Assembly: GCF_008015755.1 (NCBI RefSeq) | Contig: NZ_SSGF01000023.1 | Location: 1 to 64,000, forward strand | Reading direction: 5' to 3' | From: Methylophilus sp. | GTDB lineage: Bacteria; Pseudomonadota; Gammaproteobacteria; Burkholderiales; Methylophilaceae | Length of the DNA stretch: 64,000 bases | Shown: positions 1 through 64,000 of the stretch, one piece after another | Layout of the letters: every line of letters begins with the position of its first letter | Position numbering within the stretch: the stretch's first letter is position 1 | Notes under the pieces: model-generated | What the model was told of the DNA's origin: nothing | Database searches by the model: none | Seen by the model: only the letters and a program-made list of their open reading frames with translations | Made by a program: the position numbers and the translations under genes

Positions 1-682
1 CTGCTGGATTGGCTAATTCACCAATCACTGCATTTTTCTCTATCACGATGCCGTTGAATGGTGCTTTCAATAGGTAGGTAGAACCACTCTGCTGATCCAG
101 ACCGCCATACATTCTTAATCTTTCAGAATCTGCATAGAGCGCTGATTTAGCACGCTCCAATGCAGACTGAGATTCAATGAATTGCTTTTGTGGCACAACC
201 TTGTCTTCATACAGCTTGGATATGCGATCAAAGTTCGCCTGAGCTAGCGCAAGATCGGTCTTAGAGCTTCTAAATTGCGCACGAGCCTCTCCCATCGGAA
301 CACTGTCAATCTCAGCTAGGATTTGACCTGTTTTTACATGATCTCCAAGATTGGCGATCACTTTGGACAGCTTCCCTTCAATACGAGGCGTGACATGAGC
401 CAGTTTATTTTGATTGGCCAAAATGTTCGCTGTAAAACTGAGCTGATCCTGTATTGGTTGCTTGGTTACCTTAGCGACGGTGACACCACTTTGCTGTATC
501 TCGGCAGGACTTAATTTAATTAAATCCTCATCAGCTTTTGTCTCCGCTGGGGTACTTGAGGTTTCTGTTTTCGGCTCTTGAGACTGGTTGTTCTCAGAAC
601 TGCACCCGCTTAAAAGCATGAGGAAAATGATGACTGAAAATGCCAGTGCAATCACGTATAAATTTCTGAAGAACTTTAGCAT
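1..682 (-). CDS. RND metal-efflux periplasmic adaptor (CzcB/CusB type), 3' part outside window
   Basis: This is a membrane-fusion protein that would link an inner-membrane RND pump to an outer-membrane channel for cation export. The ATG is at 682. The N-terminus has a hydrophobic stretch ending in a lipobox (Leu-Ser-Gly-Cys), so it is probably a lipoprotein. An Asn/Gln/Glu/Thr-rich linker follows, then a beta-barrel/lipoyl region ('VTPRIEGKLSKVIANLGDHV') and the helical hairpin with 'QANFDRISKLYEDKVVPQ'. The second half of the lipoyl motif ('LKAPFNGIVIEKNAVIGE') is the last part visible. It is the third gene of a leftward czcI-czcC-czcB-like order, and the RND pump gene is expected just left of base 1. 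The metal specificity (Co/Zn/Cd or Cu/Ag) cannot be told from this part. Confidence 0.85.
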   Translation of the reverse strand, partial: MLKFFRNLYVIALAFSVIIFLMLLSGCSSENNQSQEPKTETSSTPAETKADEDLIKLSPAEIQQSGVTVAKVTKQPIQDQLSFTANILANQNKLAHVTPRIEGKLSKVIANLGDHVKTGQILAEIDSVPMGEARAQFRSSKTDLALAQANFDRISKLYEDKVVPQKQFIESQSALERAKSALYADSERLRMYGGLDQQSGSTYLLKAPFNGIVIEKNAVIGELANPA

Positions 683-691
683 TTTAGTTTC

Positions 692-1969
692 CTAGTTTTG
701 ATCAGTTGCAGCTATAGGGGATAGCCAGCCAGAGATATATTCCAATTCGATCTGCACGAGGCGCAGTTCTTTCTGAGCATCAATGATGTCTCGCTGCGCA
801 TCCACAACCTGCCTTTGCACAATCAATAACTGAGGTAAGCCGATTTCTCCGTTTTCAAAGGCTTTCTTGGAAAGTATCAGGTTTTCTTCCAACCTCGGAT
901 ATACCTCGCTATCTAACCGTCTTACACGGTCTTTGATATTTTCACGACGTAACCATGCGGCCTCTATAGTCGCTTTTGCATTGCGAGTACCAGAGGTGCG
1001 GTTGATTTCTGATTGAGTAAGCTCAGCGGCCGCACGACCTACACCCGCAGCATTTCGGCGGAAGATAGGCAACGGCAAAGAAACACCGATGGAGGAGATA
1101 TTGTCGCTACCAGCCAAGCTGGCTTCGGTGGTATTGATCAGACTCACCGTTAAATCTGGATAGCGCATGCTTTTTTGCAGCTCCAAGCGTGAGCGTGCAG
1201 AAGCTTCTTTACTGGTTAGTGCCTGAATGCCTGGGCGGGAGTCTAATTTGTTGAAAAGATCCTGCAATGTATATTGCGTCTGATTTGGAGTTAATTGCCC
1301 CGTGACCTCTGGAAAGTCGTTGGCATTGAGTTGTAGTGTGGCAGCTAGTTGGGTTCTGGCACGCAGTAGTTGTTCATTTAAAGAGATCAGCTGATTTCTT
1401 GCGCGTTCAGCATCAACGATGGCTAGATTACCATCAAGCAAACTATCTTCGCCGGCACTTACCCGCTTGCGAGACAGGGAGGTGTTTTGCTCTATGAGCT
1501 TGAGAATGCGCTTTTCAACTTCGATACGCTTTTGTACTGCGAGCACAGTAATAAACTGCTCTTCCAACTGTGCATGCAGGACACGGTACTCTTCAGCAAT
1601 GTCCTGGCTAATTGCCGTTTTGCTTTCCTCAGCTGCTTGCCTACGGAAGCCTTGCTGTCCGGCAATCTCAAAGGTTTGAGAAACGCCTATGCCATATTCA
1701 CCTCGATATGGGTCTGATGCGCCAGTTTGAGCAATACGACGTGTTCTCGCCTCAAGGTTGACTGTTGGGTTGTAATAAAGTGGCCCTGATGCATCCTGGA
1801 ATTCGCCAGCCGGAATACTTTGGTTAGCGATCAAGCGTTTCAGATCAGGGTTATTCTGGGCAGCAATATTCCAAGCTGCATCCAATGTTAATGGTTCAGC
1901 TTGTATAGCTGGAGCTATGAAGAAAGCTATTGAAAGTAATAGCCATCTTCTAATAGATGATTCAAACAC
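692..1969 (-). CDS. TolC-family outer-membrane efflux protein (CzcC-like)
   Basis: This is a 425-residue outer-membrane channel component of a heavy-metal RND efflux complex. It has an N-terminal signal peptide (hydrophobic to 'PAIQA'), followed by the two tandem OEP repeats expected of the family. Long Gln/Glu/Arg-rich helices such as 'VLAVQKRIEVEKRILKLIEQ' are visible. The length is normal for CzcC/CusC-type proteins. It lies 9 bases upstream of the adaptor gene, in the same operon, and downstream of the small periplasmic protein. Together with the adaptor it forms the trans-envelope conduit; the pump itself is off the left edge. Confidence 0.88.
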   Translation of the reverse strand: MFESSIRRWLLLSIAFFIAPAIQAEPLTLDAAWNIAAQNNPDLKRLIANQSIPAGEFQDASGPLYYNPTVNLEARTRRIAQTGASDPYRGEYGIGVSQTFEIAGQQGFRRQAAEESKTAISQDIAEEYRVLHAQLEEQFITVLAVQKRIEVEKRILKLIEQNTSLSRKRVSAGEDSLLDGNLAIVDAERARNQLISLNEQLLRARTQLAATLQLNANDFPEVTGQLTPNQTQYTLQDLFNKLDSRPGIQALTSKEASARSRLELQKSMRYPDLTVSLINTTEASLAGSDNISSIGVSLPLPIFRRNAAGVGRAAAELTQSEINRTSGTRNAKATIEAAWLRRENIKDRVRRLDSEVYPRLEENLILSKKAFENGEIGLPQLLIVQRQVVDAQRDIIDAQKELRLVQIELEYISGWLSPIAATDQN

Positions 1970-2035
1970 GGCAAGACCTCTCTCGTTAGATCAATGATCA
2001 AGATGCTGAACGAGTCAGCATCTTAGACAAATTGA

Positions 2036-2401
2036 CTAAATGAGTGCAGGAGGTCTGTAGAGACTTTTTAGGACAGGGTTGGTGAACTGATCTTTAGGCT
2101 CAGTTTTGAAAATCGTCGAGCCCAATTGGGAAAGTGTACTAACTACTTCATTGGTCTCAATAGCCGTGATATGTGCAGAGATATGGCAAGCATGATCACA
2201 AAACTGCTCCGGCATCGGGACAGTTTGATTATCTGAGACCGAAGTGATTTGTGACTTATTAATCAAATGGACATCTTGCATAACCGCTTGAGACGCTACA
2301 GCATCATCAAATAAAACTTCAGGCGAAAAGGCCCACGCCGATGAACTCATCACTGAGATCAGCGCAAGAAATACCATGAATTTTTTAAAAATTTGATACA
2401 T
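2036..2401 (-). CDS. Small secreted Cys/His protein, CzcI-like, first gene of the efflux operon
   Basis: This is a 121-residue protein with a signal peptide (cleavage probably after 'SSAWA'). The mature part carries a compact metal-ligand-like motif 'FCDHACHISAH' near residue 75 and ends in 'SLYRPPALI'. A C-terminal Arg-Pro-Pro element after a Cys/His cluster is typical of the small CzcI-type regulators/accessories found in front of czcCBA. The position, first gene with a CzcC-like and a CzcB-like gene following on the same strand, supports that reading. It is likely a periplasmic metal-binding accessory or regulator. The family assignment rests on context and motif rather than strong identity. 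Confidence 0.6.
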   Translation of the reverse strand: MYQIFKKFMVFLALISVMSSSAWAFSPEVLFDDAVASQAVMQDVHLINKSQITSVSDNQTVPMPEQFCDHACHISAHITAIETNEVVSTLSQLGSTIFKTEPKDQFTNPVLKSLYRPPALI

Positions 2402-2544
2402 GCCTTTTTAAATCTAACAATAACTTATTGATGAGTCAATGAGTTTAGTGTAACTAAATGTACAAAAGTCTGAATCCCCGAAGCATACTTTTGAATCTGC
2501 CTCTTAATTTCTGTGGACTATCAATAAAACCAATCATTCATGGG

Positions 2545-2590
2545 TGCATTTTTTGCAGGAAATTTAAGATATCACTCTGCAAAAAATGCA
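2545..2590. repeat. Perfect 14-bp inverted repeat with 18-bp spacer
   Basis: TGCATTTTTTGCAG at 2545-2558 is repeated as its exact reverse complement at 2577-2590. It lies in the 285-base intergenic region between the divergent efflux operon and eptA. It could fold as a hairpin, be an operator, or be a relic recombination site. No T-run follows either arm as in an intrinsic terminator. Confidence 0.75.
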
Positions 2591-2663
2591 TGGCTATCAG
2601 GATGAGTTTTAATTAAATATATAAAATTCAATCGGTTACGAACTGGCATCTGAATTGCTTATC

Positions 2664-2682
2664 AAGAATGATAATCATTAGA
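2664..2682 (+). promoter_or_regulatory. Fur-box-like operator at the eptA start
   Basis: The 14-base core AATGATAATCATTA (2667-2680) is an exact match to the centre of the classical 19-base Fur consensus (GATAATGATAATCATTATC), with mismatches only near the ends. It ends seven bases before the eptA ATG and would cover the ribosome-binding region or transcription start. Iron-dependent repression of eptA is inferred. Confidence 0.6.
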
Positions 2683-2686
2683 AGAT

Positions 2687-4384
2687 ATGACGATGCTTTC
2701 AAGTACTTTCAAAACAGGGATTGCAAAATACTTTTCTGTACCGGAAACACAAACCAAGTGGATATTGGCAATTTCGTTATTCATTATGGTGACGGGCAAC
2801 CTTTCCCTTTGCCAAAACTTGCTGAAAACATATCCAGTAAGTTTCCATAACCTACCTTTCCTGGCCTCTCTAATAACTTTCTTTTTTGCGACGATCGCTA
2901 TCGTCTTTCAGATTCTTTGCATTGGCAGAACAACAGCAAAATGGATATTAGCCATATTGCTGATTGTTGCCTCTATCAACGCGTATTTTATGGATAGTTT
3001 TGGTGTGGTCATCGATCACACTATGATGGATAACGTAGCGCAAACTGACTTTAAGGAAATGCAAGGATTAATAAGCATTGAACTCTTGCTTAGGCTAGTT
3101 CTATTAGGCTGCATACCAGCCTACTTGGTCATCAAATTCTTTCCCAAAGGGTTGGCCTTCAAACAAGAAGTCAAAGGTCGACTCAAAGCGATTTCTGTTC
3201 TTGTGTTAACTGCCATCGTAGTCGTGGCACCATTCACTGCAGGTTATGCTTCGTTCATTAGAGAGCATAAGATTGTAAGGTTTTACGCAAACCCCACTTA
3301 CTCCATTTACTCCGCTTACAATTACCTGAATCAAGAGGCAAAAGTTTACGAAGCACGTAATACAGTGCTCAAAACGATTGCTGGGGATGCAGTAAAAACC
3401 TCAACTACGGGCAATAAACGTAAGTTGATGATTATGGTGGTTGGTGAAACAGCTCGCTTTGACAGATTCTCACTCAACGGTTATCAGCGAATTACCAATC
3501 CCAACCTTGCAAACGCCAATGTGATTAGTTTCGATAACGTGTCCTCTTGCGGTACGTCCACAAGTGTTTCTGTGCCATGTATGTTTTCTTCTCTGGGTAA
3601 GAAAAATTACGATAAACAGGCAGCATTAAAGCAGGAGAATGCCATTGATGTGCTTGCCAGGAATGGCGTCGATGTATTGTGGAGGGATAATAACTCCGAC
3701 TCCAAAGGCGTTGCCTTAAGAGTTAAATATCAAAACTTCCAGTCCACAACATTGAACCCAGTCTGCGATCCAGAGTGCAGGGACATCGGCATGCTGGATG
3801 GCCTTGATAAACATATTCAATCTAAGAATGATAAAGACATTTTGATCGTGCTGCATCAAATGGGAAACCATGGCCCTGAGTACTTCAGAAGATACCCCGC
3901 TGCCTTTGAGAAATTTAGCCCGGTTTGTAAATCCAAAGAGCTAAAAGATTGCACCAAACAGGAAATAGACAATTCTTACGACAATGCAATTCTCTATACA
4001 GATTACTTTTTGTCAGAGGTCATCAAGTTTTTAAAACCCTATGAAGAAAATTATGATGTTGGGATGATGTATATCGCGGACCATGGTGAGTCGCTCGGAG
4101 AATACGGGATGTATCTGCATGCAGCACCGGTGATGATTGCACCCAAAGAGCAAACTAAAATTCCACTGATAGTTTGGACTGGCAACTCATCTGCCTTTCC
4201 AGAAAACCACTTAAGGCAACATAAAAGTGCCGTGCTTAGCCATGATGATGTCTTCTGCTCATTGTTAGTAGCGTATGATTTCCGCTCCAGTATGTGCACG
4301 CCATACATGGAGGCTGCCAGACATCTACATAACTCATTAGACCATGATGCAGTTGCGACTGATAATAAGGGAGTCTCAAGCTAA
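2687..4384 (+). CDS. eptA: Phosphoethanolamine transferase, EptA/Mcr family
   Basis: This is a 565-residue inner-membrane enzyme that transfers phosphoethanolamine from phosphatidylethanolamine to lipid A, or a similar acceptor, on the periplasmic side. Hydrophobic segments at about residues 24-45, 60-80, 84-105, 125-148 and 165-185 give the five-helix anchor. The sulfatase-fold catalytic domain follows: the metal-binding Glu in 'MVVGETARFDRFS', the nucleophile Thr in 'SSCGTSTSVSVPCMFS', and 'ADHGESLGEYGMYLHAAP' with the Asp-His metal ligands. Cysteine pairs in the periplasmic domain match the disulfides of the family. It stands alone on the plus strand beside a Fur-like box and is probably island cargo giving cationic-peptide resistance. 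Lipid A as acceptor is assumed from the family. Confidence 0.88.
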   Translation: MTMLSSTFKTGIAKYFSVPETQTKWILAISLFIMVTGNLSLCQNLLKTYPVSFHNLPFLASLITFFFATIAIVFQILCIGRTTAKWILAILLIVASINAYFMDSFGVVIDHTMMDNVAQTDFKEMQGLISIELLLRLVLLGCIPAYLVIKFFPKGLAFKQEVKGRLKAISVLVLTAIVVVAPFTAGYASFIREHKIVRFYANPTYSIYSAYNYLNQEAKVYEARNTVLKTIAGDAVKTSTTGNKRKLMIMVVGETARFDRFSLNGYQRITNPNLANANVISFDNVSSCGTSTSVSVPCMFSSLGKKNYDKQAALKQENAIDVLARNGVDVLWRDNNSDSKGVALRVKYQNFQSTTLNPVCDPECRDIGMLDGLDKHIQSKNDKDILIVLHQMGNHGPEYFRRYPAAFEKFSPVCKSKELKDCTKQEIDNSYDNAILYTDYFLSEVIKFLKPYEENYDVGMMYIADHGESLGEYGMYLHAAPVMIAPKEQTKIPLIVWTGNSSAFPENHLRQHKSAVLSHDDVFCSLLVAYDFRSSMCTPYMEAARHLHNSLDHDAVATDNKGVSS

Positions 4385-4395
4385 GTGATTTTTGA

Positions 4396-5817
4396 TTATG
4401 TAGCTTCAGTGATGTGGCAAGTATTTAGGTCATCTTCAAAAGCATCCAAATATTTTTGTATCTGTACCAATATTTCAGTTGGTGATGCTCCAGAATTAAG
4501 CTCTCCTGAGAGTTGTTTTAAAGTGTTCTGAAATGACTTAACAATTCTTTTGGTATTGACTACATTCAATGTATTTTTGAAGTTTGTAACTTCTTCAAAT
4601 GCGAGATTTATGTAAACATCGAGTGAAGCAAGATTTGAATGGCCGGTAAATTGTTGAACAATTTGTTTAATAGATTCAACTTCAAGTAGAGCGCGTCTAA
4701 AGCTATTAGGGTTATCAAACTCATGTTGTTCAATTAACGCCACAAATAATTTGGTAATAAATCTATGGCGAAACATATGAGGGCAACATTTTTCTACTAT
4801 ACCAGCTGCTTTTGAAAGTATTGAGATTTCCTGAGTTATGGTGTTTGAACGGAGTTGCTTTCCCGTTCTTTCACTGATTAACACATATCCATCATCTTCT
4901 TTGAATCCACAAGTTGCACGTATAACACTGCGCCTATTTTTTTCTATGAACTCAAGTAAAAATTTCGCATCATGACTAGCAATTGGAATCATTCTATGCG
5001 CTACAGTGCCGCTTCCTTTTTTTATAGTAATTAGATTCAGTAGTGGTTTAGGCATGCTTGCAGCGATACGAACACTTTCACAAGTTAAGTCAGCAACCTC
5101 TGAACGGCGACCGCCAGTGATTTCTAAAAGCTTCAACATGAGGTAGCGTCTCTTCCGTAAGAATATGGATGAGCTTGTTGGAAGTATCACCTTTCTAATT
5201 TTATCAATAGCTTCTGTTCCAATAGGTAGCCGCTTTTTTTGAGGGTCTGGAGTAGGAAATGCGCGATGAGTCCAATATTTCCTTGTTGGCTTTCCTTTTC
5301 CGGTGAAATGATTAGAGCTGACTTGTTTAATATAAAACTCTTTTTCCTCGGCTTTAATTTGACCATTGCGACCGATGAAGTTCTCAAGTTGATAAAGCCT
5401 TCCTACACATGCTAAAAACTCGAGACAATTACGGCCGATAGCGATTACCGAATTTGAGTCTCGTGCAAATAATTCTGGCTGACGCTTTCTTTTTTCAGCT
5501 TGTAGCATTTTGATAAATTGGCAGAAGTGATTATCTGTCAGGTTTATCAATGAAATTCTGTTGTAAAAAGCATATCTTAAAAGATGACTTATATTGGTAG
5601 CGTAAGTGAGCAGGGTCCCGCCGCGATTTCTTCTAGAGAGCCCTTTATTGTAAAGTTCTAATATATAAACGTTAGCCTCAAGACACCACGTCCCGTTAGG
5701 CCAAGATATCATTGGAATATTTGTTGCATCTTGGGGGATAACTCGATGTTGCTGATCAACATATAAGGGAAGCTGAAATTTATTGTCTGTGCTGTTATAA
5801 AGCTTAGATTTAATCAT
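4396..5817 (-). CDS. Tyrosine recombinase, last gene of the island recombinase operon
   Basis: This is a 473-residue site-specific recombinase. The catalytic domain is complete: the arm I Arg in 'LEITGGRRSEVADL' (about residue 236), Lys in 'TIKKGSGTVAHR', His-x-x-Arg in 'CPHMFRHRFIT' (about 350), Gly-His in 'FTGHSNLASLDVY', and the Tyr nucleophile in the same stretch (about 407). The region before it is a helical core-binding domain, and about 65 residues follow the active site. It starts 12 bases after the end of the small gene upstream and converges on eptA, ending 11 bases from it. It has the most canonical active site of the three recombinases and is the likely strand-exchange enzyme. Confidence 0.88.
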   Translation of the reverse strand: MIKSKLYNSTDNKFQLPLYVDQQHRVIPQDATNIPMISWPNGTWCLEANVYILELYNKGLSRRNRGGTLLTYATNISHLLRYAFYNRISLINLTDNHFCQFIKMLQAEKRKRQPELFARDSNSVIAIGRNCLEFLACVGRLYQLENFIGRNGQIKAEEKEFYIKQVSSNHFTGKGKPTRKYWTHRAFPTPDPQKKRLPIGTEAIDKIRKVILPTSSSIFLRKRRYLMLKLLEITGGRRSEVADLTCESVRIAASMPKPLLNLITIKKGSGTVAHRMIPIASHDAKFLLEFIEKNRRSVIRATCGFKEDDGYVLISERTGKQLRSNTITQEISILSKAAGIVEKCCPHMFRHRFITKLFVALIEQHEFDNPNSFRRALLEVESIKQIVQQFTGHSNLASLDVYINLAFEEVTNFKNTLNVVNTKRIVKSFQNTLKQLSGELNSGASPTEILVQIQKYLDAFEDDLNTCHITEAT

Positions 5818-5829
5818 TTTTCATCTTCA

Positions 5830-6357
5830 TCACATTTTTAAGTGCGGAATGTTTCTGAGCGTTAACATGTCTAAAAGCTCTCTTTGCTCTTTTTTGCACA
5901 GGGCTTGAGTAGGTGAGTCAGATCGGCTGGCATAAACAGCCCCTTGCCGTAATGATTTTTCAAATGCTAAAGTTAAAAGTAAGAGATCATGTCTAATGGA
6001 TTGCATTTCTTTTTCTAATTGTTGATTGACAAGTAGAAGTCCGGCTTTGGTTTCCTTATTAGGTTTTTTATTTGTATGTAAGCTTGATTCGAGAGCTAAC
6101 AGTGCATTGATTCTTGACTTGTTTAGTCCCTCGTAGCCGCCATTTATAATTGAGTCTGCAATTCTTTTTTGAGTATTAATTGATAGGCTAAAGATTCCTT
6201 TAGATGTATTTGAGAATTTTGCTAAGGCTCCTTGAGATTTTAAGGCTGTGTTTAGTTGCTGATCATGAATATACGTTTCTGGATGATTGATAACCTCCCG
6301 TAACAGGCTTGATAGTGCCAACAAGGATTGATTACTTTTTTCAATACGTTTATCCAT
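5830..6357 (-). CDS. Small helical protein of the recombinase operon (TnpC-like position)
   Basis: This is a 175-residue protein that I do not recognise from its sequence alone. It is rich in Leu, Lys, Gln and Ser. It has a central basic stretch and a Leu/Glu-rich helix ('LLLVNQQLEKEMQSIRHDLL') that could form a coiled coil; no enzyme motif is visible. It overlaps the 3' end of the 710-residue recombinase gene by 8 bases and is followed at once by the 473-residue recombinase gene, so it is translationally tied to both. Its place resembles the small accessory proteins encoded with paired recombinases in Tn554-type elements (TnpC) and in gamma-mobile-trio-like islands. A DNA-binding or recombination-directing role is inferred from context. 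Confidence 0.65.
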   Translation of the reverse strand: MDKRIEKSNQSLLALSSLLREVINHPETYIHDQQLNTALKSQGALAKFSNTSKGIFSLSINTQKRIADSIINGGYEGLNKSRINALLALESSLHTNKKPNKETKAGLLLVNQQLEKEMQSIRHDLLLLTLAFEKSLRQGAVYASRSDSPTQALCKKEQRELLDMLTLRNIPHLKM

Positions 6358-8482
6358 TGAATTTCTCCAGGGGGCTTTCTTTAACTTTTATTGCAATGCG
6401 GAAAGATTGTCCATCTGGTGTCATGAAGAATATTGGTTCAATTTCAATACGACCTGCTAGTAAAAGTTCTTCTATGTATTCTTGCAATTCATCACTATCG
6501 AGAACAGAAAACTCTCTGGTGCCAAAATGTTTTTCTATAATGTCTGCTAATGCTTTACTTTCCATTGGATCTGTCCTGATGATTTCACTGCCGAATTGGG
6601 CTTTTGATGCACGAAGAACATATCCAGGTGTAGATTCAGTTATGTAATGATAAAGATGCTCAATGTCTGTATGGCCCAGAAACCAGCGTAGTGTCTCCAT
6701 CCCACCAAAAGAATTTCCCCAGAAAAATAACATTGCAAAGAAGCGACGTAATTGATGCTGTCGCATGTAATAACGTTCACCTTTATCGTTCAATCCAGTT
6801 TCAAAGTAATCACAAAACAAATCTAAATTTGAGTTGTATTTCTTAGTGTCAGCTGGTCCCGGAGCGCCTGTATGCATATTTGGATATGAAAAAAGCTCTA
6901 CCTGGCGATTGCTGGCTCCTATATCCTTAAGGCGCTTGTGGAAGTATTCTAGTAAATCAATCATCTTCACTGCTACAGGAGGGATTGGTCTAGCTTCCTT
7001 TTCTCTAATTTCACCTATACCAGACTTTCCATTATCAAAAATTAGATTTCTTTTTTCTAAATCAACTGACCTTCCAGCAATTAATCCAAGTAATTCAGCT
7101 TGTCGACGAGCAACTAAAGTCCCTATACTGAATTGAATTGCCCCAAATAGAACTCTGAGAACTTCAAATAGTCCTTCATTATTTCGTAATCGTTGAAAAT
7201 ACTCAGCCGAAGTCAGTCGCGCGCTATGCCCATGCCTTGATTCAAATGGACTAATTAGCGTTCTGAGGTTCCAAGTGCTGACACCCATTGCCTGAATTTT
7301 GGGATCTAATAGGGGGCGTATATCATTGTTAATTGAGTATGTGAAGCAACTTACACCCTCTTTTCTTGCAGCTTCAATTACAGCAATTGCACTGTCAAAT
7401 ATTTGCTTACCATTGGACAGGGTAAATTCAATGGCTTGTCTTAAAGACTTAAGAACAATTTCATTTGGCACAGTTTTGAAACGACCTGCTTCTTTCAAGC
7501 TGAATTTATCATGACTGAAGGCTGGGTCGGTTGCATTGAGTGCAAGAATTGGAGCTGGTAAGCCAATTTCTTTGAGTTGACCAAGTGATCTAATAGCTGA
7601 GCGATATGCTGACCACTCCTTGACGCTCATGGTCTCTTCCAAAGTTGTAGTGACTGATGCTCTGGGGTATTCCTTCACATAACTATTAATTTGATCGAAA
7701 AGTAATTCAGGTGCTTGAGGCTTAGATGTAAATGCACGAATTGAGTTTGGATAGATTATTTCAAATAATTTTTCATAATCAGGTGAGAATCGATAACTCT
7801 CAAGGCGCTTTTTGGTTCGATAATCAGACTTGTAATAACCTTTACTCCATAGTATTGCTCTTGCATAAATAATCTCTTGCTTATCGAGTTGAAGCATACA
7901 GTCTTGCTCATCAGGTATATCAAGTGCTAGCTCAGAATTGTTTTCAATGAGTGCATTCAATTCAATAATGTTCGCTTCTGAAATTTCTCGTTTCAAAAAC
8001 TCGGTGAGTTTGATTGGTAACTGATAAATGCTCGTTGATGTTTCATTTGAAGATGCTAGTTGCGCGAGTAAATTGAAGATATCATTTTCAGTTACATTCA
8101 TTAGCCCGTATTGGGACAATTTGAATTGACCAGCATTTAATAAAAAATAATCGATTAACGAAAATACCCTTCTACATGAGTTATAAGCAGAGCTAATTGA
8201 TATTAATTTCCCACCGGTTATGTCCGAATGACTCTGAATGCAAATCCAACATTTAAATAAATCTAGTAGCAGTCTATTCGTCTCATCTGTCAACAAACTA
8301 CCGTTTTCAAGTTTTAATCTAAAATCAAGCGTACAGAATTCTGACTTACCAAAATCAAGAATCCAAACTTCAGCATCAAATGAGACAGTAAGAAATGGAC
8401 AATGACGATACTCCTGAAAGCGGTCGCCATTGATAGACTCCAGAAAACTAAGCTCTTCTGGCCACAATTTATTACTTTGCAT
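6350..8482 (-). CDS. Large tyrosine recombinase (710 aa) of the island
   Basis: This is a site-specific recombinase with a long N-terminal extension of about 430 residues and a C-terminal DNA breaking-rejoining domain. Active-site elements can be read: 'LVARRQAELLGL' (Arg of box I), a Lys in 'FDNGKSGIGEIREKEARPIP', 'RQHQLRRFFAMLFFW' (His-x-x-Arg of box II), and 'FLGHTDIEHLYHYITEST' (Gly-His and candidate Tyr nucleophile). It overlaps the upstream gene by 11 bases and the downstream gene by 8. The architecture and length resemble TnpB-type partners of multi-recombinase transposons. It probably acts in a complex with the other two recombinases. Confidence 0.85.
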   Translation of the reverse strand: MQSNKLWPEELSFLESINGDRFQEYRHCPFLTVSFDAEVWILDFGKSEFCTLDFRLKLENGSLLTDETNRLLLDLFKCWICIQSHSDITGGKLISISSAYNSCRRVFSLIDYFLLNAGQFKLSQYGLMNVTENDIFNLLAQLASSNETSTSIYQLPIKLTEFLKREISEANIIELNALIENNSELALDIPDEQDCMLQLDKQEIIYARAILWSKGYYKSDYRTKKRLESYRFSPDYEKLFEIIYPNSIRAFTSKPQAPELLFDQINSYVKEYPRASVTTTLEETMSVKEWSAYRSAIRSLGQLKEIGLPAPILALNATDPAFSHDKFSLKEAGRFKTVPNEIVLKSLRQAIEFTLSNGKQIFDSAIAVIEAARKEGVSCFTYSINNDIRPLLDPKIQAMGVSTWNLRTLISPFESRHGHSARLTSAEYFQRLRNNEGLFEVLRVLFGAIQFSIGTLVARRQAELLGLIAGRSVDLEKRNLIFDNGKSGIGEIREKEARPIPPVAVKMIDLLEYFHKRLKDIGASNRQVELFSYPNMHTGAPGPADTKKYNSNLDLFCDYFETGLNDKGERYYMRQHQLRRFFAMLFFWGNSFGGMETLRWFLGHTDIEHLYHYITESTPGYVLRASKAQFGSEIIRTDPMESKALADIIEKHFGTREFSVLDSDELQEYIEELLLAGRIEIEPIFFMTPDGQSFRIAIKVKESPLEKFNG

Positions 8483-10775
8483 AGATTATCTTTTCCATCC
8501 AGCCTGGATTAGAGTTTTGCTTTGCATAATCAAGATATAGCTTCAAGTCTGGTCTTTGCGTGATTAAAGTTTCGATATGATTAATTAGGTAATAAGCTAT
8601 TTCCGACCAATATTTAGCTTTTGCATTGACAGTACTTTTGGCTTGGTCAACTGCTTGCATTAAGCTAAATAACACTGTCAAAATTTCTGAATTGACTCCA
8701 AATACTATTTCTTTAAAGATGCTCTGCTCAGTAAAGTTGTTGCTGTTCTGGATAGCTGGGTTTGTAGGTTGTTTCAAAGCATGTGTTTTCAAGAATTCAT
8801 CGACTTCATCAATTGTTTCGAAACCACTTGCTTCAAGCATAAGGTCACTATCTTTCATTGCATGAATTACTATTGCTGCCTGAAATATACGAATCCATCG
8901 TTCTTGGAAAAAATCTAGAATTGGCCTTGGAAGATACCGGCTGATGAGCCTTATGTCTAACTGGGTGTGTCCCAGAGCTTTAGACATTTCACTGAGACTT
9001 CTAGTCTCAAGATATACCAGAACACCACAACTGGCTCTTAAAGCCGGGAGGCTGAACCTAAGAGCATATTTAAGGCGCTTCTCATAGTCTAGAGAGGATG
9101 TATTTGCTAAAGATTCCGCAAATGATTCAAATCTCAGTGAAGTATCGCTTGCTAACCTTTTAATTCTTGCTGGGTAACTAAAGCCACGTTTACATGTTAA
9201 TAATAGGTATCGCCAATTATCATCATTATTCTTTTTTAGGTGGTTCCGTAAGCTGGTAGTTAAGTCAATCATTTGCTGAACAATAAATGTTGTTTTTAGA
9301 TTTAAATGAATGATTTGTTCAGCAAGTAAAGGCCCTTTGCGACTTTTGTAGCTAATCAAGTTATAGCCGTTATCAGACTTCACAAATCCAACCAATTTTC
9401 CATTTTTGTCAAAGAGTTGCAGCTTCTCTAAGAAGGACGGTGTTATTTGTGGGTGATTAGCAATCAAGATAATGCAAAAAGGTAAAAGTGCCCCTGTGAT
9501 AGGTAAGCCTAATTCGTATGCAGTTTGAGGTAACGGGTTCGGAAGAAAAAGATGCGCGTTATTTTTTTTATCTACAATATGTCCATGATGGAAATATGTA
9601 GATGCTGCATTTTTTAAATGATCAGGATTAAAACGATCAATTAACCATGAGTTTTTATTTGTTTTATCACTCTGACCAATCTTAACTACTTTTCCTAAGG
9701 TGCTATTTTCTAATCTTAATGTGTATCTTACCCATATTTCATTTATAGCCCATTCGGCCCATGTTATGGCAATATCTAAATCAGCTTTTATATTATGAAA
9801 GAGAAGGTGCATAGCTTCTTCATCAGTTGCATGCAAAGGAATGTCAGTTAATAGCTTTTGACTGACAAGATACCCTTCATCAGCAATTTTTATATTTTTG
9901 CTCGATTTTGGACCTTTTTTAAAAGGGATTGAAGGGATCGCTCCATAAGGTTCCGCAAATAAATCTGAGCGCAATAAATATGTATTTAGGAACGGAAGAA
10001 TTGAACCGTTCCAGCGAGTAATCAATGTGTTGACCTTGACTCCGCTTGCATACCCCTCCTCAAAATAAAATGTTAGAAATCTTCTTAGAAAAGGACCCAT
10101 AAAATGGGGGTCTTGGAAGTTCCTCTCATTTAGAGGTTCCTTAGTCTGACGTATAAAATTAACAAAAGACTTGAGGCCATGAATTCTATCGGCTCCACTG
10201 GCGCTGTAATATAGCGTGCAAATGTCGTACAGTTTCTGTGTGAAATCTCGCCCAAATTTTTCGTAAATGCCGTACAAGGGTGCCCAGTACTCTGCACTTT
10301 CTTTATTTGAACATTTCCAAGCATTCCATAGCCAAACTTTTTCTTCATTTAATTCAAGCTTTTCAAATTTTTCAACACAACTGATTGCATCTAAGGAAGG
10401 TTTGGTCAGGTGAAATTTCAAACTAGGAAAGGGGTATGAATCGAATAGTTTTTGGGATTGCTCACAAAGCCTGGATAGAATACATAGATATGTATAAGTT
10501 GTTTGATTAGTTATTTCGAATATTTTTTTCGAGTATAAAGCCCCAGCATATAGGCAGATTATTTCCCCAAAGGCCGGGCTTTGCAGAATCGAATCATTTA
10601 ATTTTCGATTAGTTATTTGCAAAAAGCATTCAAGCGTACGTAAAACTGGCTTAGCTTTTGCCTTGTAAGCAACGCCCAATTCCACATTGTGGTGGGCCTC
10701 CTCTAATTTATGCAGGACATGTAGATTGATTGCCAAAAAGGGAAAATCTATGTTTGCTCTTGCGATATTGATCAT
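8472..10775 (-). CDS. Large recombinase-like protein (767 aa), first gene of the operon, degenerate active site
   Basis: This is a very long protein whose C-terminal part keeps the late recombinase motifs: 'SKALGHTQLDIRLISRYLP' has the Gly-His and a Tyr in the nucleophile position. The usual His-x-x-Arg box is replaced by 'LPALRASCGVLVYLETRS', keeping the Arg but not the His. The N-terminal 500 residues are helical, with no family I can name. The ATG at 10775 is preferred; an in-frame TTG six bases upstream is the other option. It is the first gene after the comM junction and overlaps the next recombinase gene. It may be a structural or DNA-binding partner rather than the cutting enzyme. Codon and base composition are AT-rich, like the rest of the operon. 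Confidence 0.75.
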   Translation of the reverse strand: MINIARANIDFPFLAINLHVLHKLEEAHHNVELGVAYKAKAKPVLRTLECFLQITNRKLNDSILQSPAFGEIICLYAGALYSKKIFEITNQTTYTYLCILSRLCEQSQKLFDSYPFPSLKFHLTKPSLDAISCVEKFEKLELNEEKVWLWNAWKCSNKESAEYWAPLYGIYEKFGRDFTQKLYDICTLYYSASGADRIHGLKSFVNFIRQTKEPLNERNFQDPHFMGPFLRRFLTFYFEEGYASGVKVNTLITRWNGSILPFLNTYLLRSDLFAEPYGAIPSIPFKKGPKSSKNIKIADEGYLVSQKLLTDIPLHATDEEAMHLLFHNIKADLDIAITWAEWAINEIWVRYTLRLENSTLGKVVKIGQSDKTNKNSWLIDRFNPDHLKNAASTYFHHGHIVDKKNNAHLFLPNPLPQTAYELGLPITGALLPFCIILIANHPQITPSFLEKLQLFDKNGKLVGFVKSDNGYNLISYKSRKGPLLAEQIIHLNLKTTFIVQQMIDLTTSLRNHLKKNNDDNWRYLLLTCKRGFSYPARIKRLASDTSLRFESFAESLANTSSLDYEKRLKYALRFSLPALRASCGVLVYLETRSLSEMSKALGHTQLDIRLISRYLPRPILDFFQERWIRIFQAAIVIHAMKDSDLMLEASGFETIDEVDEFLKTHALKQPTNPAIQNSNNFTEQSIFKEIVFGVNSEILTVLFSLMQAVDQAKSTVNAKAKYWSEIAYYLINHIETLITQRPDLKLYLDYAKQNSNPGWMEKIIYAK

Positions 10776-10846
10776 TGTCAATTACTTTCACGTTGGAGGT
10801 GTCCATATATACTATTGATGTATATAAATAAAAGTCATATTGACAA
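10775..10846. repeat. Imperfect inverted repeats at the island end
   Basis: TTGTCAATTACTTT at 10775-10788 matches, apart from a two-base gap, the reverse complement of AAAGTCATATTGACAA at 10831-10846. The arms lie between the first recombinase gene and the comM break, where recombinase-binding core or arm sites would be expected. This is a pattern seen by eye; binding is inferred. Confidence 0.45.
10819..10846 (-). promoter_or_regulatory. Candidate sigma-70 promoter of the recombinase operon
   Basis: Read on the minus strand, TTGTCA (10846-10841) is followed after 16 bases by TATACA (10824-10819). Transcription would start near 10812 and leave a leader of about 37 bases to the ATG at 10775. 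The -35 overlaps one arm of the inverted repeat, so recombinase binding could repress its own operon. Confidence 0.4.
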
Positions 10847-10860
10847 TATTATAAGAAAAG

Positions 10861-11784
10861 CTAAACGTTAAGCTCGTCTAAAAAGAGCACGCCATGATGC
10901 GCGAGGCTGATTTCGCCGGGCCGAGGCACGCTGCCACCGCCCACTAATGCCACGGCGGATGCGGTATGGTGTGGTGCCCGAAAGGGCCGTTTCTTCCAGT
11001 TGCTGGCAGGAAACTGCCCGTTGAGCGACAAAATCGCCGCACTCTCGAGCGCCTCTTGCGTTGTCAATGCGGGCAAAATACCGACAAACCGCTGCGCTAG
11101 CATGCTTTTTCCGGTGCCGGGCGGGCCGCTCATCAACAAGCTGTGCTGGCCAGCGGCCGCGATTTCCAGAGCGCGTTTGGCGCGTAACTGGCCTTTGACC
11201 TCCTGATAGTCTGGCAGCAAAGCGTTGACTTGCGGAATCACCAACGGATGTTGCGGTAAGCGTTGTTTGTCAGACAAATGTGCGCAGACCTCCAGCAGGC
11301 TGTTTGCTGCAAAAATAGTGCAGCCTTCGACCAGGCTGGCCTCGTGTGCACTCTCTTGGGGCAAAATAGCTGCTCTGGTGCTGGCTTTGTCTTGAAGGAG
11401 CTGATAAGTCATCGCCAATGCGCCACGGATCGGCCGCAGGGCGCCTGTGAGCGCCAGCTCTCCGGCAATGACGTAGTTTGCAAGCGTCTGCTTGGGCAGT
11501 TGGCCTGAGGCAGCCAGAATGCCGAGCGCAATCGGCAGGTCGTAGCGGCCGCCTTCTTTGGGTAAGTCTGCCGGCGCCAGGTTGACCGTAATCCGGCGGG
11601 CAGGAAACTCAAACTGTGCGGTTTGTATGGCCGCACGCACGCGGTCCTTGCTCTCTTTGACTTCTGTTTCAGGCAGGCCAACGATGGTAAAACTCGGCAG
11701 ACCATTTGCCAAATGTACTTCTACCACCACTTCTGGCGCGTCCATACCGCTTAATGCACGACTGTATAGCACTGCCAGACTCAT
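10861..11784 (-). pseudogene. comM: comM (YifB/Mg-chelatase family), 5' part only, cut by the island
   Basis: The product of intact comM is a hexameric helicase of about 500 residues that drives branch migration during natural transformation. Here only 307 codons remain. The N-terminal Lon-like fold ('MSLAVLYSRALSGMDAPEVV') and the Walker A loop 'SGPPGTGKSMLAQRF' are intact. The reading frame leaves family sequence right after the Walker B stretch 'GVLFLDEL', where the family continues with Pro-Glu-Phe, and ends in Asn-Val-stop supplied by the island. The C-terminal half of the AAA+ domain and the rest are lost, so ATPase activity should be absent. Neighbouring ubiK is the normal partner of comM in betaproteobacteria. 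Confidence 0.88.
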
Positions 11785-11829
11785 TTCGCACCCCTAAACG
11801 TTGGAATGCTAACAATTGTAAATTAATTT

Positions 11830-12078
11830 TTACTTTTTGGTGGTTTGCGCTTGTTCCAGCTGGCTGATTTTTTCTTCCAGGGTTTTTAATTGTTGCTGGG
11901 TGCGCGCCAATAATGCCGACTGGATATCAAATTCTTCCCGCGAAACAAGTTCCATTTTGGTGAGCGCGCCCTGAAACAGTGCATGCAAATTGGTTTCTAG
12001 CTCTGAAATGGGGCTTGAATCCACTAATTGTTTGATTTTTATAGATAATTCTTTGATTTTTTCATTGGTAAATAGCAT
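11830..12078 (-). CDS. ubiK: Ubiquinone biosynthesis accessory factor UbiK
   Basis: This is an 82-residue coiled-coil protein of the YqiC/BMFP family that helps the Ubi complex in aerobic ubiquinone synthesis by assisting the lipid-binding protein UbiJ. Residues 1-30 hold the hydrophobic amphipathic segment 'KIKQLVDSSPISELETN', and the C-terminal half is a coiled coil ('LLARTQQQLKTLEEKISQLE'). The ATG at 12078 is chosen over one seven codons earlier because GGAG stands seven bases before it and the family starts with Met-Leu/Phe. It lies just upstream of comM on the same strand, a conserved pairing. Confidence 0.85.
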   Translation of the reverse strand: MLFTNEKIKELSIKIKQLVDSSPISELETNLHALFQGALTKMELVSREEFDIQSALLARTQQQLKTLEEKISQLEQAQTTKK

Positions 12079-12247
12079 GGTGAGCGCTCCTTTGCACATA
12101 ATTTTAGCATGATTGGCAGTCTTGAAAATATAATTACTGCAATGTATAAAACATGTTTTTAATAAAAAACAGTTTATTGCGTTATTTTTATTATAAATTA
12201 GATTAAATTAATAATTTAAATAATTGATTTTATTTGTTTATATTGGT

Positions 12248-12263
12248 TGGCACGTGCCTTGCT
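12248..12263 (+). promoter_or_regulatory. Sigma-54 promoter of the porin-glnK-amtB operon
   Basis: TGGCAC-GTGCC-TTGCT matches the RpoN consensus TGGCAC-N5-TTGCW at every fixed base. It stands 72 bases before the start of the first gene of a nitrogen-regulated operon, which is the expected setting for NtrC-dependent transcription. Transcription would begin near 12274. I did not find a convincing NtrC dyad in the AT-rich stretch upstream. Confidence 0.88.
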
Positions 12264-12334
12264 TTGAGGTCAATGTTGTTTCATCTCGTTTACAACAATT
12301 CGATCAAAGATTTTCACAGAGAGAGGACTCATAA

Positions 12335-13276
12335 ATGCGTCAATCTATTTTGCTCACAGCAGTGTTAAGTACATTATCATTTGCTCAAGTTTCATACGCA
12401 GCGGAAGAAGCCAAAGAAGAAGCTTCTGACTGGACAGCGACCGCTAACATCGCTGTTGTATCTGATTACTACTTCCGCGGTATTTCACAGTCATGGCACA
12501 AACCAACTGCGCAAGGCGGTATGGATATTACTCACTCAAGCGGCTTTTACGCGGGTGTTTGGGGTTCTGGTGTTACACCTAACACCTATCCTGATGCTAA
12601 CACCGAAATCGACGTCTATGCTGGCTACAACGGTACTATTCCAGTTGTAGAGAAACTCGGCTACACCGTCGGTATTTATGGCTATATGTATCCGGGCGGT
12701 TCTTGGAAAAAATACCGGGCGTCTAATGCTGCAAACCCTAATGATGTATTAACACCACGCGGTGGTCGCTGGGATACCTATGAATTAAACGCAGGTATTT
12801 CTTATGACTGGATCAGTGCCAAAGTGTCATACACTTTGACTGACTGGTTCGGTGCGGACAAAACGACCGGTTGGGATGGCAGTACTAAGGGCTCCACTTA
12901 CTTTGAGTTGAACGCGGCTTATCCTTTGCCATGGTGGGACTTGACCTTGATTGGCCACGTGGGTCGATTGAATGTTGCAGGTAAATTAGATCCAACATTT
13001 ACACCTGATGGCGTGAATTTTCCTAGTACATCAATCTCAGGTGCAACTAACCCAGACTACACAGACTGGAAAATTGGCCTGAGCAAAGCCTTCAAAATTG
13101 GTAAGACTGAAGGTTGGAACGCCGGTGTATACTGGGTTGAGTCCGATAACTCACGTTACTGGGGTGATTCTGGCTACGGCGGCACAAGCTTTAACGGTAA
13201 AGGCACCAGCACTACTGCACAAAGCAAAAACCTGAATGAAGGTCGTTTGATTTTGACGGTTGGCCGTACATTCTAA
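12335..13276 (+). CDS. TorF-family putative porin, nitrogen-operon leader gene
   Basis: This is a 313-residue outer-membrane beta-barrel of the Gcw_chp/TorF type. A signal peptide (to 'AQVSYA') is followed by 'ASDWTATANIAVVSDYYFRG', the hallmark start of this family, then alternating aromatic beta-strands ('GIYGYMYPGG', 'KVSYTLTDWFG') and a final strand ending in Phe ('LILTVGRTF'). It sits between a sigma-54 promoter and glnK-amtB, so it is expected to be made under nitrogen limitation and may let small nitrogen compounds through the outer membrane. The substrate is not known; the role is inferred from position. Confidence 0.85.
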   Translation: MRQSILLTAVLSTLSFAQVSYAAEEAKEEASDWTATANIAVVSDYYFRGISQSWHKPTAQGGMDITHSSGFYAGVWGSGVTPNTYPDANTEIDVYAGYNGTIPVVEKLGYTVGIYGYMYPGGSWKKYRASNAANPNDVLTPRGGRWDTYELNAGISYDWISAKVSYTLTDWFGADKTTGWDGSTKGSTYFELNAAYPLPWWDLTLIGHVGRLNVAGKLDPTFTPDGVNFPSTSISGATNPDYTDWKIGLSKAFKIGKTEGWNAGVYWVESDNSRYWGDSGYGGTSFNGKGTSTTAQSKNLNEGRLILTVGRTF

Positions 13277-13292
13277 TAAAGCAAGTTTAGAT

Positions 13293-13315
13293 CTGGCGAG
13301 CATCGTGCTCGCCAG
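13293..13315 (+). other. Perfect hairpin between the porin gene and glnK
   Basis: CTGGCGAGCA pairs exactly with TGCTCGCCAG across a three-base loop. No T-run follows, so it is more likely an RNA-processing or stabilising stem, or a partial attenuator, that sets the ratio of porin to GlnK-AmtB, than a full terminator. Confidence 0.7.
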
Positions 13316-13321
13316 AATTAA

Positions 13322-13675
<354 letters not shown>

Positions 13676-13690
13676 GAAAGGGCTTCAGCT

Positions 13691-15088
13691 ATGAAGAAAA
13701 TTCTTTCGATGTTATCACTGGTTGCGTTGATTGGTTTGGCAGCAACCCCGGTGAGTTATGCTGAAGAGACTGTGACAGAAACAATCACAGTTGAGGAAAC
13801 TGTTACCGCTGAGGCAGCGCCAGCGGCCGAAGCGCCTGCTGCAGAAGCCGCACCGGCAGCAGCAGCGGCTACACCGACCTTGGACGTGGGCAATACCGCA
13901 TTTATGATTGTGGCCACTGTGCTGGTGATTTTAATGACGATTCCGGGTTTGGCCTTGTTCTACGGCGGCTTGGTGCGTCAGAAAAACATGCTTTCGGTGT
14001 TGATGCAGGTCTTTGTGGTGTTTTCGCTGGTGTCTGTGCTGTGGGCGGCTTATGGCTACAGTTTGGCGTTTAGTGAGGGCAATGCCATCATCGGTGGTTT
14101 GAGCAAGGCATTCTTGTCTGGGATTACAACAGATAGTTTGTCGGGCACGATTCCTGAGTATGTCTTCCTGACTTTCCAGATGATTTTTGCTGCCTTGACG
14201 CCGGGCTTGATCGTCGGTGGGTTTGCTGAGCGTATGAAATTCTCTGCAGTGTTGTTGTTTACTGCCTTGTGGGTGACATTTGCTTACATCCCAATTGCAC
14301 ACATGGTGTGGGGTGGTGGCTACTTGGCCGAGTTGGGTGCTAAAGACTTTGCTGGTGGTACGGTGGTGCACATCAACGCTGGTGTGGCTGCGCTGATTGG
14401 TGCCTTGATGCTGGGCAAACGTATCGGCTACGGAAAAGAAGCTATGCCTCCACACAGCCTGGTCATGACCATGATTGGTGCCTCACTACTGTGGGTGGGT
14501 TGGTTCGGCTTTAACGTAGGCAGCGAACTGGCTGCGGATGCCGTTGCCGGTATGGTGCTGGTGAATACACAACTGGCAACAGCGGCTGCTGTCATGGGCT
14601 GGATTTTGGCTGAGTGGTTGTTCAGAGGCAAACCAAGCATGTTGGGTGCGGCATCTGGTGCGGTTGCAGGTTTGGTTGCCATTACGCCTGCTTGCGGTTT
14701 CGTCGGTCCGATGGGTTCTATCATCCTGGGCTTCACCGCCAGCTTTATCAGCTTGTGGGGCGTGACCAAGTTGAAAGGCGCACTGGGTTATGATGACTCG
14801 CTGGATGTATTCGGTGTACATGGCCTGGCAGGTATCTGGGGTGCGGTCGCTACAGGTGTACTGATGGCTCCTGGCTTAGGCGGTGTTGGTTATGCCGAAG
14901 GCGTGACCATGGGTGGTCAAGTGACAACGCAGATTATTGCTGTGGTCGTGACTTTGATCTGGACCGGTATTGTTAGCGTGATTCTTTACAAAGTGGTGGA
15001 TGCGGTGGTTGGTTTGCGCGTCAGTGAAGAATATGAACGCGAAGGCCTGGACACCACAGAACATGGTGAGCGTGCTTATAGCCTCTAG
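13691..15088 (+). CDS. amtB: Ammonium transporter AmtB
   Basis: This is a 465-residue trimeric ammonium channel of the inner membrane. It has a cleavable signal peptide ('LIGLAATPVSYA'), then an unusual linker of about 40 residues rich in Ala, Glu, Pro and Thr, before eleven membrane segments beginning at 'NTAFMIVATVLVILMTIPG'. Conserved family blocks are present: 'ALFYGGLVRQKNMLSVLM', 'PIAHMVWGG' (pore His region), 'DFAGGTVVHINAGVAALIGA' and 'DVFGVHGLAGIWGAV' with the second pore His. It is co-transcribed with glnK and followed by a strong terminator. Confidence 0.95.
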   Translation: MKKILSMLSLVALIGLAATPVSYAEETVTETITVEETVTAEAAPAAEAPAAEAAPAAAAATPTLDVGNTAFMIVATVLVILMTIPGLALFYGGLVRQKNMLSVLMQVFVVFSLVSVLWAAYGYSLAFSEGNAIIGGLSKAFLSGITTDSLSGTIPEYVFLTFQMIFAALTPGLIVGGFAERMKFSAVLLFTALWVTFAYIPIAHMVWGGGYLAELGAKDFAGGTVVHINAGVAALIGALMLGKRIGYGKEAMPPHSLVMTMIGASLLWVGWFGFNVGSELAADAVAGMVLVNTQLATAAAVMGWILAEWLFRGKPSMLGAASGAVAGLVAITPACGFVGPMGSIILGFTASFISLWGVTKLKGALGYDDSLDVFGVHGLAGIWGAVATGVLMAPGLGGVGYAEGVTMGGQVTTQIIAVVVTLIWTGIVSVILYKVVDAVVGLRVSEEYEREGLDTTEHGERAYSL

Positions 15089-15114
15089 TCCAAGGATGTT
15101 GTTTGGATGTTCGG

Positions 15115-15144
15115 AAAAACGGCTCTTGATGAGCCGTTTTTTTT
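15115..15144 (+). terminator. Intrinsic terminator after amtB
   Basis: AAAAACGGCTC and GAGCCGTTTTT form a perfect stem with a five-base loop, followed by a run of T. It ends the sigma-54 nitrogen operon. Confidence 0.9.
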
Positions 15145-15172
15145 CGAAACTCATATTCGGAACTTATATAAT
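15144..15172 (+). promoter_or_regulatory. Candidate sigma-70 promoter of the type I secretion-like genes
   Basis: A perfect TATAAT (15167-15172) is preceded at 17 bases by TCGAAA. The start would be near 15179. An inverted repeat, CCATTA at 15173-15178 and TAATGG at 15188-15193, covers the presumed start and could be an operator. Confidence 0.45.
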
Positions 15173-15217
15173 CCATTAATATCCATGTAATGGGCCTAAA
15201 TTAAAACAACTCTTAGC

Positions 15218-16906
15218 ATGGCAAATCTGACTCCCTCATTATTCACCCCCGTACAGCGGGTATTAAAACTCGCCGCCTTTGAAAAGCAGGATATCCTGCT
15301 GCTTTTTTATCTGACGCTGGTCTACGGTGTGTTGGGTATCGCTACGCCTGTTGCTGTGCAAACCATGGTCAATATAGTCACTATGGGCGGCGTATTGCAG
15401 CCTTTGTATGTGGTCGGCTTTATCCTGTTTTGTCTGCTGGCCTTGTCGGGGGCGATTTATGCGATCGAGAGTTTTCTGGTCGAGTTGATACAGCGCCGGG
15501 TATTTGTGCGACATAGTTTACTGATTGCGCAGAATACGCAGCAAATCCACATTTCCGTCTACGACCAGCATAACCCGGTCGAGCTGGTCAACCGCTACTT
15601 TGATATCCAGACCGTACAAAAGTCGGTGGCCACCCTGCTCACGGTTGGCCTCACCGCTTTACTGCAAGGCTTGATCGGTAGCCTGGTGCTACTGTTTTAT
15701 AGTTTGTATTTCGGCATTCTGGTCATCCTGATGCTGGTGGTGTTGTGGGCGATCGTATTTTTGCTCGGCAAACAGGCAGAAACCACGGCACTCAAAGAAT
15801 CCAAAGCCAAATATGACATGGCTGCCTGGTTAGAGAATATTGCGCGCAACAGATGGTTGTCCAAATTTTATGGAGCAAAGCAGCGCACCACAGAAAATAC
15901 TGAAGTGTTGGTACAAGACTATCTTGGCGCCAGAGTGATGCATTTTCGCGTGTTGATGATGCAATTGATCGGTGCCGTCGGCATGTATGCCGTGGTTGGC
16001 ACTGGCATGCTGATTTTAGGCGGCACGCTGGTGATCAAAGGTCAGATTAACCTTGGTCAGTTTGTGGCCGCAGAGCTCATTATTTTTGGTGTGTTATCCG
16101 CTTTTGTGCGCTTTGTGACCAAGCTGGAATATTTTTATGATCTGCTGGCGGCGGTTGATAAGCTGGGCGTACTGGAGACCATGCCCGTCGAAGCTGTCGG
16201 CGAGCATCCATCGAGTCTGGATGGCTACCATTCACTAAAGGTAGTTGGCTTGGGTTTTAGTCACCATGGCCAGGCGACGTTGGTGAAAGCGGTCAGTTTT
16301 GAATTACAACAGGGTCAGAGTCTGGCGGTGTTGGGCGCTTTGGGTAGCGGTAAAAGTACGCTTCTGGAGCTCATCACGGGGCTCAGGCAGCCTGCGCAGG
16401 GCTATGTCAGCTACAGCGGCATTGATTTACGCCAACTCAACCTCGATCACTTGCGCGACCATATCGGTATTGCCAATAAGGTGGAGTGGCAGCATGGTTC
16501 AATTTTGGAGAATCTGCGTCTGGCGCGCCAGGATATTCCGTTGGAGGCGATGGTCGACATGCTGAGTATGCTGGGCCTGTGGGAAGACATCAGCCAGCTG
16601 CCAAAAGGCATGGATACCATATTAACTGATTATGGCGCGCCCATGACGTATACCCAGTTGCAGCGCCTGATGCTGGCCAGAGCAATGCTCGGTCATCCCG
16701 ATCTATTGATTATTGATGGTTTGCTGGATGGGCTCGGCCAGCAGGAGCTGGATCAAGTGCTGACCCTGCTCAAACGCCATCAGTCTCAATGGATGCTGAT
16801 AGTCACCACGCGTTTTGCGCATATTGCACAGCAATTCCAGCAGGTCATTACGCTGGATAGCCAGCGCACAGATAATCAGCGTGGGCAAGGAGATCAGCAT
16901 GCATGA
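15218..16906 (+). CDS. ABC transporter permease-ATPase with degenerate nucleotide-binding domain
   Basis: This is a 562-residue half-transporter of type I secretion architecture: an exporter transmembrane domain (about residues 20-310, five to six hydrophobic segments) followed by a nucleotide-binding domain. Walker A is good ('GALGSGKSTLLELI'), but the other motifs have decayed. The Q-loop Gln is replaced ('IGIANKVEW'), the LSGGQ signature reads 'MTYTQLQ', the catalytic Glu after Walker B is Gly ('LLIIDGLLDGLG'), and the H-loop His is missing ('LIVTTRFAHI'). There is no C39 peptidase domain. It is translationally coupled to an HlyD-like and a TolC-like gene. The substrate is unknown; no RTX-type gene is nearby. 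It may export something by an atypical mechanism. Confidence 0.85.
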   Translation: MANLTPSLFTPVQRVLKLAAFEKQDILLLFYLTLVYGVLGIATPVAVQTMVNIVTMGGVLQPLYVVGFILFCLLALSGAIYAIESFLVELIQRRVFVRHSLLIAQNTQQIHISVYDQHNPVELVNRYFDIQTVQKSVATLLTVGLTALLQGLIGSLVLLFYSLYFGILVILMLVVLWAIVFLLGKQAETTALKESKAKYDMAAWLENIARNRWLSKFYGAKQRTTENTEVLVQDYLGARVMHFRVLMMQLIGAVGMYAVVGTGMLILGGTLVIKGQINLGQFVAAELIIFGVLSAFVRFVTKLEYFYDLLAAVDKLGVLETMPVEAVGEHPSSLDGYHSLKVVGLGFSHHGQATLVKAVSFELQQGQSLAVLGALGSGKSTLLELITGLRQPAQGYVSYSGIDLRQLNLDHLRDHIGIANKVEWQHGSILENLRLARQDIPLEAMVDMLSMLGLWEDISQLPKGMDTILTDYGAPMTYTQLQRLMLARAMLGHPDLLIIDGLLDGLGQQELDQVLTLLKRHQSQWMLIVTTRFAHIAQQFQQVITLDSQRTDNQRGQGDQHA

Positions 16907-18206
16907 TCAATTGCAAATGACGCTGATGCGTAGGGTGCAAACGCCGCAGCATTTACGCGTTTGGATTAAACGCTTGGCCTGGTTACTGGTTGGTCTGCCA
17001 ACCATGTTTTTGTTTTTACCCTGGCAGCAAAATGTTACTGCGCTGGGTAAGGTGACCGCCTACTCTCCCTCTGAGCGCGTGCAGACCATTGATGCGCCGG
17101 TGAGTGGCTTGATTAATCGCTGGCATGTGCAGGAAGGATCACAGGTAAAAGAAGGCGATTTATTGCTGGAGATTGCTGATACTGACCCAAACTTTAAACA
17201 ACGCCTGGAGGCGCAGCGTGATAATTTGCAAAGCAAGCTGGGCGCCAAGCAGGATGAGTTGCGTGCCTATGAGTTGCAGAAACAGAACCTGACCGCCGCG
17301 CGCGATGCCAAGATTTCAGCCGCGCAATACAAGTTGGATGTGGCTAACCAGAAAATCCGCAGTAGCCAGGAAGCGGTAAATTCTGCGCAGGCGACGCTAG
17401 ACACCGCCAGCCAGCAAGTGCAGCGGCTGCAACGCCTGTTTGGCGATGGCCTGGTGTCCAAACGTGATCTTGAAGTCGCCGAGCGTGACCATATTATCGC
17501 CAGCCGCAATCTCAATAGCGCGCAGGCACAATGGCAGTCGGCCAAAGCCGAGGCCAGCTCTGCCGCGGCCGATATTCAGCAAACGCGCTCTGACACCCAG
17601 GCCTACTTGGACTCGACTTCTGCGGTCATCAACAAAATTCGCGGTGAAGCCGCAGACAGTGAAAACAGCCTGCATAACTCCGAAATTTCATTGGCGCGGC
17701 AAAATATGCAGCGCATCGTTGCGCCTAGAGATGGCACGATTTTCAGGCTGCCGGTTAACTCGCAGTCGCAGATTATCAAACAGGGCGACCCCTTGCTGGT
17801 GATTGTGCCACACACCTCGCAGCGCGCGGTTGAGTTGTGGGTTGATGGCCGCGACGCGCCATTAATCACTTCACGCAGCACTGTCAGGCTCGAGTTTGAG
17901 GGCTGGCCGGCGATACAAGTGCCGGGCTGGGCGCAGGTCGGTGTAGGCACCTTTGAAGGCGAGATTTCATTTGTTGATCCAACCGATAACGGCACTGGTC
18001 ACTTTCGTATCATGGTTGTACACAAACCAGGGACGCCAGAGTGGCCGTCTGCCAGATTTTTACGCCAAGGCATCAGCGCCAAAGGTTGGGTATTGCTCGA
18101 ACGCGTGACCATCGGCTATGAGTTGTGGCGCTTGCTCAATGGCTTCCCGCCGCGTATTCCACATGAGCCTGTGCCCTTGCAGCAGGCAGGGGGCAAAGCG
18201 GCATGA
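16899..18206 (+). CDS. HlyD-family membrane fusion protein
   Basis: This is a 435-residue periplasmic adaptor of the type I secretion-like set. The ATG at 16899 follows AAGGAG and overlaps the ABC gene by 8 bases. The order is: a short cytoplasmic tail, one membrane helix (about residues 25-45), a split lipoyl domain ('IDAPVSGLINRWHVQEGSQV'; the second half is near 'RIVAPRDGTIFRLPVNSQSQ'), between them a long coiled-coil hairpin rich in Ala, Gln and Ser (about 100-280), and a C-terminal beta domain. It would bridge the ABC protein to the TolC-like channel encoded next. Confidence 0.88.
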   Translation: MHDQLQMTLMRRVQTPQHLRVWIKRLAWLLVGLPTMFLFLPWQQNVTALGKVTAYSPSERVQTIDAPVSGLINRWHVQEGSQVKEGDLLLEIADTDPNFKQRLEAQRDNLQSKLGAKQDELRAYELQKQNLTAARDAKISAAQYKLDVANQKIRSSQEAVNSAQATLDTASQQVQRLQRLFGDGLVSKRDLEVAERDHIIASRNLNSAQAQWQSAKAEASSAAADIQQTRSDTQAYLDSTSAVINKIRGEAADSENSLHNSEISLARQNMQRIVAPRDGTIFRLPVNSQSQIIKQGDPLLVIVPHTSQRAVELWVDGRDAPLITSRSTVRLEFEGWPAIQVPGWAQVGVGTFEGEISFVDPTDNGTGHFRIMVVHKPGTPEWPSARFLRQGISAKGWVLLERVTIGYELWRLLNGFPPRIPHEPVPLQQAGGKAA

Positions 18207-19924
18207 TGCGTTGCCTGCTAGCGCTGTTTGCACTCGCTTCGCCCTGCAGCACCTTACTGGCCGATGAGGTGACGGATACACGGGCGCGGCAACGCCTGGA
18301 AAAACCAGAAGGGCGTGCACTGGAAACTTACAGTCCACAGCCGGGTGTGCCGCTGCACGATGCCGTCAAGCAAGAGCAGCAACGTAAATCGTCCGTGACT
18401 GTGGATTTGAAAAAAGCGTTAAAGCCGTTTGAGAGCCCAGAAAGTGACAGCATTGTGCCGCAGGTCCAAGGGTCGCAAGTAACGCTTGCCGATATGCGCC
18501 AGCGGGCGCTGCAAAACAACTTGCAGATCAAAGTCGCCAAAATGGATCCTGAACTGGCGAAGCAATCATTGCGCGAAGAGCAGGCCAAGTTTGACCAGGT
18601 GATTTTTGCCTATGCCAAATATGCCGAAAAAGACACACCGGCCATGGCGGGCGATAAGGTCATTCTCAAATCGGATAATGCTTTGTTGAATGGTGAGTTG
18701 GCCAAGCTTAACCTGGATGCGCAAAAAAAAGAATACTGGGATGTGGAGGCCGGTGTGAAAGTACCGTTGCGCACGGGCGGCACGGTGACATTGAGCGCAC
18801 CGCTGGAAAATCGCCAGAGTCTGGGTAAGTTTGCCAGTGACCAGTATCGTAGTGCCTTGCGTTTCTCGTTTAGCCAACCATTGCTGCGAAACGCTGGGCA
18901 GCAGGCCAACGAGGCCAGTATCCGCGTCGCTGAGCTTGATCGTGACAGCGTACAACTCAAAACTCGCCTGCAGACCATCCGCATTGTGGCGACAGTAGAC
19001 AAGGCCTACTGGGAGCTGTATGAGGCCTGGGCAGCGCTGGACGTGCGCAAAAACCAGTTTGAATATGCCAGCCAGAACCTGGCGATGGTCAAACGTCGGG
19101 TGCAGGAAGGGTTGACCGCGGCAGTCGAAGTGAACCGCGCGCAAATCGGCGTGGCCGACCGCATGGAGGCGCTGATTGTGGCAGAAACCAACTTGAAGCT
19201 GGCACAACGCCAATTGCAGTTTTTACTCAATGATTTGCCTGACGACCAGGCCGGGCAGTCACCTTGGGTGCCGATGACGGCACCTAATCTGGTCAGGTTT
19301 GAATTTGACCGCGCGCACCTGATTCGTGATGCACTGGATAGCCGTATTGAATTGCTGGACCAAGAGTTGAAGTTAAGTGCCGACCTGATTCAGATCGATT
19401 ATCTGCAAAACCAGACCTTGCCATTGTTTACGCTCGATTATCAGTATGGGGCGTTATCCGGCTCCGGCGAACGGTTTGGTGATATTGGCCAGGATTTGTT
19501 TGGTGGCCGTTATCGTGACTGGTCTGTGGGCCTCAAGTTTGAAATGCCGGTGAGTAACGAGGCACGTAAAGCCAAGCTGGATCGGGCCGTGGCGCAACGC
19601 ATGCAGCGACTGACCACCAAAACCCTGCAAACCTTGACAGTCAAACGCGAGATTCATGACACGCTGGATAAGGTCGAACAAAACTGGCAACGCATCATTG
19701 CGGCACGCCAGCAAGTGCTAGTGGCGGGCATCAACTACGAGGCCGAACTCAAGCAGTTTAATGAGGGTTTGCGCACCATGACCGAGGTGTTGGAAACGCT
19801 GACACGTCTCGGTGAGGCGCAACTGAAAGAAATCCGCGCGATTAGTGATTACCAAGTGTCACTGGTCGATATGGCCTATGCCACCGGGACCGTGCTGGGG
19901 CACGGCCAGATCAGCTTGCAATAA
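18203..19924 (+). CDS. TolC-family outer-membrane channel
   Basis: This is a 573-residue outer-membrane factor, longer than most because of about 100 extra residues after the signal peptide ('LALFALASPCSTLLA'). Typical OEP features follow: 'VTLADMRQRALQNNLQIKVA', coiled-coil helices with 'VKRRVQEGLTAAVEVNRAQI', and the final helix 'FNEGLRTMTEVLETLTRLGE'. It overlaps the adaptor gene by four bases (ATGA), so the ABC, adaptor and channel form one operon and presumably one trans-envelope exporter. Confidence 0.87.
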   Translation: MMRCLLALFALASPCSTLLADEVTDTRARQRLEKPEGRALETYSPQPGVPLHDAVKQEQQRKSSVTVDLKKALKPFESPESDSIVPQVQGSQVTLADMRQRALQNNLQIKVAKMDPELAKQSLREEQAKFDQVIFAYAKYAEKDTPAMAGDKVILKSDNALLNGELAKLNLDAQKKEYWDVEAGVKVPLRTGGTVTLSAPLENRQSLGKFASDQYRSALRFSFSQPLLRNAGQQANEASIRVAELDRDSVQLKTRLQTIRIVATVDKAYWELYEAWAALDVRKNQFEYASQNLAMVKRRVQEGLTAAVEVNRAQIGVADRMEALIVAETNLKLAQRQLQFLLNDLPDDQAGQSPWVPMTAPNLVRFEFDRAHLIRDALDSRIELLDQELKLSADLIQIDYLQNQTLPLFTLDYQYGALSGSGERFGDIGQDLFGGRYRDWSVGLKFEMPVSNEARKAKLDRAVAQRMQRLTTKTLQTLTVKREIHDTLDKVEQNWQRIIAARQQVLVAGINYEAELKQFNEGLRTMTEVLETLTRLGEAQLKEIRAISDYQVSLVDMAYATGTVLGHGQISLQ

Positions 19925-19926
19925 AG

Positions 19927-20568
19927 TTACTCGCTGAGGGATTTGCCTGCAGACAGCGCTTCGGTCAGTTGCAGCAAGTTCATGCGGTGTATGCCTGATT
20001 TTTCGCCGTTTTTGCGCGGCGCGGTGCGGATATCATCGGTTTCAAATACGCTGATGCGTTGCGTGCCAAAGCGTGTTTCCACCAGTAACACCGGCACCCG
20101 TTTACGCACCAGGTCGTGCTTTTGCTTGCCAGGACGGTCAGACATGCGAAACTGTTGTTCATCCAGCCGGTAAGGCACATTCTGGTTGAGCAGGTAAATC
20201 TCCAGCTCTTTGCCACTTTCTGCAAACACGTGAATATCGGTATCTGCGTAGGGGCCTGCAGTGCCCTCCATCACTGAACCAATCAAGTGCGGGTTAAACT
20301 TTTTAAGTAGCTGCATGGTATGCAAGGCGGCTTGCCTTAACTCCAGCAGGTGCGCGGCATCGTTTTCATCGGCGTATAAGGCGTGATACTCGCGCAACGC
20401 TGAGTCAATTTCAGCATTGGTCGGCAGCGGCGCATCCTGTTGTATCCCCATGAGCTTGACCGCCTTGCGCTTGGCGCGACCATAGTCACTAATGCCTTCC
20501 TCAAACATCAGGCGCGCGGCAGACTGTGCTATTTCTTGCCTTAGATCACTTGAAAAATCGTCAAACAT
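19927..20568 (-). CDS. Nucleotidyltransferase-fold protein, function unknown
   Basis: This is a 213-residue protein in the start choice used here (ATG at 20568, after the stop of the upstream gene). The stretch 'LIGSVMEGTAGPYADTDIHVF' has the Gly-Ser and Asp-x-Asp pattern of minimal nucleotidyltransferase (pol-beta-like) domains. The N-terminal third is helical ('ARLMFEEGISDYGRAKRKAV'). It lies 28 bases downstream of the penicillin-binding protein gene on the same strand and converges with the TolC-like gene. Substrate and role are unknown. Confidence 0.7.
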   Translation of the reverse strand: MFDDFSSDLRQEIAQSAARLMFEEGISDYGRAKRKAVKLMGIQQDAPLPTNAEIDSALREYHALYADENDAAHLLELRQAALHTMQLLKKFNPHLIGSVMEGTAGPYADTDIHVFAESGKELEIYLLNQNVPYRLDEQQFRMSDRPGKQKHDLVRKRVPVLLVETRFGTQRISVFETDDIRTAPRKNGEKSGIHRMNLLQLTEALSAGKSLSE

Positions 20569-20596
20569 CGCATCAGGCTTTAAGTGGAATTCGTTG

Positions 20597-23038
20597 CTAA
20601 TTGGGGCTGAGTAACTTGGCCGCCGGGTTTGCTGGCAGCTTTTTGTCCTCATTGCCGCCGCCGCTGTGGTCGCCAATCAGGCGCTCCAAAAAGGACGGCT
20701 CGTTGTCTTCTGGCGCATGCTCTGCCTCTGGGTCAAACAAGCCAGGCAGGTTTTCCGGTTGCGATTGCGGCAGATGTTCTTCGTAAAAATACTCATAAAT
20801 ACCAGGGTCATCTTCACCCACTTGCGCGCCCGTGTAAGCATCGACCTTCAGCTGCAAGACACCATCCGGCACTTTGTACTGATAGATAGGCAACCCGGTC
20901 AGGGTTTGCTGCATGTAATTGATCCAGATCGGTAATGCTGCACGGCCGCCAGTCTCACCACGCCCCAGATTGTGCGGATTGTCATAGCCGACCCAGGCCA
21001 CCGCCACTTCTTTCGGATGATAACCGGCAAACCAGGCATCAAACTGGTCATTGGTGGTGCCGGTTTTACCAGCGATGTCTGGGCGGCGCAGTGACAGCGC
21101 GGCCCTGGCCGTGCCGTCGCGCACCACGTCTTGCAGCATGGTGGTGATAATAAAGGCATTGCGCTGGTCAATCACGCGCTCTTGCGACACATGCTTGCCT
21201 GCCTGCACGGCTTGAATCACCTTGCCGCGGCTATCGATAATCTTTTCAATCAGGTAAGGATGCACCTGATAGCCGCTGTTGGCGAACGTGGCGTAAGCTG
21301 CAGCCATTTGCCAGACGGAGGACGAACCTGCACCCAGCGCGGTAGACAGGTAAGCCGGATGATCTTTGGGATCAAAACCAAATCTGCGCAGGTAGTTTTG
21401 CGCGTAGCGGGCACCAATCGCGTTCATCAGACGGATGGAAATGGTGTTTTTGGACTGTGCCAAGGCTTCACGCAAGCGCATCGGGCCTGCGTACTTTTCA
21501 TCGTAGTTGCGGGGTTCCCAACTGCTATTGCTGCCGGTTTCGGTCGAGGTGAAACTAATTGGCGCATCTTCAAACACGCTGGCCGGGCTGTAGCCTTTTT
21601 CGAGCGCCGCCGAGTAAATAAATGGCTTGAAGCTGGAGCCTGGCTGGCGGCGACCTTGTGTCACATGGTTGTATTTATTGCGCTGGAAGCTAAAGCCGCC
21701 AATCAGCGCCTGCACCTGGCCGGTTTCTGGATTGAGCGCCATAAATCCGCTTTCCACTTCAGGCAGTTGTACTACCATCCAGCTGTCATTTTGCTGATAG
21801 ACCCGGATCACTGCGCCAGGCACCAGTGATAACGGCGTGCGTTTGGCGGGTGGCATATGGTTTTTTACCAGTAAGATGGCTTTGTCCTGCAGCTTGAGTA
21901 CCGTGCCGCGCTTGGTGACCAAAGTGAGCAGGTTGGGTTCGACCTTGGTGACCAAGGCGGGCACAAACTGGTTATAAGTGACAAAATCCCGTAACAATTC
22001 ACTGGCGCCACTGGCGGTCAGTTTGCCTGTTGGCAGCGAAATGATTTGCTCCGCACCACGGAACCCATGACGTAATTCAAAATTGATAATGCCCTGGATG
22101 ACGGCGGTGTTTGCCGCTGCCTGGTGCTTGTTATTGATGGTGGTATAGACACGTAGGCCACTGGTGTAGGCCTTCTCGCCATACCGTTTATACAAGGTTG
22201 CGCGCACAATCTCGGCCACGTATTCGCCGCCCAGGGTTTGTACCTGGCGTTTTGAAGATTGAAATTTGAGCGGCGTGTTCATCGCCTGCTCAAACGCGCT
22301 GTCGCTGATCATGCCATAGCGATGCATATCACGTAGCACCTCATGCTGGCGCTTGATCGCGTAGTCAGGGTGAATGTAAGGGTCGTATTTGCTTGGCGCT
22401 TTCGGCAAGCCCGCCAGCAGGGCGGCCTCAGCCAGGTTGATTTGCTTGAGGTCTTTGTCGTAATAGGTTTTAGACGCCGTGGCAAAGCCGTAGGCGCGTT
22501 CGCCCAGGTAAATCTGGTTCAGGTACAACTCAAGGATTTTGTCTTTGCTGATGGCGTTTTCGATCTTGATGGCCAGCATGGCCTCTTTAATCTTGGTCCA
22601 GATATTACGCGGCGTATCCGGGCTGCTGAAAAAGTTTTTCGCCACCTGCATGGTGATGGTGCTGGCGCCTTCATGGCCACGGCCAGTCAGGTTGTTGCGG
22701 ATGGCACGCAAAATGCCGGTGGTATCAATACCGTTGTGCTGGTAAAAGCGACGGTCTTCAATGGCCAGAATCGCGTCTTTCATGACTTTGGGCGTTTGCT
22801 CAATCGGCACAAAGGCACGGCGCTCCTGGCCAAACTCGGCAATCAGGCCACCTTCGGCATCATAAATACGCAGCGGTAATTTCGGATGGTAATCCGTGAG
22901 CGCATCCAGCGAAGGCAGTGATGGATACAGGATGCTGATCATCAACACCAGCAGGGCGGCGACGATCAGGCTGCCGATAATGGAAAGAAAAAGAAGGGAC
23001 TGCAACCAGTTTCTTGAGTTCATGCGTCTTGCTGCCAT
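20597..23038 (-). CDS. mrcA: Penicillin-binding protein 1A (bifunctional transglycosylase/transpeptidase)
   Basis: This class A penicillin-binding protein polymerises and cross-links peptidoglycan. After an N-terminal membrane anchor ('SLLFLSIIGSLIVAALLVLM') comes the glycosyltransferase domain with 'AILAIEDRRFYQHNGID' (catalytic Glu) and 'GASTITMQVAKNF'. An OB-like insert follows, then the transpeptidase with 'PGSSFKPFIYSAAL' (Ser-x-x-Lys), 'AQSKNTISIRL' (Ser-x-Asn) and 'AGKTGTTNDQFDAW' (Lys-Thr-Gly). The tail is acidic and Pro-rich. The start is uncertain: ATG at 23038 or 23023; an upstream TTG is unlikely. It is divergent from pilM, a conserved neighbourhood in proteobacteria. Confidence 0.92.
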   Translation of the reverse strand: MAARRMNSRNWLQSLLFLSIIGSLIVAALLVLMISILYPSLPSLDALTDYHPKLPLRIYDAEGGLIAEFGQERRAFVPIEQTPKVMKDAILAIEDRRFYQHNGIDTTGILRAIRNNLTGRGHEGASTITMQVAKNFFSSPDTPRNIWTKIKEAMLAIKIENAISKDKILELYLNQIYLGERAYGFATASKTYYDKDLKQINLAEAALLAGLPKAPSKYDPYIHPDYAIKRQHEVLRDMHRYGMISDSAFEQAMNTPLKFQSSKRQVQTLGGEYVAEIVRATLYKRYGEKAYTSGLRVYTTINNKHQAAANTAVIQGIINFELRHGFRGAEQIISLPTGKLTASGASELLRDFVTYNQFVPALVTKVEPNLLTLVTKRGTVLKLQDKAILLVKNHMPPAKRTPLSLVPGAVIRVYQQNDSWMVVQLPEVESGFMALNPETGQVQALIGGFSFQRNKYNHVTQGRRQPGSSFKPFIYSAALEKGYSPASVFEDAPISFTSTETGSNSSWEPRNYDEKYAGPMRLREALAQSKNTISIRLMNAIGARYAQNYLRRFGFDPKDHPAYLSTALGAGSSSVWQMAAAYATFANSGYQVHPYLIEKIIDSRGKVIQAVQAGKHVSQERVIDQRNAFIITTMLQDVVRDGTARAALSLRRPDIAGKTGTTNDQFDAWFAGYHPKEVAVAWVGYDNPHNLGRGETGGRAALPIWINYMQQTLTGLPIYQYKVPDGVLQLKVDAYTGAQVGEDDPGIYEYFYEEHLPQSQPENLPGLFDPEAEHAPEDNEPSFLERLIGDHSGGGNEDKKLPANPAAKLLSPN

Positions 23039-23174
23039 CGTGAGAATTACCCATGAATTGTAATCTTTTTTTGCCAATTCAATGGCAGTTAATTATGGAA
23101 TCATGCAAATAATCAGCATTGTTCTGGCGACCATGAAGGCCAGGCATTTGCTTGTCGCCATGAAATAGTGTGAG

Positions 23175-23192
23175 TTGGCATGGTTGATGCAT
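23175..23192 (+). promoter_or_regulatory. Weak sigma-54-like element before pilM
   Basis: TTGGCATGGTTGATGCAT has the essential GG and GC with exactly ten bases between, but two mismatches in the flanking consensus. It is 41 bases before the pilM start. This is a possible alternative promoter only. Confidence 0.25.
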
Positions 23193-23232
23193 AACCCAAC
23201 GAACATTCAAATACTTAAAAAGGGCATTACCG

Positions 23233-24306
23233 TTGAGTCTGGGCTTTTTACAACGCAAAAAAACCAGTTTTATTGGTGTTGATATCAGCGCAACCGCCAT
23301 CAAGATGGTGGAGCTGAGTGCTATTGGCAAACAGCAATTCCGACTGGACGGCTACGCTAATGTGACCCTGCCTAAAGGGGTCATCAGCGATGGCAATATT
23401 AATGACTTGGTGCAAGTGGCTGACACCATGCGGTCGGCCTGGCGTTTGCTAGGTTCACGTGCGCGCCAGGTGGTGCTGGCATTGCCGACGGCAGCGGTGA
23501 TTTCCAAGCGGGTGATCATGCCCGCAGGCTTGCGCGAAGAAGACCTGGAATTGCAGGTGGAATCTGAAGCCAACCAGTATATTCCGTTTCCGCTTGAGGA
23601 AATGAACCTCGATTTTCAGGTGTTGGGGCCAATAGGCAAGAGCACGGACGAAGTTGAAGTGCTGATTGTGGCGGCTAAAAAAGAGAAAATTGATGACCGT
23701 GTGGCCGTGGCTGAAGAGGCTGGTTTGAAGGTCAGTATCGTCGATGTCGAGTCTTATGCGACTGAAACCGCCTATCGCCAACTCGTCAAACAGTTACCGC
23801 AGCACAATAAAAAAACCGTCACCATGATGCTCGACATCGGCGCGCATGTGACGCATATCAATGTCATGGTCGGGGCACATTCAGTGTATGCCAGAGAGCA
23901 AGCCTTTGGCGGCGCCATGTTGTCTCAAGAGATTCAGCGCCGCTTTGGTTTATCTCCTGAGGAAAGTGAAATTGCCAAACGTCAGGGCGGTTTGCCAGAC
24001 TCTTATGAAGAGGAAGTATTGCAGCCGTTTTTGCAAAACCTGGCCAGCGAGGTTGCCCGTGCCATATCGTTTTTTACAAACTCTACGCAGTACAACAAAG
24101 TTGACCATGTGTTGCTGGCCGGTGGTGTGGCCGCGACGGCAGGCTTGGCTGCACTGATCGAGCAAAAAGCCGGTGTGCATACCCTGGTTGCGAATGCTTT
24201 TCAGGGCATGACTTTAGCCAGCAAAATCAAGGCATCGCAGCTTGAAACAGACGCGCCAGCACTGATGATTGCCTGTGGCCTGGCATTGCGCGGGGTGGAC
24301 GCATGA
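23233..24306 (+). CDS. pilM: Type IV pilus inner-membrane assembly protein PilM
   Basis: This is a 357-residue actin-like cytoplasmic protein that binds ATP and the N-terminus of PilN in the pilus alignment complex. It starts with TTG at 23233; no ATG fits the family start 'LGFLQRKKTSFIGVDISATA'. Actin-fold phosphate motifs are visible: 'FIGVDISATAIKMVEL', 'TMMLDIGAHVTHINV' and 'HVLLAGGVAATAGLA'. pilN overlaps its stop by four bases. It is the first gene of pilMNOPQ. Confidence 0.94.
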   Translation: MSLGFLQRKKTSFIGVDISATAIKMVELSAIGKQQFRLDGYANVTLPKGVISDGNINDLVQVADTMRSAWRLLGSRARQVVLALPTAAVISKRVIMPAGLREEDLELQVESEANQYIPFPLEEMNLDFQVLGPIGKSTDEVEVLIVAAKKEKIDDRVAVAEEAGLKVSIVDVESYATETAYRQLVKQLPQHNKKTVTMMLDIGAHVTHINVMVGAHSVYAREQAFGGAMLSQEIQRRFGLSPEESEIAKRQGGLPDSYEEEVLQPFLQNLASEVARAISFFTNSTQYNKVDHVLLAGGVAATAGLAALIEQKAGVHTLVANAFQGMTLASKIKASQLETDAPALMIACGLALRGVDA

Positions 24307-24896
24307 TTAAAGTCAACCTGTTACCGCATCGCCAGATCAAGCGCGCTGAGCGCCAGCGTGAGTTTGGCCTAATGGCATCGCTGGTCGCCATTGCGGCTGC
24401 GGCTATTCTGTTCGTAAGTTGGAGCTATATCCACAACAAAATTCAGACCCAGCAAGCGCGTAATCAGCGTTTGCAGGATGAAATGGTGCGGCTGGATAAA
24501 GAGATTGCCGTCATTGCCAGCTTAAAAGAGCAAATTAAGCATGTGTTAGAGCGCAAGCAGATTGTGGAAGGTTTGCAGAGCGACCGTAACCAGGCGGTGC
24601 TGATTCTGGATGAGTTGGCCAGAAAGCTGCCAGAAGGCGTGTTTCTCAAGAGTGTGAAGCAATTGCAAGATGAGATTGAGCTCAAAGGGATCGCAGACAC
24701 CAATGCCAGGATTGCCACGCTGGTGCACAACCTGAGTGAGTCCGCCATTATGCACAGCCCCAATCTGGTTGAAATCAAGGCCAATACCAATGCGCTGGGG
24801 ATTAAAGAATATGAGTTTGTCTTGCGGGTGTCTTTGCAGCGTGAAGCTGCTAAAGAAGACCTTAGCAAGCAGAAACCTGCACCTGCCAAAGGATAA
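24303..24896 (+). CDS. pilN: Type IV pilus assembly protein PilN
   Basis: This is a 197-residue bitopic inner-membrane protein. The cytoplasmic start 'MIKVNLLPHRQIKRAERQRE' carries the conserved Asn-Leu-Leu-Pro motif that docks into PilM. One membrane helix follows (about residues 22-43), then a coiled coil and a ferredoxin-like periplasmic domain. It is coupled to pilM by ATGA overlap and followed by pilO after 8 bases. Confidence 0.94.
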   Translation: MIKVNLLPHRQIKRAERQREFGLMASLVAIAAAAILFVSWSYIHNKIQTQQARNQRLQDEMVRLDKEIAVIASLKEQIKHVLERKQIVEGLQSDRNQAVLILDELARKLPEGVFLKSVKQLQDEIELKGIADTNARIATLVHNLSESAIMHSPNLVEIKANTNALGIKEYEFVLRVSLQREAAKEDLSKQKPAPAKG

Positions 24897-24904
24897 CTGA
24901 AGAG

Positions 24905-25549
24905 ATGCAACTTTCTGATTTTAATAATATAGATATCAAAACGGCCGGCAATTTACCGATGCCGATGAAAGCCGTGTTGCTGGCCATCCTGTCGACAGCC
25001 TTGCTGGTGGTTGGGTATGTCTTTTTGCTCAGCCCCAACCTCAAGGAATTAAAAGCCGAAAAAGCAAAAGAGCAAGGGTTGCGCGACGAGTATCTGGCTA
25101 AAAAGGTGCAGGCCATGAAGATCAAAGCCTATGAGCAGCAAGTGGTTGATATTCAACGTACTTTTGGCACTTTGCTCAAGCAGTTACCGGATCGGTCTGA
25201 AATGGACGGTTTGCTGACTGACATTAACCAGGCAGGGGTGAGTCAAGGTCTTTCTTTTGAAGGCTTTGTGCCGATGCCGGAGATTTTTGCCGAGTTTTAT
25301 GCAGAAAAACCAATCAACATCAAAGTGGTCGGCCATTACCATACGTTGGGGGCTTTTGTGACGGAGGTGGCCAAGCTGTCTCGTATTGTGACCTTGCATA
25401 ATCTGCAGATTATGCCCGCTGGCAAAGATGATAAACAGCCGCATAAAGACATGCTGGTGATGGAGGCAGTCGCCAAAACCTATCGCTATATGGATGCAGA
25501 GGAAGTGGCTGCGCGTAAGGCGCAAGAGAGCAAGGCAGGTAAAAAATGA
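24905..25549 (+). CDS. pilO: Type IV pilus assembly protein PilO
   Basis: This is a 214-residue bitopic protein that pairs with PilN in the periplasm. It has a membrane helix at about residues 22-42 ('AVLLAILSTALLVVGYVFLL'), then the coiled coil 'LKELKAEKAKEQGLRDEYLA' and a globular domain with 'LPDRSEMDGLLTDINQAG', typical of PilO. It overlaps pilP by four bases. Confidence 0.94.
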   Translation: MQLSDFNNIDIKTAGNLPMPMKAVLLAILSTALLVVGYVFLLSPNLKELKAEKAKEQGLRDEYLAKKVQAMKIKAYEQQVVDIQRTFGTLLKQLPDRSEMDGLLTDINQAGVSQGLSFEGFVPMPEIFAEFYAEKPINIKVVGHYHTLGAFVTEVAKLSRIVTLHNLQIMPAGKDDKQPHKDMLVMEAVAKTYRYMDAEEVAARKAQESKAGKK

Positions 25550-26076
25550 TGCGTAACCACTACTTGCTTTGTGTCATCCCGGCCATCTTGCTTAGTGCTT
25601 GTGGCGTCTCGCAAGATGACGATTTGACCCAGTTTATGAATGAGGCCAGCCAGACGATGGTAGGCCCAGTCGAGCCGCTGCCACAGGTGCAGAGCTTTTC
25701 GCCCAAACAATATAACGCAGATGGTGGGCTGCACGATCCGTTTGTGCCGCGCAGGGCGGCGGTGCAAACCACTAATCAGCCAGACTTAAAACGCCCGAAA
25801 GAGCCCTTAGAGGCATACCCGTTGGAAAGCCTCAAATTTGTGGGCGTGTTGAGCAAAAAGAACAGTATGTTTGCCACCATTCAAACGCCAGACAGCATGG
25901 TGTACCAGGTCAAGCCCGGCTCACACTTGGGAGAAAAATTTGGTGTGATTACGGCCTTGGCAGAAAACCGCCAGACATTGAAATATGAGTTGAAAATCAA
26001 AGAGACGATTCAGGACCCGGTGAGCGGGGAGTGGGCCGAGCAAATGACAACGTTGGAACTGCAGGAACATCAATGA
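25546..26076 (+). CDS. pilP: Type IV pilus lipoprotein PilP
   Basis: This is a 176-residue inner-membrane lipoprotein (lipobox Leu-Ser-Ala-Cys at about residues 16-19) linking the PilN/PilO complex to the secretin PilQ. After a disordered linker comes the conserved beta domain: 'LEAYPLESLKFVGVLSKK', 'MVYQVKPGSHLGEKFGVI'. It overlaps pilQ by four bases. Confidence 0.94.
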   Translation: MMRNHYLLCVIPAILLSACGVSQDDDLTQFMNEASQTMVGPVEPLPQVQSFSPKQYNADGGLHDPFVPRRAAVQTTNQPDLKRPKEPLEAYPLESLKFVGVLSKKNSMFATIQTPDSMVYQVKPGSHLGEKFGVITALAENRQTLKYELKIKETIQDPVSGEWAEQMTTLELQEHQ

Positions 26077-28307
26077 TGAAAAAATTTAGTGATTTTGTTA
26101 CCCGGATGGCCTTCTTGTCTGTGGCCTTGGCTGTCTCGGCAGTGAGCTTTGCCGCAGAACCGCCCGCCGCTACTAATCAACTGCAAGCGGTGGATGTTAC
26201 GGTTTTGCCAGGTGGGCGCTTGAACGTACAACTGCAGATGGCGCAGCCACTGGCGTCTGCCCCGGTCAGTTTTACCTTAAGTAATCCGCCCAGAATCGTC
26301 TTTGATATTCCGAATGCCAGCAATGCCATTGGCAAAAATGTGCTGCCGGTGAATCAGGGGGTCTTAAAGTCGGTACAGGTGGCGCAAGCCAGTGACCGCA
26401 GCCGGGTGGTGCTTAATTTGTCCAAGCCAGTGCAGCACGAATTGCAGTTAAAGGATCAAACCTTGCTGGTCGGGCTGACGCAAGAAGGCGCGGATGTGCC
26501 GGTGGCTGCCGTGGCGGCTAAGCGTTTTGCTGAGCAGGAAGTCGCCGCTGGACATAAAATCCAGAAAATTGATTTTGTGCGTGGCAAGAATGGTGAAGGC
26601 CGTATTCTGGTCGACTTGTCTGACAGCCGTGTCGGCGTCAATGTGCGTAATGCAGGTAAAACGGTGGTGATTGATTTTGCCGATACCGAATTGCCAGAAG
26701 CCTTGCAACGCCGGTTGAATGTGATTAATTTTAATACGCCGGTGTTGTATGTGGATGCCTTACGCCACCATCATCAGGCGCAGATCGTGATCGAGCCGCA
26801 AGGTGATTGGGAACAATCTGCCTACCAGACTGATAAGCGCCTGGTGGTTGATATCCGTCCGTTGGCTAAAGACCCGAATAAGCTGATTCAAGGCTCTAAG
26901 CAGGGCTATGCTGGTGAAAAACTGTCACTTAACTTTCAGCGTGTGGATGTCAGGGATGTATTGAAAGTGATCGCTGACTTCACTGGTAAAAATATTGTGG
27001 TCAGTGACTCGGTTTCTGGCAGCGTGACCATCGGTCTGAAAGATGTCCCGTGGGACCAAGCGCTGGATGTGATCATGAAAAGCAAAGGCCTGGACATGCG
27101 CGTCAATGGCAGTGTGATTTCGATTGCGCCAGCAGAGGAGTTTGCCGCCAAAGAAAAAGCTCAGCTCACCGCCGACGCAGAACGTGAAACGCTGGAAACA
27201 TTACGCACCGAAGTGTTCTCATTAAAATATCAAAAAGCCATGGACTTCAGAAATATGTTGCTCGGCGGCGGCGCATCAAGTGGTGGTTCCTCTGCCGGTA
27301 CGTCAGGCGGCTCGTCAGCAGGCCGTATGAACCGTATTCTGTCGCAACGCGGTAGTGTGACCTTTGATGCGCGCACCAACACCATTTTTGTGCAGGACAC
27401 GCCAAGAAAACTCGATGAAATTCAGACCATCATCAACAAAGTGGATGTCCCGGTCAAGCAAGTCATGATCGAGTCACGCATGGTGATTGCATCGAACACG
27501 TTCTCTAAAGCATTAGGTGCGCGTTTTGGCATTTCGCAAACTGGCACGCCGGGCAACAATAGTGCGTTGTCGATCGGCGGTTCGCTGGGTAACAAAGCGA
27601 CGGCTTACACCGCCCCGACTACCGCAGGTGGCACGGGCACATATACGCTGGGCACTCAGGGCGGCACCATACAAAGTGCAACACTGGGTAACTACGCCGT
27701 CAGCTCCAACGGTCAGCCCGATTTGATGTCCAACCTGCCGGTGACCAATGCGTATGGTGGCATTGCCTTGAGTTTGCTCAAGCTGTCGGCTAACTTGCTA
27801 CTAAACCTTGAATTGTCCGCGTTGGAAGCAGACTCCCGCGGTAAAGTGATCTCCAGTCCACGGGTGACCACGGCAAATCAGCAAAAAGCCAGAATTGCCC
27901 AAGGTGTAGAGATTCCTTATCAAAGTGCAACGAGTAGCGGCGCGACGGCGGTGAGTTTTAAAAAGGCTGAGTTGAGCCTGGAAGTCACTCCGCAAATTAC
28001 GCCTGACCAAAAAATCATTATGGATCTGGATGTGCGCAAAGACAGCCGTGGTGAAACCTTGCCGGGTGGCGTGGCGATTAACACGCAAAACGTGCAAACC
28101 CAGGTGTTGGTAGGGAATGGCGAAACCGTGGTGCTAGGCGGGATTTACGAACAGGTTTCGCGTAAATCTACCGACAAAGTGCCTTTCTTTGGTGACTTGC
28201 CAGTGGTCGGCTATGCGTTTAAACGCAACACCAAGCAAGAAGATAAAACAGAGTTGCTGATTTTTATCACGCCTAAAGTGATGGATGAAACGCTGGCTTT
28301 GAACTAA
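26073..28307 (+). CDS. pilQ: Type IV pilus secretin PilQ
   Basis: This is a 744-residue outer-membrane secretin. The ATG at 26073 overlaps the pilP stop; a Met in the same frame 42 bases upstream is inside pilP and is not used. The order is: signal peptide, two AMIN peptidoglycan-binding domains (about residues 35-125 and 165-255), an STN/secretin N-domain ('VLKVIADFTGKNIVVSDSVS'), a Gly/Ser-rich loop near residue 400, and the secretin core ending 'VPFFGDLPVVGYAFKRNTKQ'. It is the last gene of pilMNOPQ, followed by a terminator. Confidence 0.95.
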   Translation: MMKKFSDFVTRMAFLSVALAVSAVSFAAEPPAATNQLQAVDVTVLPGGRLNVQLQMAQPLASAPVSFTLSNPPRIVFDIPNASNAIGKNVLPVNQGVLKSVQVAQASDRSRVVLNLSKPVQHELQLKDQTLLVGLTQEGADVPVAAVAAKRFAEQEVAAGHKIQKIDFVRGKNGEGRILVDLSDSRVGVNVRNAGKTVVIDFADTELPEALQRRLNVINFNTPVLYVDALRHHHQAQIVIEPQGDWEQSAYQTDKRLVVDIRPLAKDPNKLIQGSKQGYAGEKLSLNFQRVDVRDVLKVIADFTGKNIVVSDSVSGSVTIGLKDVPWDQALDVIMKSKGLDMRVNGSVISIAPAEEFAAKEKAQLTADAERETLETLRTEVFSLKYQKAMDFRNMLLGGGASSGGSSAGTSGGSSAGRMNRILSQRGSVTFDARTNTIFVQDTPRKLDEIQTIINKVDVPVKQVMIESRMVIASNTFSKALGARFGISQTGTPGNNSALSIGGSLGNKATAYTAPTTAGGTGTYTLGTQGGTIQSATLGNYAVSSNGQPDLMSNLPVTNAYGGIALSLLKLSANLLLNLELSALEADSRGKVISSPRVTTANQQKARIAQGVEIPYQSATSSGATAVSFKKAELSLEVTPQITPDQKIIMDLDVRKDSRGETLPGGVAINTQNVQTQVLVGNGETVVLGGIYEQVSRKSTDKVPFFGDLPVVGYAFKRNTKQEDKTELLIFITPKVMDETLALN

Positions 28308-28362
28308 TTAGCGCACGCAAGCGTGCACGATTACTGACAGCCGACAGGCTTTGCCTTAAAAT

Positions 28363-28389
28363 GCCCAACTGAAACGGTTGGGCTTTTTT
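28363..28389 (+). terminator. Intrinsic terminator of pilMNOPQ abutting the aroK start
   Basis: GCCCAAC and GTTGGGC form a perfect 7-bp stem with a seven-base loop, followed by six T. The T-run ends directly at the aroK ATG, so the stem also occupies the place where the aroK ribosome-binding site should be. Confidence 0.75.
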
Positions 28390-28932
28390 ATGGGTGCGCA
28401 AATACCAAACAACATATTTTTGATCGGCTTGATGGGGGCGGGGAAGACCACGGTTGGCAAATTGATTGCCAAGAGTCTGGGTAAAACCTTCTACGACACC
28501 GATCATGTGATTGAACAACGCACCGGCGTTAAAATTCCCACCATCTTTGAACTGGAAGGCGAGGCTGGTTTTCGCAAACGCGAAACGTCTACGCTGGAAG
28601 AGTTTGCGCAGCAGGATAATATCGTGCTCGCCACCGGCGGTGGCGCTATTATGGCACCGGAAAACCGGGAGATTCTCAAGCAGTATGGCTATGTGATTTA
28701 TCTGCGTGCCAACGTCAATGAATTGTATTTGCGAACCCGCAACGATAAAAATCGCCCCTTGCTACAAAATGTGGACGTTAAAGCCAAGCTGGAACAATTG
28801 TTTCACGCTCGCAATCCACTCTATACCGAAACGGCACACCTGATTGTCGATACCGGCCATCAGCCAGTCACCGTGATTATTCAAAAAATTGAAAACGCGC
28901 TCAATGCGTTGGAGCCTTCATGCAAACCTTAA
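28390..28932 (+). CDS. aroK: Shikimate kinase
   Basis: This 180-residue enzyme phosphorylates shikimate with ATP in the chorismate pathway. It has the Walker A loop '[12 protein letters not shown]', the shikimate-binding Asp in '[13 protein letters not shown]', '[10 protein letters not shown]' and 'ATGGGAIM'; the lid Arg is in '[10 protein letters not shown]'. The ATG at 28390 gives the usual family start; an upstream TTG lies in the terminator stem. It overlaps aroB by 13 bases, and pilQ-aroK-aroB is a common proteobacterial order. Confidence 0.93.
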
Positions 28933-29999
28933 CCGTCAGCCTGGCTGACCGTAGCTATCCAATTCATATCGGTAATGGTCTGTTGGGCCAGGTGGATCTG
29001 ATTCTGCCGCATTTAAAGCGCAAGCAAGTGGCGATTGTCAGCAATACGACGGTAGCGCCTTTGTACATGCAGGCGATTGCCCAACCCTTGCGCGATGCCG
29101 GTGTGAGTGTGATTGAGATCATTCTGCCGGATGGCGAGGCGTATAAAAATAATCAGACCTTACAGATCATTTACGACCATTTGCTGCAAAATCGCTGCGA
29201 GCGCAATACCACCCTAATTGCCCTGGGCGGCGGGGTGATTGGTGATTTGACCGGCTATGCGGCAGCGACTTATCTGCGCGGCGTGCCGTTTATCCAGGTG
29301 CCGACTACTTTGCTCTCACAAGTGGATTCGAGTGTTGGCGGCAAAACCGGTATCAACCACCCGCTGGGCAAAAACATGATAGGCGCGTTCTACCAGCCTA
29401 AGTTGGTGCTGGCCGATATCGACACCTTAAAAACATTGCCGCAGCGTGAGTTGTCTGCAGGCATTGCTGAAGTGATTAAATATGGCCTGATCCGCGATGC
29501 GGACTTTTTTGACTGGCTGGAAACCAATATGCCTGCGCTGATGGCGCTGGACACTGCCGTGGCCAGCTATGCGATTTATCGCTCGTGCCAGAATAAAGCC
29601 GAGGTGGTGGTGGCCGACGAGCATGAGCAGGGTGAGCGCGCCTTGCTTAACCTGGGCCATACTTTTGGCCATGCCATTGAGAATGCCATGGGTTACGGGG
29701 TTTGGCTGCATGGTGAAGCCGTCGCCACCGGCACGGTCATGGCGGCGGATCTGTCACAGCGTATGGGTTGGCTCAATGCCGCACAAATGGCGCGTATTAA
29801 AACCATTATGCAGGCCGCCAAGTTGCCGATAGCAGCGCCAGATTTGGGTGCAGACGAGTATTTGCGCTTGATGCAGCTTGATAAGAAAGTCGCGGACGGC
29901 CGTATCCGGCTGATTTTGCAGCAGGATATCGGCAAGGCCGTGATCACTGCCGATTACGATGCCGAGAAGTTAAAACAAACGCTGTCATTGGCGGCCTGA
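28920..29999 (+). CDS. aroB: 3-dehydroquinate synthase
   Basis: This 359-residue NAD- and metal-dependent enzyme converts DAHP to 3-dehydroquinate, the second step of the shikimate pathway. Visible motifs are '[13 protein letters not shown]', '[19 protein letters not shown]', '[14 protein letters not shown]', and the metal-ligand regions 'AEVIKYGLI', '[13 protein letters not shown]' and 'LHGEAVATG'. It is co-transcribed with aroK and followed 13 bases later by dgt. Confidence 0.96.
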
Positions 30000-30012
30000 C
30001 CCGAAAGCCGCC

Positions 30013-31137
30013 ATGACCTTAGCCCACTTTGCCGCACATCCTGAACAAACGCGTGGCCGCAAGGTCAGCGAGCAAGAGTCACCGTTGCGCAATGTGTTCC
30101 AGCGAGATCGCGACCGTATTATTCACTCCACCGCTTTTCGTCGGCTCGAGTATAAAACGCAGGTATTTGTGAATCACGAAGGCGACCTGTTTCGCACGCG
30201 CCTCACGCATAGCATAGAGGTAGCGCAACTCACGCGAGGCATTGCGCGTACGCTGGGCCTGCATGAAGACTTGGCCGAAGCGATTGCGCTGGCGCACGAC
30301 CTTGGTCACACGCCATTTGGTCACGCCGGCCAGGATGCGTTGAATCATTGCATGCGCGATTACGGTGGTTTTGAGCATAATTTGCAATCCTTGCGCGTGG
30401 TGGATGTGCTCGAAAACCGTTATGCCAGTTTTGATGGTCTGAACCTCACTTTTGAGGTGCGCGAAGGTATCCTCAAGCATTGCTCACGCAAAAATGCGCA
30501 GTTGCTGGGGGATGTCGGTGAGCGCTTTTTGCGCGGCGAATCGCCCAGCCTGGAGGCGCAAGTCACCAACTTTGCCGATGAAATTGCTTATAACAATCAT
30601 GATGTAGACGATGGCTTACGCTCAGGCTTGATCACGATCCAGCAACTGGCCGGTATTCAGCTGTTTGCCGAAAACATGGCAGAAGTGAAAAAACTGTATG
30701 GCGACATCGAAGAAAAGCGGCTGGTGCATGAAACCATCCGCCGCATGATTAATGTGCTGGTGGTCGACTTATGCCAGCAAAGCCAGCAGGCAATCGCCGC
30801 ATTGAGCCCTGCCAGCATTGATGATGTGCGTAAGACGCCTGACTACCTGGTTGGCTTTAGCCAGGCCCTGGATGAAAAAAACCTGGAACTCAAGCAGTTT
30901 TTGCGTAAGCATCTTTATCAGCACTACCGCGTCAATCGCATGAGCGCCAAAGCGCGCCGTATTATCGAAGAGCTATTTAAGGCATTTATGGACAATCCGG
31001 CCTTGATGCCTGATGAGTATCAATTGGCTGCCAAACACAATCAGGCACGTGCGGTGGCAGACTATATTGCTGGCATGACCGACCGCTATGCCATTCGTGA
31101 ACATCGGCGTTTATTCGCGGTAGAAGAGAGCTGGTAA
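30013..31137 (+). CDS. dgt: Deoxyguanosinetriphosphate triphosphohydrolase-like protein
   Basis: This is a 374-residue HD-domain dNTPase releasing triphosphate from deoxynucleoside triphosphates. The N-terminal signature '[20 protein letters not shown]' is followed by '[19 protein letters not shown]' and the metal-binding '[18 protein letters not shown]'; a later Asp lies in '[16 protein letters not shown]'. The length matches the shorter type found outside enterics. It ends the aroK-aroB-dgt transcription unit before a bidirectional terminator. Confidence 0.92.
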
Positions 31138-31159
31138 CTACTGCATGCAAAAGAAAATA

Positions 31160-31192
31160 AAAAAGGCTGCTATGGATAAGCAGCCTTTTTTA
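31160..31192. terminator. Bidirectional terminator between dgt and dksA
   Basis: AAAAAGGCTGCT and AGCAGCCTTTTTT form a 12-bp stem with a seven-base loop. It has a T-run on both strands and so can serve both convergent genes. Confidence 0.9.
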
Positions 31193-31229
31193 TTGCCTAG
31201 GTTGAACTGATTCAGCCTAGTGGCGAGGA

Positions 31230-31652
31230 TTATTTAGCGACTTGTTTCTCGCGCATTTCGTCCAGTGTTTTGCAGTCAATACACAAGGTCGCTGTCGGGC
31301 GGGCTTCCAGGCGTTTCAGGCCGATTTCAATGCCGCAGCCTTCGCAGTAGCCATAGTCGCCGCTGTCAATGTTGCGCAAGGTTTCGTCGATTTTTTTAAT
31401 CAGCTTGCGCTCGCGGTCGCGGTTACGCAACTCCAGAGCCATGTCAGATTCCTGGCTGGCACGGTCATTCGGGTCCGCAAAACTGGTGACTTCGTCCTGC
31501 ATGGTGTGCACAGTACGGTCAATGTCATGACTCAGTTCTGATTTCCAGTCATTCAGGATTTTACGAAAGTGATCCTGCTGCTTTTTGTTCATGTATTCCT
31601 CACCGGCAGCTGGCTGGTAAGGGGTGAAAGATTTGTTAACGGTATCTGCCAT
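31230..31652 (-). CDS. dksA: RNA polymerase-binding transcription factor DksA
   Basis: This 140-residue coiled-coil factor enters the secondary channel of RNA polymerase and, with ppGpp, adjusts rRNA and amino-acid promoters. The coiled-coil tip carries '[15 protein letters not shown]' with the functional Asp residues. The zinc finger is a four-Cys type, 'YCEGCG' then 'LCIDC' 17 residues later. A short N-terminal extension (about 20 residues) precedes the usual start, as in many betaproteobacteria. Confidence 0.95.
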
Positions 31653-31796
31653 GATGGTTCCAAAGAACGAAACTACTGAATAGTTATTGCCAAAAAAGGC
31701 GCTTGTACTGCATTAGGTCATTCAACAATCGCGCGAGTTTACACCAGTTTCCAAGGGCATGCAAAGTCTCTTTTCTGTGTTTTAAAGGCACCAGGA

Positions 31797-32654
31797 TCAG
31801 GCTTGCTCTCGGAGCTCCAGTGCTTTTAAGGTATTTTCCATCAGCGTTGCCACGGTCATCGGCCCGACACCGCCTGGTACAGGGGTGATGTGGCTGGCAC
31901 GTTGGCTGGCGACGGCGAAATCCACATCGCCGGTAATTTTGCCATCCGGCAAGCGATTGATGCCAATGTCTACCACAATCGCACCAGACTTGATCCACTC
32001 ACCTTTAATCAGGCCTGCTTTGCCTGCGGCCGCAACAATTAAGTCTGCCCGGCCAATATGCGCTGCCAAATCTTTGGTGTGTCGATGGCAGCTGGTCACC
32101 GTGCAACCTGCTAGTAACAACTCCAGGCCCATGGGGCGGCCGACGTGGTTGGAGACGCCCACCACGACCGCGTCCAGCCCCTTGAGCGCGATGCCACTGG
32201 CTTGCAGCATTTTAATCACGCCATAAGGGGTGCACGAACGCAGCAATGGCTGGCGCACCGCCAGGCGGCCTATGTTATACGGGTGAAAGCCATCGACATC
32301 TTTGGCCGGATCAATCAGGGCCAGGATTTCCGTTTCATCAATGTGATCCGGCAATGGGGATTGCACTAGAATGCCGTCAGTGTGGTCGTCGGCATTCAGT
32401 TGCCTGATCAGCGCAAATAATGCTTCCTGTGTCGTGCTGGCTGGCAAATTATGAGCCACCGAAACGATGCCTGTTTTCTCACAGGCAAGACGTTTGTTGC
32501 GTACATAAATGGCAGAGGCAGGGTCATCCCCCAATAAAATGACCGCGAGGCATGGCGCGCGTTTTCCGGCCTGCAAGCGTTGGATAATATTGGTTTTGAT
32601 TTCCTCTAGCAGTTGATTGGCAATTTGCTTACCATCAATAATATGAGCGCTCAT
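31797..32654 (-). CDS. folD: Bifunctional methylenetetrahydrofolate dehydrogenase/cyclohydrolase FolD
   Basis: This 285-residue enzyme interconverts 5,10-methylene-, methenyl- and 10-formyl-tetrahydrofolate with NADP. The active-site Lys lies in '[15 protein letters not shown]'; '[12 protein letters not shown]' and the NADP-binding '[14 protein letters not shown]' and '[18 protein letters not shown]' are complete. The Ser of the usual 'GRS.xVG' cofactor loop reads His-Val in 'SNHVGRPMG'. The ATG at 32654 is chosen; the open frame extends upstream through the tRNA genes on the other strand, which is not coding. It is divergent from the tRNA cluster. Confidence 0.94.
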
Positions 32655-32699
32655 GAACAAAATATTTGTCGTAAAAAATAGAATTTTATCACATCGACA

Positions 32700-32729
32700 T
32701 TGACACAAATTCAGAAAATCGGTTATATT
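32700..32729 (+). promoter_or_regulatory. Sigma-70 promoter of the tRNA cluster
   Basis: TTGACA (32700-32705) and TATATT (32724-32729) are 18 bases apart. Transcription would begin near 32736, two bases before the tRNA-Pro gene. Confidence 0.7.
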
Positions 32730-32737
32730 TCCGTCTT

Positions 32738-32814
32738 CGGCGTGTAGCGTAGTCTGGTAGCGCGCCTGCTTTGGGAGCAGGATGTCGGGAGTTCGAATCT
32801 CTCCACGCCGACCA
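32738..32814 (+). tRNA. tRNA-Pro (TGG)
   Basis: This is a 77-base cloverleaf. The acceptor CGGCGTG pairs with CACGCCG, the anticodon loop is CTTTGGGAG-like with TGG, the T-loop is TTCGAAT, and CCA is encoded. It is the first of a three-tRNA cluster. Confidence 0.95.
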
Positions 32815-32853
32815 GTTTCTCTGGATTGCCTGATCGGCATGTAACTACTTTAT

Positions 32854-32930
32854 CTGCTCGTAGCTCAACTGGATAGAGCACCAGCCTTCTAAGCTGGGGG
32901 TTACAGGTTCGATTCCTGTCGGGCAGGCCA
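32854..32930 (+). tRNA. tRNA-Arg (TCT)
   Basis: The acceptor CTGCTCG pairs with CGGGCAG, including one T-G wobble. The anticodon stem is CCAGC/GCTGG with loop CTTCTAA (anticodon TCT). The T-arm ACAGG-TTCGATT-CCTGT is complete and CCA is encoded. Confidence 0.95.
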
Positions 32931-32943
32931 ATAAAGTCTCTAT

Positions 32944-33020
32944 GGTGGCTGTAGCTCAGTTGGTAGAGTCCAGGATTGTGATTCCTGTTGTCGTGGGTTC
33001 GAGCCCCATCAGCCACCCCA
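32944..33020 (+). tRNA. tRNA-His (GTG)
   Basis: The acceptor GTGGCTG pairs with CAGCCAC. The extra G at 32944 faces the discriminator C, which is the hallmark of tRNA-His. The anticodon loop is TTGTGAT (GTG), and CCA is encoded. Confidence 0.95.
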
Positions 33021-33126
33021 CCACTTCTGTCTTAAATCAAAAAATAGTCACTAATATCGCCTCTATTTACTAATAAGTTGGCGCTAGGCTTTTGATAAAG
33101 TGTTCGAAACAACGATTGTCGCGAAC

Positions 33127-34134
33127 ATGACTACTCTTTTAAATTTAAAAAAATTGATGCAAAGCCTGATTGACCTGACCAAGGTCAGGGATAGTCTTGC
33201 GCTAGATCCGGCGTTGCTGTCATTGATGCAGCAATGGATGTCTTTGTTTGCGACTCAGGCGCAGCCGGTCAGAATGCAAGTGTTGTCCAAACGTCAGCTA
33301 GTGTCGGTGATGGATACACAAGAATCCAGTACTGATCCCACCTTTGAGGCTTGGCCGCCAGAGGTGTATACGATGTTATTGCGTTATTTGAATCGAGAGC
33401 ATCGCCAGCATGCATGCCTGGAGACCGCCAGCGGCAAGCTACACGTGTTCCCGCTCAGGCAAAGTATTTCTCATAAAAATGCCATTCTGTTGATTCAGTA
33501 CGAAGCGCTGTCTACCGACGAAATTGCGCTGGTGGAACAGTGCTTGCAGATGTTTGATCATTATGCCGGGCTTATTGTTGAAAATGAGCGCGATGCGTTG
33601 ACTGGCCTGCTCAACCGTAAAACATTCGACCAATGTGTCGGCAAGATTTTGCTCAACGACTACAAGCCAGAATACCGTTTCCCTTTGCACCATTATCTGG
33701 TGATCTTCGACATTGATTTTTTCAAAAGAATTAACGACACCTATGGGCATTTGATTGGTGACGAAGTGCTGCTGCTATTATCGCGTTTGATGCAGGAAAG
33801 CTTTCGGGACGGCGATTTGTTGTTCCGCTTTGGTGGTGAAGAGTTTGTGGGCGTGTTCTCGTGCGCCGAAGAACATGAAATTGTCACCCTGTTAGACCGC
33901 TTTAAGGATGCGCTGGCGGCGTATTCGTTTCCGCAGGTGGGGCAGGTCACCATTAGTATCGGTTGCTCAAAAATGGCGCTCAATGTGTTGCCAAATACCG
34001 TACTTGAACATGCAGATGAAGCACTGTATTACGCCAAAGAGCACGGTAGAAACCAAATTTGCTTTTATGAAACGCTGATTGCGCAAGGCCTACTAAAAGA
34101 TAGCATGATTACTGGCGAAATCGAGTTGTTCTAG
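33127..34134 (+). CDS. Diguanylate cyclase (GGDEF domain)
   Basis: This enzyme of 335 residues makes cyclic di-GMP from two GTP. The N-terminal 155 residues form an unrecognised, soluble, probably sensory region (GAF-like by feel only). The C-terminal GGDEF domain is complete: 'DALTGLLNRKTFD', 'FDIDFFKRINDTYGHLIGDEVL' shows the metal and substrate sites, the active loop is GGEEF, and an inhibitory I-site Arg-Asp-Gly-Asp stands five residues before it. The start is ATG at 33127; a GTG at 33100 is possible. It is just upstream of an MSHA-like pilus locus whose ATPase has a c-di-GMP-binding type N-domain. Confidence 0.88.
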   Translation: MTTLLNLKKLMQSLIDLTKVRDSLALDPALLSLMQQWMSLFATQAQPVRMQVLSKRQLVSVMDTQESSTDPTFEAWPPEVYTMLLRYLNREHRQHACLETASGKLHVFPLRQSISHKNAILLIQYEALSTDEIALVEQCLQMFDHYAGLIVENERDALTGLLNRKTFDQCVGKILLNDYKPEYRFPLHHYLVIFDIDFFKRINDTYGHLIGDEVLLLLSRLMQESFRDGDLLFRFGGEEFVGVFSCAEEHEIVTLLDRFKDALAAYSFPQVGQVTISIGCSKMALNVLPNTVLEHADEALYYAKEHGRNQICFYETLIAQGLLKDSMITGEIELF

Positions 34135-34219
34135 CCTCGCCCTTTCCTTATTGGCCGCTCAAAATGCGCCTTAATACTGACACTATCGTCAGTCTCTGTG
34201 CACTTTCCCTAATGATGAT

Positions 34220-34249
34220 TTGACATTGTCTATTGATGTTATTTAATAT
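34220..34249 (+). promoter_or_regulatory. Candidate sigma-70 promoter of the MSHA-like operon
   Basis: A perfect TTGACA (34220-34225) is followed after 18 bases by TAATAT (34244-34249). A start near 34257 would leave a leader of about 30 bases with a GGGGGA ribosome site before the secretin gene. Confidence 0.6.
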
Positions 34250-34286
34250 ATGTTAAAAAATGTCAATATGGTAACGGGGGAAGTCA

Positions 34287-36203
34287 ATGCGTTTCGCTGT
34301 CATCCTGCTCTGCTGTTTATGGCTGACCGCCTGCCTGCGGCCACCGCTGGAGCCGTCTACGCACTCGGCGTTACATTTGCCAGCGCTTTTGCCCGCAGAT
34401 CCCCCCGCTGTTGCGGCGTATCCTGAAGTCGATATCTCAGACATTGAGTCCACCCGCGTCATCAAACCATCATTAAAGTCTGCCACCCCCACGCTGCTGA
34501 TTAACCTGGTCGTGCATGATGCCCCTGTGCAGGAGGTGTTGCTGGCCATTGCCCGTGAGAGTGGGCTGAACATTGATATACACCCCGGTTTGCGTGGCAA
34601 GGTTAGCCTGCATGCGATCCAGCAGTCGGTGCCGGCGATTTTGGCGCGCATGTCCAAGCAACTGGATATGTATTACGAGTGGTCGAATGGCGTCTGGTTA
34701 ATTACACCAGACATGCCGGTGATTCGTAGTTATAAGCTCAATTATGTCAATATCAGCCGCGATACCGCGGCGTATATCGGGGTTGCCAGTGAAATTAATA
34801 GTGCAGGCAGGGCGGCGACAGGGGCTGCTGGTAACGGTGGTGCTGCCACTGCCGTCGTCACCCAAGGCGGCAGTAGCAATAGCTCAAGAACGGCGGTGAC
34901 TTCGCTATCGCGCTATCACTTGTGGGAAAGTGTTGTTGAGAACATACAGGCGCTGTTAGAGGAAACCGATAAGGCCAGCACTGCGCGTGATGAAGTGCTG
35001 GAAAACGCGGCGCCCACACTGGCTTTGCTAGCACAGGCGCGTGAGACACCTATAGCCACCGAGGCAGAACATAGCGCATCTCAAGCCACTGATACGTTAC
35101 CAGCCAACGCACCGGCAGCGTTTGAAAAAATTAAGCAGGCGCATGTGCGCTGGCATGCGTCACGTTTGATTGCCAACCCCGAAACCGGCATTTTAACCAT
35201 ACGCGCGTCGCAGAGCCAGCAAGCGCAAGTCAAATCCTATCTTGAGTCGGTGATGCAGGTCGCTGCTAGGCAGGTGTTGATCGAAGCCACGATTGTTGAA
35301 GTAGAGCTCAGCAAAAGCTTTCAAATGGGCATAGATTGGAGCCGATTATCCGCCTCGGCACAGCAACGCGGATGGCAATTAGCACAATCGCTGGGCAACG
35401 AGGCCGCGCAATTCAATCGCTCTGCGGGGCAATGGGAAAGTAACAATAGCAAAAATGCACTCGGCCAGAATAATGGCAGCGTGGCCTTTATGCTGGGCTA
35501 CTTTAACCCACTGAGTCGTCTTGGCAATTTAAGTGCAAGCGTGACGTTGCTGGAGCAGTTTGGCAAAACGCGTGTGTTATCCAGCCCTAAATTAATGGTG
35601 CTCAATAACCAGACCGCAATTCTAAAGGTGGTCGATAACCTGGTCTATTTCACGATTCAATCGCAAATCTCTCAAAGCAGCAGCAATAGTGGCAGTAATT
35701 TGCAGGCCGTGACGACGACCGCCAATACCGTGCCGGTGGGCCTGGTGATGGCGGTCACGGCTCAAATTAACAGCCATCAGCGGGTGAATTTAAATGTGCG
35801 CCCTACGGTGTCCAAGGTCTTGCGTTATATCGAAGATCCTAACCCACAATTAGGCAGCGGCAGTACGCGCATCGTTAGCAGTATTCCCGAAATACAGGTG
35901 CGTGAGATGGAGTCGGTACTCAATGTCGCCAGTGGCAATATCGCCGTGCTGGGTGGCTTGATGCAGGAAGACCAGCGCGACTTTACCGACCGTGTGCCCG
36001 GGGTATCCAGGTTGCCTGTGCTCGGGCAAGTGTTTATCGGCAAAAATCAGGCAGCGAAAAAAACAGAATTGATTGTGTTTCTGAGGCCTACGGTCATTGG
36101 GCATGCCGATGTGCGCTCGGGCGATTTGCAGTTGTTTCAACCGTTGTTGCCTGACGAGTTGCCTGCGGATGCTTTTGAGATCAATGCAGGGGAGCCTTCA
36201 TGA
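34287..36203 (+). CDS. mshL: Secretin of MSHA-like pilus system (MshL-like lipoprotein)
   Basis: This is a 638-residue outer-membrane secretin with a lipobox (Leu-Thr-Ala-Cys at about residues 13-16). An STN-type domain is at about 70-130 ('EVLLAIARESGLNIDIHPGL'). A Gly/Ala/Ser-rich disordered loop near 175-210 interrupts the N-domains. The secretin core follows from about 330: 'ARQVLIEATIVEVELSKSFQ', 'LSSPKLMVLNNQTAILKVVD', and the end signature 'VPGVSRLPVLGQVFIGKNQA'. It is the first gene of a close-packed operon of eight, with ATGA overlap to the next. MshL is chosen over PilQ because AMIN domains are absent and the neighbours are of Msh type. Confidence 0.88.
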   Translation: MRFAVILLCCLWLTACLRPPLEPSTHSALHLPALLPADPPAVAAYPEVDISDIESTRVIKPSLKSATPTLLINLVVHDAPVQEVLLAIARESGLNIDIHPGLRGKVSLHAIQQSVPAILARMSKQLDMYYEWSNGVWLITPDMPVIRSYKLNYVNISRDTAAYIGVASEINSAGRAATGAAGNGGAATAVVTQGGSSNSSRTAVTSLSRYHLWESVVENIQALLEETDKASTARDEVLENAAPTLALLAQARETPIATEAEHSASQATDTLPANAPAAFEKIKQAHVRWHASRLIANPETGILTIRASQSQQAQVKSYLESVMQVAARQVLIEATIVEVELSKSFQMGIDWSRLSASAQQRGWQLAQSLGNEAAQFNRSAGQWESNNSKNALGQNNGSVAFMLGYFNPLSRLGNLSASVTLLEQFGKTRVLSSPKLMVLNNQTAILKVVDNLVYFTIQSQISQSSSNSGSNLQAVTTTANTVPVGLVMAVTAQINSHQRVNLNVRPTVSKVLRYIEDPNPQLGSGSTRIVSSIPEIQVREMESVLNVASGNIAVLGGLMQEDQRDFTDRVPGVSRLPVLGQVFIGKNQAAKKTELIVFLRPTVIGHADVRSGDLQLFQPLLPDELPADAFEINAGEPS

Positions 36204-36901
36204 GCCCGCGCCTTTTACAGATTGCCTCATGGCTCAGACCGACACGCTCAACCTTGAGTCCCTATCGCCACGCATTAATACAGACCGATCTCAAGCGCGT
36301 TGAATTCGGATTAAGCTGTTTGCTGTGGGTTTGCGTAACCCTGATAAGTGGTCTGGTCTGGCAACAGAGTAACCACCTGTTTGATCTGGGCGGGAGCAGT
36401 ATCGTTAGAAGGCCGCCCCAACAACTGCGACAGACTGAGCGACAGCTTCTTCCCAAAGAGATAGAAGCCTCTGAGCCGATGGTGAATAGGCAAGCCTTGC
36501 CTAGCCTGTTCCATTTTGAGCACGTGACTGTGGCGCAGACCACCGCTAAGCGCGTGCCTGCGCCTGAGATGCTGATACCTCCAGCTGAAAAAGTCCCTTC
36601 CTATCCGTCTCATCTGACGGTGCAAGTGCAAGCTACACCATCATTGGCAACAGGGGTGAGAACGCAGCTCAACCTAGCGACCGAGCAATTGCGCTCTGGG
36701 CAATTATTCATAGCGCGTCAATCGTTTGAGCAGGTGCTAAAGCAGGACCCGCATCAGGTAGTCGCATTGGCTGGCATGCTGGTGATTACTAGCCAGCAAG
36801 GCGATATTCAACAGCGGGAAGATTACCTGAGCAGGATGCGTCAGGAAATTCCAGACTATATCCCTGATGATGATTTGTTTTTAATGCTGCTGGAGGATTG
36901 A
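36200..36901 (+). CDS. Bitopic membrane protein with C-terminal TPR-like repeat (MshN-like position)
   Basis: This is a 233-residue protein. One membrane helix lies at about residues 34-54 ('FGLSCLLWVCVTLISGLVWQ'), then a Pro-rich linker, then a helical tail 'NLATEQLRSGQLFIARQSFE' with the spacing of a tetratricopeptide repeat. It lies between the secretin and the ATPase of the MSHA-like locus, as MshN does in Vibrio. It probably supports pilus assembly in the periplasm; sequence similarity alone would not name it. Confidence 0.7.
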   Translation: MSPRLLQIASWLRPTRSTLSPYRHALIQTDLKRVEFGLSCLLWVCVTLISGLVWQQSNHLFDLGGSSIVRRPPQQLRQTERQLLPKEIEASEPMVNRQALPSLFHFEHVTVAQTTAKRVPAPEMLIPPAEKVPSYPSHLTVQVQATPSLATGVRTQLNLATEQLRSGQLFIARQSFEQVLKQDPHQVVALAGMLVITSQQGDIQQREDYLSRMRQEIPDYIPDDDLFLMLLED

Positions 36902-36903
36902 GT

Positions 36904-38628
36904 ATGCTGGCCGCCACAAACAACACGCGTATTGGTGAGTGGATGTTGGCAAAGGGCATGATTACTGCCGACCAGTTAGAAATTGCGCTTATCGAACAAC
37001 AAAAACATCGGCTGCTGCTCGGGCAACAATTGGTCAGATTGCACTTTGTGACCGACGCCATGATACGTGATGTGCTAGCACATCATCATGCGCAGGAAAG
37101 CATAGACTTGCAGCAGGTGATTGCCGATCCGGAAGCGCTGGCTATGGTACCCGAGACGTTTGCCAGGCAACATGGGGTGTTGCCATTGGATTTATCTGCA
37201 GACAAGCAAACCATGCGAGTGGCTTTCTCTGGTCACAATCATCTGCTGGCGCTAGATGCTCTGCGCCATCTATTAGGCGGCACCATACAGTGCAAGCCGG
37301 TATTGGCGACAGAGGCGCATCTGGAGCAGGCGCTGGATAAGTTTTATGGGCATAGTTTGTCGCTCGACAGTCTCTTGCGTGAAATTGAGCAGGAAAGCAG
37401 CGCCCCGGCACTGTTGTCTGCGCAGCAAACATCGCGGCCAGTGATCCGGCTGGTCAATGCCGTATTGGTGGATGCGGTCAAACAAGGCGCTTCCGATATC
37501 CACTTTGAACCCGAACAGGCTTTCCTGAGGATACGTTATCGTATTGACGGTGTCTTGTGGCAAATCCGCTGTTTACACGACCGTTATTGGCCCGCTATGT
37601 GCGTCAGGCTCAAAATACTCTCAGGCATGGACATCGCCGAACAGCGGACACCACAGGATGGACGGGTTAACTTGTTTTTATGCGGGCGGCAGATTGATTT
37701 TCGCGTCTCCAGTCATCCGACATTGCATGGCGAGAATCTGGTGTTGCGCGTGCTGGACCGAGATAAGGCGATTATTCCACTAGAGGCGATGGGATTACGG
37801 CCGCCACAATTGCAACAGCTTACATCCATGCTGGCCAAACCAGAGGGATTGTTGATTTTAACCGGGCCGACCGGCAGTGGCAAAACAACCACTTTGTATT
37901 CGATGCTCGGCCATCTCAATCATGAGCACGTCAACATCATGACGCTGGAAGACCCGGTGGAGTATCCACATGCGCTGATGCGTCAAACGTCGGTAAATGC
38001 TGCCAACAAGGTCGATTTTATCAATGGTATCCGTGCAATTTTACGCCAGGACCCAGACATCATTCTGGTTGGCGAAGTGCGTGATGAATCCACCGCCGCC
38101 ATGGCCGTACGGGCGGCGATGACTGGCCATCTGGTGATGACCACCTTGCATACCAATAGTGCGGCGGCGGCTTTTTCACGGTTGCAAGACCTCGGCGTCA
38201 GCTTGCATATGATGACCGGCTGTTTGGTGGGCGTGGTTGCACAAAGATTGCTGCGACGCTTATGTTTGCATTGCAAGCGAGAGACGGTGGCAGACAGCGG
38301 ACTAGTCAGATTGTTATGTCAGGCGGGTGTGCCAGCGCAGGCGGGGGCGCAATCCGTGTTTGAGGCAGGCGGATGCGCGCATTGCCGCATGAGTGGCTAT
38401 CACGGCCGCTTGGTCATCATGGAGGTGCTTGCCATGCATGCGGATATGGAGGACATGCTAATGCATGCCTCCCCTATGCAACGTTTACAACAGCAAGCCA
38501 GGCAACATGGCTATACCACATTGGCTGAAGAAGGGTTGCAACTGGTGGCTGCCGGTGAGACCAGCTTGCAGGAGCTGCAACGGGTGGTTGATTTAAGTGC
38601 ATTTGAGACGGTTGCGGCCATGCCATGA
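36904..38628 (+). CDS. mshE: Type IV pilus extension ATPase, MshE/PilB family
   Basis: This is a 574-residue hexameric ATPase that powers pilus extension. The N-terminal MshEN-type domain ('RIGEWMLAKGMITADQLEIA', 'LLGQQLVRLHFVTDAMIRDV') is of the kind that binds cyclic di-GMP in MshE. The motor follows with Walker A 'GPTGSGKTTTLYS', the Asp box 'IMTLEDPVEYPH', Walker B 'ILRQDPDIILVGEVRDEST' and the His box 'TGHLVMTTLHTNS'. The zinc knot has Cys pairs in 'LCLHCKRE' and 'CAHCRMSGYHGR'. The ATG at 36904 is preferred over a TTG six bases upstream because GGAGG then has the right spacing. Confidence 0.92.
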   Translation: MLAATNNTRIGEWMLAKGMITADQLEIALIEQQKHRLLLGQQLVRLHFVTDAMIRDVLAHHHAQESIDLQQVIADPEALAMVPETFARQHGVLPLDLSADKQTMRVAFSGHNHLLALDALRHLLGGTIQCKPVLATEAHLEQALDKFYGHSLSLDSLLREIEQESSAPALLSAQQTSRPVIRLVNAVLVDAVKQGASDIHFEPEQAFLRIRYRIDGVLWQIRCLHDRYWPAMCVRLKILSGMDIAEQRTPQDGRVNLFLCGRQIDFRVSSHPTLHGENLVLRVLDRDKAIIPLEAMGLRPPQLQQLTSMLAKPEGLLILTGPTGSGKTTTLYSMLGHLNHEHVNIMTLEDPVEYPHALMRQTSVNAANKVDFINGIRAILRQDPDIILVGEVRDESTAAMAVRAAMTGHLVMTTLHTNSAAAAFSRLQDLGVSLHMMTGCLVGVVAQRLLRRLCLHCKRETVADSGLVRLLCQAGVPAQAGAQSVFEAGGCAHCRMSGYHGRLVIMEVLAMHADMEDMLMHASPMQRLQQQARQHGYTTLAEEGLQLVAAGETSLQELQRVVDLSAFETVAAMP

Positions 38629-39824
38629 CCAGTTATCGTTACACCGCAATTGACCAATACGGCCACCGCCAGCGTGGCATGCTGGACGTGGCTGATGAGC
38701 AAGCGTTGATGGCGAGTTTGCAGCAACAAGGCTTGGAGTTACTGACCTTTAAATTGGCGCAGTCTTTGTTATGGCGGCAACCACGCGTGAATACGCAAAC
38801 ACTGATTTTATTTTGTGTGCAAATGGAGCAACTGCTGCAAGCCGGCGTGCCATTGTTGCAGTCCGTGGCCGAATTAACCGACCAAAGCGAGCATCGAGGC
38901 ATGATGCTGGCGCTGCAAGGTGTGCAGCGAGAGTTGGAGGCTGGCAAGTTATTGTCACAAGCGTTGCAGGCGCAGCCGCAGGTTTTTCCAGCGCTGTTAG
39001 GGCAACTCATTGCGGCGGGCGAGTGCACCGGGCAGCTGCCTGAAATTTTTGGGCATTTGACACGTACCTTGTCATGGCAGGCAGAGTTAGTCGCACAAGT
39101 GCGTCGCGGGCTAACTTATCCGGCGGTGCTATGTGTCATGGTGTCGGTCGCCGCCTATGTGATGTTGACTTTTCTGGTGCCGCAAATGGCCAGTTTTTTG
39201 CAAAGCCTGGGTCAGTCGCTGCCCTGGTCTACCCGTTTGCTGTTGGCATTGTCGGACGCGGTGATGGGCTATGGGGTGTGGTTGGTATTTGGCCTCATTG
39301 TCCTAGTTAGCGCCATGCTACTAGCTATACGTCGCTCACCGACACTGGCATTTTTTGTGGATCAACGCCTATTAAAGCTGCCTGTGGTCGGACGTTTGTG
39401 GCATCAATTGGTGCTGGCGAGGCTTTGCAGATTTCTGGGCTTGATGTATCAGGCAGGGATTCCATTATTGCAAGCGCTAGAGTGGTGTCAGCCTTTGTTG
39501 CAGCAGCGCGTCATGGCACACGCGTTGTCAGAGGTCCACCAGCGCGTGCAGGCCGGTGAAAGCCTCACTGCAAGTTTTGCCGCCACCCGTCATTTTCCAC
39601 CCTTGATGTTACGCATGTTGAGTGTGGGTGAAACCACCGGTGCACTGGATAAAATGCTATTTCAGTTGGCCACCTTTTATGACCGGGAGGTGCAGTCGCA
39701 ATTGCAGATGTTATTAAGACTGCTTGAACCGGCATTGACTATCGCATTGGGCCTCATGTTGTTATTTTTAATGGCTGCGGTGATGTTGCCCGTGTATGAC
39801 AGCTTTTCCAGTTTGCGCTATTAA
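38625..39824 (+). CDS. mshG: Type IV pilus/type II secretion platform protein, MshG/PilC family
   Basis: This is a 399-residue inner-membrane platform protein of the GspF family. There are two T2SSF repeats (about residues 65-190 and 270-390), each ending with hydrophobic helices ('AVLCVMVSVAAYVMLTFLVP' and 'EPALTIALGLMLLFLMAAVM'). Signatures are 'FCVQMEQLLQAGVPLLQSVA' and 'LIAAGECTGQLPEIF'. It overlaps the ATPase gene by four bases, the normal motor-platform pair. Confidence 0.92.
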   Translation: MTSYRYTAIDQYGHRQRGMLDVADEQALMASLQQQGLELLTFKLAQSLLWRQPRVNTQTLILFCVQMEQLLQAGVPLLQSVAELTDQSEHRGMMLALQGVQRELEAGKLLSQALQAQPQVFPALLGQLIAAGECTGQLPEIFGHLTRTLSWQAELVAQVRRGLTYPAVLCVMVSVAAYVMLTFLVPQMASFLQSLGQSLPWSTRLLLALSDAVMGYGVWLVFGLIVLVSAMLLAIRRSPTLAFFVDQRLLKLPVVGRLWHQLVLARLCRFLGLMYQAGIPLLQALEWCQPLLQQRVMAHALSEVHQRVQAGESLTASFAATRHFPPLMLRMLSVGETTGALDKMLFQLATFYDREVQSQLQMLLRLLEPALTIALGLMLLFLMAAVMLPVYDSFSSLRY

Positions 39825-39826
39825 GC

Positions 39827-41344
39827 ATGGCGAATCATCACTTTATTGTCCTGATTGATCAATTGCGCTGGCGTGTTGTACAGATGCGTGGGCAGGCCTT
39901 TTTGGCGATGCGTACCTTTGAGGTCGATGATGGCAGTCGCGCCGAGTTGTTGCGCTGGTGGCAAGCATTTCCACAAGCAACGGTGAGCTTTCTCACCAAT
40001 CATGCTGATGAGCACTATCACGTTGAAGGGTTGCCGCATGTGCGCGGCGCGACCGGGCGTCAATTGCTCATGCGCAAGCTGGCTGCCTGGCCTTTGTCGC
40101 AAGGCATGCACGCGGTTTGCCGCTTGGATACTGTACAAACGCTGCGTCGGGAGAGCCGCTTTTTGTTTGTGGCATGCTTGTATCCGCCGTTGGCGGACTG
40201 GCTGCCCACCTTGCAGGCAGCCGCTATTCGCGTGCAGGGGGTCTACACGCACGCATTGAGCCTGGCTTGCTGGTTGCCACCACCACAGCAAAATGTCACG
40301 CATTGTCTTTGTATTGAGTACACGCAGCAGCAGGTGCGTCTGAGTTATTTGCAACAACAGCGCCTGTTTTTTAGTCGCCTGATTTTGCTGCCGCCAGACC
40401 TGTTCTCTACTTCCGAGGCTTGTGCTGCCCGCATTCTGCATGAGGTTGGCCAGATACGTATGACGCTGCTGCATCAGCAATGGCTACAGCAGGCCGATGT
40501 GTTGCACATTGCGTGGTTAGGCCTGGTGCCAATGGAGGCTTCGTGGATAAAGCCGCAGTTGCCAGCGGGCTGTGCATGGACCGATTTGTCGGATGCGGTG
40601 TTGGCACGTCAACTCGGGTACCGCGCCATGCCAGATGGGCTGAGTGTCATGGACTGGGCGGCGTTGCAGGTTGTTTTAAAGGGCAGCTTACCTAATCTGG
40701 CGCCTGAGTATGCGTTATTGGCGGGCAGCATCGTACGCGTCAGGCGTCGCCTGCATTGGGCGGGGATGGTCATGGCCGCTATGATGATCGTTGCTGGCGG
40801 GGTTGCGATACGAGCCACACAATTTGCAGAGGCGCGCATGCAGCAGGTGCGTTATCAACTCAGTGCTTTACCCGCGGCGCCAACCAGTAGTGTGAGCGAG
40901 GCGCAGTTGCCGCAAATGCGCGCATTCACGCAGGCGATGCAAAGTTTGCAATCTTCTGTCCAGTCACCGGGGCCAGCATTAGCGATGATGCAACAGGCCT
41001 TGGCGGGCGTCGTCCACTGGCGTGTCGCCAGCCTTGAATGGGCCGTGGCGGACCAGCCGTTGGCACCAGCGCTGTCGAAACCTGCATTTGATTGGCAAGA
41101 AACGCTGACGATCACCTGGAATAAGGTCGAGCAAAGTGGAGCAGCTTCGGAGGAGTGGCAGCAGTTGTTGCGTCGCTTGCGTGAATTGCCCGTCGTTGAG
41201 AAAGTTGATGTGTTGACGCCAATGGCCTCTACTGATGCTTCTCAGCGGCAGGGAGGCACTGGTCCGGCACTGTGGCCAGATCAGCCACCGGTACTTAAGG
41301 TGTATTTGCGACATGACCGGCCTGGGGCGGCTAATGAAAGCTAG
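39827..41344 (+). CDS. PilM/PilN-like assembly protein (MshI-like fusion)
   Basis: This is a 505-residue protein of the MSHA-like locus. Residues 1-295 look like a divergent actin-fold PilM/MshI module without clear phosphate loops. A single membrane helix is at about 308-328 ('AGMVMAAMMIVAGGVAIRAT'). The remainder is a helical and ferredoxin-like periplasmic part comparable in layout to PilN. In ordinary pilus systems these are two genes; here one polypeptide seems to cover both. The domain assignment comes from layout and gene order, as conservation is weak. Confidence 0.65.
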   Translation: MANHHFIVLIDQLRWRVVQMRGQAFLAMRTFEVDDGSRAELLRWWQAFPQATVSFLTNHADEHYHVEGLPHVRGATGRQLLMRKLAAWPLSQGMHAVCRLDTVQTLRRESRFLFVACLYPPLADWLPTLQAAAIRVQGVYTHALSLACWLPPPQQNVTHCLCIEYTQQQVRLSYLQQQRLFFSRLILLPPDLFSTSEACAARILHEVGQIRMTLLHQQWLQQADVLHIAWLGLVPMEASWIKPQLPAGCAWTDLSDAVLARQLGYRAMPDGLSVMDWAALQVVLKGSLPNLAPEYALLAGSIVRVRRRLHWAGMVMAAMMIVAGGVAIRATQFAEARMQQVRYQLSALPAAPTSSVSEAQLPQMRAFTQAMQSLQSSVQSPGPALAMMQQALAGVVHWRVASLEWAVADQPLAPALSKPAFDWQETLTITWNKVEQSGAASEEWQQLLRRLRELPVVEKVDVLTPMASTDASQRQGGTGPALWPDQPPVLKVYLRHDRPGAANES

Positions 41345-41954
41345 CAATTACTGGCCCACATTACGTGTGTCTGCGATCGGTTGGATAGTCGCGCTATGTC
41401 TGCTGGCCGGTGCGTTGGGCATCGTTTTACAGCGTCAATCGGTGATTGAAGAACACTGGCGGCAGGCAAAAAAGCAATTACAACAACGCCAGCAACAACT
41501 GACACAGCAGGCCAGTGATCAGCCTGAAATTGCGTTTTTTCTCGCGCATCGTTCAAAATGGCAGGCGCTAGGAGTGATGCAGGCGCCTGATTTTGATCGG
41601 TGGGATGCTGCCTTGGTCGCCATGCAGCAGCAATTTGCGTTGCCGCATGTCAGTTACCAGATGCAGCCGTCGCTGACATGTGCTGCGTCGACCTGTCAGC
41701 AGCAATGGCCAACGGCTCAGCCGCCAGCCTTTAATATCAGCGTGACTCCCATACAACTCACATGGTCAGTGGCACATGAGTCCGATGTGATGGGCTGGTT
41801 ACAGAAACTTCAGCGCGCAGATGTTGGTTTATTGCTGCTGCGTCGTTGCCACTGGAGATTGGCAGCAGGCGCCGATCTAATTGCTGCGCAATGTGACCTT
41901 GACCTTTTTAATTTCCCTCATGTGTTACCCGTTGAACTGATGGGGGCGCCATGA
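41334..41954 (+). CDS. PilO-like bitopic protein (MshJ-like)
   Basis: This is a 206-residue protein. The ATG at 41334 overlaps the preceding gene by 11 bases. It has a membrane helix at about residues 11-33, then a Gln-rich coiled coil ('HWRQAKKQLQQRQQQLTQQA') and a small globular domain with a close Cys pair (Cys-Ala-Ala-Ser-Thr-Cys). The size, topology and place after the PilM/N-like gene match MshJ/PilO proteins of alignment complexes. Confidence 0.7.
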   Translation: MKASNYWPTLRVSAIGWIVALCLLAGALGIVLQRQSVIEEHWRQAKKQLQQRQQQLTQQASDQPEIAFFLAHRSKWQALGVMQAPDFDRWDAALVAMQQQFALPHVSYQMQPSLTCAASTCQQQWPTAQPPAFNISVTPIQLTWSVAHESDVMGWLQKLQRADVGLLLLRRCHWRLAAGADLIAAQCDLDLFNFPHVLPVELMGAP

Positions 41955-43147
41955 ACTCTGTCCGAGCAATGCAAAAGATGCAAACCGGTATCGCCATCTG
42001 GGTGGTGTTGCTATTGTTATCTGGGATGGGCGGCTGGACCTTATATCTGGCGCAAAGTACTTATCCTGCCCGGCAGCGTGCGATGCAAAAAACCATCGTC
42101 TCGCTGGCAGCGGCGCAACAGGCCTTGCTGGCTTATGCGCTGCAGCCATTAGGCACGACTCCGTGTGAATTGAATTGTCCGCGCCCCGGTGATTTGCCTT
42201 GCCCAGACCGCAATAATGATGGCATTGCAGAAACCTCATGTAGCAATACCTCGCGCTTGGGGCGGCTGCCCTGGAAAACCCTGGGTGTCGGCGATCTACG
42301 CGACGGCAGCGGTGAGCGATTGTGGTACGCAGTCTCCGAGCGTTATAAAAACAATCCGCGCCTGCGCCCTCTGAACCTGGATACGCCGGGTACCTGGAGT
42401 GTGATTTCGTCAGAGGGAGTGGTGTGGGATGCGACGCAAGGCAATGGCGTGGTGGCGGTGTTGGTGGCACCCATGCAGCCACTGGTGCGTGAGGATGGCT
42501 GGTTGCAGCAACGCGAAGACGCCACGACCGAGATTGCCAAGCATTACCTGGATATCAATCGCGCGGCTGATCATGCCAATGCGCAAGAAAACGCAGCGCA
42601 GGGCTTTGTCCGCGCGCCATCCACCACACATTTTAATGATGTGGTCTGGCCCATCACCGCTAGCCAAATGCACCAAGCCATGCAAAAACAGGTGCTGGCA
42701 GAGGTCAAGCGCAGCCTGCGCTGTGTTGCATCGCCATGTCCTGTCTACCCCATGCCAGCAGCGGTCGAAGACAGTAGTTGTTTGGGTAGCCAGCCCTTGG
42801 GGGTCGGTCAATGTCTTTCTGCTGCCAGCAGTATCGGTCGCCTGCCGCTGGATGCAAATGCACACTGGCCTTGGGCAGTACAACATGTGCTGGATGGCAA
42901 TCCACAGCATCACTGGTTTCAGCAGAATGCGTGGCGAGAGCAGGTGTTTTACCTGCCAGGTCAGACACAAGCCAGCATCCTCCTCAGCGGAGAACGCTTG
43001 CCGGGCCAAGTCCGCGATGGCGCGATGGACAAGCTGCATCTGAATGCCTACCTTGAAGCCGCCACCTTGCAGTGGTTGCATGTGCAAGACACGACAGCAT
43101 TAGATTTATCGAGTAACGACATCCAGGATAAGGCGACGCGGCCATGA
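41951..43147 (+). CDS. Pseudopilin-like protein with Cys-rich 'LPCPD' head
   Basis: This is a 398-residue protein with a short charged start and a hydrophobic helix at about 13-35 ('GIAIWVVLLLLSGMGGWTLY') but no clear prepilin peptidase site with Glu at position 5. The soluble part has Cys pairs in 'PCELNCPRPGDLPCPDRNND' followed by 'LGRLPWKTLGVGDLRDGSGE'. This Pro-Cys-Pro-Asp / Leu-Pro-Trp / Leu-Gly-x-Gly pattern recurs in the next gene, so the two are distant paralogues. It is probably a large minor pilin or tip protein (PilX/GspK-like role inferred). Confidence 0.65.
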   Translation: MNSVRAMQKMQTGIAIWVVLLLLSGMGGWTLYLAQSTYPARQRAMQKTIVSLAAAQQALLAYALQPLGTTPCELNCPRPGDLPCPDRNNDGIAETSCSNTSRLGRLPWKTLGVGDLRDGSGERLWYAVSERYKNNPRLRPLNLDTPGTWSVISSEGVVWDATQGNGVVAVLVAPMQPLVREDGWLQQREDATTEIAKHYLDINRAADHANAQENAAQGFVRAPSTTHFNDVVWPITASQMHQAMQKQVLAEVKRSLRCVASPCPVYPMPAAVEDSSCLGSQPLGVGQCLSAASSIGRLPLDANAHWPWAVQHVLDGNPQHHWFQQNAWREQVFYLPGQTQASILLSGERLPGQVRDGAMDKLHLNAYLEAATLQWLHVQDTTALDLSSNDIQDKATRP

Positions 43148-43872
43148 GCTTGACGCGGGGTAATCGCCAGAGGTGTTTGAGGCCCGCAATGTCTGGATTC
43201 AGCTTGCTGGAGATGGCGCTGGCATTGGTGATTTTGAGTTTAATGATGGGCTGGTTGATGACGCCATTGCGGGTGCAACATGGCTTGCAGAAATACCAGC
43301 AAACTGAACAACGGCTGGTTGCGGCCCAGCAGGCGTTGATCGGCCACGCCATTATCTATCATTATTTGCCATGCCCGGATACTGACCAACCGCCAGATGG
43401 CTGGGAAAATGTATCAGCAAATCAAACTTGTGTTGACGTTGAGGGCGTGCTGCCGTGGCTGCAATTAGGCCTGGGGGCCACCGATGCCTGGGGGCGGTTT
43501 TTTCGCTATCGTGCCGATAGTACTTTTACCCATCATACACAGTGGTTTTCCGTGTCTGCGGCAGAGACTGCCAGCAATATTCAAGTGGTGGGTGAGTTTG
43601 GACAATTGACCAGCGGCCCCAGCCGTCCGGCCGCGATAGTCCTTTCGCATGGCGAAAACGGGCTGGGTGGCATACAATCGGTGTCTGGCGGGCAAGCGCA
43701 TGCGATGGCGGCACCGACGCACCCCGATGAGCAGGAAAATGCTGATGGCGACCTCACTTTTGTCGATAAAGCCCAGCAGCAGGCGGGTGGGGCCGTGTTT
43801 GATGACCGTGTGGTGATATTGTCGCCCAAAGTATTAATACAGCAAATGGTGCAGGCGCAGCGCCTGCCTTGA
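43144..43872 (+). CDS. Prepilin-like protein with type IV pilin N-terminus
   Basis: This is a 242-residue protein with a leader of about 18 residues and the prepilin peptidase site Gly|Phe-Ser-Leu-Leu-Glu, followed by the hydrophobic helix 'MALALVILSLMMGWLMTPL'. The head shares 'LPCPDTDQPPDGWENV', 'GVLPWLQLGLGATDAWGRFF' with the gene before it. It is the last gene of the MSHA-like operon and the only one with a canonical class III signal. A minor pseudopilin is more likely than the major subunit because of its size and Cys-containing head. Confidence 0.8.
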   Translation: MSLTRGNRQRCLRPAMSGFSLLEMALALVILSLMMGWLMTPLRVQHGLQKYQQTEQRLVAAQQALIGHAIIYHYLPCPDTDQPPDGWENVSANQTCVDVEGVLPWLQLGLGATDAWGRFFRYRADSTFTHHTQWFSVSAAETASNIQVVGEFGQLTSGPSRPAAIVLSHGENGLGGIQSVSGGQAHAMAAPTHPDEQENADGDLTFVDKAQQQAGGAVFDDRVVILSPKVLIQQMVQAQRLP

Positions 43873-43889
43873 GTAAACGGATATGGTTC

Positions 43890-44642
43890 ATGCAAGACGA
43901 TTTATTGTTACGTTATAGTCGGCACATCATGTTGCCGCAAGTGGAATACGCGGGCCAGGAAAAGCTCACGCAAAGCCATGCGCTGATCATTGGCGCCGGT
44001 GGTTTGGGTGCGCCGGTGGCCATGTACCTCGCTGCCGCCGGTGTCGGCACTTTAACCATTTGCGACTTTGACCAGGTGGATTTAACCAACCTGCAGCGCC
44101 AGATTATTCACACCACTGCGGCGGTGGGGCAAAACAAGGCCTTGTCTGCACAAGCGACGATTGCCAGCCTGAATCCTGAGGTCAAAGTGAATGTCGAGAC
44201 AACCCGGCTGAACAAGGAAGCGCTTGCCGGACGTGTAGCCACTGCTGATGTGGTGATTGATTGCTCGGATAATTTTGCCACACGCTACTTAATCAACCAG
44301 CTTTGCTTTACCCACAAAACACCCTTGGTTTCGGGCGCAGCCATTGGTTTTGAGGGTCAATTAAGTGTGTTTGATTTTCGTCATGACGACAGCCCGTGTT
44401 ATCACTGCTTGTACCCCGATGTGGGCGATGACCAGGCTTTGCGTTGTGCCGATAATGGCGTATTTGCACCGCTGGTTGGCATGATAGGCACCGCACAAGC
44501 GGCTGAAGCATTGAAACTGTTGCTGAATATTGGCCATACCATGCAAGGCCGATTGTTATTGCTGGATGCTTTGAGTGCCGAGTGGCGCACCATCCGCTTG
44601 AAAAAAGACCCGTCGTGCTTAGTGTGTGGGGCGCGTGTTTAA
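43890..44642 (+). CDS. moeB: MoeB/ThiF-family adenylyltransferase
   Basis: This 250-residue E1-like enzyme adenylates the C-terminal Gly-Gly of a sulfur-carrier protein (MoaD or ThiS). The ATP site is 'IIGAGGLGAPVAMYLAAAGV', then 'DFDQVDLTNLQRQIIHTTAA', Asp in 'VVIDCSDNFATRYLIN', zinc Cys pairs 'CYHCLYP' and 'CLVCG', and 'RCADNGVFAPLVGMIG'. The start at 43890 gives the standard family length. Whether it serves molybdopterin or thiamine synthesis cannot be decided here, as no moa or thi gene is nearby. Confidence 0.88.
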   Translation: MQDDLLLRYSRHIMLPQVEYAGQEKLTQSHALIIGAGGLGAPVAMYLAAAGVGTLTICDFDQVDLTNLQRQIIHTTAAVGQNKALSAQATIASLNPEVKVNVETTRLNKEALAGRVATADVVIDCSDNFATRYLINQLCFTHKTPLVSGAAIGFEGQLSVFDFRHDDSPCYHCLYPDVGDDQALRCADNGVFAPLVGMIGTAQAAEALKLLLNIGHTMQGRLLLLDALSAEWRTIRLKKDPSCLVCGARV

Positions 44643-44836
44643 GTCTTTGCGTTGAGAGCATTCACCAGTTCGGTAATCTCCCATTCGCAGCCGCCACATC
44701 CGCTTAGTGCGCCTGAGTAACGCGAAATACCATCCAGATCTTTGCCTTGGGCGACCAGCTCAATAATCAAGCCTCGTGTTGTGCCACTGCAACTGCATAA
44801 GACTTCTTTCGGGTTTTCTTCTTCCATGTCAGACAT
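44639..44836 (-). CDS. Small BFD-like [2Fe-2S]-binding protein
   Basis: This is a 65-residue protein of the bacterioferritin-associated ferredoxin type. Cys-x-Cys in 'EVLCSCSGTTRGLI' and Cys-x-x-Cys in 'GALSGCGGCEWEITELV' give the four cluster ligands. Family members help release iron from bacterioferritin or serve as redox domains in larger enzymes. The short form with ATG at 44836 is chosen; a much longer open frame upstream has no support. It converges on moeB with a four-base overlap. No bacterioferritin gene is adjacent. Confidence 0.75.
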   Translation of the reverse strand: MSDMEEENPKEVLCSCSGTTRGLIIELVAQGKDLDGISRYSGALSGCGGCEWEITELVNALNAKT

Positions 44837-44969
44837 CTGTAGATTATCCTCTAAAACCAAGGCCGTATGATAGCGGCGGCTTTTTTTGTCAGACAGATAA
44901 TTTGTGCAACGGTTGCTGTCAATCTGAAAGCCCGTTAGCATCTGGTTAAACTGTTCAAAGGGGTGGGGC

Positions 44970-46001
44970 ATGAATAAAGGGGTGCGTTTATCTGAAAAAT
45001 GGTTTAACCGTGCCTTGTGGGCGGTGGCCTTTATTTTTGCCTGGTTTTTAACTGGGTTGGGTAACAGTATTATCGGCGACCTGCCGCGCGTAGAGCCGCA
45101 ATACACCACTGAGCATTTCGTGAATCGCCTCGCGATAGAGCCCTTGCGCACGGCGCTGAAAGACATCACTCCTCAGCAACAACGGTTGGCTGATCAACTG
45201 GAGCAGGCCAGTTTGCAACTCACCATCCGGCAAAAAGACTATCAGGCTGCCCGCAGTACTTTCGATCACTGGGTGGCCACGCGTGATGTGACGCAATTAT
45301 CAACCCAGGATGATGAGCTGCTTAAGCGCACGCAACAACTCGATGCGCTGAAAGTGCATGAGCGGGCCGCTGAGAAATCAATAGAGCATATTCAGCAGCA
45401 GCAAACCAACCTGTCTCAACATGAGGCGCAATTACAATCGCAGATCGCTGCCATGGAAGACGTGGCCCGTAAAAAATTCGACGAGGCAAACCAACATCAG
45501 GCGACGCGGGTGTTTTTATATCGGCTATTACTGACCCTGCCTTTGCTAGGGATTGCCGCTTGGTTGTTTGTCAAACAGCGAAAATCGCAATATTGGCCTT
45601 TTGTGTGGGGCTTTATTATCTTTGCTTTGATGGCATTCTTCGTCGAATTGGTGCCGTATTTGCCAGATTATGGCGGCTATGTGCGCTATCTGGTGGGTAT
45701 CTTGCTCACGGTGGTTGGCGGTAAATATGCCATTGCTGCATTGCAGCGTTATCTGGCGCAGCAGCAGTTGGCCGAGTCGCAACCTGAATTTCAGCGGCGT
45801 GAAGAGCTGGGGTATGACATCGCCCTAGAGCGCTTAGCTAAGGGGATTTGCCCAGGCTGTGAGCGGCAGGTAGACCTCAAAAATGAACACAATGATTTTT
45901 GCATGCACTGCGGCATTTGTTTGCACAACTATTGCACTGGCTGCCATGCCAGAAAAAACGCGTTTGCCAAGTTTTGCCACAAATGTGGCACCGTCGCCTG
46001 A
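44970..46001 (+). CDS. Membrane protein with coiled coil and C-terminal zinc ribbons, unknown function
   Basis: This is a 343-residue protein that I cannot assign to a named family. Layout: one membrane helix near the N-terminus (about 15-35), a long Gln-rich coiled coil (about 65-180), three or so membrane segments (about 183-260), then a cytoplasmic tail with a four-cysteine zinc ribbon ('CPGCERQ' ... 'CMHCGIC') running into a second Cys/His cluster ('CTGCHARKNAFAKFCHKCG'). It stands alone between convergent or divergent housekeeping genes. A membrane-anchored scaffold or sensor is possible. Confidence 0.75.
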   Translation: MNKGVRLSEKWFNRALWAVAFIFAWFLTGLGNSIIGDLPRVEPQYTTEHFVNRLAIEPLRTALKDITPQQQRLADQLEQASLQLTIRQKDYQAARSTFDHWVATRDVTQLSTQDDELLKRTQQLDALKVHERAAEKSIEHIQQQQTNLSQHEAQLQSQIAAMEDVARKKFDEANQHQATRVFLYRLLLTLPLLGIAAWLFVKQRKSQYWPFVWGFIIFALMAFFVELVPYLPDYGGYVRYLVGILLTVVGGKYAIAALQRYLAQQQLAESQPEFQRREELGYDIALERLAKGICPGCERQVDLKNEHNDFCMHCGICLHNYCTGCHARKNAFAKFCHKCGTVA

Positions 46002-46044
46002 TCACAGGCGCGATACCACATTGCGGTAGGTTCAGCCTAAGCGC

Positions 46045-48942
46045 TTAGCTGAGCTTATTTAATTGCGTTTGCAGTTTGTCTAAATTGGCGCTGAACTCGG
46101 CCAAACGTGCTTTTTCTTGCTCCACCACGGCGGCTGGGGCGCGTGCGACAAAACTTTCGTTGCCCAATTTGCTGTTGGCTTTGGTAATCTCGCCTTGCAG
46201 GCGTGCGATTTCCTTGCCTAAGCGCTCTTTTTCGGCGGCGACGTCAATCTCCACTTTAAGCATCAGCTTAAAGTCAGCCGCCAGCATCACTGGTGCATCC
46301 GCTTCTGGGAGCTCAGCCACAATGTCGACGTTCTCCAGCTTGGCCAGTGACTTGAGGTAAGGCGCAAACGCTGCCAGTTGCTCAGCGTCACCCGCGGCAA
46401 TCAATGGCACTTTGGACGCAGGTGAAATGCTCATCTCACCACGCAAGCTACGGCAAGCCTCTACTGCTGTTTTCAGCGTAGCCACCCACGCTTCAGCCTG
46501 GTCATCAATTTTTTCCAGGTCCGCTTTGGGATAAGCTTGCAACATAATGCTCTCAGTGCCGCGTGACTTGTCTTTGAGGTCGGTCATCGGCGCCACGGTT
46601 TGCCAGATTTCTTCGGTAATAAACGGAATAATCGGGTGCGCTAATCTTAAGATGGTTTCCAGCACGCGCAACAAGGTGCGACGGGTAGCGCGCTGCTCAG
46701 CATCGCTGCCATTCTGGATTTGTACTTTGGCGATTTCCAGATACCAGTCGCAGTATTGATCCCAGACAAACTCGTAAATGGCTTTGGCGGCCAGGTCAAA
46801 TCGATAGTCGTTAAACGCGCGCTCCACGTCGGCTTCGGTGCGTTGCAACAGCGACACTATCCATCTATCAGCCTGGCTAAATTGACGGCCACCCCCTTCG
46901 CAGCTTTCGGCACCAAAACCGTTGTCTTGGCCTTCGGTATTCATCAGCACAAAACGGGTGGCGTTCCATAGCTTGTTGCAGAAGTTACGGTAGCCTTCGC
47001 AGCGTTGCAGGTCAAATTTGATGTCGCGGCCGGGTGAGGCCAGGCTGGCAAAGGTAAAGCGCAGGGCGTCTGTGCCATACGCGGCGATGCCTTCGGGGAA
47101 TTCTTTGCGCGTGCGCTTCTCGATTTTCTCGGCATCTTTCGGGTTCATCAAGCCAGTCGTGCGTTTTTTCAGCAACGACTCGAGGTCAATGCCGTCGATC
47201 AAATCAATCGGGTCCAGTACATTGCCTTTGGACTTCGACATCTTTTGGCCTTCGGCGTCGCGGATCAACCCATGTACATACACATGCTTGAACGGAATCT
47301 TGCCGGTGATGTGCTTGGTCATCATGACCATGCGTGCTACCCAGAAGAAAATAATATCGAAACCGGTAACCAGCACTGATGATGGCAGGTATTGCTGCAA
47401 AGCCTGGTTTTGCGCATCAATCGCGTCATCCCCTGTCCAGTCCAGGGTGGAGAACGGCCATAGTGCTGACGAGTACCAAGTATCCAGCACATCTGCGTCG
47501 CGTTTCAGCACGCCGGTGTAGCCGTCTTTAGCTGCCAAAGCTTGTGCTGCACCCTCATCGTGCGCCACGTAGACTTTACCGTCATCGCTATACCAAGCCG
47601 GGATTTGGTGGCCCCACCATAACTGGCGGGAGATACACCAGTCCTGAATATTATTCAGCCACTGGTTGTAAGTATTCACCCAGTTTTCTGGGTAGAACTT
47701 GATGTCACCGTTGGCCACCACTTCGAGTGCTTTTTCGGTGATGCTCTTGCCGTCGTCGCCCGCTTTACTCATGGCGACAAACCACTGGTCGGTGAGCATG
47801 GGCTCAATTACCACATTGGTGCGGTCGCCACGAGGCACTTTCAATTTGTGTTTTTCTACTTTCACCAGGAAGCCACCGGCCTCGAGGTCGGCTACAACTT
47901 GTTTGCGCGCAGCAAAGCGCTCCAGCCCTACCAGGTTAGCTGGTAGGGGGATCGCGGCTTTGGCACTGCCGTCAGCGGCGTAGACTTCAGCACTTGCAGG
48001 CACAAAACCTTGCAGGTTGAGGATGATGGTTTTGTCCAGACCATGGCGTTGGCCGACCATATTGTCGTTAAAGTCGTGGGCCGGGGTGACTTTCACCACG
48101 CCAGTACCAAATTCTTTGTCCACGTAATCATCGGCAATCACCGGGATTTCACGGTTGCACAAAGGCAGTGCCACAGTTTTGCCAATCAGGTGCGCATAGC
48201 GTTCATCTTCAGGGTGCACCATCACGGCGACGTCACCGAGCATGGTTTCCGGGCGTGTCGTGGCTACGGTCAATGCGCCAGTGCCATCTGCCAGTGGATA
48301 GTTGATATGCCACATAGAGCCATCTTCTTCCTCTTGCACCACTTCGAGGTCGGACACGGCAGTACCCAGTTTCACATCCCAGTTAACTAATCTTTTTCCT
48401 CTGTAGATCAGGCCTTCGTTATAGAGGCGCACAAAGGTTTCAGTCACTACTTTATTAAGCCCAGCATCCATGGTGAAGCGTTCACGCTGCCAGTCGGGTG
48501 AGGTGCCCAGGCGGCGCATTTGCTGGGTGATAGTGCCGCCGGAATATTCTTTCCACTCCCAGACTTTTTCCAGAAACTTTTCGCGGCCAAGGTCATGGCG
48601 ACTGACGCCTTGTGCATCGAGCTGGCGCTCGACCACAATTTGCGTGGCAATGCCTGCGTGGTCGGTGCCTGGTTGCCATAAGGTGTTGTCGCCACGCATG
48701 CGGTGGTAGCGGGTCAAGGCGTCCATAATGGTCTGGTTGAACCCATGGCCCATGTGCAGGGTGCCGGTGACGTTGGGTGGCGGCAGCAAAATGCAAAAGT
48801 TGTCTTGCACTTGCGGGTTCATGCCAGCGGCATAAAAGCCTTTGCTTTCCCAAAAGTCATACCATTGGCTTTCGATGGTTTTTGGGTCAAAAGATTTTGC
48901 GAGTTCGCGGGTGGTATTGGCGTTTGCGTTAGAAGTATTCAT
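46045..48942 (-). CDS. valS: Valine-tRNA ligase
   Basis: This is a 965-residue class I aminoacyl-tRNA synthetase. The HIGH-type motif is '[16 protein letters not shown]' near residue 55, the CP1 editing domain carries '[20 protein letters not shown]', the KMSKS loop is '[15 protein letters not shown]', and the C-terminal coiled coil starts at about 895 ('[20 protein letters not shown]'). Length and domain order are normal for bacterial ValS. Confidence 0.97.
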
Positions 48943-49004
48943 GCGCGGGATTTTACCACAGGCGCACAGGTACGCAGCGCCGGGTGGGCGCTAGTTTGCG
49001 TAAA

Positions 49005-50222
49005 CTAGCGTATGAGGGTGGGCTCGACGACTTTCCAATAACGGCTGAAGCGCATCAACTGATGATCACTTAACGAGGCTGCGGTCAGCTGAGGCTCAGG
49101 ACGCCATTCCATATTGAGTTCGCTGACTGCCTGCTTTAGGGCTTTTTGTGGCGTGTCTTGGGTCAGGATACGTCCCTGCGTGCGCCGCGCCAGCACTTGG
49201 CTAGTTGCGCCGATCCATACTTCGACCTCTGGCATTTCAGCCAGGCAGTCGGCCATGAATTGCAGGCGCTTGAGTGGCCAGGCTTGGTATAACGCCGGGT
49301 CAAACACAAAGAGGGCAGGCAGATTAAATGCCGAGAGCGCATGTGACGGCGAGAGCATTTCGTCATGCACCCAGACCAGGGTGGCGACGCCTTTGGGACT
49401 GGACTTAGGCGGGTGCAGCTGATGCGTGATGGGTTTTTCATCGCCAACCGCATCCGTAAATAATTGCTGCTGCAATTGCTCATAGCTGGCATCAAACGGA
49501 CAGCGCACGCGACATTGTCGGCACCAGGACTCCCCACCAAATTTCAGCAGGTTCTCTTTGTTGAACAGATAGGGTTTGCTGCTAAAGCTGGAGGCAATCC
49601 ATTGCCAGGAGAGATGGTTGGAAGCGATATTCCCATCTAGTAGCTGGGATTCAAACCACGCCGCCGCTTGGCGCCAGTCTATTTTTAGCCAATGGATGAC
49701 ATAGGCCGCAAACCACATGCGTGCATGGTTGTGCACATAGCCGACCTTCTGCAGCTGATGCACAATGTCATCCATACACACCAAACCGGTAAAGCCTTGG
49801 GCAATAAAGTCTGGCATGGGCTGGCTGCCCAACACCACTTTTGGCTGCTCCATTGGCTGCATGATTGCGTCACCAAAGCGATACCATCCCTGACGAAAAT
49901 AATCACGATAAGCGAGCTCTGCGATTAGTTTGTGCCCGCGTTTACCAAAACGCGCACGCACATCGGCCACGGTTTCTGGCAGAGACAGGCAGCCATGGCG
50001 CAAATAGGGTGAAAGCCCGGTCACTGCCCCCGATAATTGGTTGCGGGTGCGTGCATACTCCTCCGCATTTGCCGCGGATAATCGTTGCAGTGCAGCAAGC
50101 CGACCGCCTTGCCAAGGCGGGGATAAATCTGGCCCGGCGGCTTGCGGAAAGTAGTCACGGATTTGTGCCAGCCGTTCGTAACGGTCAGAGGCAAGCGTGA
50201 TACGCGTAGGCGGTTGAGTCAT
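49005..50222 (-). CDS. Photolyase/cryptochrome homologue with permuted domain order
   Basis: This is a 405-residue flavoprotein homologue. The FAD-binding helical domain, normally C-terminal, comes first: 'TGLSPYLRHGCLSLPETV', 'IAELAYRDYFRQGWY', 'GYVHNHARMWFAAYVIHWLK' and 'SQLLDGNIASNHLSWQWIAS' are its conserved blocks. A Cys cluster 'SWCRQCRVRCPFD' follows. The last 130 residues ('TLVWVHDEMLSPSHALSAF', 'ALFVFDPALYQAW', 'LKRLQFMADCLAEMP') resemble the alpha/beta antenna domain that is normally N-terminal. The start is ATG at 50222; a TTG 13 codons earlier is less likely. DNA repair or blue-light sensing is inferred from the family; the active form is unproven. Confidence 0.8.
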   Translation of the reverse strand: MTQPPTRITLASDRYERLAQIRDYFPQAAGPDLSPPWQGGRLAALQRLSAANAEEYARTRNQLSGAVTGLSPYLRHGCLSLPETVADVRARFGKRGHKLIAELAYRDYFRQGWYRFGDAIMQPMEQPKVVLGSQPMPDFIAQGFTGLVCMDDIVHQLQKVGYVHNHARMWFAAYVIHWLKIDWRQAAAWFESQLLDGNIASNHLSWQWIASSFSSKPYLFNKENLLKFGGESWCRQCRVRCPFDASYEQLQQQLFTDAVGDEKPITHQLHPPKSSPKGVATLVWVHDEMLSPSHALSAFNLPALFVFDPALYQAWPLKRLQFMADCLAEMPEVEVWIGATSQVLARRTQGRILTQDTPQKALKQAVSELNMEWRPEPQLTAASLSDHQLMRFSRYWKVVEPTLIR

Positions 50223-50330
50223 TGCAACATTCTGACACAAGTAGACATGCCATGCCTTCAATTATTCATTGTTGCGCAAGGGGCGTTTATGCAGACCACA
50301 TGGCTTTTTGTATTGCGTAATTTCAGGCGT

Positions 50331-51242
50331 TTAAGTAAATAGTTCGACCAGCGTATGGCCTCGCCAGAACCACAGTGCGCCTGCAACGGCCAGAAATAGA
50401 ACGGTTAAATGCACGGCACCCCAGCATCGATAGGTATTGCGTAGCTTTTGTGGCGATAGGTTGGATAATAGAAATGGCCGGCCATTCTTTGGCGCCCGCA
50501 TCACATGGATGCCATCTGCTGCGCGGATCTCTCGATGTTCTTTTTCGACTTCACGCATAGCCGCTCTGCGTGCTAACTCCCATTCTTGCAGGTCAATCTC
50601 GCCATTATCATTCAGGTCAAAGCGCTGCAACAAAGAGTGTTTGTTTTCCTTCCAGGATGTTAGCAAGACGGCTACATCAGCGTTCAAATCAAGCATGGTG
50701 TTGGCACCACCTATGGTTGCAAACTCGCCCAAGACATATACTGCGTCGCTTCTCAGCAGCTCCTCCACGTATTTAAAGCTGCCTTGGCTGACCACCCGGT
50801 GATTCGGCGCAATGACTTCTGCATGATCTGGATCGATCACACAGCTGCCCGTGCCGTCGCTTATCTCTATCATACTGTCACTGGTATGATTGCTGACCTG
50901 GCGCCAGCCTTTATCTTCTTTTTCATAGACGCGATAACGGTACCAGATACAGCGGGTGTGGCTGTAGGGGCTAATGAGTAAATTGGTATACGCCATTGCA
51001 GTGTGCCCATACAGTTCAACATAGCCTTGAGCCGCGGAGGCGATGCGCGAGGTGGGTGTGTCTGAAATGACGCGACATCTTTGGTAGTTGGCTGCCCAGG
51101 CCCAGAGACTGATGAGGCCGATCACACAGCAACAGCCTATCCATACCCGTTGATTGTGGGCATACACAGCCATCAGCAGCAAGGTCAGATGGCCAACGGA
51201 CGTGATCGCATCGTTATCGTGACCGCGTAAAAACTGCAACAT
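50331..51242 (-). CDS. GIDE-domain membrane protein with EF-hand
   Basis: This is a 303-residue protein related to the GIDE domain of mitochondrial MULAN E3 ligases, without a RING finger. Membrane helices lie at about 15-50 and at the C-terminus ('HLTVLFLAVAGALWFWRGHT'). Between them is the GIDE beta region ('TRCIWYRYRVYEKEDKGWR', 'DGTGSCVIDPDHAEVI'), and then a canonical EF-hand calcium loop Asp-Leu-Asn-Asp-Asn-Gly-Glu-Ile-Asp-Leu-Gln-Glu (about residue 216). It lies 8 bases downstream of lemA in one operon, the common bacterial pairing. The biochemical role is unknown. Confidence 0.82.
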   Translation of the reverse strand: MLQFLRGHDNDAITSVGHLTLLLMAVYAHNQRVWIGCCCVIGLISLWAWAANYQRCRVISDTPTSRIASAAQGYVELYGHTAMAYTNLLISPYSHTRCIWYRYRVYEKEDKGWRQVSNHTSDSMIEISDGTGSCVIDPDHAEVIAPNHRVVSQGSFKYVEELLRSDAVYVLGEFATIGGANTMLDLNADVAVLLTSWKENKHSLLQRFDLNDNGEIDLQEWELARRAAMREVEKEHREIRAADGIHVMRAPKNGRPFLLSNLSPQKLRNTYRCWGAVHLTVLFLAVAGALWFWRGHTLVELFT

Positions 51243-51250
51243 GGAGCCAC

Positions 51251-51817
51251 TTAACTATTAAAGCGTTTGCCGATATCGATGTCTCGTAATTCTTCGCTGG
51301 CAAAACGCATGAGCTCAAAGCGCGGAAAGTGAAAGAGTTTTGCCACTAACAGATCGGGAAACTGTTCGATACGTACGTTGTTGATATTTACGCTTTCATT
51401 ATAGAACTCACGACGGTCAGCAATGGCGTTCTCTAGCCCACTGATGCGGGATTGCAAATGCAGGAAATTCTCGTTGGCTTTTAATTCGGGATAGGCTTCT
51501 GCCACGGCAAACAAATGGCCCAAGCCCGTGCGCAATGCGCCTTCGGCGGTCCCCAAGGCGTTCACGTCGTGCGACTGCTGCGCTTTAGACACCTGTGACC
51601 TGGCTAACATGACCCTTTCCAACGTGTCTTGTTCATGCTTCATATATTGTTTGCAGGTATCAATCAGTTTAGGCAGTTCGTCATGACGCTGCTTGAGCAG
51701 TATTTCAATATTCGACCAGGCCTTGGCAATGTTGTTTTTAACGCTGACCAAACTGTTATACAGCATGATGATATAAAGCGCTAACACTGCGAATATGACT
51801 AAGGCGATGATCTCCAT
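51251..51817 (-). CDS. lemA: LemA family protein
   Basis: This is a 188-residue protein with an N-terminal membrane helix ('IIALVIFAVLALYIIMLYNS') and a four-helix bundle containing the family blocks 'NIAKAWSNIEILLKQRHDEL', 'YPELKANENFLHLQSRISGL' and 'ENAIADRREFYNESVNINN'. LemA proteins face the periplasm, and their function is poorly defined. It is the first gene of a lemA-GIDE operon and divergent from nfeD. Confidence 0.92.
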   Translation of the reverse strand: MEIIALVIFAVLALYIIMLYNSLVSVKNNIAKAWSNIEILLKQRHDELPKLIDTCKQYMKHEQDTLERVMLARSQVSKAQQSHDVNALGTAEGALRTGLGHLFAVAEAYPELKANENFLHLQSRISGLENAIADRREFYNESVNINNVRIEQFPDLLVAKLFHFPRFELMRFASEELRDIDIGKRFNS

Positions 51818-51943
51818 AATGCTCCCTGTTTGGTAATGATGTTAAGCGGATAACCTAGGGCATGCTAATACAGACAGGGCCATGACCATGGATGTAATAG
51901 GCAGCAAAAATACGTTCTTTTCTGGTAGGATGTATTTAAAACA

Positions 51944-52405
51944 ATGGGGGTGAGCACGGTGCAACTGGTCTTGAGTTGGGGCGCTATTGGTCTGATTTTA
52001 TTGTGTCTGGAAATGATGTCCGGGACTTTGTATTTGCTTTGGCCGGGTGTCTCTGCTTTGGTCATGGCGTTGTTTTCCTGGGTATTCCCAGCCTTTAGTC
52101 TGGCCTGGCAAATCGTCATCTATGCCATGTTTTCCGTATTGGCCGTCGCCATCTGGCGCAAGCGCGAACAAGCGCATCCGGCCCCGCGTGTCGGGCAGGC
52201 ACAGGGGGAGGAGATTGGTCGTCAGGGCGTGATCACCTCGGCCGTCAGCCCGGCGCAGCCAGGCAAAATTCGGTTTAGCCAGGGCGTGATGGGCAGCAAG
52301 GAATGGACCGCCTTTGCAGACGTAGACATCGCGGTCGATCAGCCTGCCAGAATCATCGCAGTGGAAGGCAATGGCTTGCGTGTTACGCCACATACACAAC
52401 ACTAA
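51944..52405 (+). CDS. NfeD family membrane protein (short form)
   Basis: This is a 153-residue protein with three hydrophobic segments in the first 75 residues, then an OB-fold NfeD domain ('GRQGVITSAVSPAQPGKIRF', 'VIAVEGNGLRV'-like end reading 'IIAVEGNGLRVTP'). The short form lacks the ClpP-like protease of long NfeD proteins. It is followed 70 bases later by an SPFH protein gene; such pairs form membrane microdomain complexes. Confidence 0.88.
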   Translation: MGVSTVQLVLSWGAIGLILLCLEMMSGTLYLLWPGVSALVMALFSWVFPAFSLAWQIVIYAMFSVLAVAIWRKREQAHPAPRVGQAQGEEIGRQGVITSAVSPAQPGKIRFSQGVMGSKEWTAFADVDIAVDQPARIIAVEGNGLRVTPHTQH

Positions 52406-52475
52406 ACCACACTAGCCCAAGGCTTTTGGGGCGGCTGCATGCAGCTGCTCAATATTTTTCAGCAGAGGAAACCAC

Positions 52476-53318
52476 ATGGAAATCAGCATCATCATATTGA
52501 TATTGGCGGTTATCGCCATCGTTAAAGGCGTACGGATTGTGCCGCAGGGCGAAGAGTGGGTGGTGGAGCGCCTGGGTAAATTTGCCGGCATTTTAACGCC
52601 GGGCTTGCATGTGATTAACCCGGTTTTAAGTACGGTCAGCTACAAGGTCACGACCAAGGATATTATCCTCGATGTGCCTGAGCAAGAAGTGATTACGCGC
52701 GATAACGCTGTGATTTTGGCCAATGCCGTCGCGTTTATCAAGGTGACTAATATTGAGCGCGCCGTCTATGGCATCGAGAATTTTAAAGAGGCCATGCGCA
52801 ATATGGTCCAAACCAGTTTGCGCTCGATTATCGGCGGCATGGATTTAAACCATGCATTGACGTCACGTGACCGTATCAAGGCCGAGTTGAAAGAGGCGAT
52901 TGCCGATGAGGCGCTGGATTGGGGCCTGACCGTGAAAAGCGTTGAAATTCAGGATATTAAGCCCTCGGCCAATATGCAGGATGCCATGGAAAGGCAAGCC
53001 GCAGCCGAGCGTGAGCGCGTGGCGGTAGTCACCGAGGCCGAAGGCGCCAAGCAGTCTCTGATTTTGAATGCAGAGGCGCGCCTAGAAGCGGCGCGCAAAG
53101 ATGCAGAAGCACAGATGGTGGGTGCCAAAGCGTCGGCTGAGGCGATCAAAATGATTACCGAAGCGGTCAAAGAAAACAACGCCTCGGCCACCTTTTTGCT
53201 GGGCGACCGTTATATTCAATCCCTACATAAAATGGCAGATTCTAATAACAGTAAAATTGTTGTCATGCCAGGCGATGTGGTGAGCGCCGTGAAAAGCCTA
53301 GTTGGCGGCGGCAAATAA
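52476..53318 (+). CDS. SPFH/stomatin-like membrane protein (QmcA type)
   Basis: This is a 280-residue protein with an N-terminal membrane anchor ('IIILILAVIAIVKGVRIVPQ') and an SPFH domain ('GEEWVVERLGKFAGILTPGL', 'QTSLRSIIGGMDLNHALTSR', 'ALDWGLTVKSVEIQDIKPS'). An Ala/Glu-rich coiled coil follows (about 170-235), then a conserved tail 'IVVMPGDVVSAVKSLVGGGK'. It forms an operon with nfeD. It probably assembles large rings in the inner membrane that control proteases or membrane order. Confidence 0.92.
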   Translation: MEISIIILILAVIAIVKGVRIVPQGEEWVVERLGKFAGILTPGLHVINPVLSTVSYKVTTKDIILDVPEQEVITRDNAVILANAVAFIKVTNIERAVYGIENFKEAMRNMVQTSLRSIIGGMDLNHALTSRDRIKAELKEAIADEALDWGLTVKSVEIQDIKPSANMQDAMERQAAAERERVAVVTEAEGAKQSLILNAEARLEAARKDAEAQMVGAKASAEAIKMITEAVKENNASATFLLGDRYIQSLHKMADSNNSKIVVMPGDVVSAVKSLVGGGK

Positions 53319-53340
53319 CCCCGTATTGTTAACCGTTTTA

Positions 53341-53372
53341 CCAGCTGCGTGATGATCTACCTGCGCAGCTGG
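53341..53372 (+). other. Nine-bp perfect hairpin after the SPFH gene
   Basis: CCAGCTGCG and its exact reverse complement CGCAGCTGG are separated by 14 bases. Only a short T-rich stretch follows, so this would be a weak terminator or an RNA-stability stem before the transglutaminase cluster. Confidence 0.5.
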
Positions 53373-53425
53373 CATATTTCCTGCATCTCACTGCTTAAAA
53401 TCATAATCTCTAAAGAGGAGTGGCA

Positions 53426-56400
53426 GTGGCTATCCGTGTCGCTTTACATCACCGCACAAGTTATCAATTTGACCGCCTGGTCAGCCTGTCTCCACATGAA
53501 GTCCGCCTGAAACCAGCCGCGCATGCGCGTACGCCAGTGCTGTCGTATTCATTGACGGTCAATCCGGAAAAGCATTTTATCAATTGGCAACAGGACCCTT
53601 ACGGTAACTATATCGCCAGGTTTGTATTCCCCGAAATGGTGCGCGCGCTCGATTTTACGGTCGATTTAGTGGCGGACATGACGGTGATTAACCCGTTTGA
53701 TTTTTTTGTGGAAAAGTATGCTGAGCATTTTCCATTTAATTACACCGAGCAGCAGGCGTTTGAGTTAACCGCTTATCTGCAAGCGGAGCCGATGGGGCCT
53801 TTATTGCAACAGTGGATGGAGGTGATTCGCCGCGAAGTGGTGCAGCCCGAGGTTGGCATTGTCGATTTTTTAGTGGCGGTTAACCAGCGGCTGCAAGGCG
53901 ATATCGGCTATACCGTGCGGATGGAGCCCGGCATACAAACGCCAGAAGACACATTGCAAAAACGCACCGGCTCTTGCCGTGACTCTGCCTGGTTGCTGGT
54001 GCAAATCATGCGCCAGCTTGGGCTGGCGGCGCGCTTTGTGTCTGGGTATTTGATACAACTGAAAGCCGATGTGGAGGCGCTGGACGGCCCCAGTGGCACC
54101 ACGGTGGACTTTACTGACCTGCATGCCTGGACCGAGGTGTTTATCCCTGGTGCTGGTTGGGTCGGACTGGACCCAACCTCAGGCTTGATGGCGGGCGAGG
54201 GGCATATTCCACTGGCTTGTACGGCACTGCCGTCGTCAGCGGCGCCTGTGACGGGCCTGGTCGACGTGGCAGAAGTGACATTTAGCCATGAAATGACGGT
54301 GACGCGCATTCATGAAGACCCGCGCGTGACCAAGCCTTACAGCGAGCAAGACTGGCAGGCCATTGTCAAACTGGGCGAGCAGGTCGACACACAACTCACC
54401 AAGATGGATGTGCGCCTGACGCAGGGCGGTGAGCCGACGTTTGTCTCGATTGATGATATGGACGGCGCGCAATGGAACACCTTGGCGCTGGGGGAGCATA
54501 AGCGGCAACTGGCCGGTGAGCTGGCATTGCGTCTCAAGGCGCACTTTGCGCCTAACGGCTTTTTGCATTACGGCCAAGGTAAGTGGTATCCCGGCGAGCC
54601 CTTGCCGCGCTGGGCGATTAATATGTACTGGCGCCCCGATGGCAAGCCGGTATGGCACGATGCCAGCCTGTTCTCTGCCGAAGGTAGTCACGATGGCTAT
54701 ACGGTCAAACAGGCGCAGACATTTGCCATGCATCTGTCAGACCTGTTAGGTTTTCCAGCAGCTTGTGTAGTGCCCGCCTATGAAGACGTGTGGTCTTTGG
54801 CGCAGCAGGAGCAACAATTAGCGCACAATATTGATCCTCTTAATGCCGATTTGACCGATAGCGCTGAGCGCAAGCAATTGGCCAATGTGCTGAATCAGGG
54901 CTTGGGCAAGGTGGTGGGTTATGTCATGCCATTAAAACCCGTCGAGTCTGAAGCGGCGGGCGAGTGGTTAACCAGCAAATGGCCGTTGCGGCGCGAGCAC
55001 CTTTACCTGCTGGCGGGGGATTCGCCGATGGGGCTGCGCCTGCCATTGTCTTCATTGCCATGGCAGTTACCAGCGGATATTGAGCCTGAGTTTGCGCTGG
55101 ATACCTTCGCCGAACAAACTGCGCTGGCCGATGCCAAGCTGCCCAAAGTCAGGCTCAAGCACAAAACCAGCCAGCCGACAGCACGCGAAGTGATTCACAC
55201 CGCCTTGTGCGTGCAAGTGCGGCAAGGCCGTTTATATGTGTTTATGCCGCCAGTGACCCGGCTGGAAGATTATCTGGATTTGCTAAGCGCGGTGGAGCAG
55301 ACGGCGAGTGATCTTAAACTCAAGTTGTGGCTGGAGGGGTATACCCCGCCGCGGGATAGTCGTTTGAAATTACTCAGTGTCACACCTGACCCGGGCGTGA
55401 TTGAAGTGAATATCCATCCGGCCAATTGTTGGCAAGACCTGGTGGCAAATGTCAGTCACTTGTATGAAGCGGCGCGCTTGTGCAGACTCGGCACCGAGAA
55501 ATTTATGCTGGATGGTCGCCACACTGGCACTGGCGGCGGTAATCACGTGACGCTGGGCGGCGAAACGGCGGCGGATAGCCCCTTGCTGCGGCGCCCGGAT
55601 GTACTGCGCAGCCTGATTACCTACTGGCAGAACCACCCAGCGTTGTCTTATCTGTTTTCTGGCACCTTTATTGGCCCCACGAGCCAAGCACCTCGCGTGG
55701 ACGAAGCGCGCGATGACAATTTATATGAGCTCGGCATCGCTTTCCAGCAGATGGAAAAAATGTTGCCACCGGGCGAAGAAAGCGCCCAGCCCTGGTTGGT
55801 TGACCGCTTGTTACGGCATTTGCTGGTGGATTTAACCGGTAATACGCATCGGGCTGAGTTTTCTATCGATAAATTATACTCACCTGACGGCCCGACCGGT
55901 CGGCTGGGGCTGGTGGAGTTCAGAGCGTTTGAAATGCCGCCGCATGCACGCATGAGTTTGTTGCAATGCTTGTTGTTACGCGCCTTAGTCGCACGTTTCT
56001 GGAAAACGCCTTACACCGGCAAACTGGTGCATTGGGGCACAGAGTTACATGACCGCTGGATGCTGCCCCATTTTGTGGCGCAAGACATGGCCGACGTGGT
56101 GGCCGATTTGCGCGCCGCGGGCTATGCCTTTGAGCAACGCTGGTTTGAGCCGTTTGTTGAGTTCCGGTTTCCACGCTATGGTACGGTGGCTTATCACGGC
56201 GTTGAGCTCGAGTTGCGGCAGGCGATTGAGCCTTGGAACGTGCTGGGTGAAGAGGTCTCCGCTGGCGGCACCGCTCGCTATGTTGACTCGTCTGTAGAAC
56301 GCATGCAATTGCGGGTGCGCGGTCTGACCGATGGTCGCCATGTGGTGACCTGTAACGGCAGACCGTTGCCGCTACAAGCGACCGGCAATGCCGGGGAGTA

Positions 56401-56716
56401 TGTTGCCGGTATCCGTTTCCGCGCCTGGAACCCGTGGTCTGCATTGCATCCGACCATCCCGGTACAGGCGCCACTGGTGTTTGACCTGGTGGATACCTGG
56501 AGTCAAAAATCGCTGGGGGGGTGCACTTACCATGTGTCGCATCCAGGTGGACGCAATTACAACACTTTCCCGGTCAATGCCAACGAGGCCGAGGCGCGTC
56601 GATTTGCCCGCTTTTGGGCGCATGGCCATACCCCAGGCAAGTTGGATGTGGTAAAAGAGTCACCGAATCCACGTTTTCCATTCACACTAGACCTGCGTTG
56701 GCAGGCGAATGTATGA
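53426..56716 (+). CDS. Transglutaminase-DUF2126 fusion protein
   Basis: This is a 1096-residue cytoplasmic protein. The first 300 residues hold an N-terminal beta domain ('VALHHRTSYQFDRLVSLSPH') and a transglutaminase-like protease fold with Cys in 'TGSCRDSAWLLVQIM', His in 'TDLHAWTEVFIPG' and Asp in 'GLDPTSG'. The rest is DUF2126 ('LTQGGEPTFVSIDDMDGAQW', 'GRHTGTGGGNHVTLGG', 'VEFRAFEMPPHARMSLLQ'), which shares features with COOH-NH2 ligases. The second GTG (53426) is used because AGAGGA then has proper spacing. It is the first gene of a three-gene cluster with ATP-grasp/alpha-E and a second transglutaminase, predicted to synthesise or edit a peptide-linked product. Confidence 0.88.
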   Translation: MAIRVALHHRTSYQFDRLVSLSPHEVRLKPAAHARTPVLSYSLTVNPEKHFINWQQDPYGNYIARFVFPEMVRALDFTVDLVADMTVINPFDFFVEKYAEHFPFNYTEQQAFELTAYLQAEPMGPLLQQWMEVIRREVVQPEVGIVDFLVAVNQRLQGDIGYTVRMEPGIQTPEDTLQKRTGSCRDSAWLLVQIMRQLGLAARFVSGYLIQLKADVEALDGPSGTTVDFTDLHAWTEVFIPGAGWVGLDPTSGLMAGEGHIPLACTALPSSAAPVTGLVDVAEVTFSHEMTVTRIHEDPRVTKPYSEQDWQAIVKLGEQVDTQLTKMDVRLTQGGEPTFVSIDDMDGAQWNTLALGEHKRQLAGELALRLKAHFAPNGFLHYGQGKWYPGEPLPRWAINMYWRPDGKPVWHDASLFSAEGSHDGYTVKQAQTFAMHLSDLLGFPAACVVPAYEDVWSLAQQEQQLAHNIDPLNADLTDSAERKQLANVLNQGLGKVVGYVMPLKPVESEAAGEWLTSKWPLRREHLYLLAGDSPMGLRLPLSSLPWQLPADIEPEFALDTFAEQTALADAKLPKVRLKHKTSQPTAREVIHTALCVQVRQGRLYVFMPPVTRLEDYLDLLSAVEQTASDLKLKLWLEGYTPPRDSRLKLLSVTPDPGVIEVNIHPANCWQDLVANVSHLYEAARLCRLGTEKFMLDGRHTGTGGGNHVTLGGETAADSPLLRRPDVLRSLITYWQNHPALSYLFSGTFIGPTSQAPRVDEARDDNLYELGIAFQQMEKMLPPGEESAQPWLVDRLLRHLLVDLTGNTHRAEFSIDKLYSPDGPTGRLGLVEFRAFEMPPHARMSLLQCLLLRALVARFWKTPYTGKLVHWGTELHDRWMLPHFVAQDMADVVADLRAAGYAFEQRWFEPFVEFRFPRYGTVAYHGVELELRQAIEPWNVLGEEVSAGGTARYVDSSVERMQLRVRGLTDGRHVVTCNGRPLPLQATGNAGEYVAGIRFRAWNPWSALHPTIPVQAPLVFDLVDTWSQKSLGGCTYHVSHPGGRNYNTFPVNANEAEARRFARFWAHGHTPGKLDVVKESPNPRFPFTLDLRWQANV

Positions 56717-56790
56717 ACATCCTGTTACACTGATGGTCAGGTTGTTAAGGTCTTGTTGTTTAATTTGTTTTAGTCACCGTCTTATTGCGC

Positions 56791-59331
56791 ATGCCATCAG
56801 TGCTTAACCAGCTTTATTTTTCTGACCGCTATAATGAGCTGCTGGATAGCGCGGGTCAGGCGCGCCCGCACTGGCAGGCGTTATTGGCGCAGCTGGAGTC
56901 CGAGGCACCCGCAACCATGCGCAAGCGGGTGGAAGCGGTGCAACGCCAGGTACGTGACAACGGCGTGACCTATAACGTGTATGCCGATACGCATGGTGTG
57001 CAGCGTCCGTGGGACCTCGACGTCTTGCCGTTGATCATTCCGCAGGACGAATGGCAGCATATTTCAGCCTCGGTGGCGCAGCGCGCCACCTTGCTCAATC
57101 ATGTGTTGCTGGATGTTTATGGCGAGCAGCATTTGCTGACTAGTGGACAATTACCGCCCGCCCTGATTTACGGACACAATGGTTTTTTGCCGTCCTCGGT
57201 GGGTATCCCACACTACGATAATATTGCCTTGCACCATTACGCGGTTGACCTCGCACGTGCGCCTAACGGCCAGTGGTGGGTGGTGTCGGATCGTACGCAA
57301 GGCCCAACGGGCGCAGGCTATGCGCTAGAAAATCGTACCATTATTTCGAGTGCGTTTCCCGAACTGTTCCGTGACTTGAATATTGAGCGGCTGAGTGGAT
57401 TTTTTGCCAGCATGCGCGATAGTCTGGCCCATTGGGGACATCGCGTGGCAGACAATCAGGCGCGAACAGTGCCCGGCATCGCCGCGCTGGGGCAAGGGGA
57501 GCCGCCGTTGGTGGTCATTTTGACTCCAGGACCGTATAACGAAACCTATCACGAACAGTCCTTCCTGGCGGGCTATTTAGGCTATCCGCTAGTGCAAGGC
57601 AGTGACCTCACCGTGCGCCAGGGGGTGGTCTGGCTAAAAACCATTGCCGGGCTCAAACCCGTGCACGCTATTTTGCGGCGGATTGATGATGATTATTGCG
57701 ATCCGCTGGAGCTCAATGCCGAGTCATTGCTGGGCGTTGCTGGCCTGACACAGGCGGCCCGCCTGGGCAACGTAGTCATTGCCAATGCGCTGGGTGCTAA
57801 TTTGTTGCAGTCTGGTGCCTTGCTTGGTTTTTTGCCCCATATCTGCAAGTCATTACTTGGTGAGCCATTGCGTATGCCGTCAGTGGCGACTTGGTGGTGC
57901 GGTGAACCTGCGGCACTGGATTATGTGATCGCGCATCTGGATGATTTGGTGATTAAACCGGCGTATCCGCAAGTGCGGTCCTCTCCAATTTTTGGTGAGG
58001 ATTTGAACCCGAGCCAGAAAGAATCGCTGATTGCCAAGTTGCGGGCACAACCCGATCACTATATCGCGCAGGAGCAAGTGGATATTTCGCATGCACCGGT
58101 ATTAATTGGTCATCAGCAGCAAACGCACCTAGGCTCGCTGGCGGTGAGCTTGCGCGTGTATGCATTCGCCACCCCCAATGGCTATGCCGTTCTGCCAGGT
58201 GGCTTGTCGCGTGTCGCCAGTGGTAAAGATGCGCGCGTGGTGACCATGCAGCGCGGCGGCACCAGCAAAGACACCTGGGTGTTGTCGCATGACAGCCAGC
58301 CGCCATTTAGCCTATTGCGTAAGACCAACTCCAGCCAGGACCTGGTGCGTGAGAACGCCTATCTCTCTAGTCGCATGGCGGAAAACCTGTTCTGGTATGG
58401 TCGCTACTCGGTACGCAATCTGCAAAAAGCCATGATGTTACGGGCCACGATACGGGCCTTGGTTGAATACACGCCAGAAATGCGTGATGGTGAATGGAAA
58501 ACCATGCAGAGTTTGTGCCAGTGGTTTGATCTGCTGCCCAGCCCTGAGGACGAAGAAGCACTCGCCAGTTGGCAACCATGGACAGACGATGACCTCGAGC
58601 CATTGTTGATCGAAGCTGTATTTTCGCAACAGTCCAGCGGCTTGGCTACCAGCGTGCAGCAACTATTTCAACAGGCATTCAATCTGCGTGAGCGAATTTC
58701 TAACGACCACTGGCGCACCGTCAATGTGCTGTCACGCCTATTTATTACCCGACATCAACATGCCAGCCTGCAAGATGCTTTATCGCACATTGAGCAAGCG
58801 ATTAATCATTTTGTGACGCTCACCGGCTTTGCGATGGACTGGATGACACGTGACCTGGGTTGGCGCTTTATGTCGCTGGGACGGCGTATTGAGCGCTTGC
58901 AGTTTATGTGTGTGTTGCTCAGCCGTGCAATCGCCATGCCGCAACACAGTAATCTGGAGTGGTTGTTGCAGGTGACTAATAACCTGGTCACTTATCGTGC
59001 CCGCTATGCCTCGCAACCAGAATGGTTGCCGGTATTGGACTTGCTGCTGATGGATGCGAACAACCCTAATTCTGTGGTGTTTCAGATGAAGGGGCTGGTG
59101 AAATACCTGGAAGAAATGGATGCCCAGGATAATGCAGGCGGCATTGCCAGCGAGCTCAATGACTGCTGGCAAGCATTGCTGCAACTGGATCCCGATCAGT
59201 GTTTCACGGTGGGGAATGCCACCCTGGCGGCATGGCTCAACCAGACTTATGCGGTGACGCTCAATTTGTCAGACCGGCTGAGCCTGCGTTTTTTCAGTTA
59301 TGCCAGTCCGCTGGTCACGCACAGACAGTAA
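56791..59331 (+). CDS. Circularly permuted ATP-grasp protein fused to alpha-E domain
   Basis: This is an 846-residue fusion. Residues to about 480 are a circularly permuted ATP-grasp ligase ('RPWDLDVLPLIIPQDEW', 'DRTQGPTGAGYALENRTIIS', 'VILTPGPYNETYHEQSFLA', 'RVASGKDARVVTMQRGG'). From about 520 an alpha-E helical domain follows ('LSSRMAENLFWYGRYSVRN', 'LGWRFMSLGRRIERLQFM'). In many genomes these are two genes. The start is ATG at 56791; the ribosome site is poor. It should use ATP to form an amide bond, working with the two transglutaminase-fold proteins beside it; the substrate is unknown. Confidence 0.88.
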   Translation: MPSVLNQLYFSDRYNELLDSAGQARPHWQALLAQLESEAPATMRKRVEAVQRQVRDNGVTYNVYADTHGVQRPWDLDVLPLIIPQDEWQHISASVAQRATLLNHVLLDVYGEQHLLTSGQLPPALIYGHNGFLPSSVGIPHYDNIALHHYAVDLARAPNGQWWVVSDRTQGPTGAGYALENRTIISSAFPELFRDLNIERLSGFFASMRDSLAHWGHRVADNQARTVPGIAALGQGEPPLVVILTPGPYNETYHEQSFLAGYLGYPLVQGSDLTVRQGVVWLKTIAGLKPVHAILRRIDDDYCDPLELNAESLLGVAGLTQAARLGNVVIANALGANLLQSGALLGFLPHICKSLLGEPLRMPSVATWWCGEPAALDYVIAHLDDLVIKPAYPQVRSSPIFGEDLNPSQKESLIAKLRAQPDHYIAQEQVDISHAPVLIGHQQQTHLGSLAVSLRVYAFATPNGYAVLPGGLSRVASGKDARVVTMQRGGTSKDTWVLSHDSQPPFSLLRKTNSSQDLVRENAYLSSRMAENLFWYGRYSVRNLQKAMMLRATIRALVEYTPEMRDGEWKTMQSLCQWFDLLPSPEDEEALASWQPWTDDDLEPLLIEAVFSQQSSGLATSVQQLFQQAFNLRERISNDHWRTVNVLSRLFITRHQHASLQDALSHIEQAINHFVTLTGFAMDWMTRDLGWRFMSLGRRIERLQFMCVLLSRAIAMPQHSNLEWLLQVTNNLVTYRARYASQPEWLPVLDLLLMDANNPNSVVFQMKGLVKYLEEMDAQDNAGGIASELNDCWQALLQLDPDQCFTVGNATLAAWLNQTYAVTLNLSDRLSLRFFSYASPLVTHRQ

Positions 59332-59344
59332 GTAAGGGATGGCC

Positions 59345-60220
59345 ATGCGTTACCAGGTTGAGCACCAAACCGTCTACCACTACGATACGTCTGTGACTCA
59401 ATCGCAGCAACTGCTGCATATGATGCCGCGCCAGACAGACTTTCAGCACTGTGTGTCTTATACCCTTGCCTGCGAGCCGCAGCCCGCCGAGCACTCACAG
59501 CGTTTAGACTTTTTCGGTAATCATAATGATTATTTCACCATGTTGACGCCACACCAGTCATTGGCCGTGCTGTCACGTTTTCAGGTGGATATCCAGCCTC
59601 GCCCCACCATGGTCGCGTTGACGCAAAGCCCGGCCTGGGAAGCAGCGCAAGCAGCGTTACAGCTTCAGGCAACTAAACATCTGACCGCCGCGCCCTTTAT
59701 TTACGCCACTGCCAAAGTCAAGTGTAGTGAGGCATTGGCCAGCTTTGCGCGGCATTGTTTTACGCCGCAACGACCCTTGCTTGAGGCTGCCATGGCGCTC
59801 ACTCAGCATATCTATGCCGAATTTGAGTTTGACCCGCAAGCGACTGATATTTCCACCCCGTTGGATGAAGTGTTGAAGGGTCGCCGCGGCGTTTGCCAGG
59901 ATTTCGCGCACTTGATGATAGGCGCGTTGCGTTCGCTTGGCCTGGCGTGTCGCTATGTCAGTGGCTATATTCTCACGCATCCGCCAGCTGGCCAGCCACG
60001 TCTGGTTGGCGCCGATGCTTCGCACGCTTGGGTCTCTGTCTATTGTCCAGTGTATGGCTGGGTAGACTTTGATCCTACGAATAACTGTCTGGTGCAGCAG
60101 GACCATATTACCGTGGCCTGGGGCCGTGATTTCAGCGATGTCTCGCCCATGCGCGGCGTGGTGCTGGGGGGCGGCCAGCAGCAGCTCGCCGTCAATGTCA
60201 CAGTGACGCCACTGGAGTAG
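59345..60220 (+). CDS. Transglutaminase-like protease/amidase
   Basis: This is a 291-residue protein with an N-terminal beta domain ('YQVEHQTVYHYDTSVTQSQQ') and a transglutaminase core. The catalytic Cys is in 'GRRGVCQDFAHLMIGALR', His in 'DASHAWVSVYCPVYGW' and Asp in 'VDFDPTNN'. The ATG at 59345 is chosen because AAGGG then lies six bases upstream. It is the third gene of the cluster; family members likely cleave or transfer peptide/isopeptide bonds in concert with the ATP-grasp ligase. Confidence 0.9.
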   Translation: MRYQVEHQTVYHYDTSVTQSQQLLHMMPRQTDFQHCVSYTLACEPQPAEHSQRLDFFGNHNDYFTMLTPHQSLAVLSRFQVDIQPRPTMVALTQSPAWEAAQAALQLQATKHLTAAPFIYATAKVKCSEALASFARHCFTPQRPLLEAAMALTQHIYAEFEFDPQATDISTPLDEVLKGRRGVCQDFAHLMIGALRSLGLACRYVSGYILTHPPAGQPRLVGADASHAWVSVYCPVYGWVDFDPTNNCLVQQDHITVAWGRDFSDVSPMRGVVLGGGQQQLAVNVTVTPLE

Positions 60221-60273
60221 CCACACTTTTCGCAGCATTTTCAGCCTGGTTTGTGCCGCTTTGCCCGGTTGAC

Positions 60274-60287
60274 TTGATATTAATCAA
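60274..60287 (+). promoter_or_regulatory. Perfect FNR/ANR box with class II promoter
   Basis: TTGAT-ATTA-ATCAA matches the FNR/ANR consensus exactly and is extended to GACTTGAT/ATCAAGTC. Its centre (60280.5) is 41.5 bases before a start at 60322 set by TAATCT at 60310-60315, the standard class II activation distance. No coding gene lies downstream on this strand. Confidence 0.75.
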
Positions 60288-60321
60288 GTCTAGGCGTCTG
60301 CATCGCGCGTAATCTTTGGCC

Positions 60322-60382
60322 TGTGAGAGATAGCTGAGACGTAAAGTCCATATTTGCCCCGGCGTGACCGGGGCATTTTTTT
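60322..60382 (+). ncRNA. Candidate FNR/ANR-controlled small RNA
   Basis: This is a predicted transcript of about 60 bases that starts at the class II promoter and ends at the terminator T-run. It has a 5' single-stranded part of about 30 bases (UGUGAGAGAUAGCUGAGACG) that could serve as a seed, and a 3' GC-rich stem with a U-tail suited to Hfq. No start codon with a usable frame is present. The genes on either side converge on this region, so the promoter has no other target. Known counterparts in layout are FnrS, PhrS and AniS; no sequence relation is claimed. Confidence 0.6.
60355..60382 (+). terminator. Strong intrinsic terminator
   Basis: TGCCCCGG and CCGGGGCA form a perfect 8-bp stem with a five-base loop, followed by seven T. 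It ends the candidate small RNA and may also stop read-through from the transglutaminase cluster. Confidence 0.92.
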
Positions 60383-60393
60383 GTCTACGCGGC

Positions 60394-61287
60394 TTAGCCG
60401 TAACGTTTTTTGTATTCGTCTTTCAGCAATTGCCTGAATGCCGTCATTGTCATCGACAAGGCGCCGCCAGGATCATTTTTGCGCCAGCGACCGATACCTT
60501 TAGGGCCAGCCGCTTCATCGTGCCCCAGGACATAGTCAAAGTCAAACACGCTTGGGTTGTTGGCCTTGGCCCACAGCAAAAACTCAATCAGGGTGGCTTC
60601 TTGCTCTTTACTGTAAGGCAGGTAAGCTCCGGCCAGGATATTGTCGGTGTTTTGCTCGATCACGCGCACCTTTTTGGCATCGATGGGTTGCTTGTGATTG
60701 GTATCCCAATAGGTGTAATACTTGCCGTTATGCACCTCTAACCGCCCAGGGTTAGTGATTTCGATACCGACTAAAAAGTTGGAGACTCCATTGCGTTTTT
60801 CACCGGCAATGGTCCAGGCGCTTTCGCCCGCATGGTAGCCCCATTGGTTGAGCGGATTAGCCTGTACAAACTTGCCATCGGTGCTGATGCAGCAAAAGAA
60901 ATAAGGGCTGCTGGCAATCGCGCTCACCGCGTTTTCAATGCCTTTGCTATATTGCCCGGCGGTGAAGTGCACGATGGCACCATAAGGATAGGCTTTCGGG
61001 TACTCACCCTGAGCGGCGCGTTTAATGTCAGTGCGGATGACGGCTTCTGGATACCACAGTTTTTTTTCGCCGACCGGGTAGCGCTTTTTTTCACTCACCA
61101 CCATCTCCGGGTGCAGGCTGGGGCGGGGTGGTTCGGGTGGCCTGAACTCTTCCGGCACCGGTTCTTCGAGCAGTTGCGACAAGATGTCAATCTGGCTCAG
61201 TGCCAGCGCATCTACCTTGGGGTCGGCAGAGAGGCGGGCGATTTGCATGGCTGACCAGCGCAAGGTATACAGTTTTGCTTTATCCAT
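60394..61287 (-). CDS. N-acetylmuramoyl-L-alanine amidase (Amidase_2/PGRP fold)
   Basis: This is a 297-residue zinc amidase homologue. The core runs from about residue 100: 'YGAIVHFTAGQ' (first zinc His), 'NQWGYHAGESAW', 'SNFLVGIEITNPG', and 'YVLGHDEAAGPKGIGRWRKN' with the second His and the Lys/Arg region. No signal peptide is visible; the N-terminus is a helical segment starting 'MDKAKLYTLRWSAMQIARLS'. The ATG at 61287 follows AAGGAG. Without an export signal it may act on recycled muropeptides in the cytoplasm or be a peptidoglycan-sensing or prophage-derived enzyme. Confidence 0.82.
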   Translation of the reverse strand: MDKAKLYTLRWSAMQIARLSADPKVDALALSQIDILSQLLEEPVPEEFRPPEPPRPSLHPEMVVSEKKRYPVGEKKLWYPEAVIRTDIKRAAQGEYPKAYPYGAIVHFTAGQYSKGIENAVSAIASSPYFFCCISTDGKFVQANPLNQWGYHAGESAWTIAGEKRNGVSNFLVGIEITNPGRLEVHNGKYYTYWDTNHKQPIDAKKVRVIEQNTDNILAGAYLPYSKEQEATLIEFLLWAKANNPSVFDFDYVLGHDEAAGPKGIGRWRKNDPGGALSMTMTAFRQLLKDEYKKRYG

Positions 61288-61530
61288 GGAAGAGGCTCCT
61301 TGATTGTTTAAGTGCCGCCACCTGTTCATCCACGCTGCTGTGGCGATCTCTGTATGGCATGAACGGCCTTTGCGGCTGTCATGTGGATTTATATTAGCCA
61401 CCCTTTGTTAAGTTGTGTTGTTTTGATTGCGTGTGAGCGCTAAATAAAACCACTTGCGCAAAAAAGTGTGTGTTTGACCGCAACTCAGGCGCGGTAAAAT
61501 AGCGATTTATTTAAGCAGTGAGTGTTGGCC

Positions 61531-62190
61531 GTGATTAAAGCAGCGATTTTTGATATGGACGGTCTGTTGATCGATTCAGAGCGCATTATTATGCAGGGAT
61601 GTATACAGGCAGCGGCCAGCATTGGTATCACCTATACTCAGGCAGAGTATGTTGAACTGGTGGGCCGTGTCTGGTCAGACTCGACCCGTTTGATGACGCA
61701 GCAATTGGGTAGTGAGGCCAACTTTCAGCATGTGATGCAGGGACTGAACACTTTTCTGGAGGCGCGCGATCATGCGTTCCCGCTCAAAGACGGCGCGCAT
61801 GCCTTGTTACAGTATTACCAGTCGCAAGGTATTGTCTGCAGCGTGGCGTCTTCTTCGCCCATGCCGCATATCACCCATCGTTTAAGCCACACTGGCGTGC
61901 TGAATTATTTTAGCCATGTCACCAGCGGGCAGGAGGTGAAACGCGGCAAGCCCAATCCGGATATTTATTTGCTAGCGCTGGAAAAGTTGGGCTTGCACGC
62001 AGACGAATGTATTGCCTTTGAAGACAGCGAACTGGGTGCACAAGCGGCGATTGCCGCAGGTTTGCGTGTGGTAGTAGTGCCAGACCTCAGGCAGCCTAGC
62101 GACCAAGTGCGCGCAGGGGCGCATCAGGTGGTGGAGAGTTTGCAACACTGGCTGGCGCACCATGAGACGCTTGCGGGGTGTGTGATTTAG
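61531..62190 (+). CDS. HAD-family phosphatase (beta-phosphoglucomutase-like)
   Basis: This is a 219-residue haloacid dehalogenase-type hydrolase. Motif I 'AAIFDMDGLLIDSE' has the nucleophile Asp and general acid; motif II is in 'CSVASSSPMPHI', motif III Lys in 'VKRGKPNPDIYLLAL', and motif IV 'CIAFEDSELGAQAAIAAG'. The helical cap lies between motifs I and II. The start is taken as GTG at 61531; GTG at 61522 is also possible. Phosphosugar hydrolysis is likely; the substrate is unknown. Its stop overlaps the convergent methyltransferase gene by four bases. Confidence 0.87.
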   Translation: MIKAAIFDMDGLLIDSERIIMQGCIQAAASIGITYTQAEYVELVGRVWSDSTRLMTQQLGSEANFQHVMQGLNTFLEARDHAFPLKDGAHALLQYYQSQGIVCSVASSSPMPHITHRLSHTGVLNYFSHVTSGQEVKRGKPNPDIYLLALEKLGLHADECIAFEDSELGAQAAIAAGLRVVVVPDLRQPSDQVRAGAHQVVESLQHWLAHHETLAGCVI

Positions 62191-62834
62191 CGTGCGCTTT
62201 GCGGGCGGAGTAACCAGGCCGTTTCTTCGGCCGGATATTGCCCTTTCAGGCCTGTTTCCATCAAGACGCTGGCCAGCACGGTGCACTGATAATGCGCCTG
62301 GTAGTGTGCGCGAACTTCTTCTTGGCTGACGCTAAACGGCGGGCCAGGGATGAGCGCCTGGTCATAGGCAAAGCTAATCAGTAGTTGTGGCGCGCTGTGC
62401 GTGAGATCGATTAAGTGCTGACTGTATTGCTTGCGCATGGCAGCTGGCAAGGCAATCAGGGCGGCACGGTCATACACGGCATCCACTTGCCCTAGTAGTG
62501 GCTGGTCCAGTGCAAAAAAATCCCCTTGAAATATCTCTAGATTGCCTGCACGGTACTGGTTGAGCGTCCCTGTTTGCGTGATTTGAGGAACGAGGTTGAG
62601 TTCAGCAAACAAGGCATCTACGGCTAAGGCGCTGAGTTCGACCCCCGCCACTTGCAAGCCCTGCGCCAACAGCCAATGGATATCCAGCGTTTTGCCGCAA
62701 AGCGGCACCAATATGCGTTGGCCAGGTTGCAATTGCAATGCCTGAAAGTGAGCCAATAAAAATGGGTTCACTTCCCTTAAATGAAAGCCGATGTGCTGCT
62801 GTTGCCAGCGCTGATGCCAAAAGTCGTGATCCAT
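62187..62834 (-). CDS. tpm: Thiopurine S-methyltransferase family protein
   Basis: This is a 215-residue SAM-dependent methyltransferase. The N-terminal signature 'DFWHQRWQQQHIGFHLREVN' is followed by 'RILVPLCGKTLDIHWLLAQG' (SAM loop), 'VVGVELS'-type acidic end reading 'VAGVELSALAVDALFAE', and 'VDAVYDRAALIALPAAMR'. In bacteria, members methylate selenium or tellurium compounds or thiols. No neighbour suggests a specific substrate. Confidence 0.9.
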   Translation of the reverse strand: MDHDFWHQRWQQQHIGFHLREVNPFLLAHFQALQLQPGQRILVPLCGKTLDIHWLLAQGLQVAGVELSALAVDALFAELNLVPQITQTGTLNQYRAGNLEIFQGDFFALDQPLLGQVDAVYDRAALIALPAAMRKQYSQHLIDLTHSAPQLLISFAYDQALIPGPPFSVSQEEVRAHYQAHYQCTVLASVLMETGLKGQYPAEETAWLLRPQSAR

Positions 62835-62889
62835 TGCGTGTTTAAGTCATGAAGCGATGCTTATAGTATAAGGCATGCTGTCTGCCAGA

Positions 62890-64000
62890 TCACTTGCCTG
62901 CTAACTGGCTCAGTTTGGCTTGTGCTTCGAGTACCCCTTCTTCTACCCCGGCCGCTTCGGTCAGTTTGGCGACGTTGTCACGCGTGAAAAAGCCATCAAA
63001 GCCATCATAGCGCTGCACATATTCAATAATCAGCGACGAATGTTCAGAGGCATTAGAAAATATCTGTTTGAGGCCTTCTTCTTTGGAGCCGATCACATCC
63101 AGCAAAAAGCCCTTGCCCTGGCTGGCGATGGCATTGACAACAAAGTCGATATTTTCTTTGCCGTCGCGCGTGCCATCTTTGACGGACAAGGCAATATGGT
63201 GCAAACGCGGGCCATAGTTGCGCACAAAGGTTTCGGTCGGCGAGGGCAGTTTTTCCAGATGGTTGACAAAATAAGGCGTGTTGTTGGCGGTGAATACTTT
63301 GGCCGGGCTCTTGGTTTCCGCAAAGCCGTGCACGCTTTTCGTGACGTTGGTAGACGAGTTCTGGTCCCAGATATTGTAAGCGCCCCAGAAAAAGTAACTG
63401 GACCAAGACAAGTATTCCAGAATCGCCACTTCACGGTTCTGGCTATACACACGCGTCGCTAGGTGGTCGACTGGCAAAATCAGGTCATCGATGCGCAGCT
63501 TGGCTTGCTGGTCTTTGGCTTGTTCATACGCCGCCTGAACATCAGCGCGGATGGTGCTGATGCCTAGCGCATACACACGCAGCTCACCGGGCGCACGTTT
63601 CATATAGCCGACAATATTGTGCGTGTAAGGTGACGGCTTGCTAATGGCTACGTTGCCCGGCAACTCCAGCTTGCGTACCTCGTCTTGGGTAAAAAAGCGA
63701 AACTCGCGTTCTTCCTGCAGTTTCACCACTTCGTGCATGTTGTTGACGCGGATAATCTCACCCATATAGCGGCTATTCGGCTTACGCGCACCCACCGGGT
63801 AAATCTCATTCAGTGCACGGAAAATGCCACGCAGATTAGGGTCCTTGACCTCGCGCACCAGCAAATCCGGCGAATCCAGGTCTATGCGTAACACATGCGT
63901 CCAGTGTTTCTCAGTCTCCAGCGTCACCAGGTAGTGGTATGACGTCATCAGCGACAACTCGGCGATATATTGAATTGAATGATCCGGATCCACCGTGATC
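62890..64000 (-). CDS. VOC-fold (4-HPPD-like) protein, 5' end outside window
   Basis: At least 370 residues are visible, and the frame stays open to base 64000, so the true start is to the right. The C-terminal third shows a metal-site pattern seen in hydroxyphenylpyruvate dioxygenase-like proteins: His in 'YGPRLHHIALSVKDGT' and Glu in 'SSLIIEYVQRYDGFDGFF'. The N-terminal part ('LVTLETEKHWTHVLRIDLDS') is not recognised. No tyrosine-degradation genes are nearby, so a dioxygenase on another 2-oxo acid, or a non-enzymatic VOC protein, is possible. Confidence 0.6.
   Translation of the reverse strand, partial: ITVDPDHSIQYIAELSLMTSYHYLVTLETEKHWTHVLRIDLDSPDLLVREVKDPNLRGIFRALNEIYPVGARKPNSRYMGEIIRVNNMHEVVKLQEEREFRFFTQDEVRKLELPGNVAISKPSPYTHNIVGYMKRAPGELRVYALGISTIRADVQAAYEQAKDQQAKLRIDDLILPVDHLATRVYSQNREVAILEYLSWSSYFFWGAYNIWDQNSSTNVTKSVHGFAETKSPAKVFTANNTPYFVNHLEKLPSPTETFVRNYGPRLHHIALSVKDGTRDGKENIDFVVNAIASQGKGFLLDVIGSKEEGLKQIFSNASEHSSLIIEYVQRYDGFDGFFTRDNVAKLTEAAGVEEGVLEAQAKLSQLAGK

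Follow-up and report, generated by a model that had tools for sequence, protein, structure and literature searches.

In this study we ask what is encoded at positions 60274 to 60382 of a stretch of Methylophilus DNA of 64,000 nucleotides (the window), where a transglutaminase-like gene on the + strand (59339-60220; Pfam Bact_transglu_N and Transglut_core) and an Amidase_2 gene on the − strand (60394-61287; Pfam PF01510, 28.4 bits at a cut-off of 26) face each other. This convergent arrangement was already recognized in an earlier note on the window, which proposed an oxygen-regulated small RNA in the gap. Our preferred reading, to which we assign a probability of about 0.82, is that the segment would be the gene for a base-pairing sRNA of about 61 nt, activated by FNR and probably assisted by Hfq.

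Predicted promoter, transcript and terminator

The candidate control site is a perfect TTGAT-N4-ATCAA box, TTGATATTAATCAA, at 60274-60287 on the + strand; it is the only perfect copy in the window, and the whole genome has 9 in 2,747,675 bases. When one mismatch is allowed, the window contains 7 FNR-like boxes (1 perfect and 6 with one mismatch) against 3.04 expected, a number reached in 5 of 100 shuffles. Two boxes with one mismatch, at 10768-10781 and 10815-10828 of the window, lie 47 bases apart, and the former overlaps the 5' end of a 769-residue frame on the − strand.

A −10 element, TAATCT, at 60310-60315 (+ strand) predicts a transcription start at 60322, relative to which the centre of the perfect box (60280.5) falls at −41.5, the class II position. 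These coordinates agree exactly with the earlier claim of a box centred 41.5 bases before the start predicted from TAATCT. The hexamer matches TATAAT at 3 of 6 bases, with the T, the A and the final T kept, and is absent from the list of a sigma-70 promoter scan that requires a −35 element; a class II FNR site needs no −35. The joint chance expectation for a perfect box, a TANNNT hexamer and a strong terminator is 6e-5 to 9e-5 per window, a rough estimate in which TANNNT was allowed at 3 offsets and the terminator within 120 bases, with thresholds set post hoc. With the expectation below 1e-4, a chance origin of the combination is unlikely, and the estimate says no more than this.

The predicted RNA, whose start is set by the promoter geometry, extends for 61 nt from 60322 to 60382 on the + strand. 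It opens with a conserved 5' block, UGUGAGAGAUAG (60322-60333), and continues after a linker with a conserved core, GUAAAGUCCAUAUU (60341-60354; 78-79% mean identity), which is the likely pairing region and which takes the variant form AGUCCACAAUU in genomes G004, G005, G007 and G009. An intrinsic terminator at 60355-60382, recognized from the sequence, from a terminator scan and from the alignment of the members, closes the RNA: it reads TGCCCCGG-CGTGA-CCGGGGCA followed by T7, that is, a GCCCCG..CGGGGC stem (60355-60375) with a U7 tail. The number of terminator-like sites between 59500 and 61500 is unremarkable (3 versus 2.8 expected), but with 8 pairs this one has more than either of the other two. 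Across members, the RNA is about 52-63 nt long; the folding energy of its 5' part is −0.7 to −3.2 kcal/mol in six of them and −6.5 and −7.3 in G009 and G014, so that in most members this part is predicted to be weakly structured.

Protein coding was considered and rejected. The longest frame that both starts and ends inside the predicted RNA has 4 codons, which bears out the earlier statement that there is no small frame; frames of 5-9 codons start with TTG or GTG and overrun the RNA end, and indels of 1, 2 and 8-10 bases separate the members, with no reading frame kept. At 60323-60337 it can be seen that 7 of 8 members have GTG or TTG at RNA base 1 or 2, followed by 2-3 codons and a stop; this leaderless frame of 3-4 codons at the 5' end is odd, but probably due to chance. 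A tRNA search of the element found none, and Rfam at gathering thresholds returned no family match (12 sub-threshold matches, E 0.37 to 4).

Distribution, conservation and history in Methylophilus

The element lies between the same two flanking genes in 8 of the 22 Methylophilus genomes searched. The amidase-side intergenic region was read in the 10 genomes of this genus in which the amidase gene had been located (8 among 120 genomes of the family, and 2 more): the element is present in 8 of them and absent in G008 and G003, where both flanking genes are present and the whole unit is missing, including the T-tailed terminator. In M. methylotrophus the copy lies at L032:3904-4003 on the − strand. 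A DNA search of 61 genomes gave some match at E ≤ 1 in 53; the clear ones beyond the window were in G010, G007 and G002 (5e-13 or better) and in G014 (2e-4), all Methylophilus. The matches in G031 (0.003) and G038 (0.009) cover the terminator stretch alone; that in G005 is weak (0.01), but the element is real on reading its locus.

A covariance model, for which the eight members themselves served as the training set, recovered the same 8 of 22 genus genomes with E from 1e-17 to 3e-12, and no further good copy in the genus among up to 150 first-look candidates scored per genome; 14 of the 22 genomes had no match below E 0.3 (4 of these 14 are less than 90% complete). In a family sample of 100 the model found 5 genus members and one doubtful match, in G099 (E 0.009), which was rejected as a terminator stem that, by eye, follows coding-like sequence. 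In an order-wide sample of 300 genomes, under stricter filters and with 12 candidates scored for each genome listed, the window's own genome was the single match. Two weak matches, at a second place in G009 (E 0.31) and in G013 (E 0.50), consist of a short AAAGTCTC motif and a terminator and were set aside; the G013 match and the end of a hydrophobic frame of 27 residues overlap, and the second match in G009 is alike by eye. At both sites (L044:1453-1610 in G013; L045 near 1470-1600 in G009) this frame precedes the motif and terminator, which resemble the RNA core and may represent a distant analogue or chance.

The earlier note had made conservation of box and terminator in close relatives a test of its proposal. 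In this respect the proposal stands for the eight genomes of the genus in which both are kept; it does not stand for the near relative G008, in which they are absent. Because 14 of 22 genus genomes, this close relative included, are without a match, the unit is dispensable.

As for conservation within the element, we have calculated mean pairwise identities for the 5 non-redundant members and, for some parts, also for all 8. The half-sites of the box are conserved (100% and 92% in the 5 members; 95% and 95% in all 8), with 65% identity in the N4 between them in the non-redundant set. The 22-base spacer at 60288-60309 (+ strand) has diverged in sequence (45% identity; 46% over 8), and the alignment shows its length fixed at 22 bases in 7 of 8 members; the exception is G009, with 21 bases and a box centre at −40.5. 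The −10 element is identical in 7 of 8 members, with TATTCT in G009, which gives 100% identity in the non-redundant members and 75% over all 8, G009 being also shifted by one base. The six bases that follow it drop to 62% (non-redundant set). Within the RNA, again in the non-redundant members, identity is 70% in the 5' block, 18% in the linker, 78% in the core and 73% in the terminator: the linker is variable in length, and the blocks and terminator are conserved around it. Besides its distance and hexamer, G009 deviates in having an imperfect half-site and a different 5' half with a small hairpin of its own; it retains the AGUCCACAAUU core and a similar terminator. There is little covariation: the palindrome of the DNA box accounts for 5 of the 12 predicted pairs, and among the 7 terminator pairs 1 has changed on both sides. 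On the alignment, this is how a promoter and an RNA are conserved; a protein, or a stretch that is uniformly slow, would look different.

The same pattern bears on whether the segment is merely a terminator and 3' untranslated region belonging to the transglutaminase operon, with box and −10 incidental. The terminator does lie on the operon strand and could end the operon transcript, but what is conserved is the box, the −10 element and the distance between them, not the intervening bases; moreover, conserved RNA blocks lie upstream of the stem, and G008 and G003 have the operon without the unit. We consider this explanation highly improbable.

The history of the presumed sRNA gene was studied with a tree of the transglutaminase in 18 genomes, 4 of the 22 having been left out for lack of a transglutaminase match. 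The 8 element-bearing genomes and G003, G008, G015 and G021 form a group of 12 (support 94/93), in which G003, without the element, branches first. The sister of the window's genome is G008 (93/90), which also lacks the element and whose transglutaminase is the closest to that of the window (93%). G015 and G021 are the sisters of G004 and G005 (100/99), and have neither amidase nor element beside the transglutaminase gene. Counting label changes on the tree gives 2 when the 8 ungrouped rows are not considered, and just one change is required by the branches with good support. As drawn, the tree fits one gain of the element with later losses.

Flanking genes and regulators

The earlier note had concluded from the convergent flanks that no protein gene can be the target. 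This was too strong, as the RNA would be antisense to any amidase transcript that, lacking its own terminator, continued past the stop codon. One could therefore propose that the element acts mainly in cis: the FNR-induced RNA, or its transcription, would pair or collide with the amidase transcript and so tie amidase output to oxygen. The amidase stop codon is only 11 bases past the T tract, there is no − strand terminator-like site in 59500-61500, the − strand past the stop has a stem with no T tract after it, and the amidase adjoins the element in 8 of 8 element-bearing genomes. On the other hand, cis-antisense pairing is perfect for any sequence, which leaves the conservation of the RNA blocks across species unexplained; 2 genomes have the amidase without the element, and the RNA and the amidase coding region do not overlap. 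A mainly cis-acting element thus seems unlikely to us; since no terminator was recognized on the − strand at this place, the proposed base-pairing sRNA may in addition act in cis against the amidase transcript.

The amidase may have a history of its own. A scan of named bacterial genomes found 7 amidase loci, six of them in Methylophilus records (sp. 14, QUAN, 42, Leaf416, M. methylotrophus and one uncultured; 84-94% identity) and one in Undibacterium flavidum (L033:3001-3891; 77% identity). The Undibacterium locus has no RNA element and no transglutaminase gene, and an amidase this similar without either neighbour suggests lateral transfer of the amidase. It is conceivable, if quite doubtful, that a lineage-specific FNR-controlled sRNA arose together with a laterally acquired cell-wall amidase and has a dual role, as a trans repressor through its conserved blocks and as an antisense RNA to the amidase transcript. 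If this were true, low oxygen would alter both metabolism and wall turnover in a methylotroph.

The regulator itself is encoded in the window's genome. Its FNR has 273 residues, scores 243 bits with NCBIfam NF008365 (cut-off 228) and aligns with a solved FNR at E 3e-57; it carries CxxCx5C at 45-54 and ETxSR at 234, and its Cys147, which we take to be the fourth cluster ligand, is aligned to a cysteine of the solved protein. An FNR with the cysteines for a [4Fe-4S] cluster is thus present, and together with the comparison across 8 of 22 genus genomes this supports the proposed sRNA gene and its class II FNR promoter. Another perfect box, TTGATATGCATCAA, lies between fnr and a divergent gene, presumably hemN-like (L059:1960-1973, on contig C1 of the window's genome), and its position suggests autoregulation and an FNR regulon in this methylotroph. 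Hfq was matched in 21 of the 22 genus genomes, in one of them in part, and the genome without a match is 80% complete; two features expected of an Hfq-dependent trans-acting sRNA are thus seen in the sequence, an encoded Hfq and a U tail after the terminator stem.

The box might instead be read mainly by another Crp/Fnr protein (for example an NO-responsive one), in which case the signal would be nitric oxide or nitrate rather than oxygen. DNR-type proteins share the FNR half-site, and in the window's genome the HTH_Crp_2 domain is matched strongly at a second place (C26:114492) and weakly at C27:9418 (it is matched in 22 of 22 genus genomes). That the genome's own FNR carries the cysteines of the cluster, and that a perfect box precedes its gene, argues for FNR, and we regard a different reader as improbable.

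Boxes were also seen at other loci, whose genes are named here by eye. Two near-duplicate blocks of one genome share the box TTGATTAAAATCAA (L060:1224-1237 and L065:2045-2058), each with a transaldolase-like gene on the − strand, the box and then a Rieske-type oxygenase-like gene. At L061:1999-2012 the perfect box TTGATATTTATCAA precedes a Rieske iron-sulfur protein frame by 19 bases, and a cytochrome b-like frame comes next; this box may tune the respiratory chain.

Relation to known FNR-controlled sRNAs and possible function

FNR-controlled sRNAs are known from several bacteria. The gonococcus is also a betaproteobacterium, and AniS of the meningococcus is presumably the equivalent of gonococcal FnrS; Pseudomonas aeruginosa, the host of PhrS, belongs to a different class of bacteria. 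In E. coli, FNR is described as activating more commonly from class II sites near −41.5 than from any other single position (excerpts of PMC7349173). The site of E. coli fnrS is placed at −41.5 in excerpts of PMC3032703, and in the K-12 record it lies at −42.5 relative to the start annotated there. According to the excerpts of PMC3032703, the gonococcal FNR-regulated sRNA has a predicted class II box together with a −10 element and a Rho-independent terminator. The layout as such is therefore already known, because E. coli fnrS and the gonococcal sRNA share this kind of promoter (PMC3032703, in part), and the novelty that the earlier note saw in it was overstated.

The likeness to FnrS of E. 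coli and other enterobacteria is that of an FNR-dependent sRNA with a class II site. In contrast, E. coli FnrS has 122 nt and the Methylophilus RNA 61, and the two have in common only an 8-base word, TCCATATT, and the terminator end (E 0.10 for one pair), features mostly not kept in the other members. The Rfam model RF01796 (FnrS), which finds E. coli fnrS at 134.8 bits as a positive control, does not match the Methylophilus element even at E up to 5. By sequence comparison the Methylophilus RNA is not of the FnrS family. The Neisseria sRNA, similar in its predicted box, −10 and terminator, is set apart by description, gonococcal FnrS being longer (fusion to +111) and having a predicted 5' stem loop (excerpts of PMC3032703). 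PhrS is likened by description too, through the dependence of its expression on the FNR-type regulator ANR (excerpts of PMC5703892). Overall, the Methylophilus element is a credible candidate for a lineage-restricted FNR-dependent sRNA, confined to part of one genus.

These results can be combined in the following scheme. As oxygen falls, [4Fe-4S] FNR would bind the box at −41.5 and recruit RNA polymerase to TAATCT; transcription would start near 60322 and stop at the U7 tract, yielding an RNA with a weakly structured 5' part that carries two conserved blocks, followed by the terminator stem. The RNA would probably work with Hfq, its conserved blocks pairing with distant mRNAs. Transcription, oxygen response, Hfq binding and trans pairing are all inferred from sequence.

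Targets were sought by taking three stretches of 10 bases from the RNA and matching their reverse complements to 3, 4 and 3 genomes, a weak test confined to exact matches. The three patterns gave 26, 12 and 12 matches versus 22, 12 and 27 for reversed-pattern controls, with no overall excess of exact 10-mers; in the window's genome alone the first pattern gave 14 versus 7. Leaving out the element, six sites are shared by two or three genomes, and five of them fall deep within long frames. The sixth (L128, L132) sits 3 bases downstream of where a long frame has its first GTG; it was rejected because the opposite strand, by eye, encodes a P-loop motif, and the frame was therefore taken to be a shadow. 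Several sites found in single genomes lie between 130 bases upstream of a possible start and 70 bases into the frame. With exact 10-mers in 3-4 genomes per pattern, no credible conserved target site at a translation start was recognized.

Among the open-access papers listed for Methylophilus and Methylophilaceae, judged by title, we found none on an sRNA of these bacteria. If expressed, the RNA described here would thus be an oxygen-responsive sRNA in a methylotroph for which we found no precedent in print. The element also suggests how fast FNR-controlled sRNAs may come and go: its promoter geometry is exact to the base where it is present, and it is absent in near relatives.
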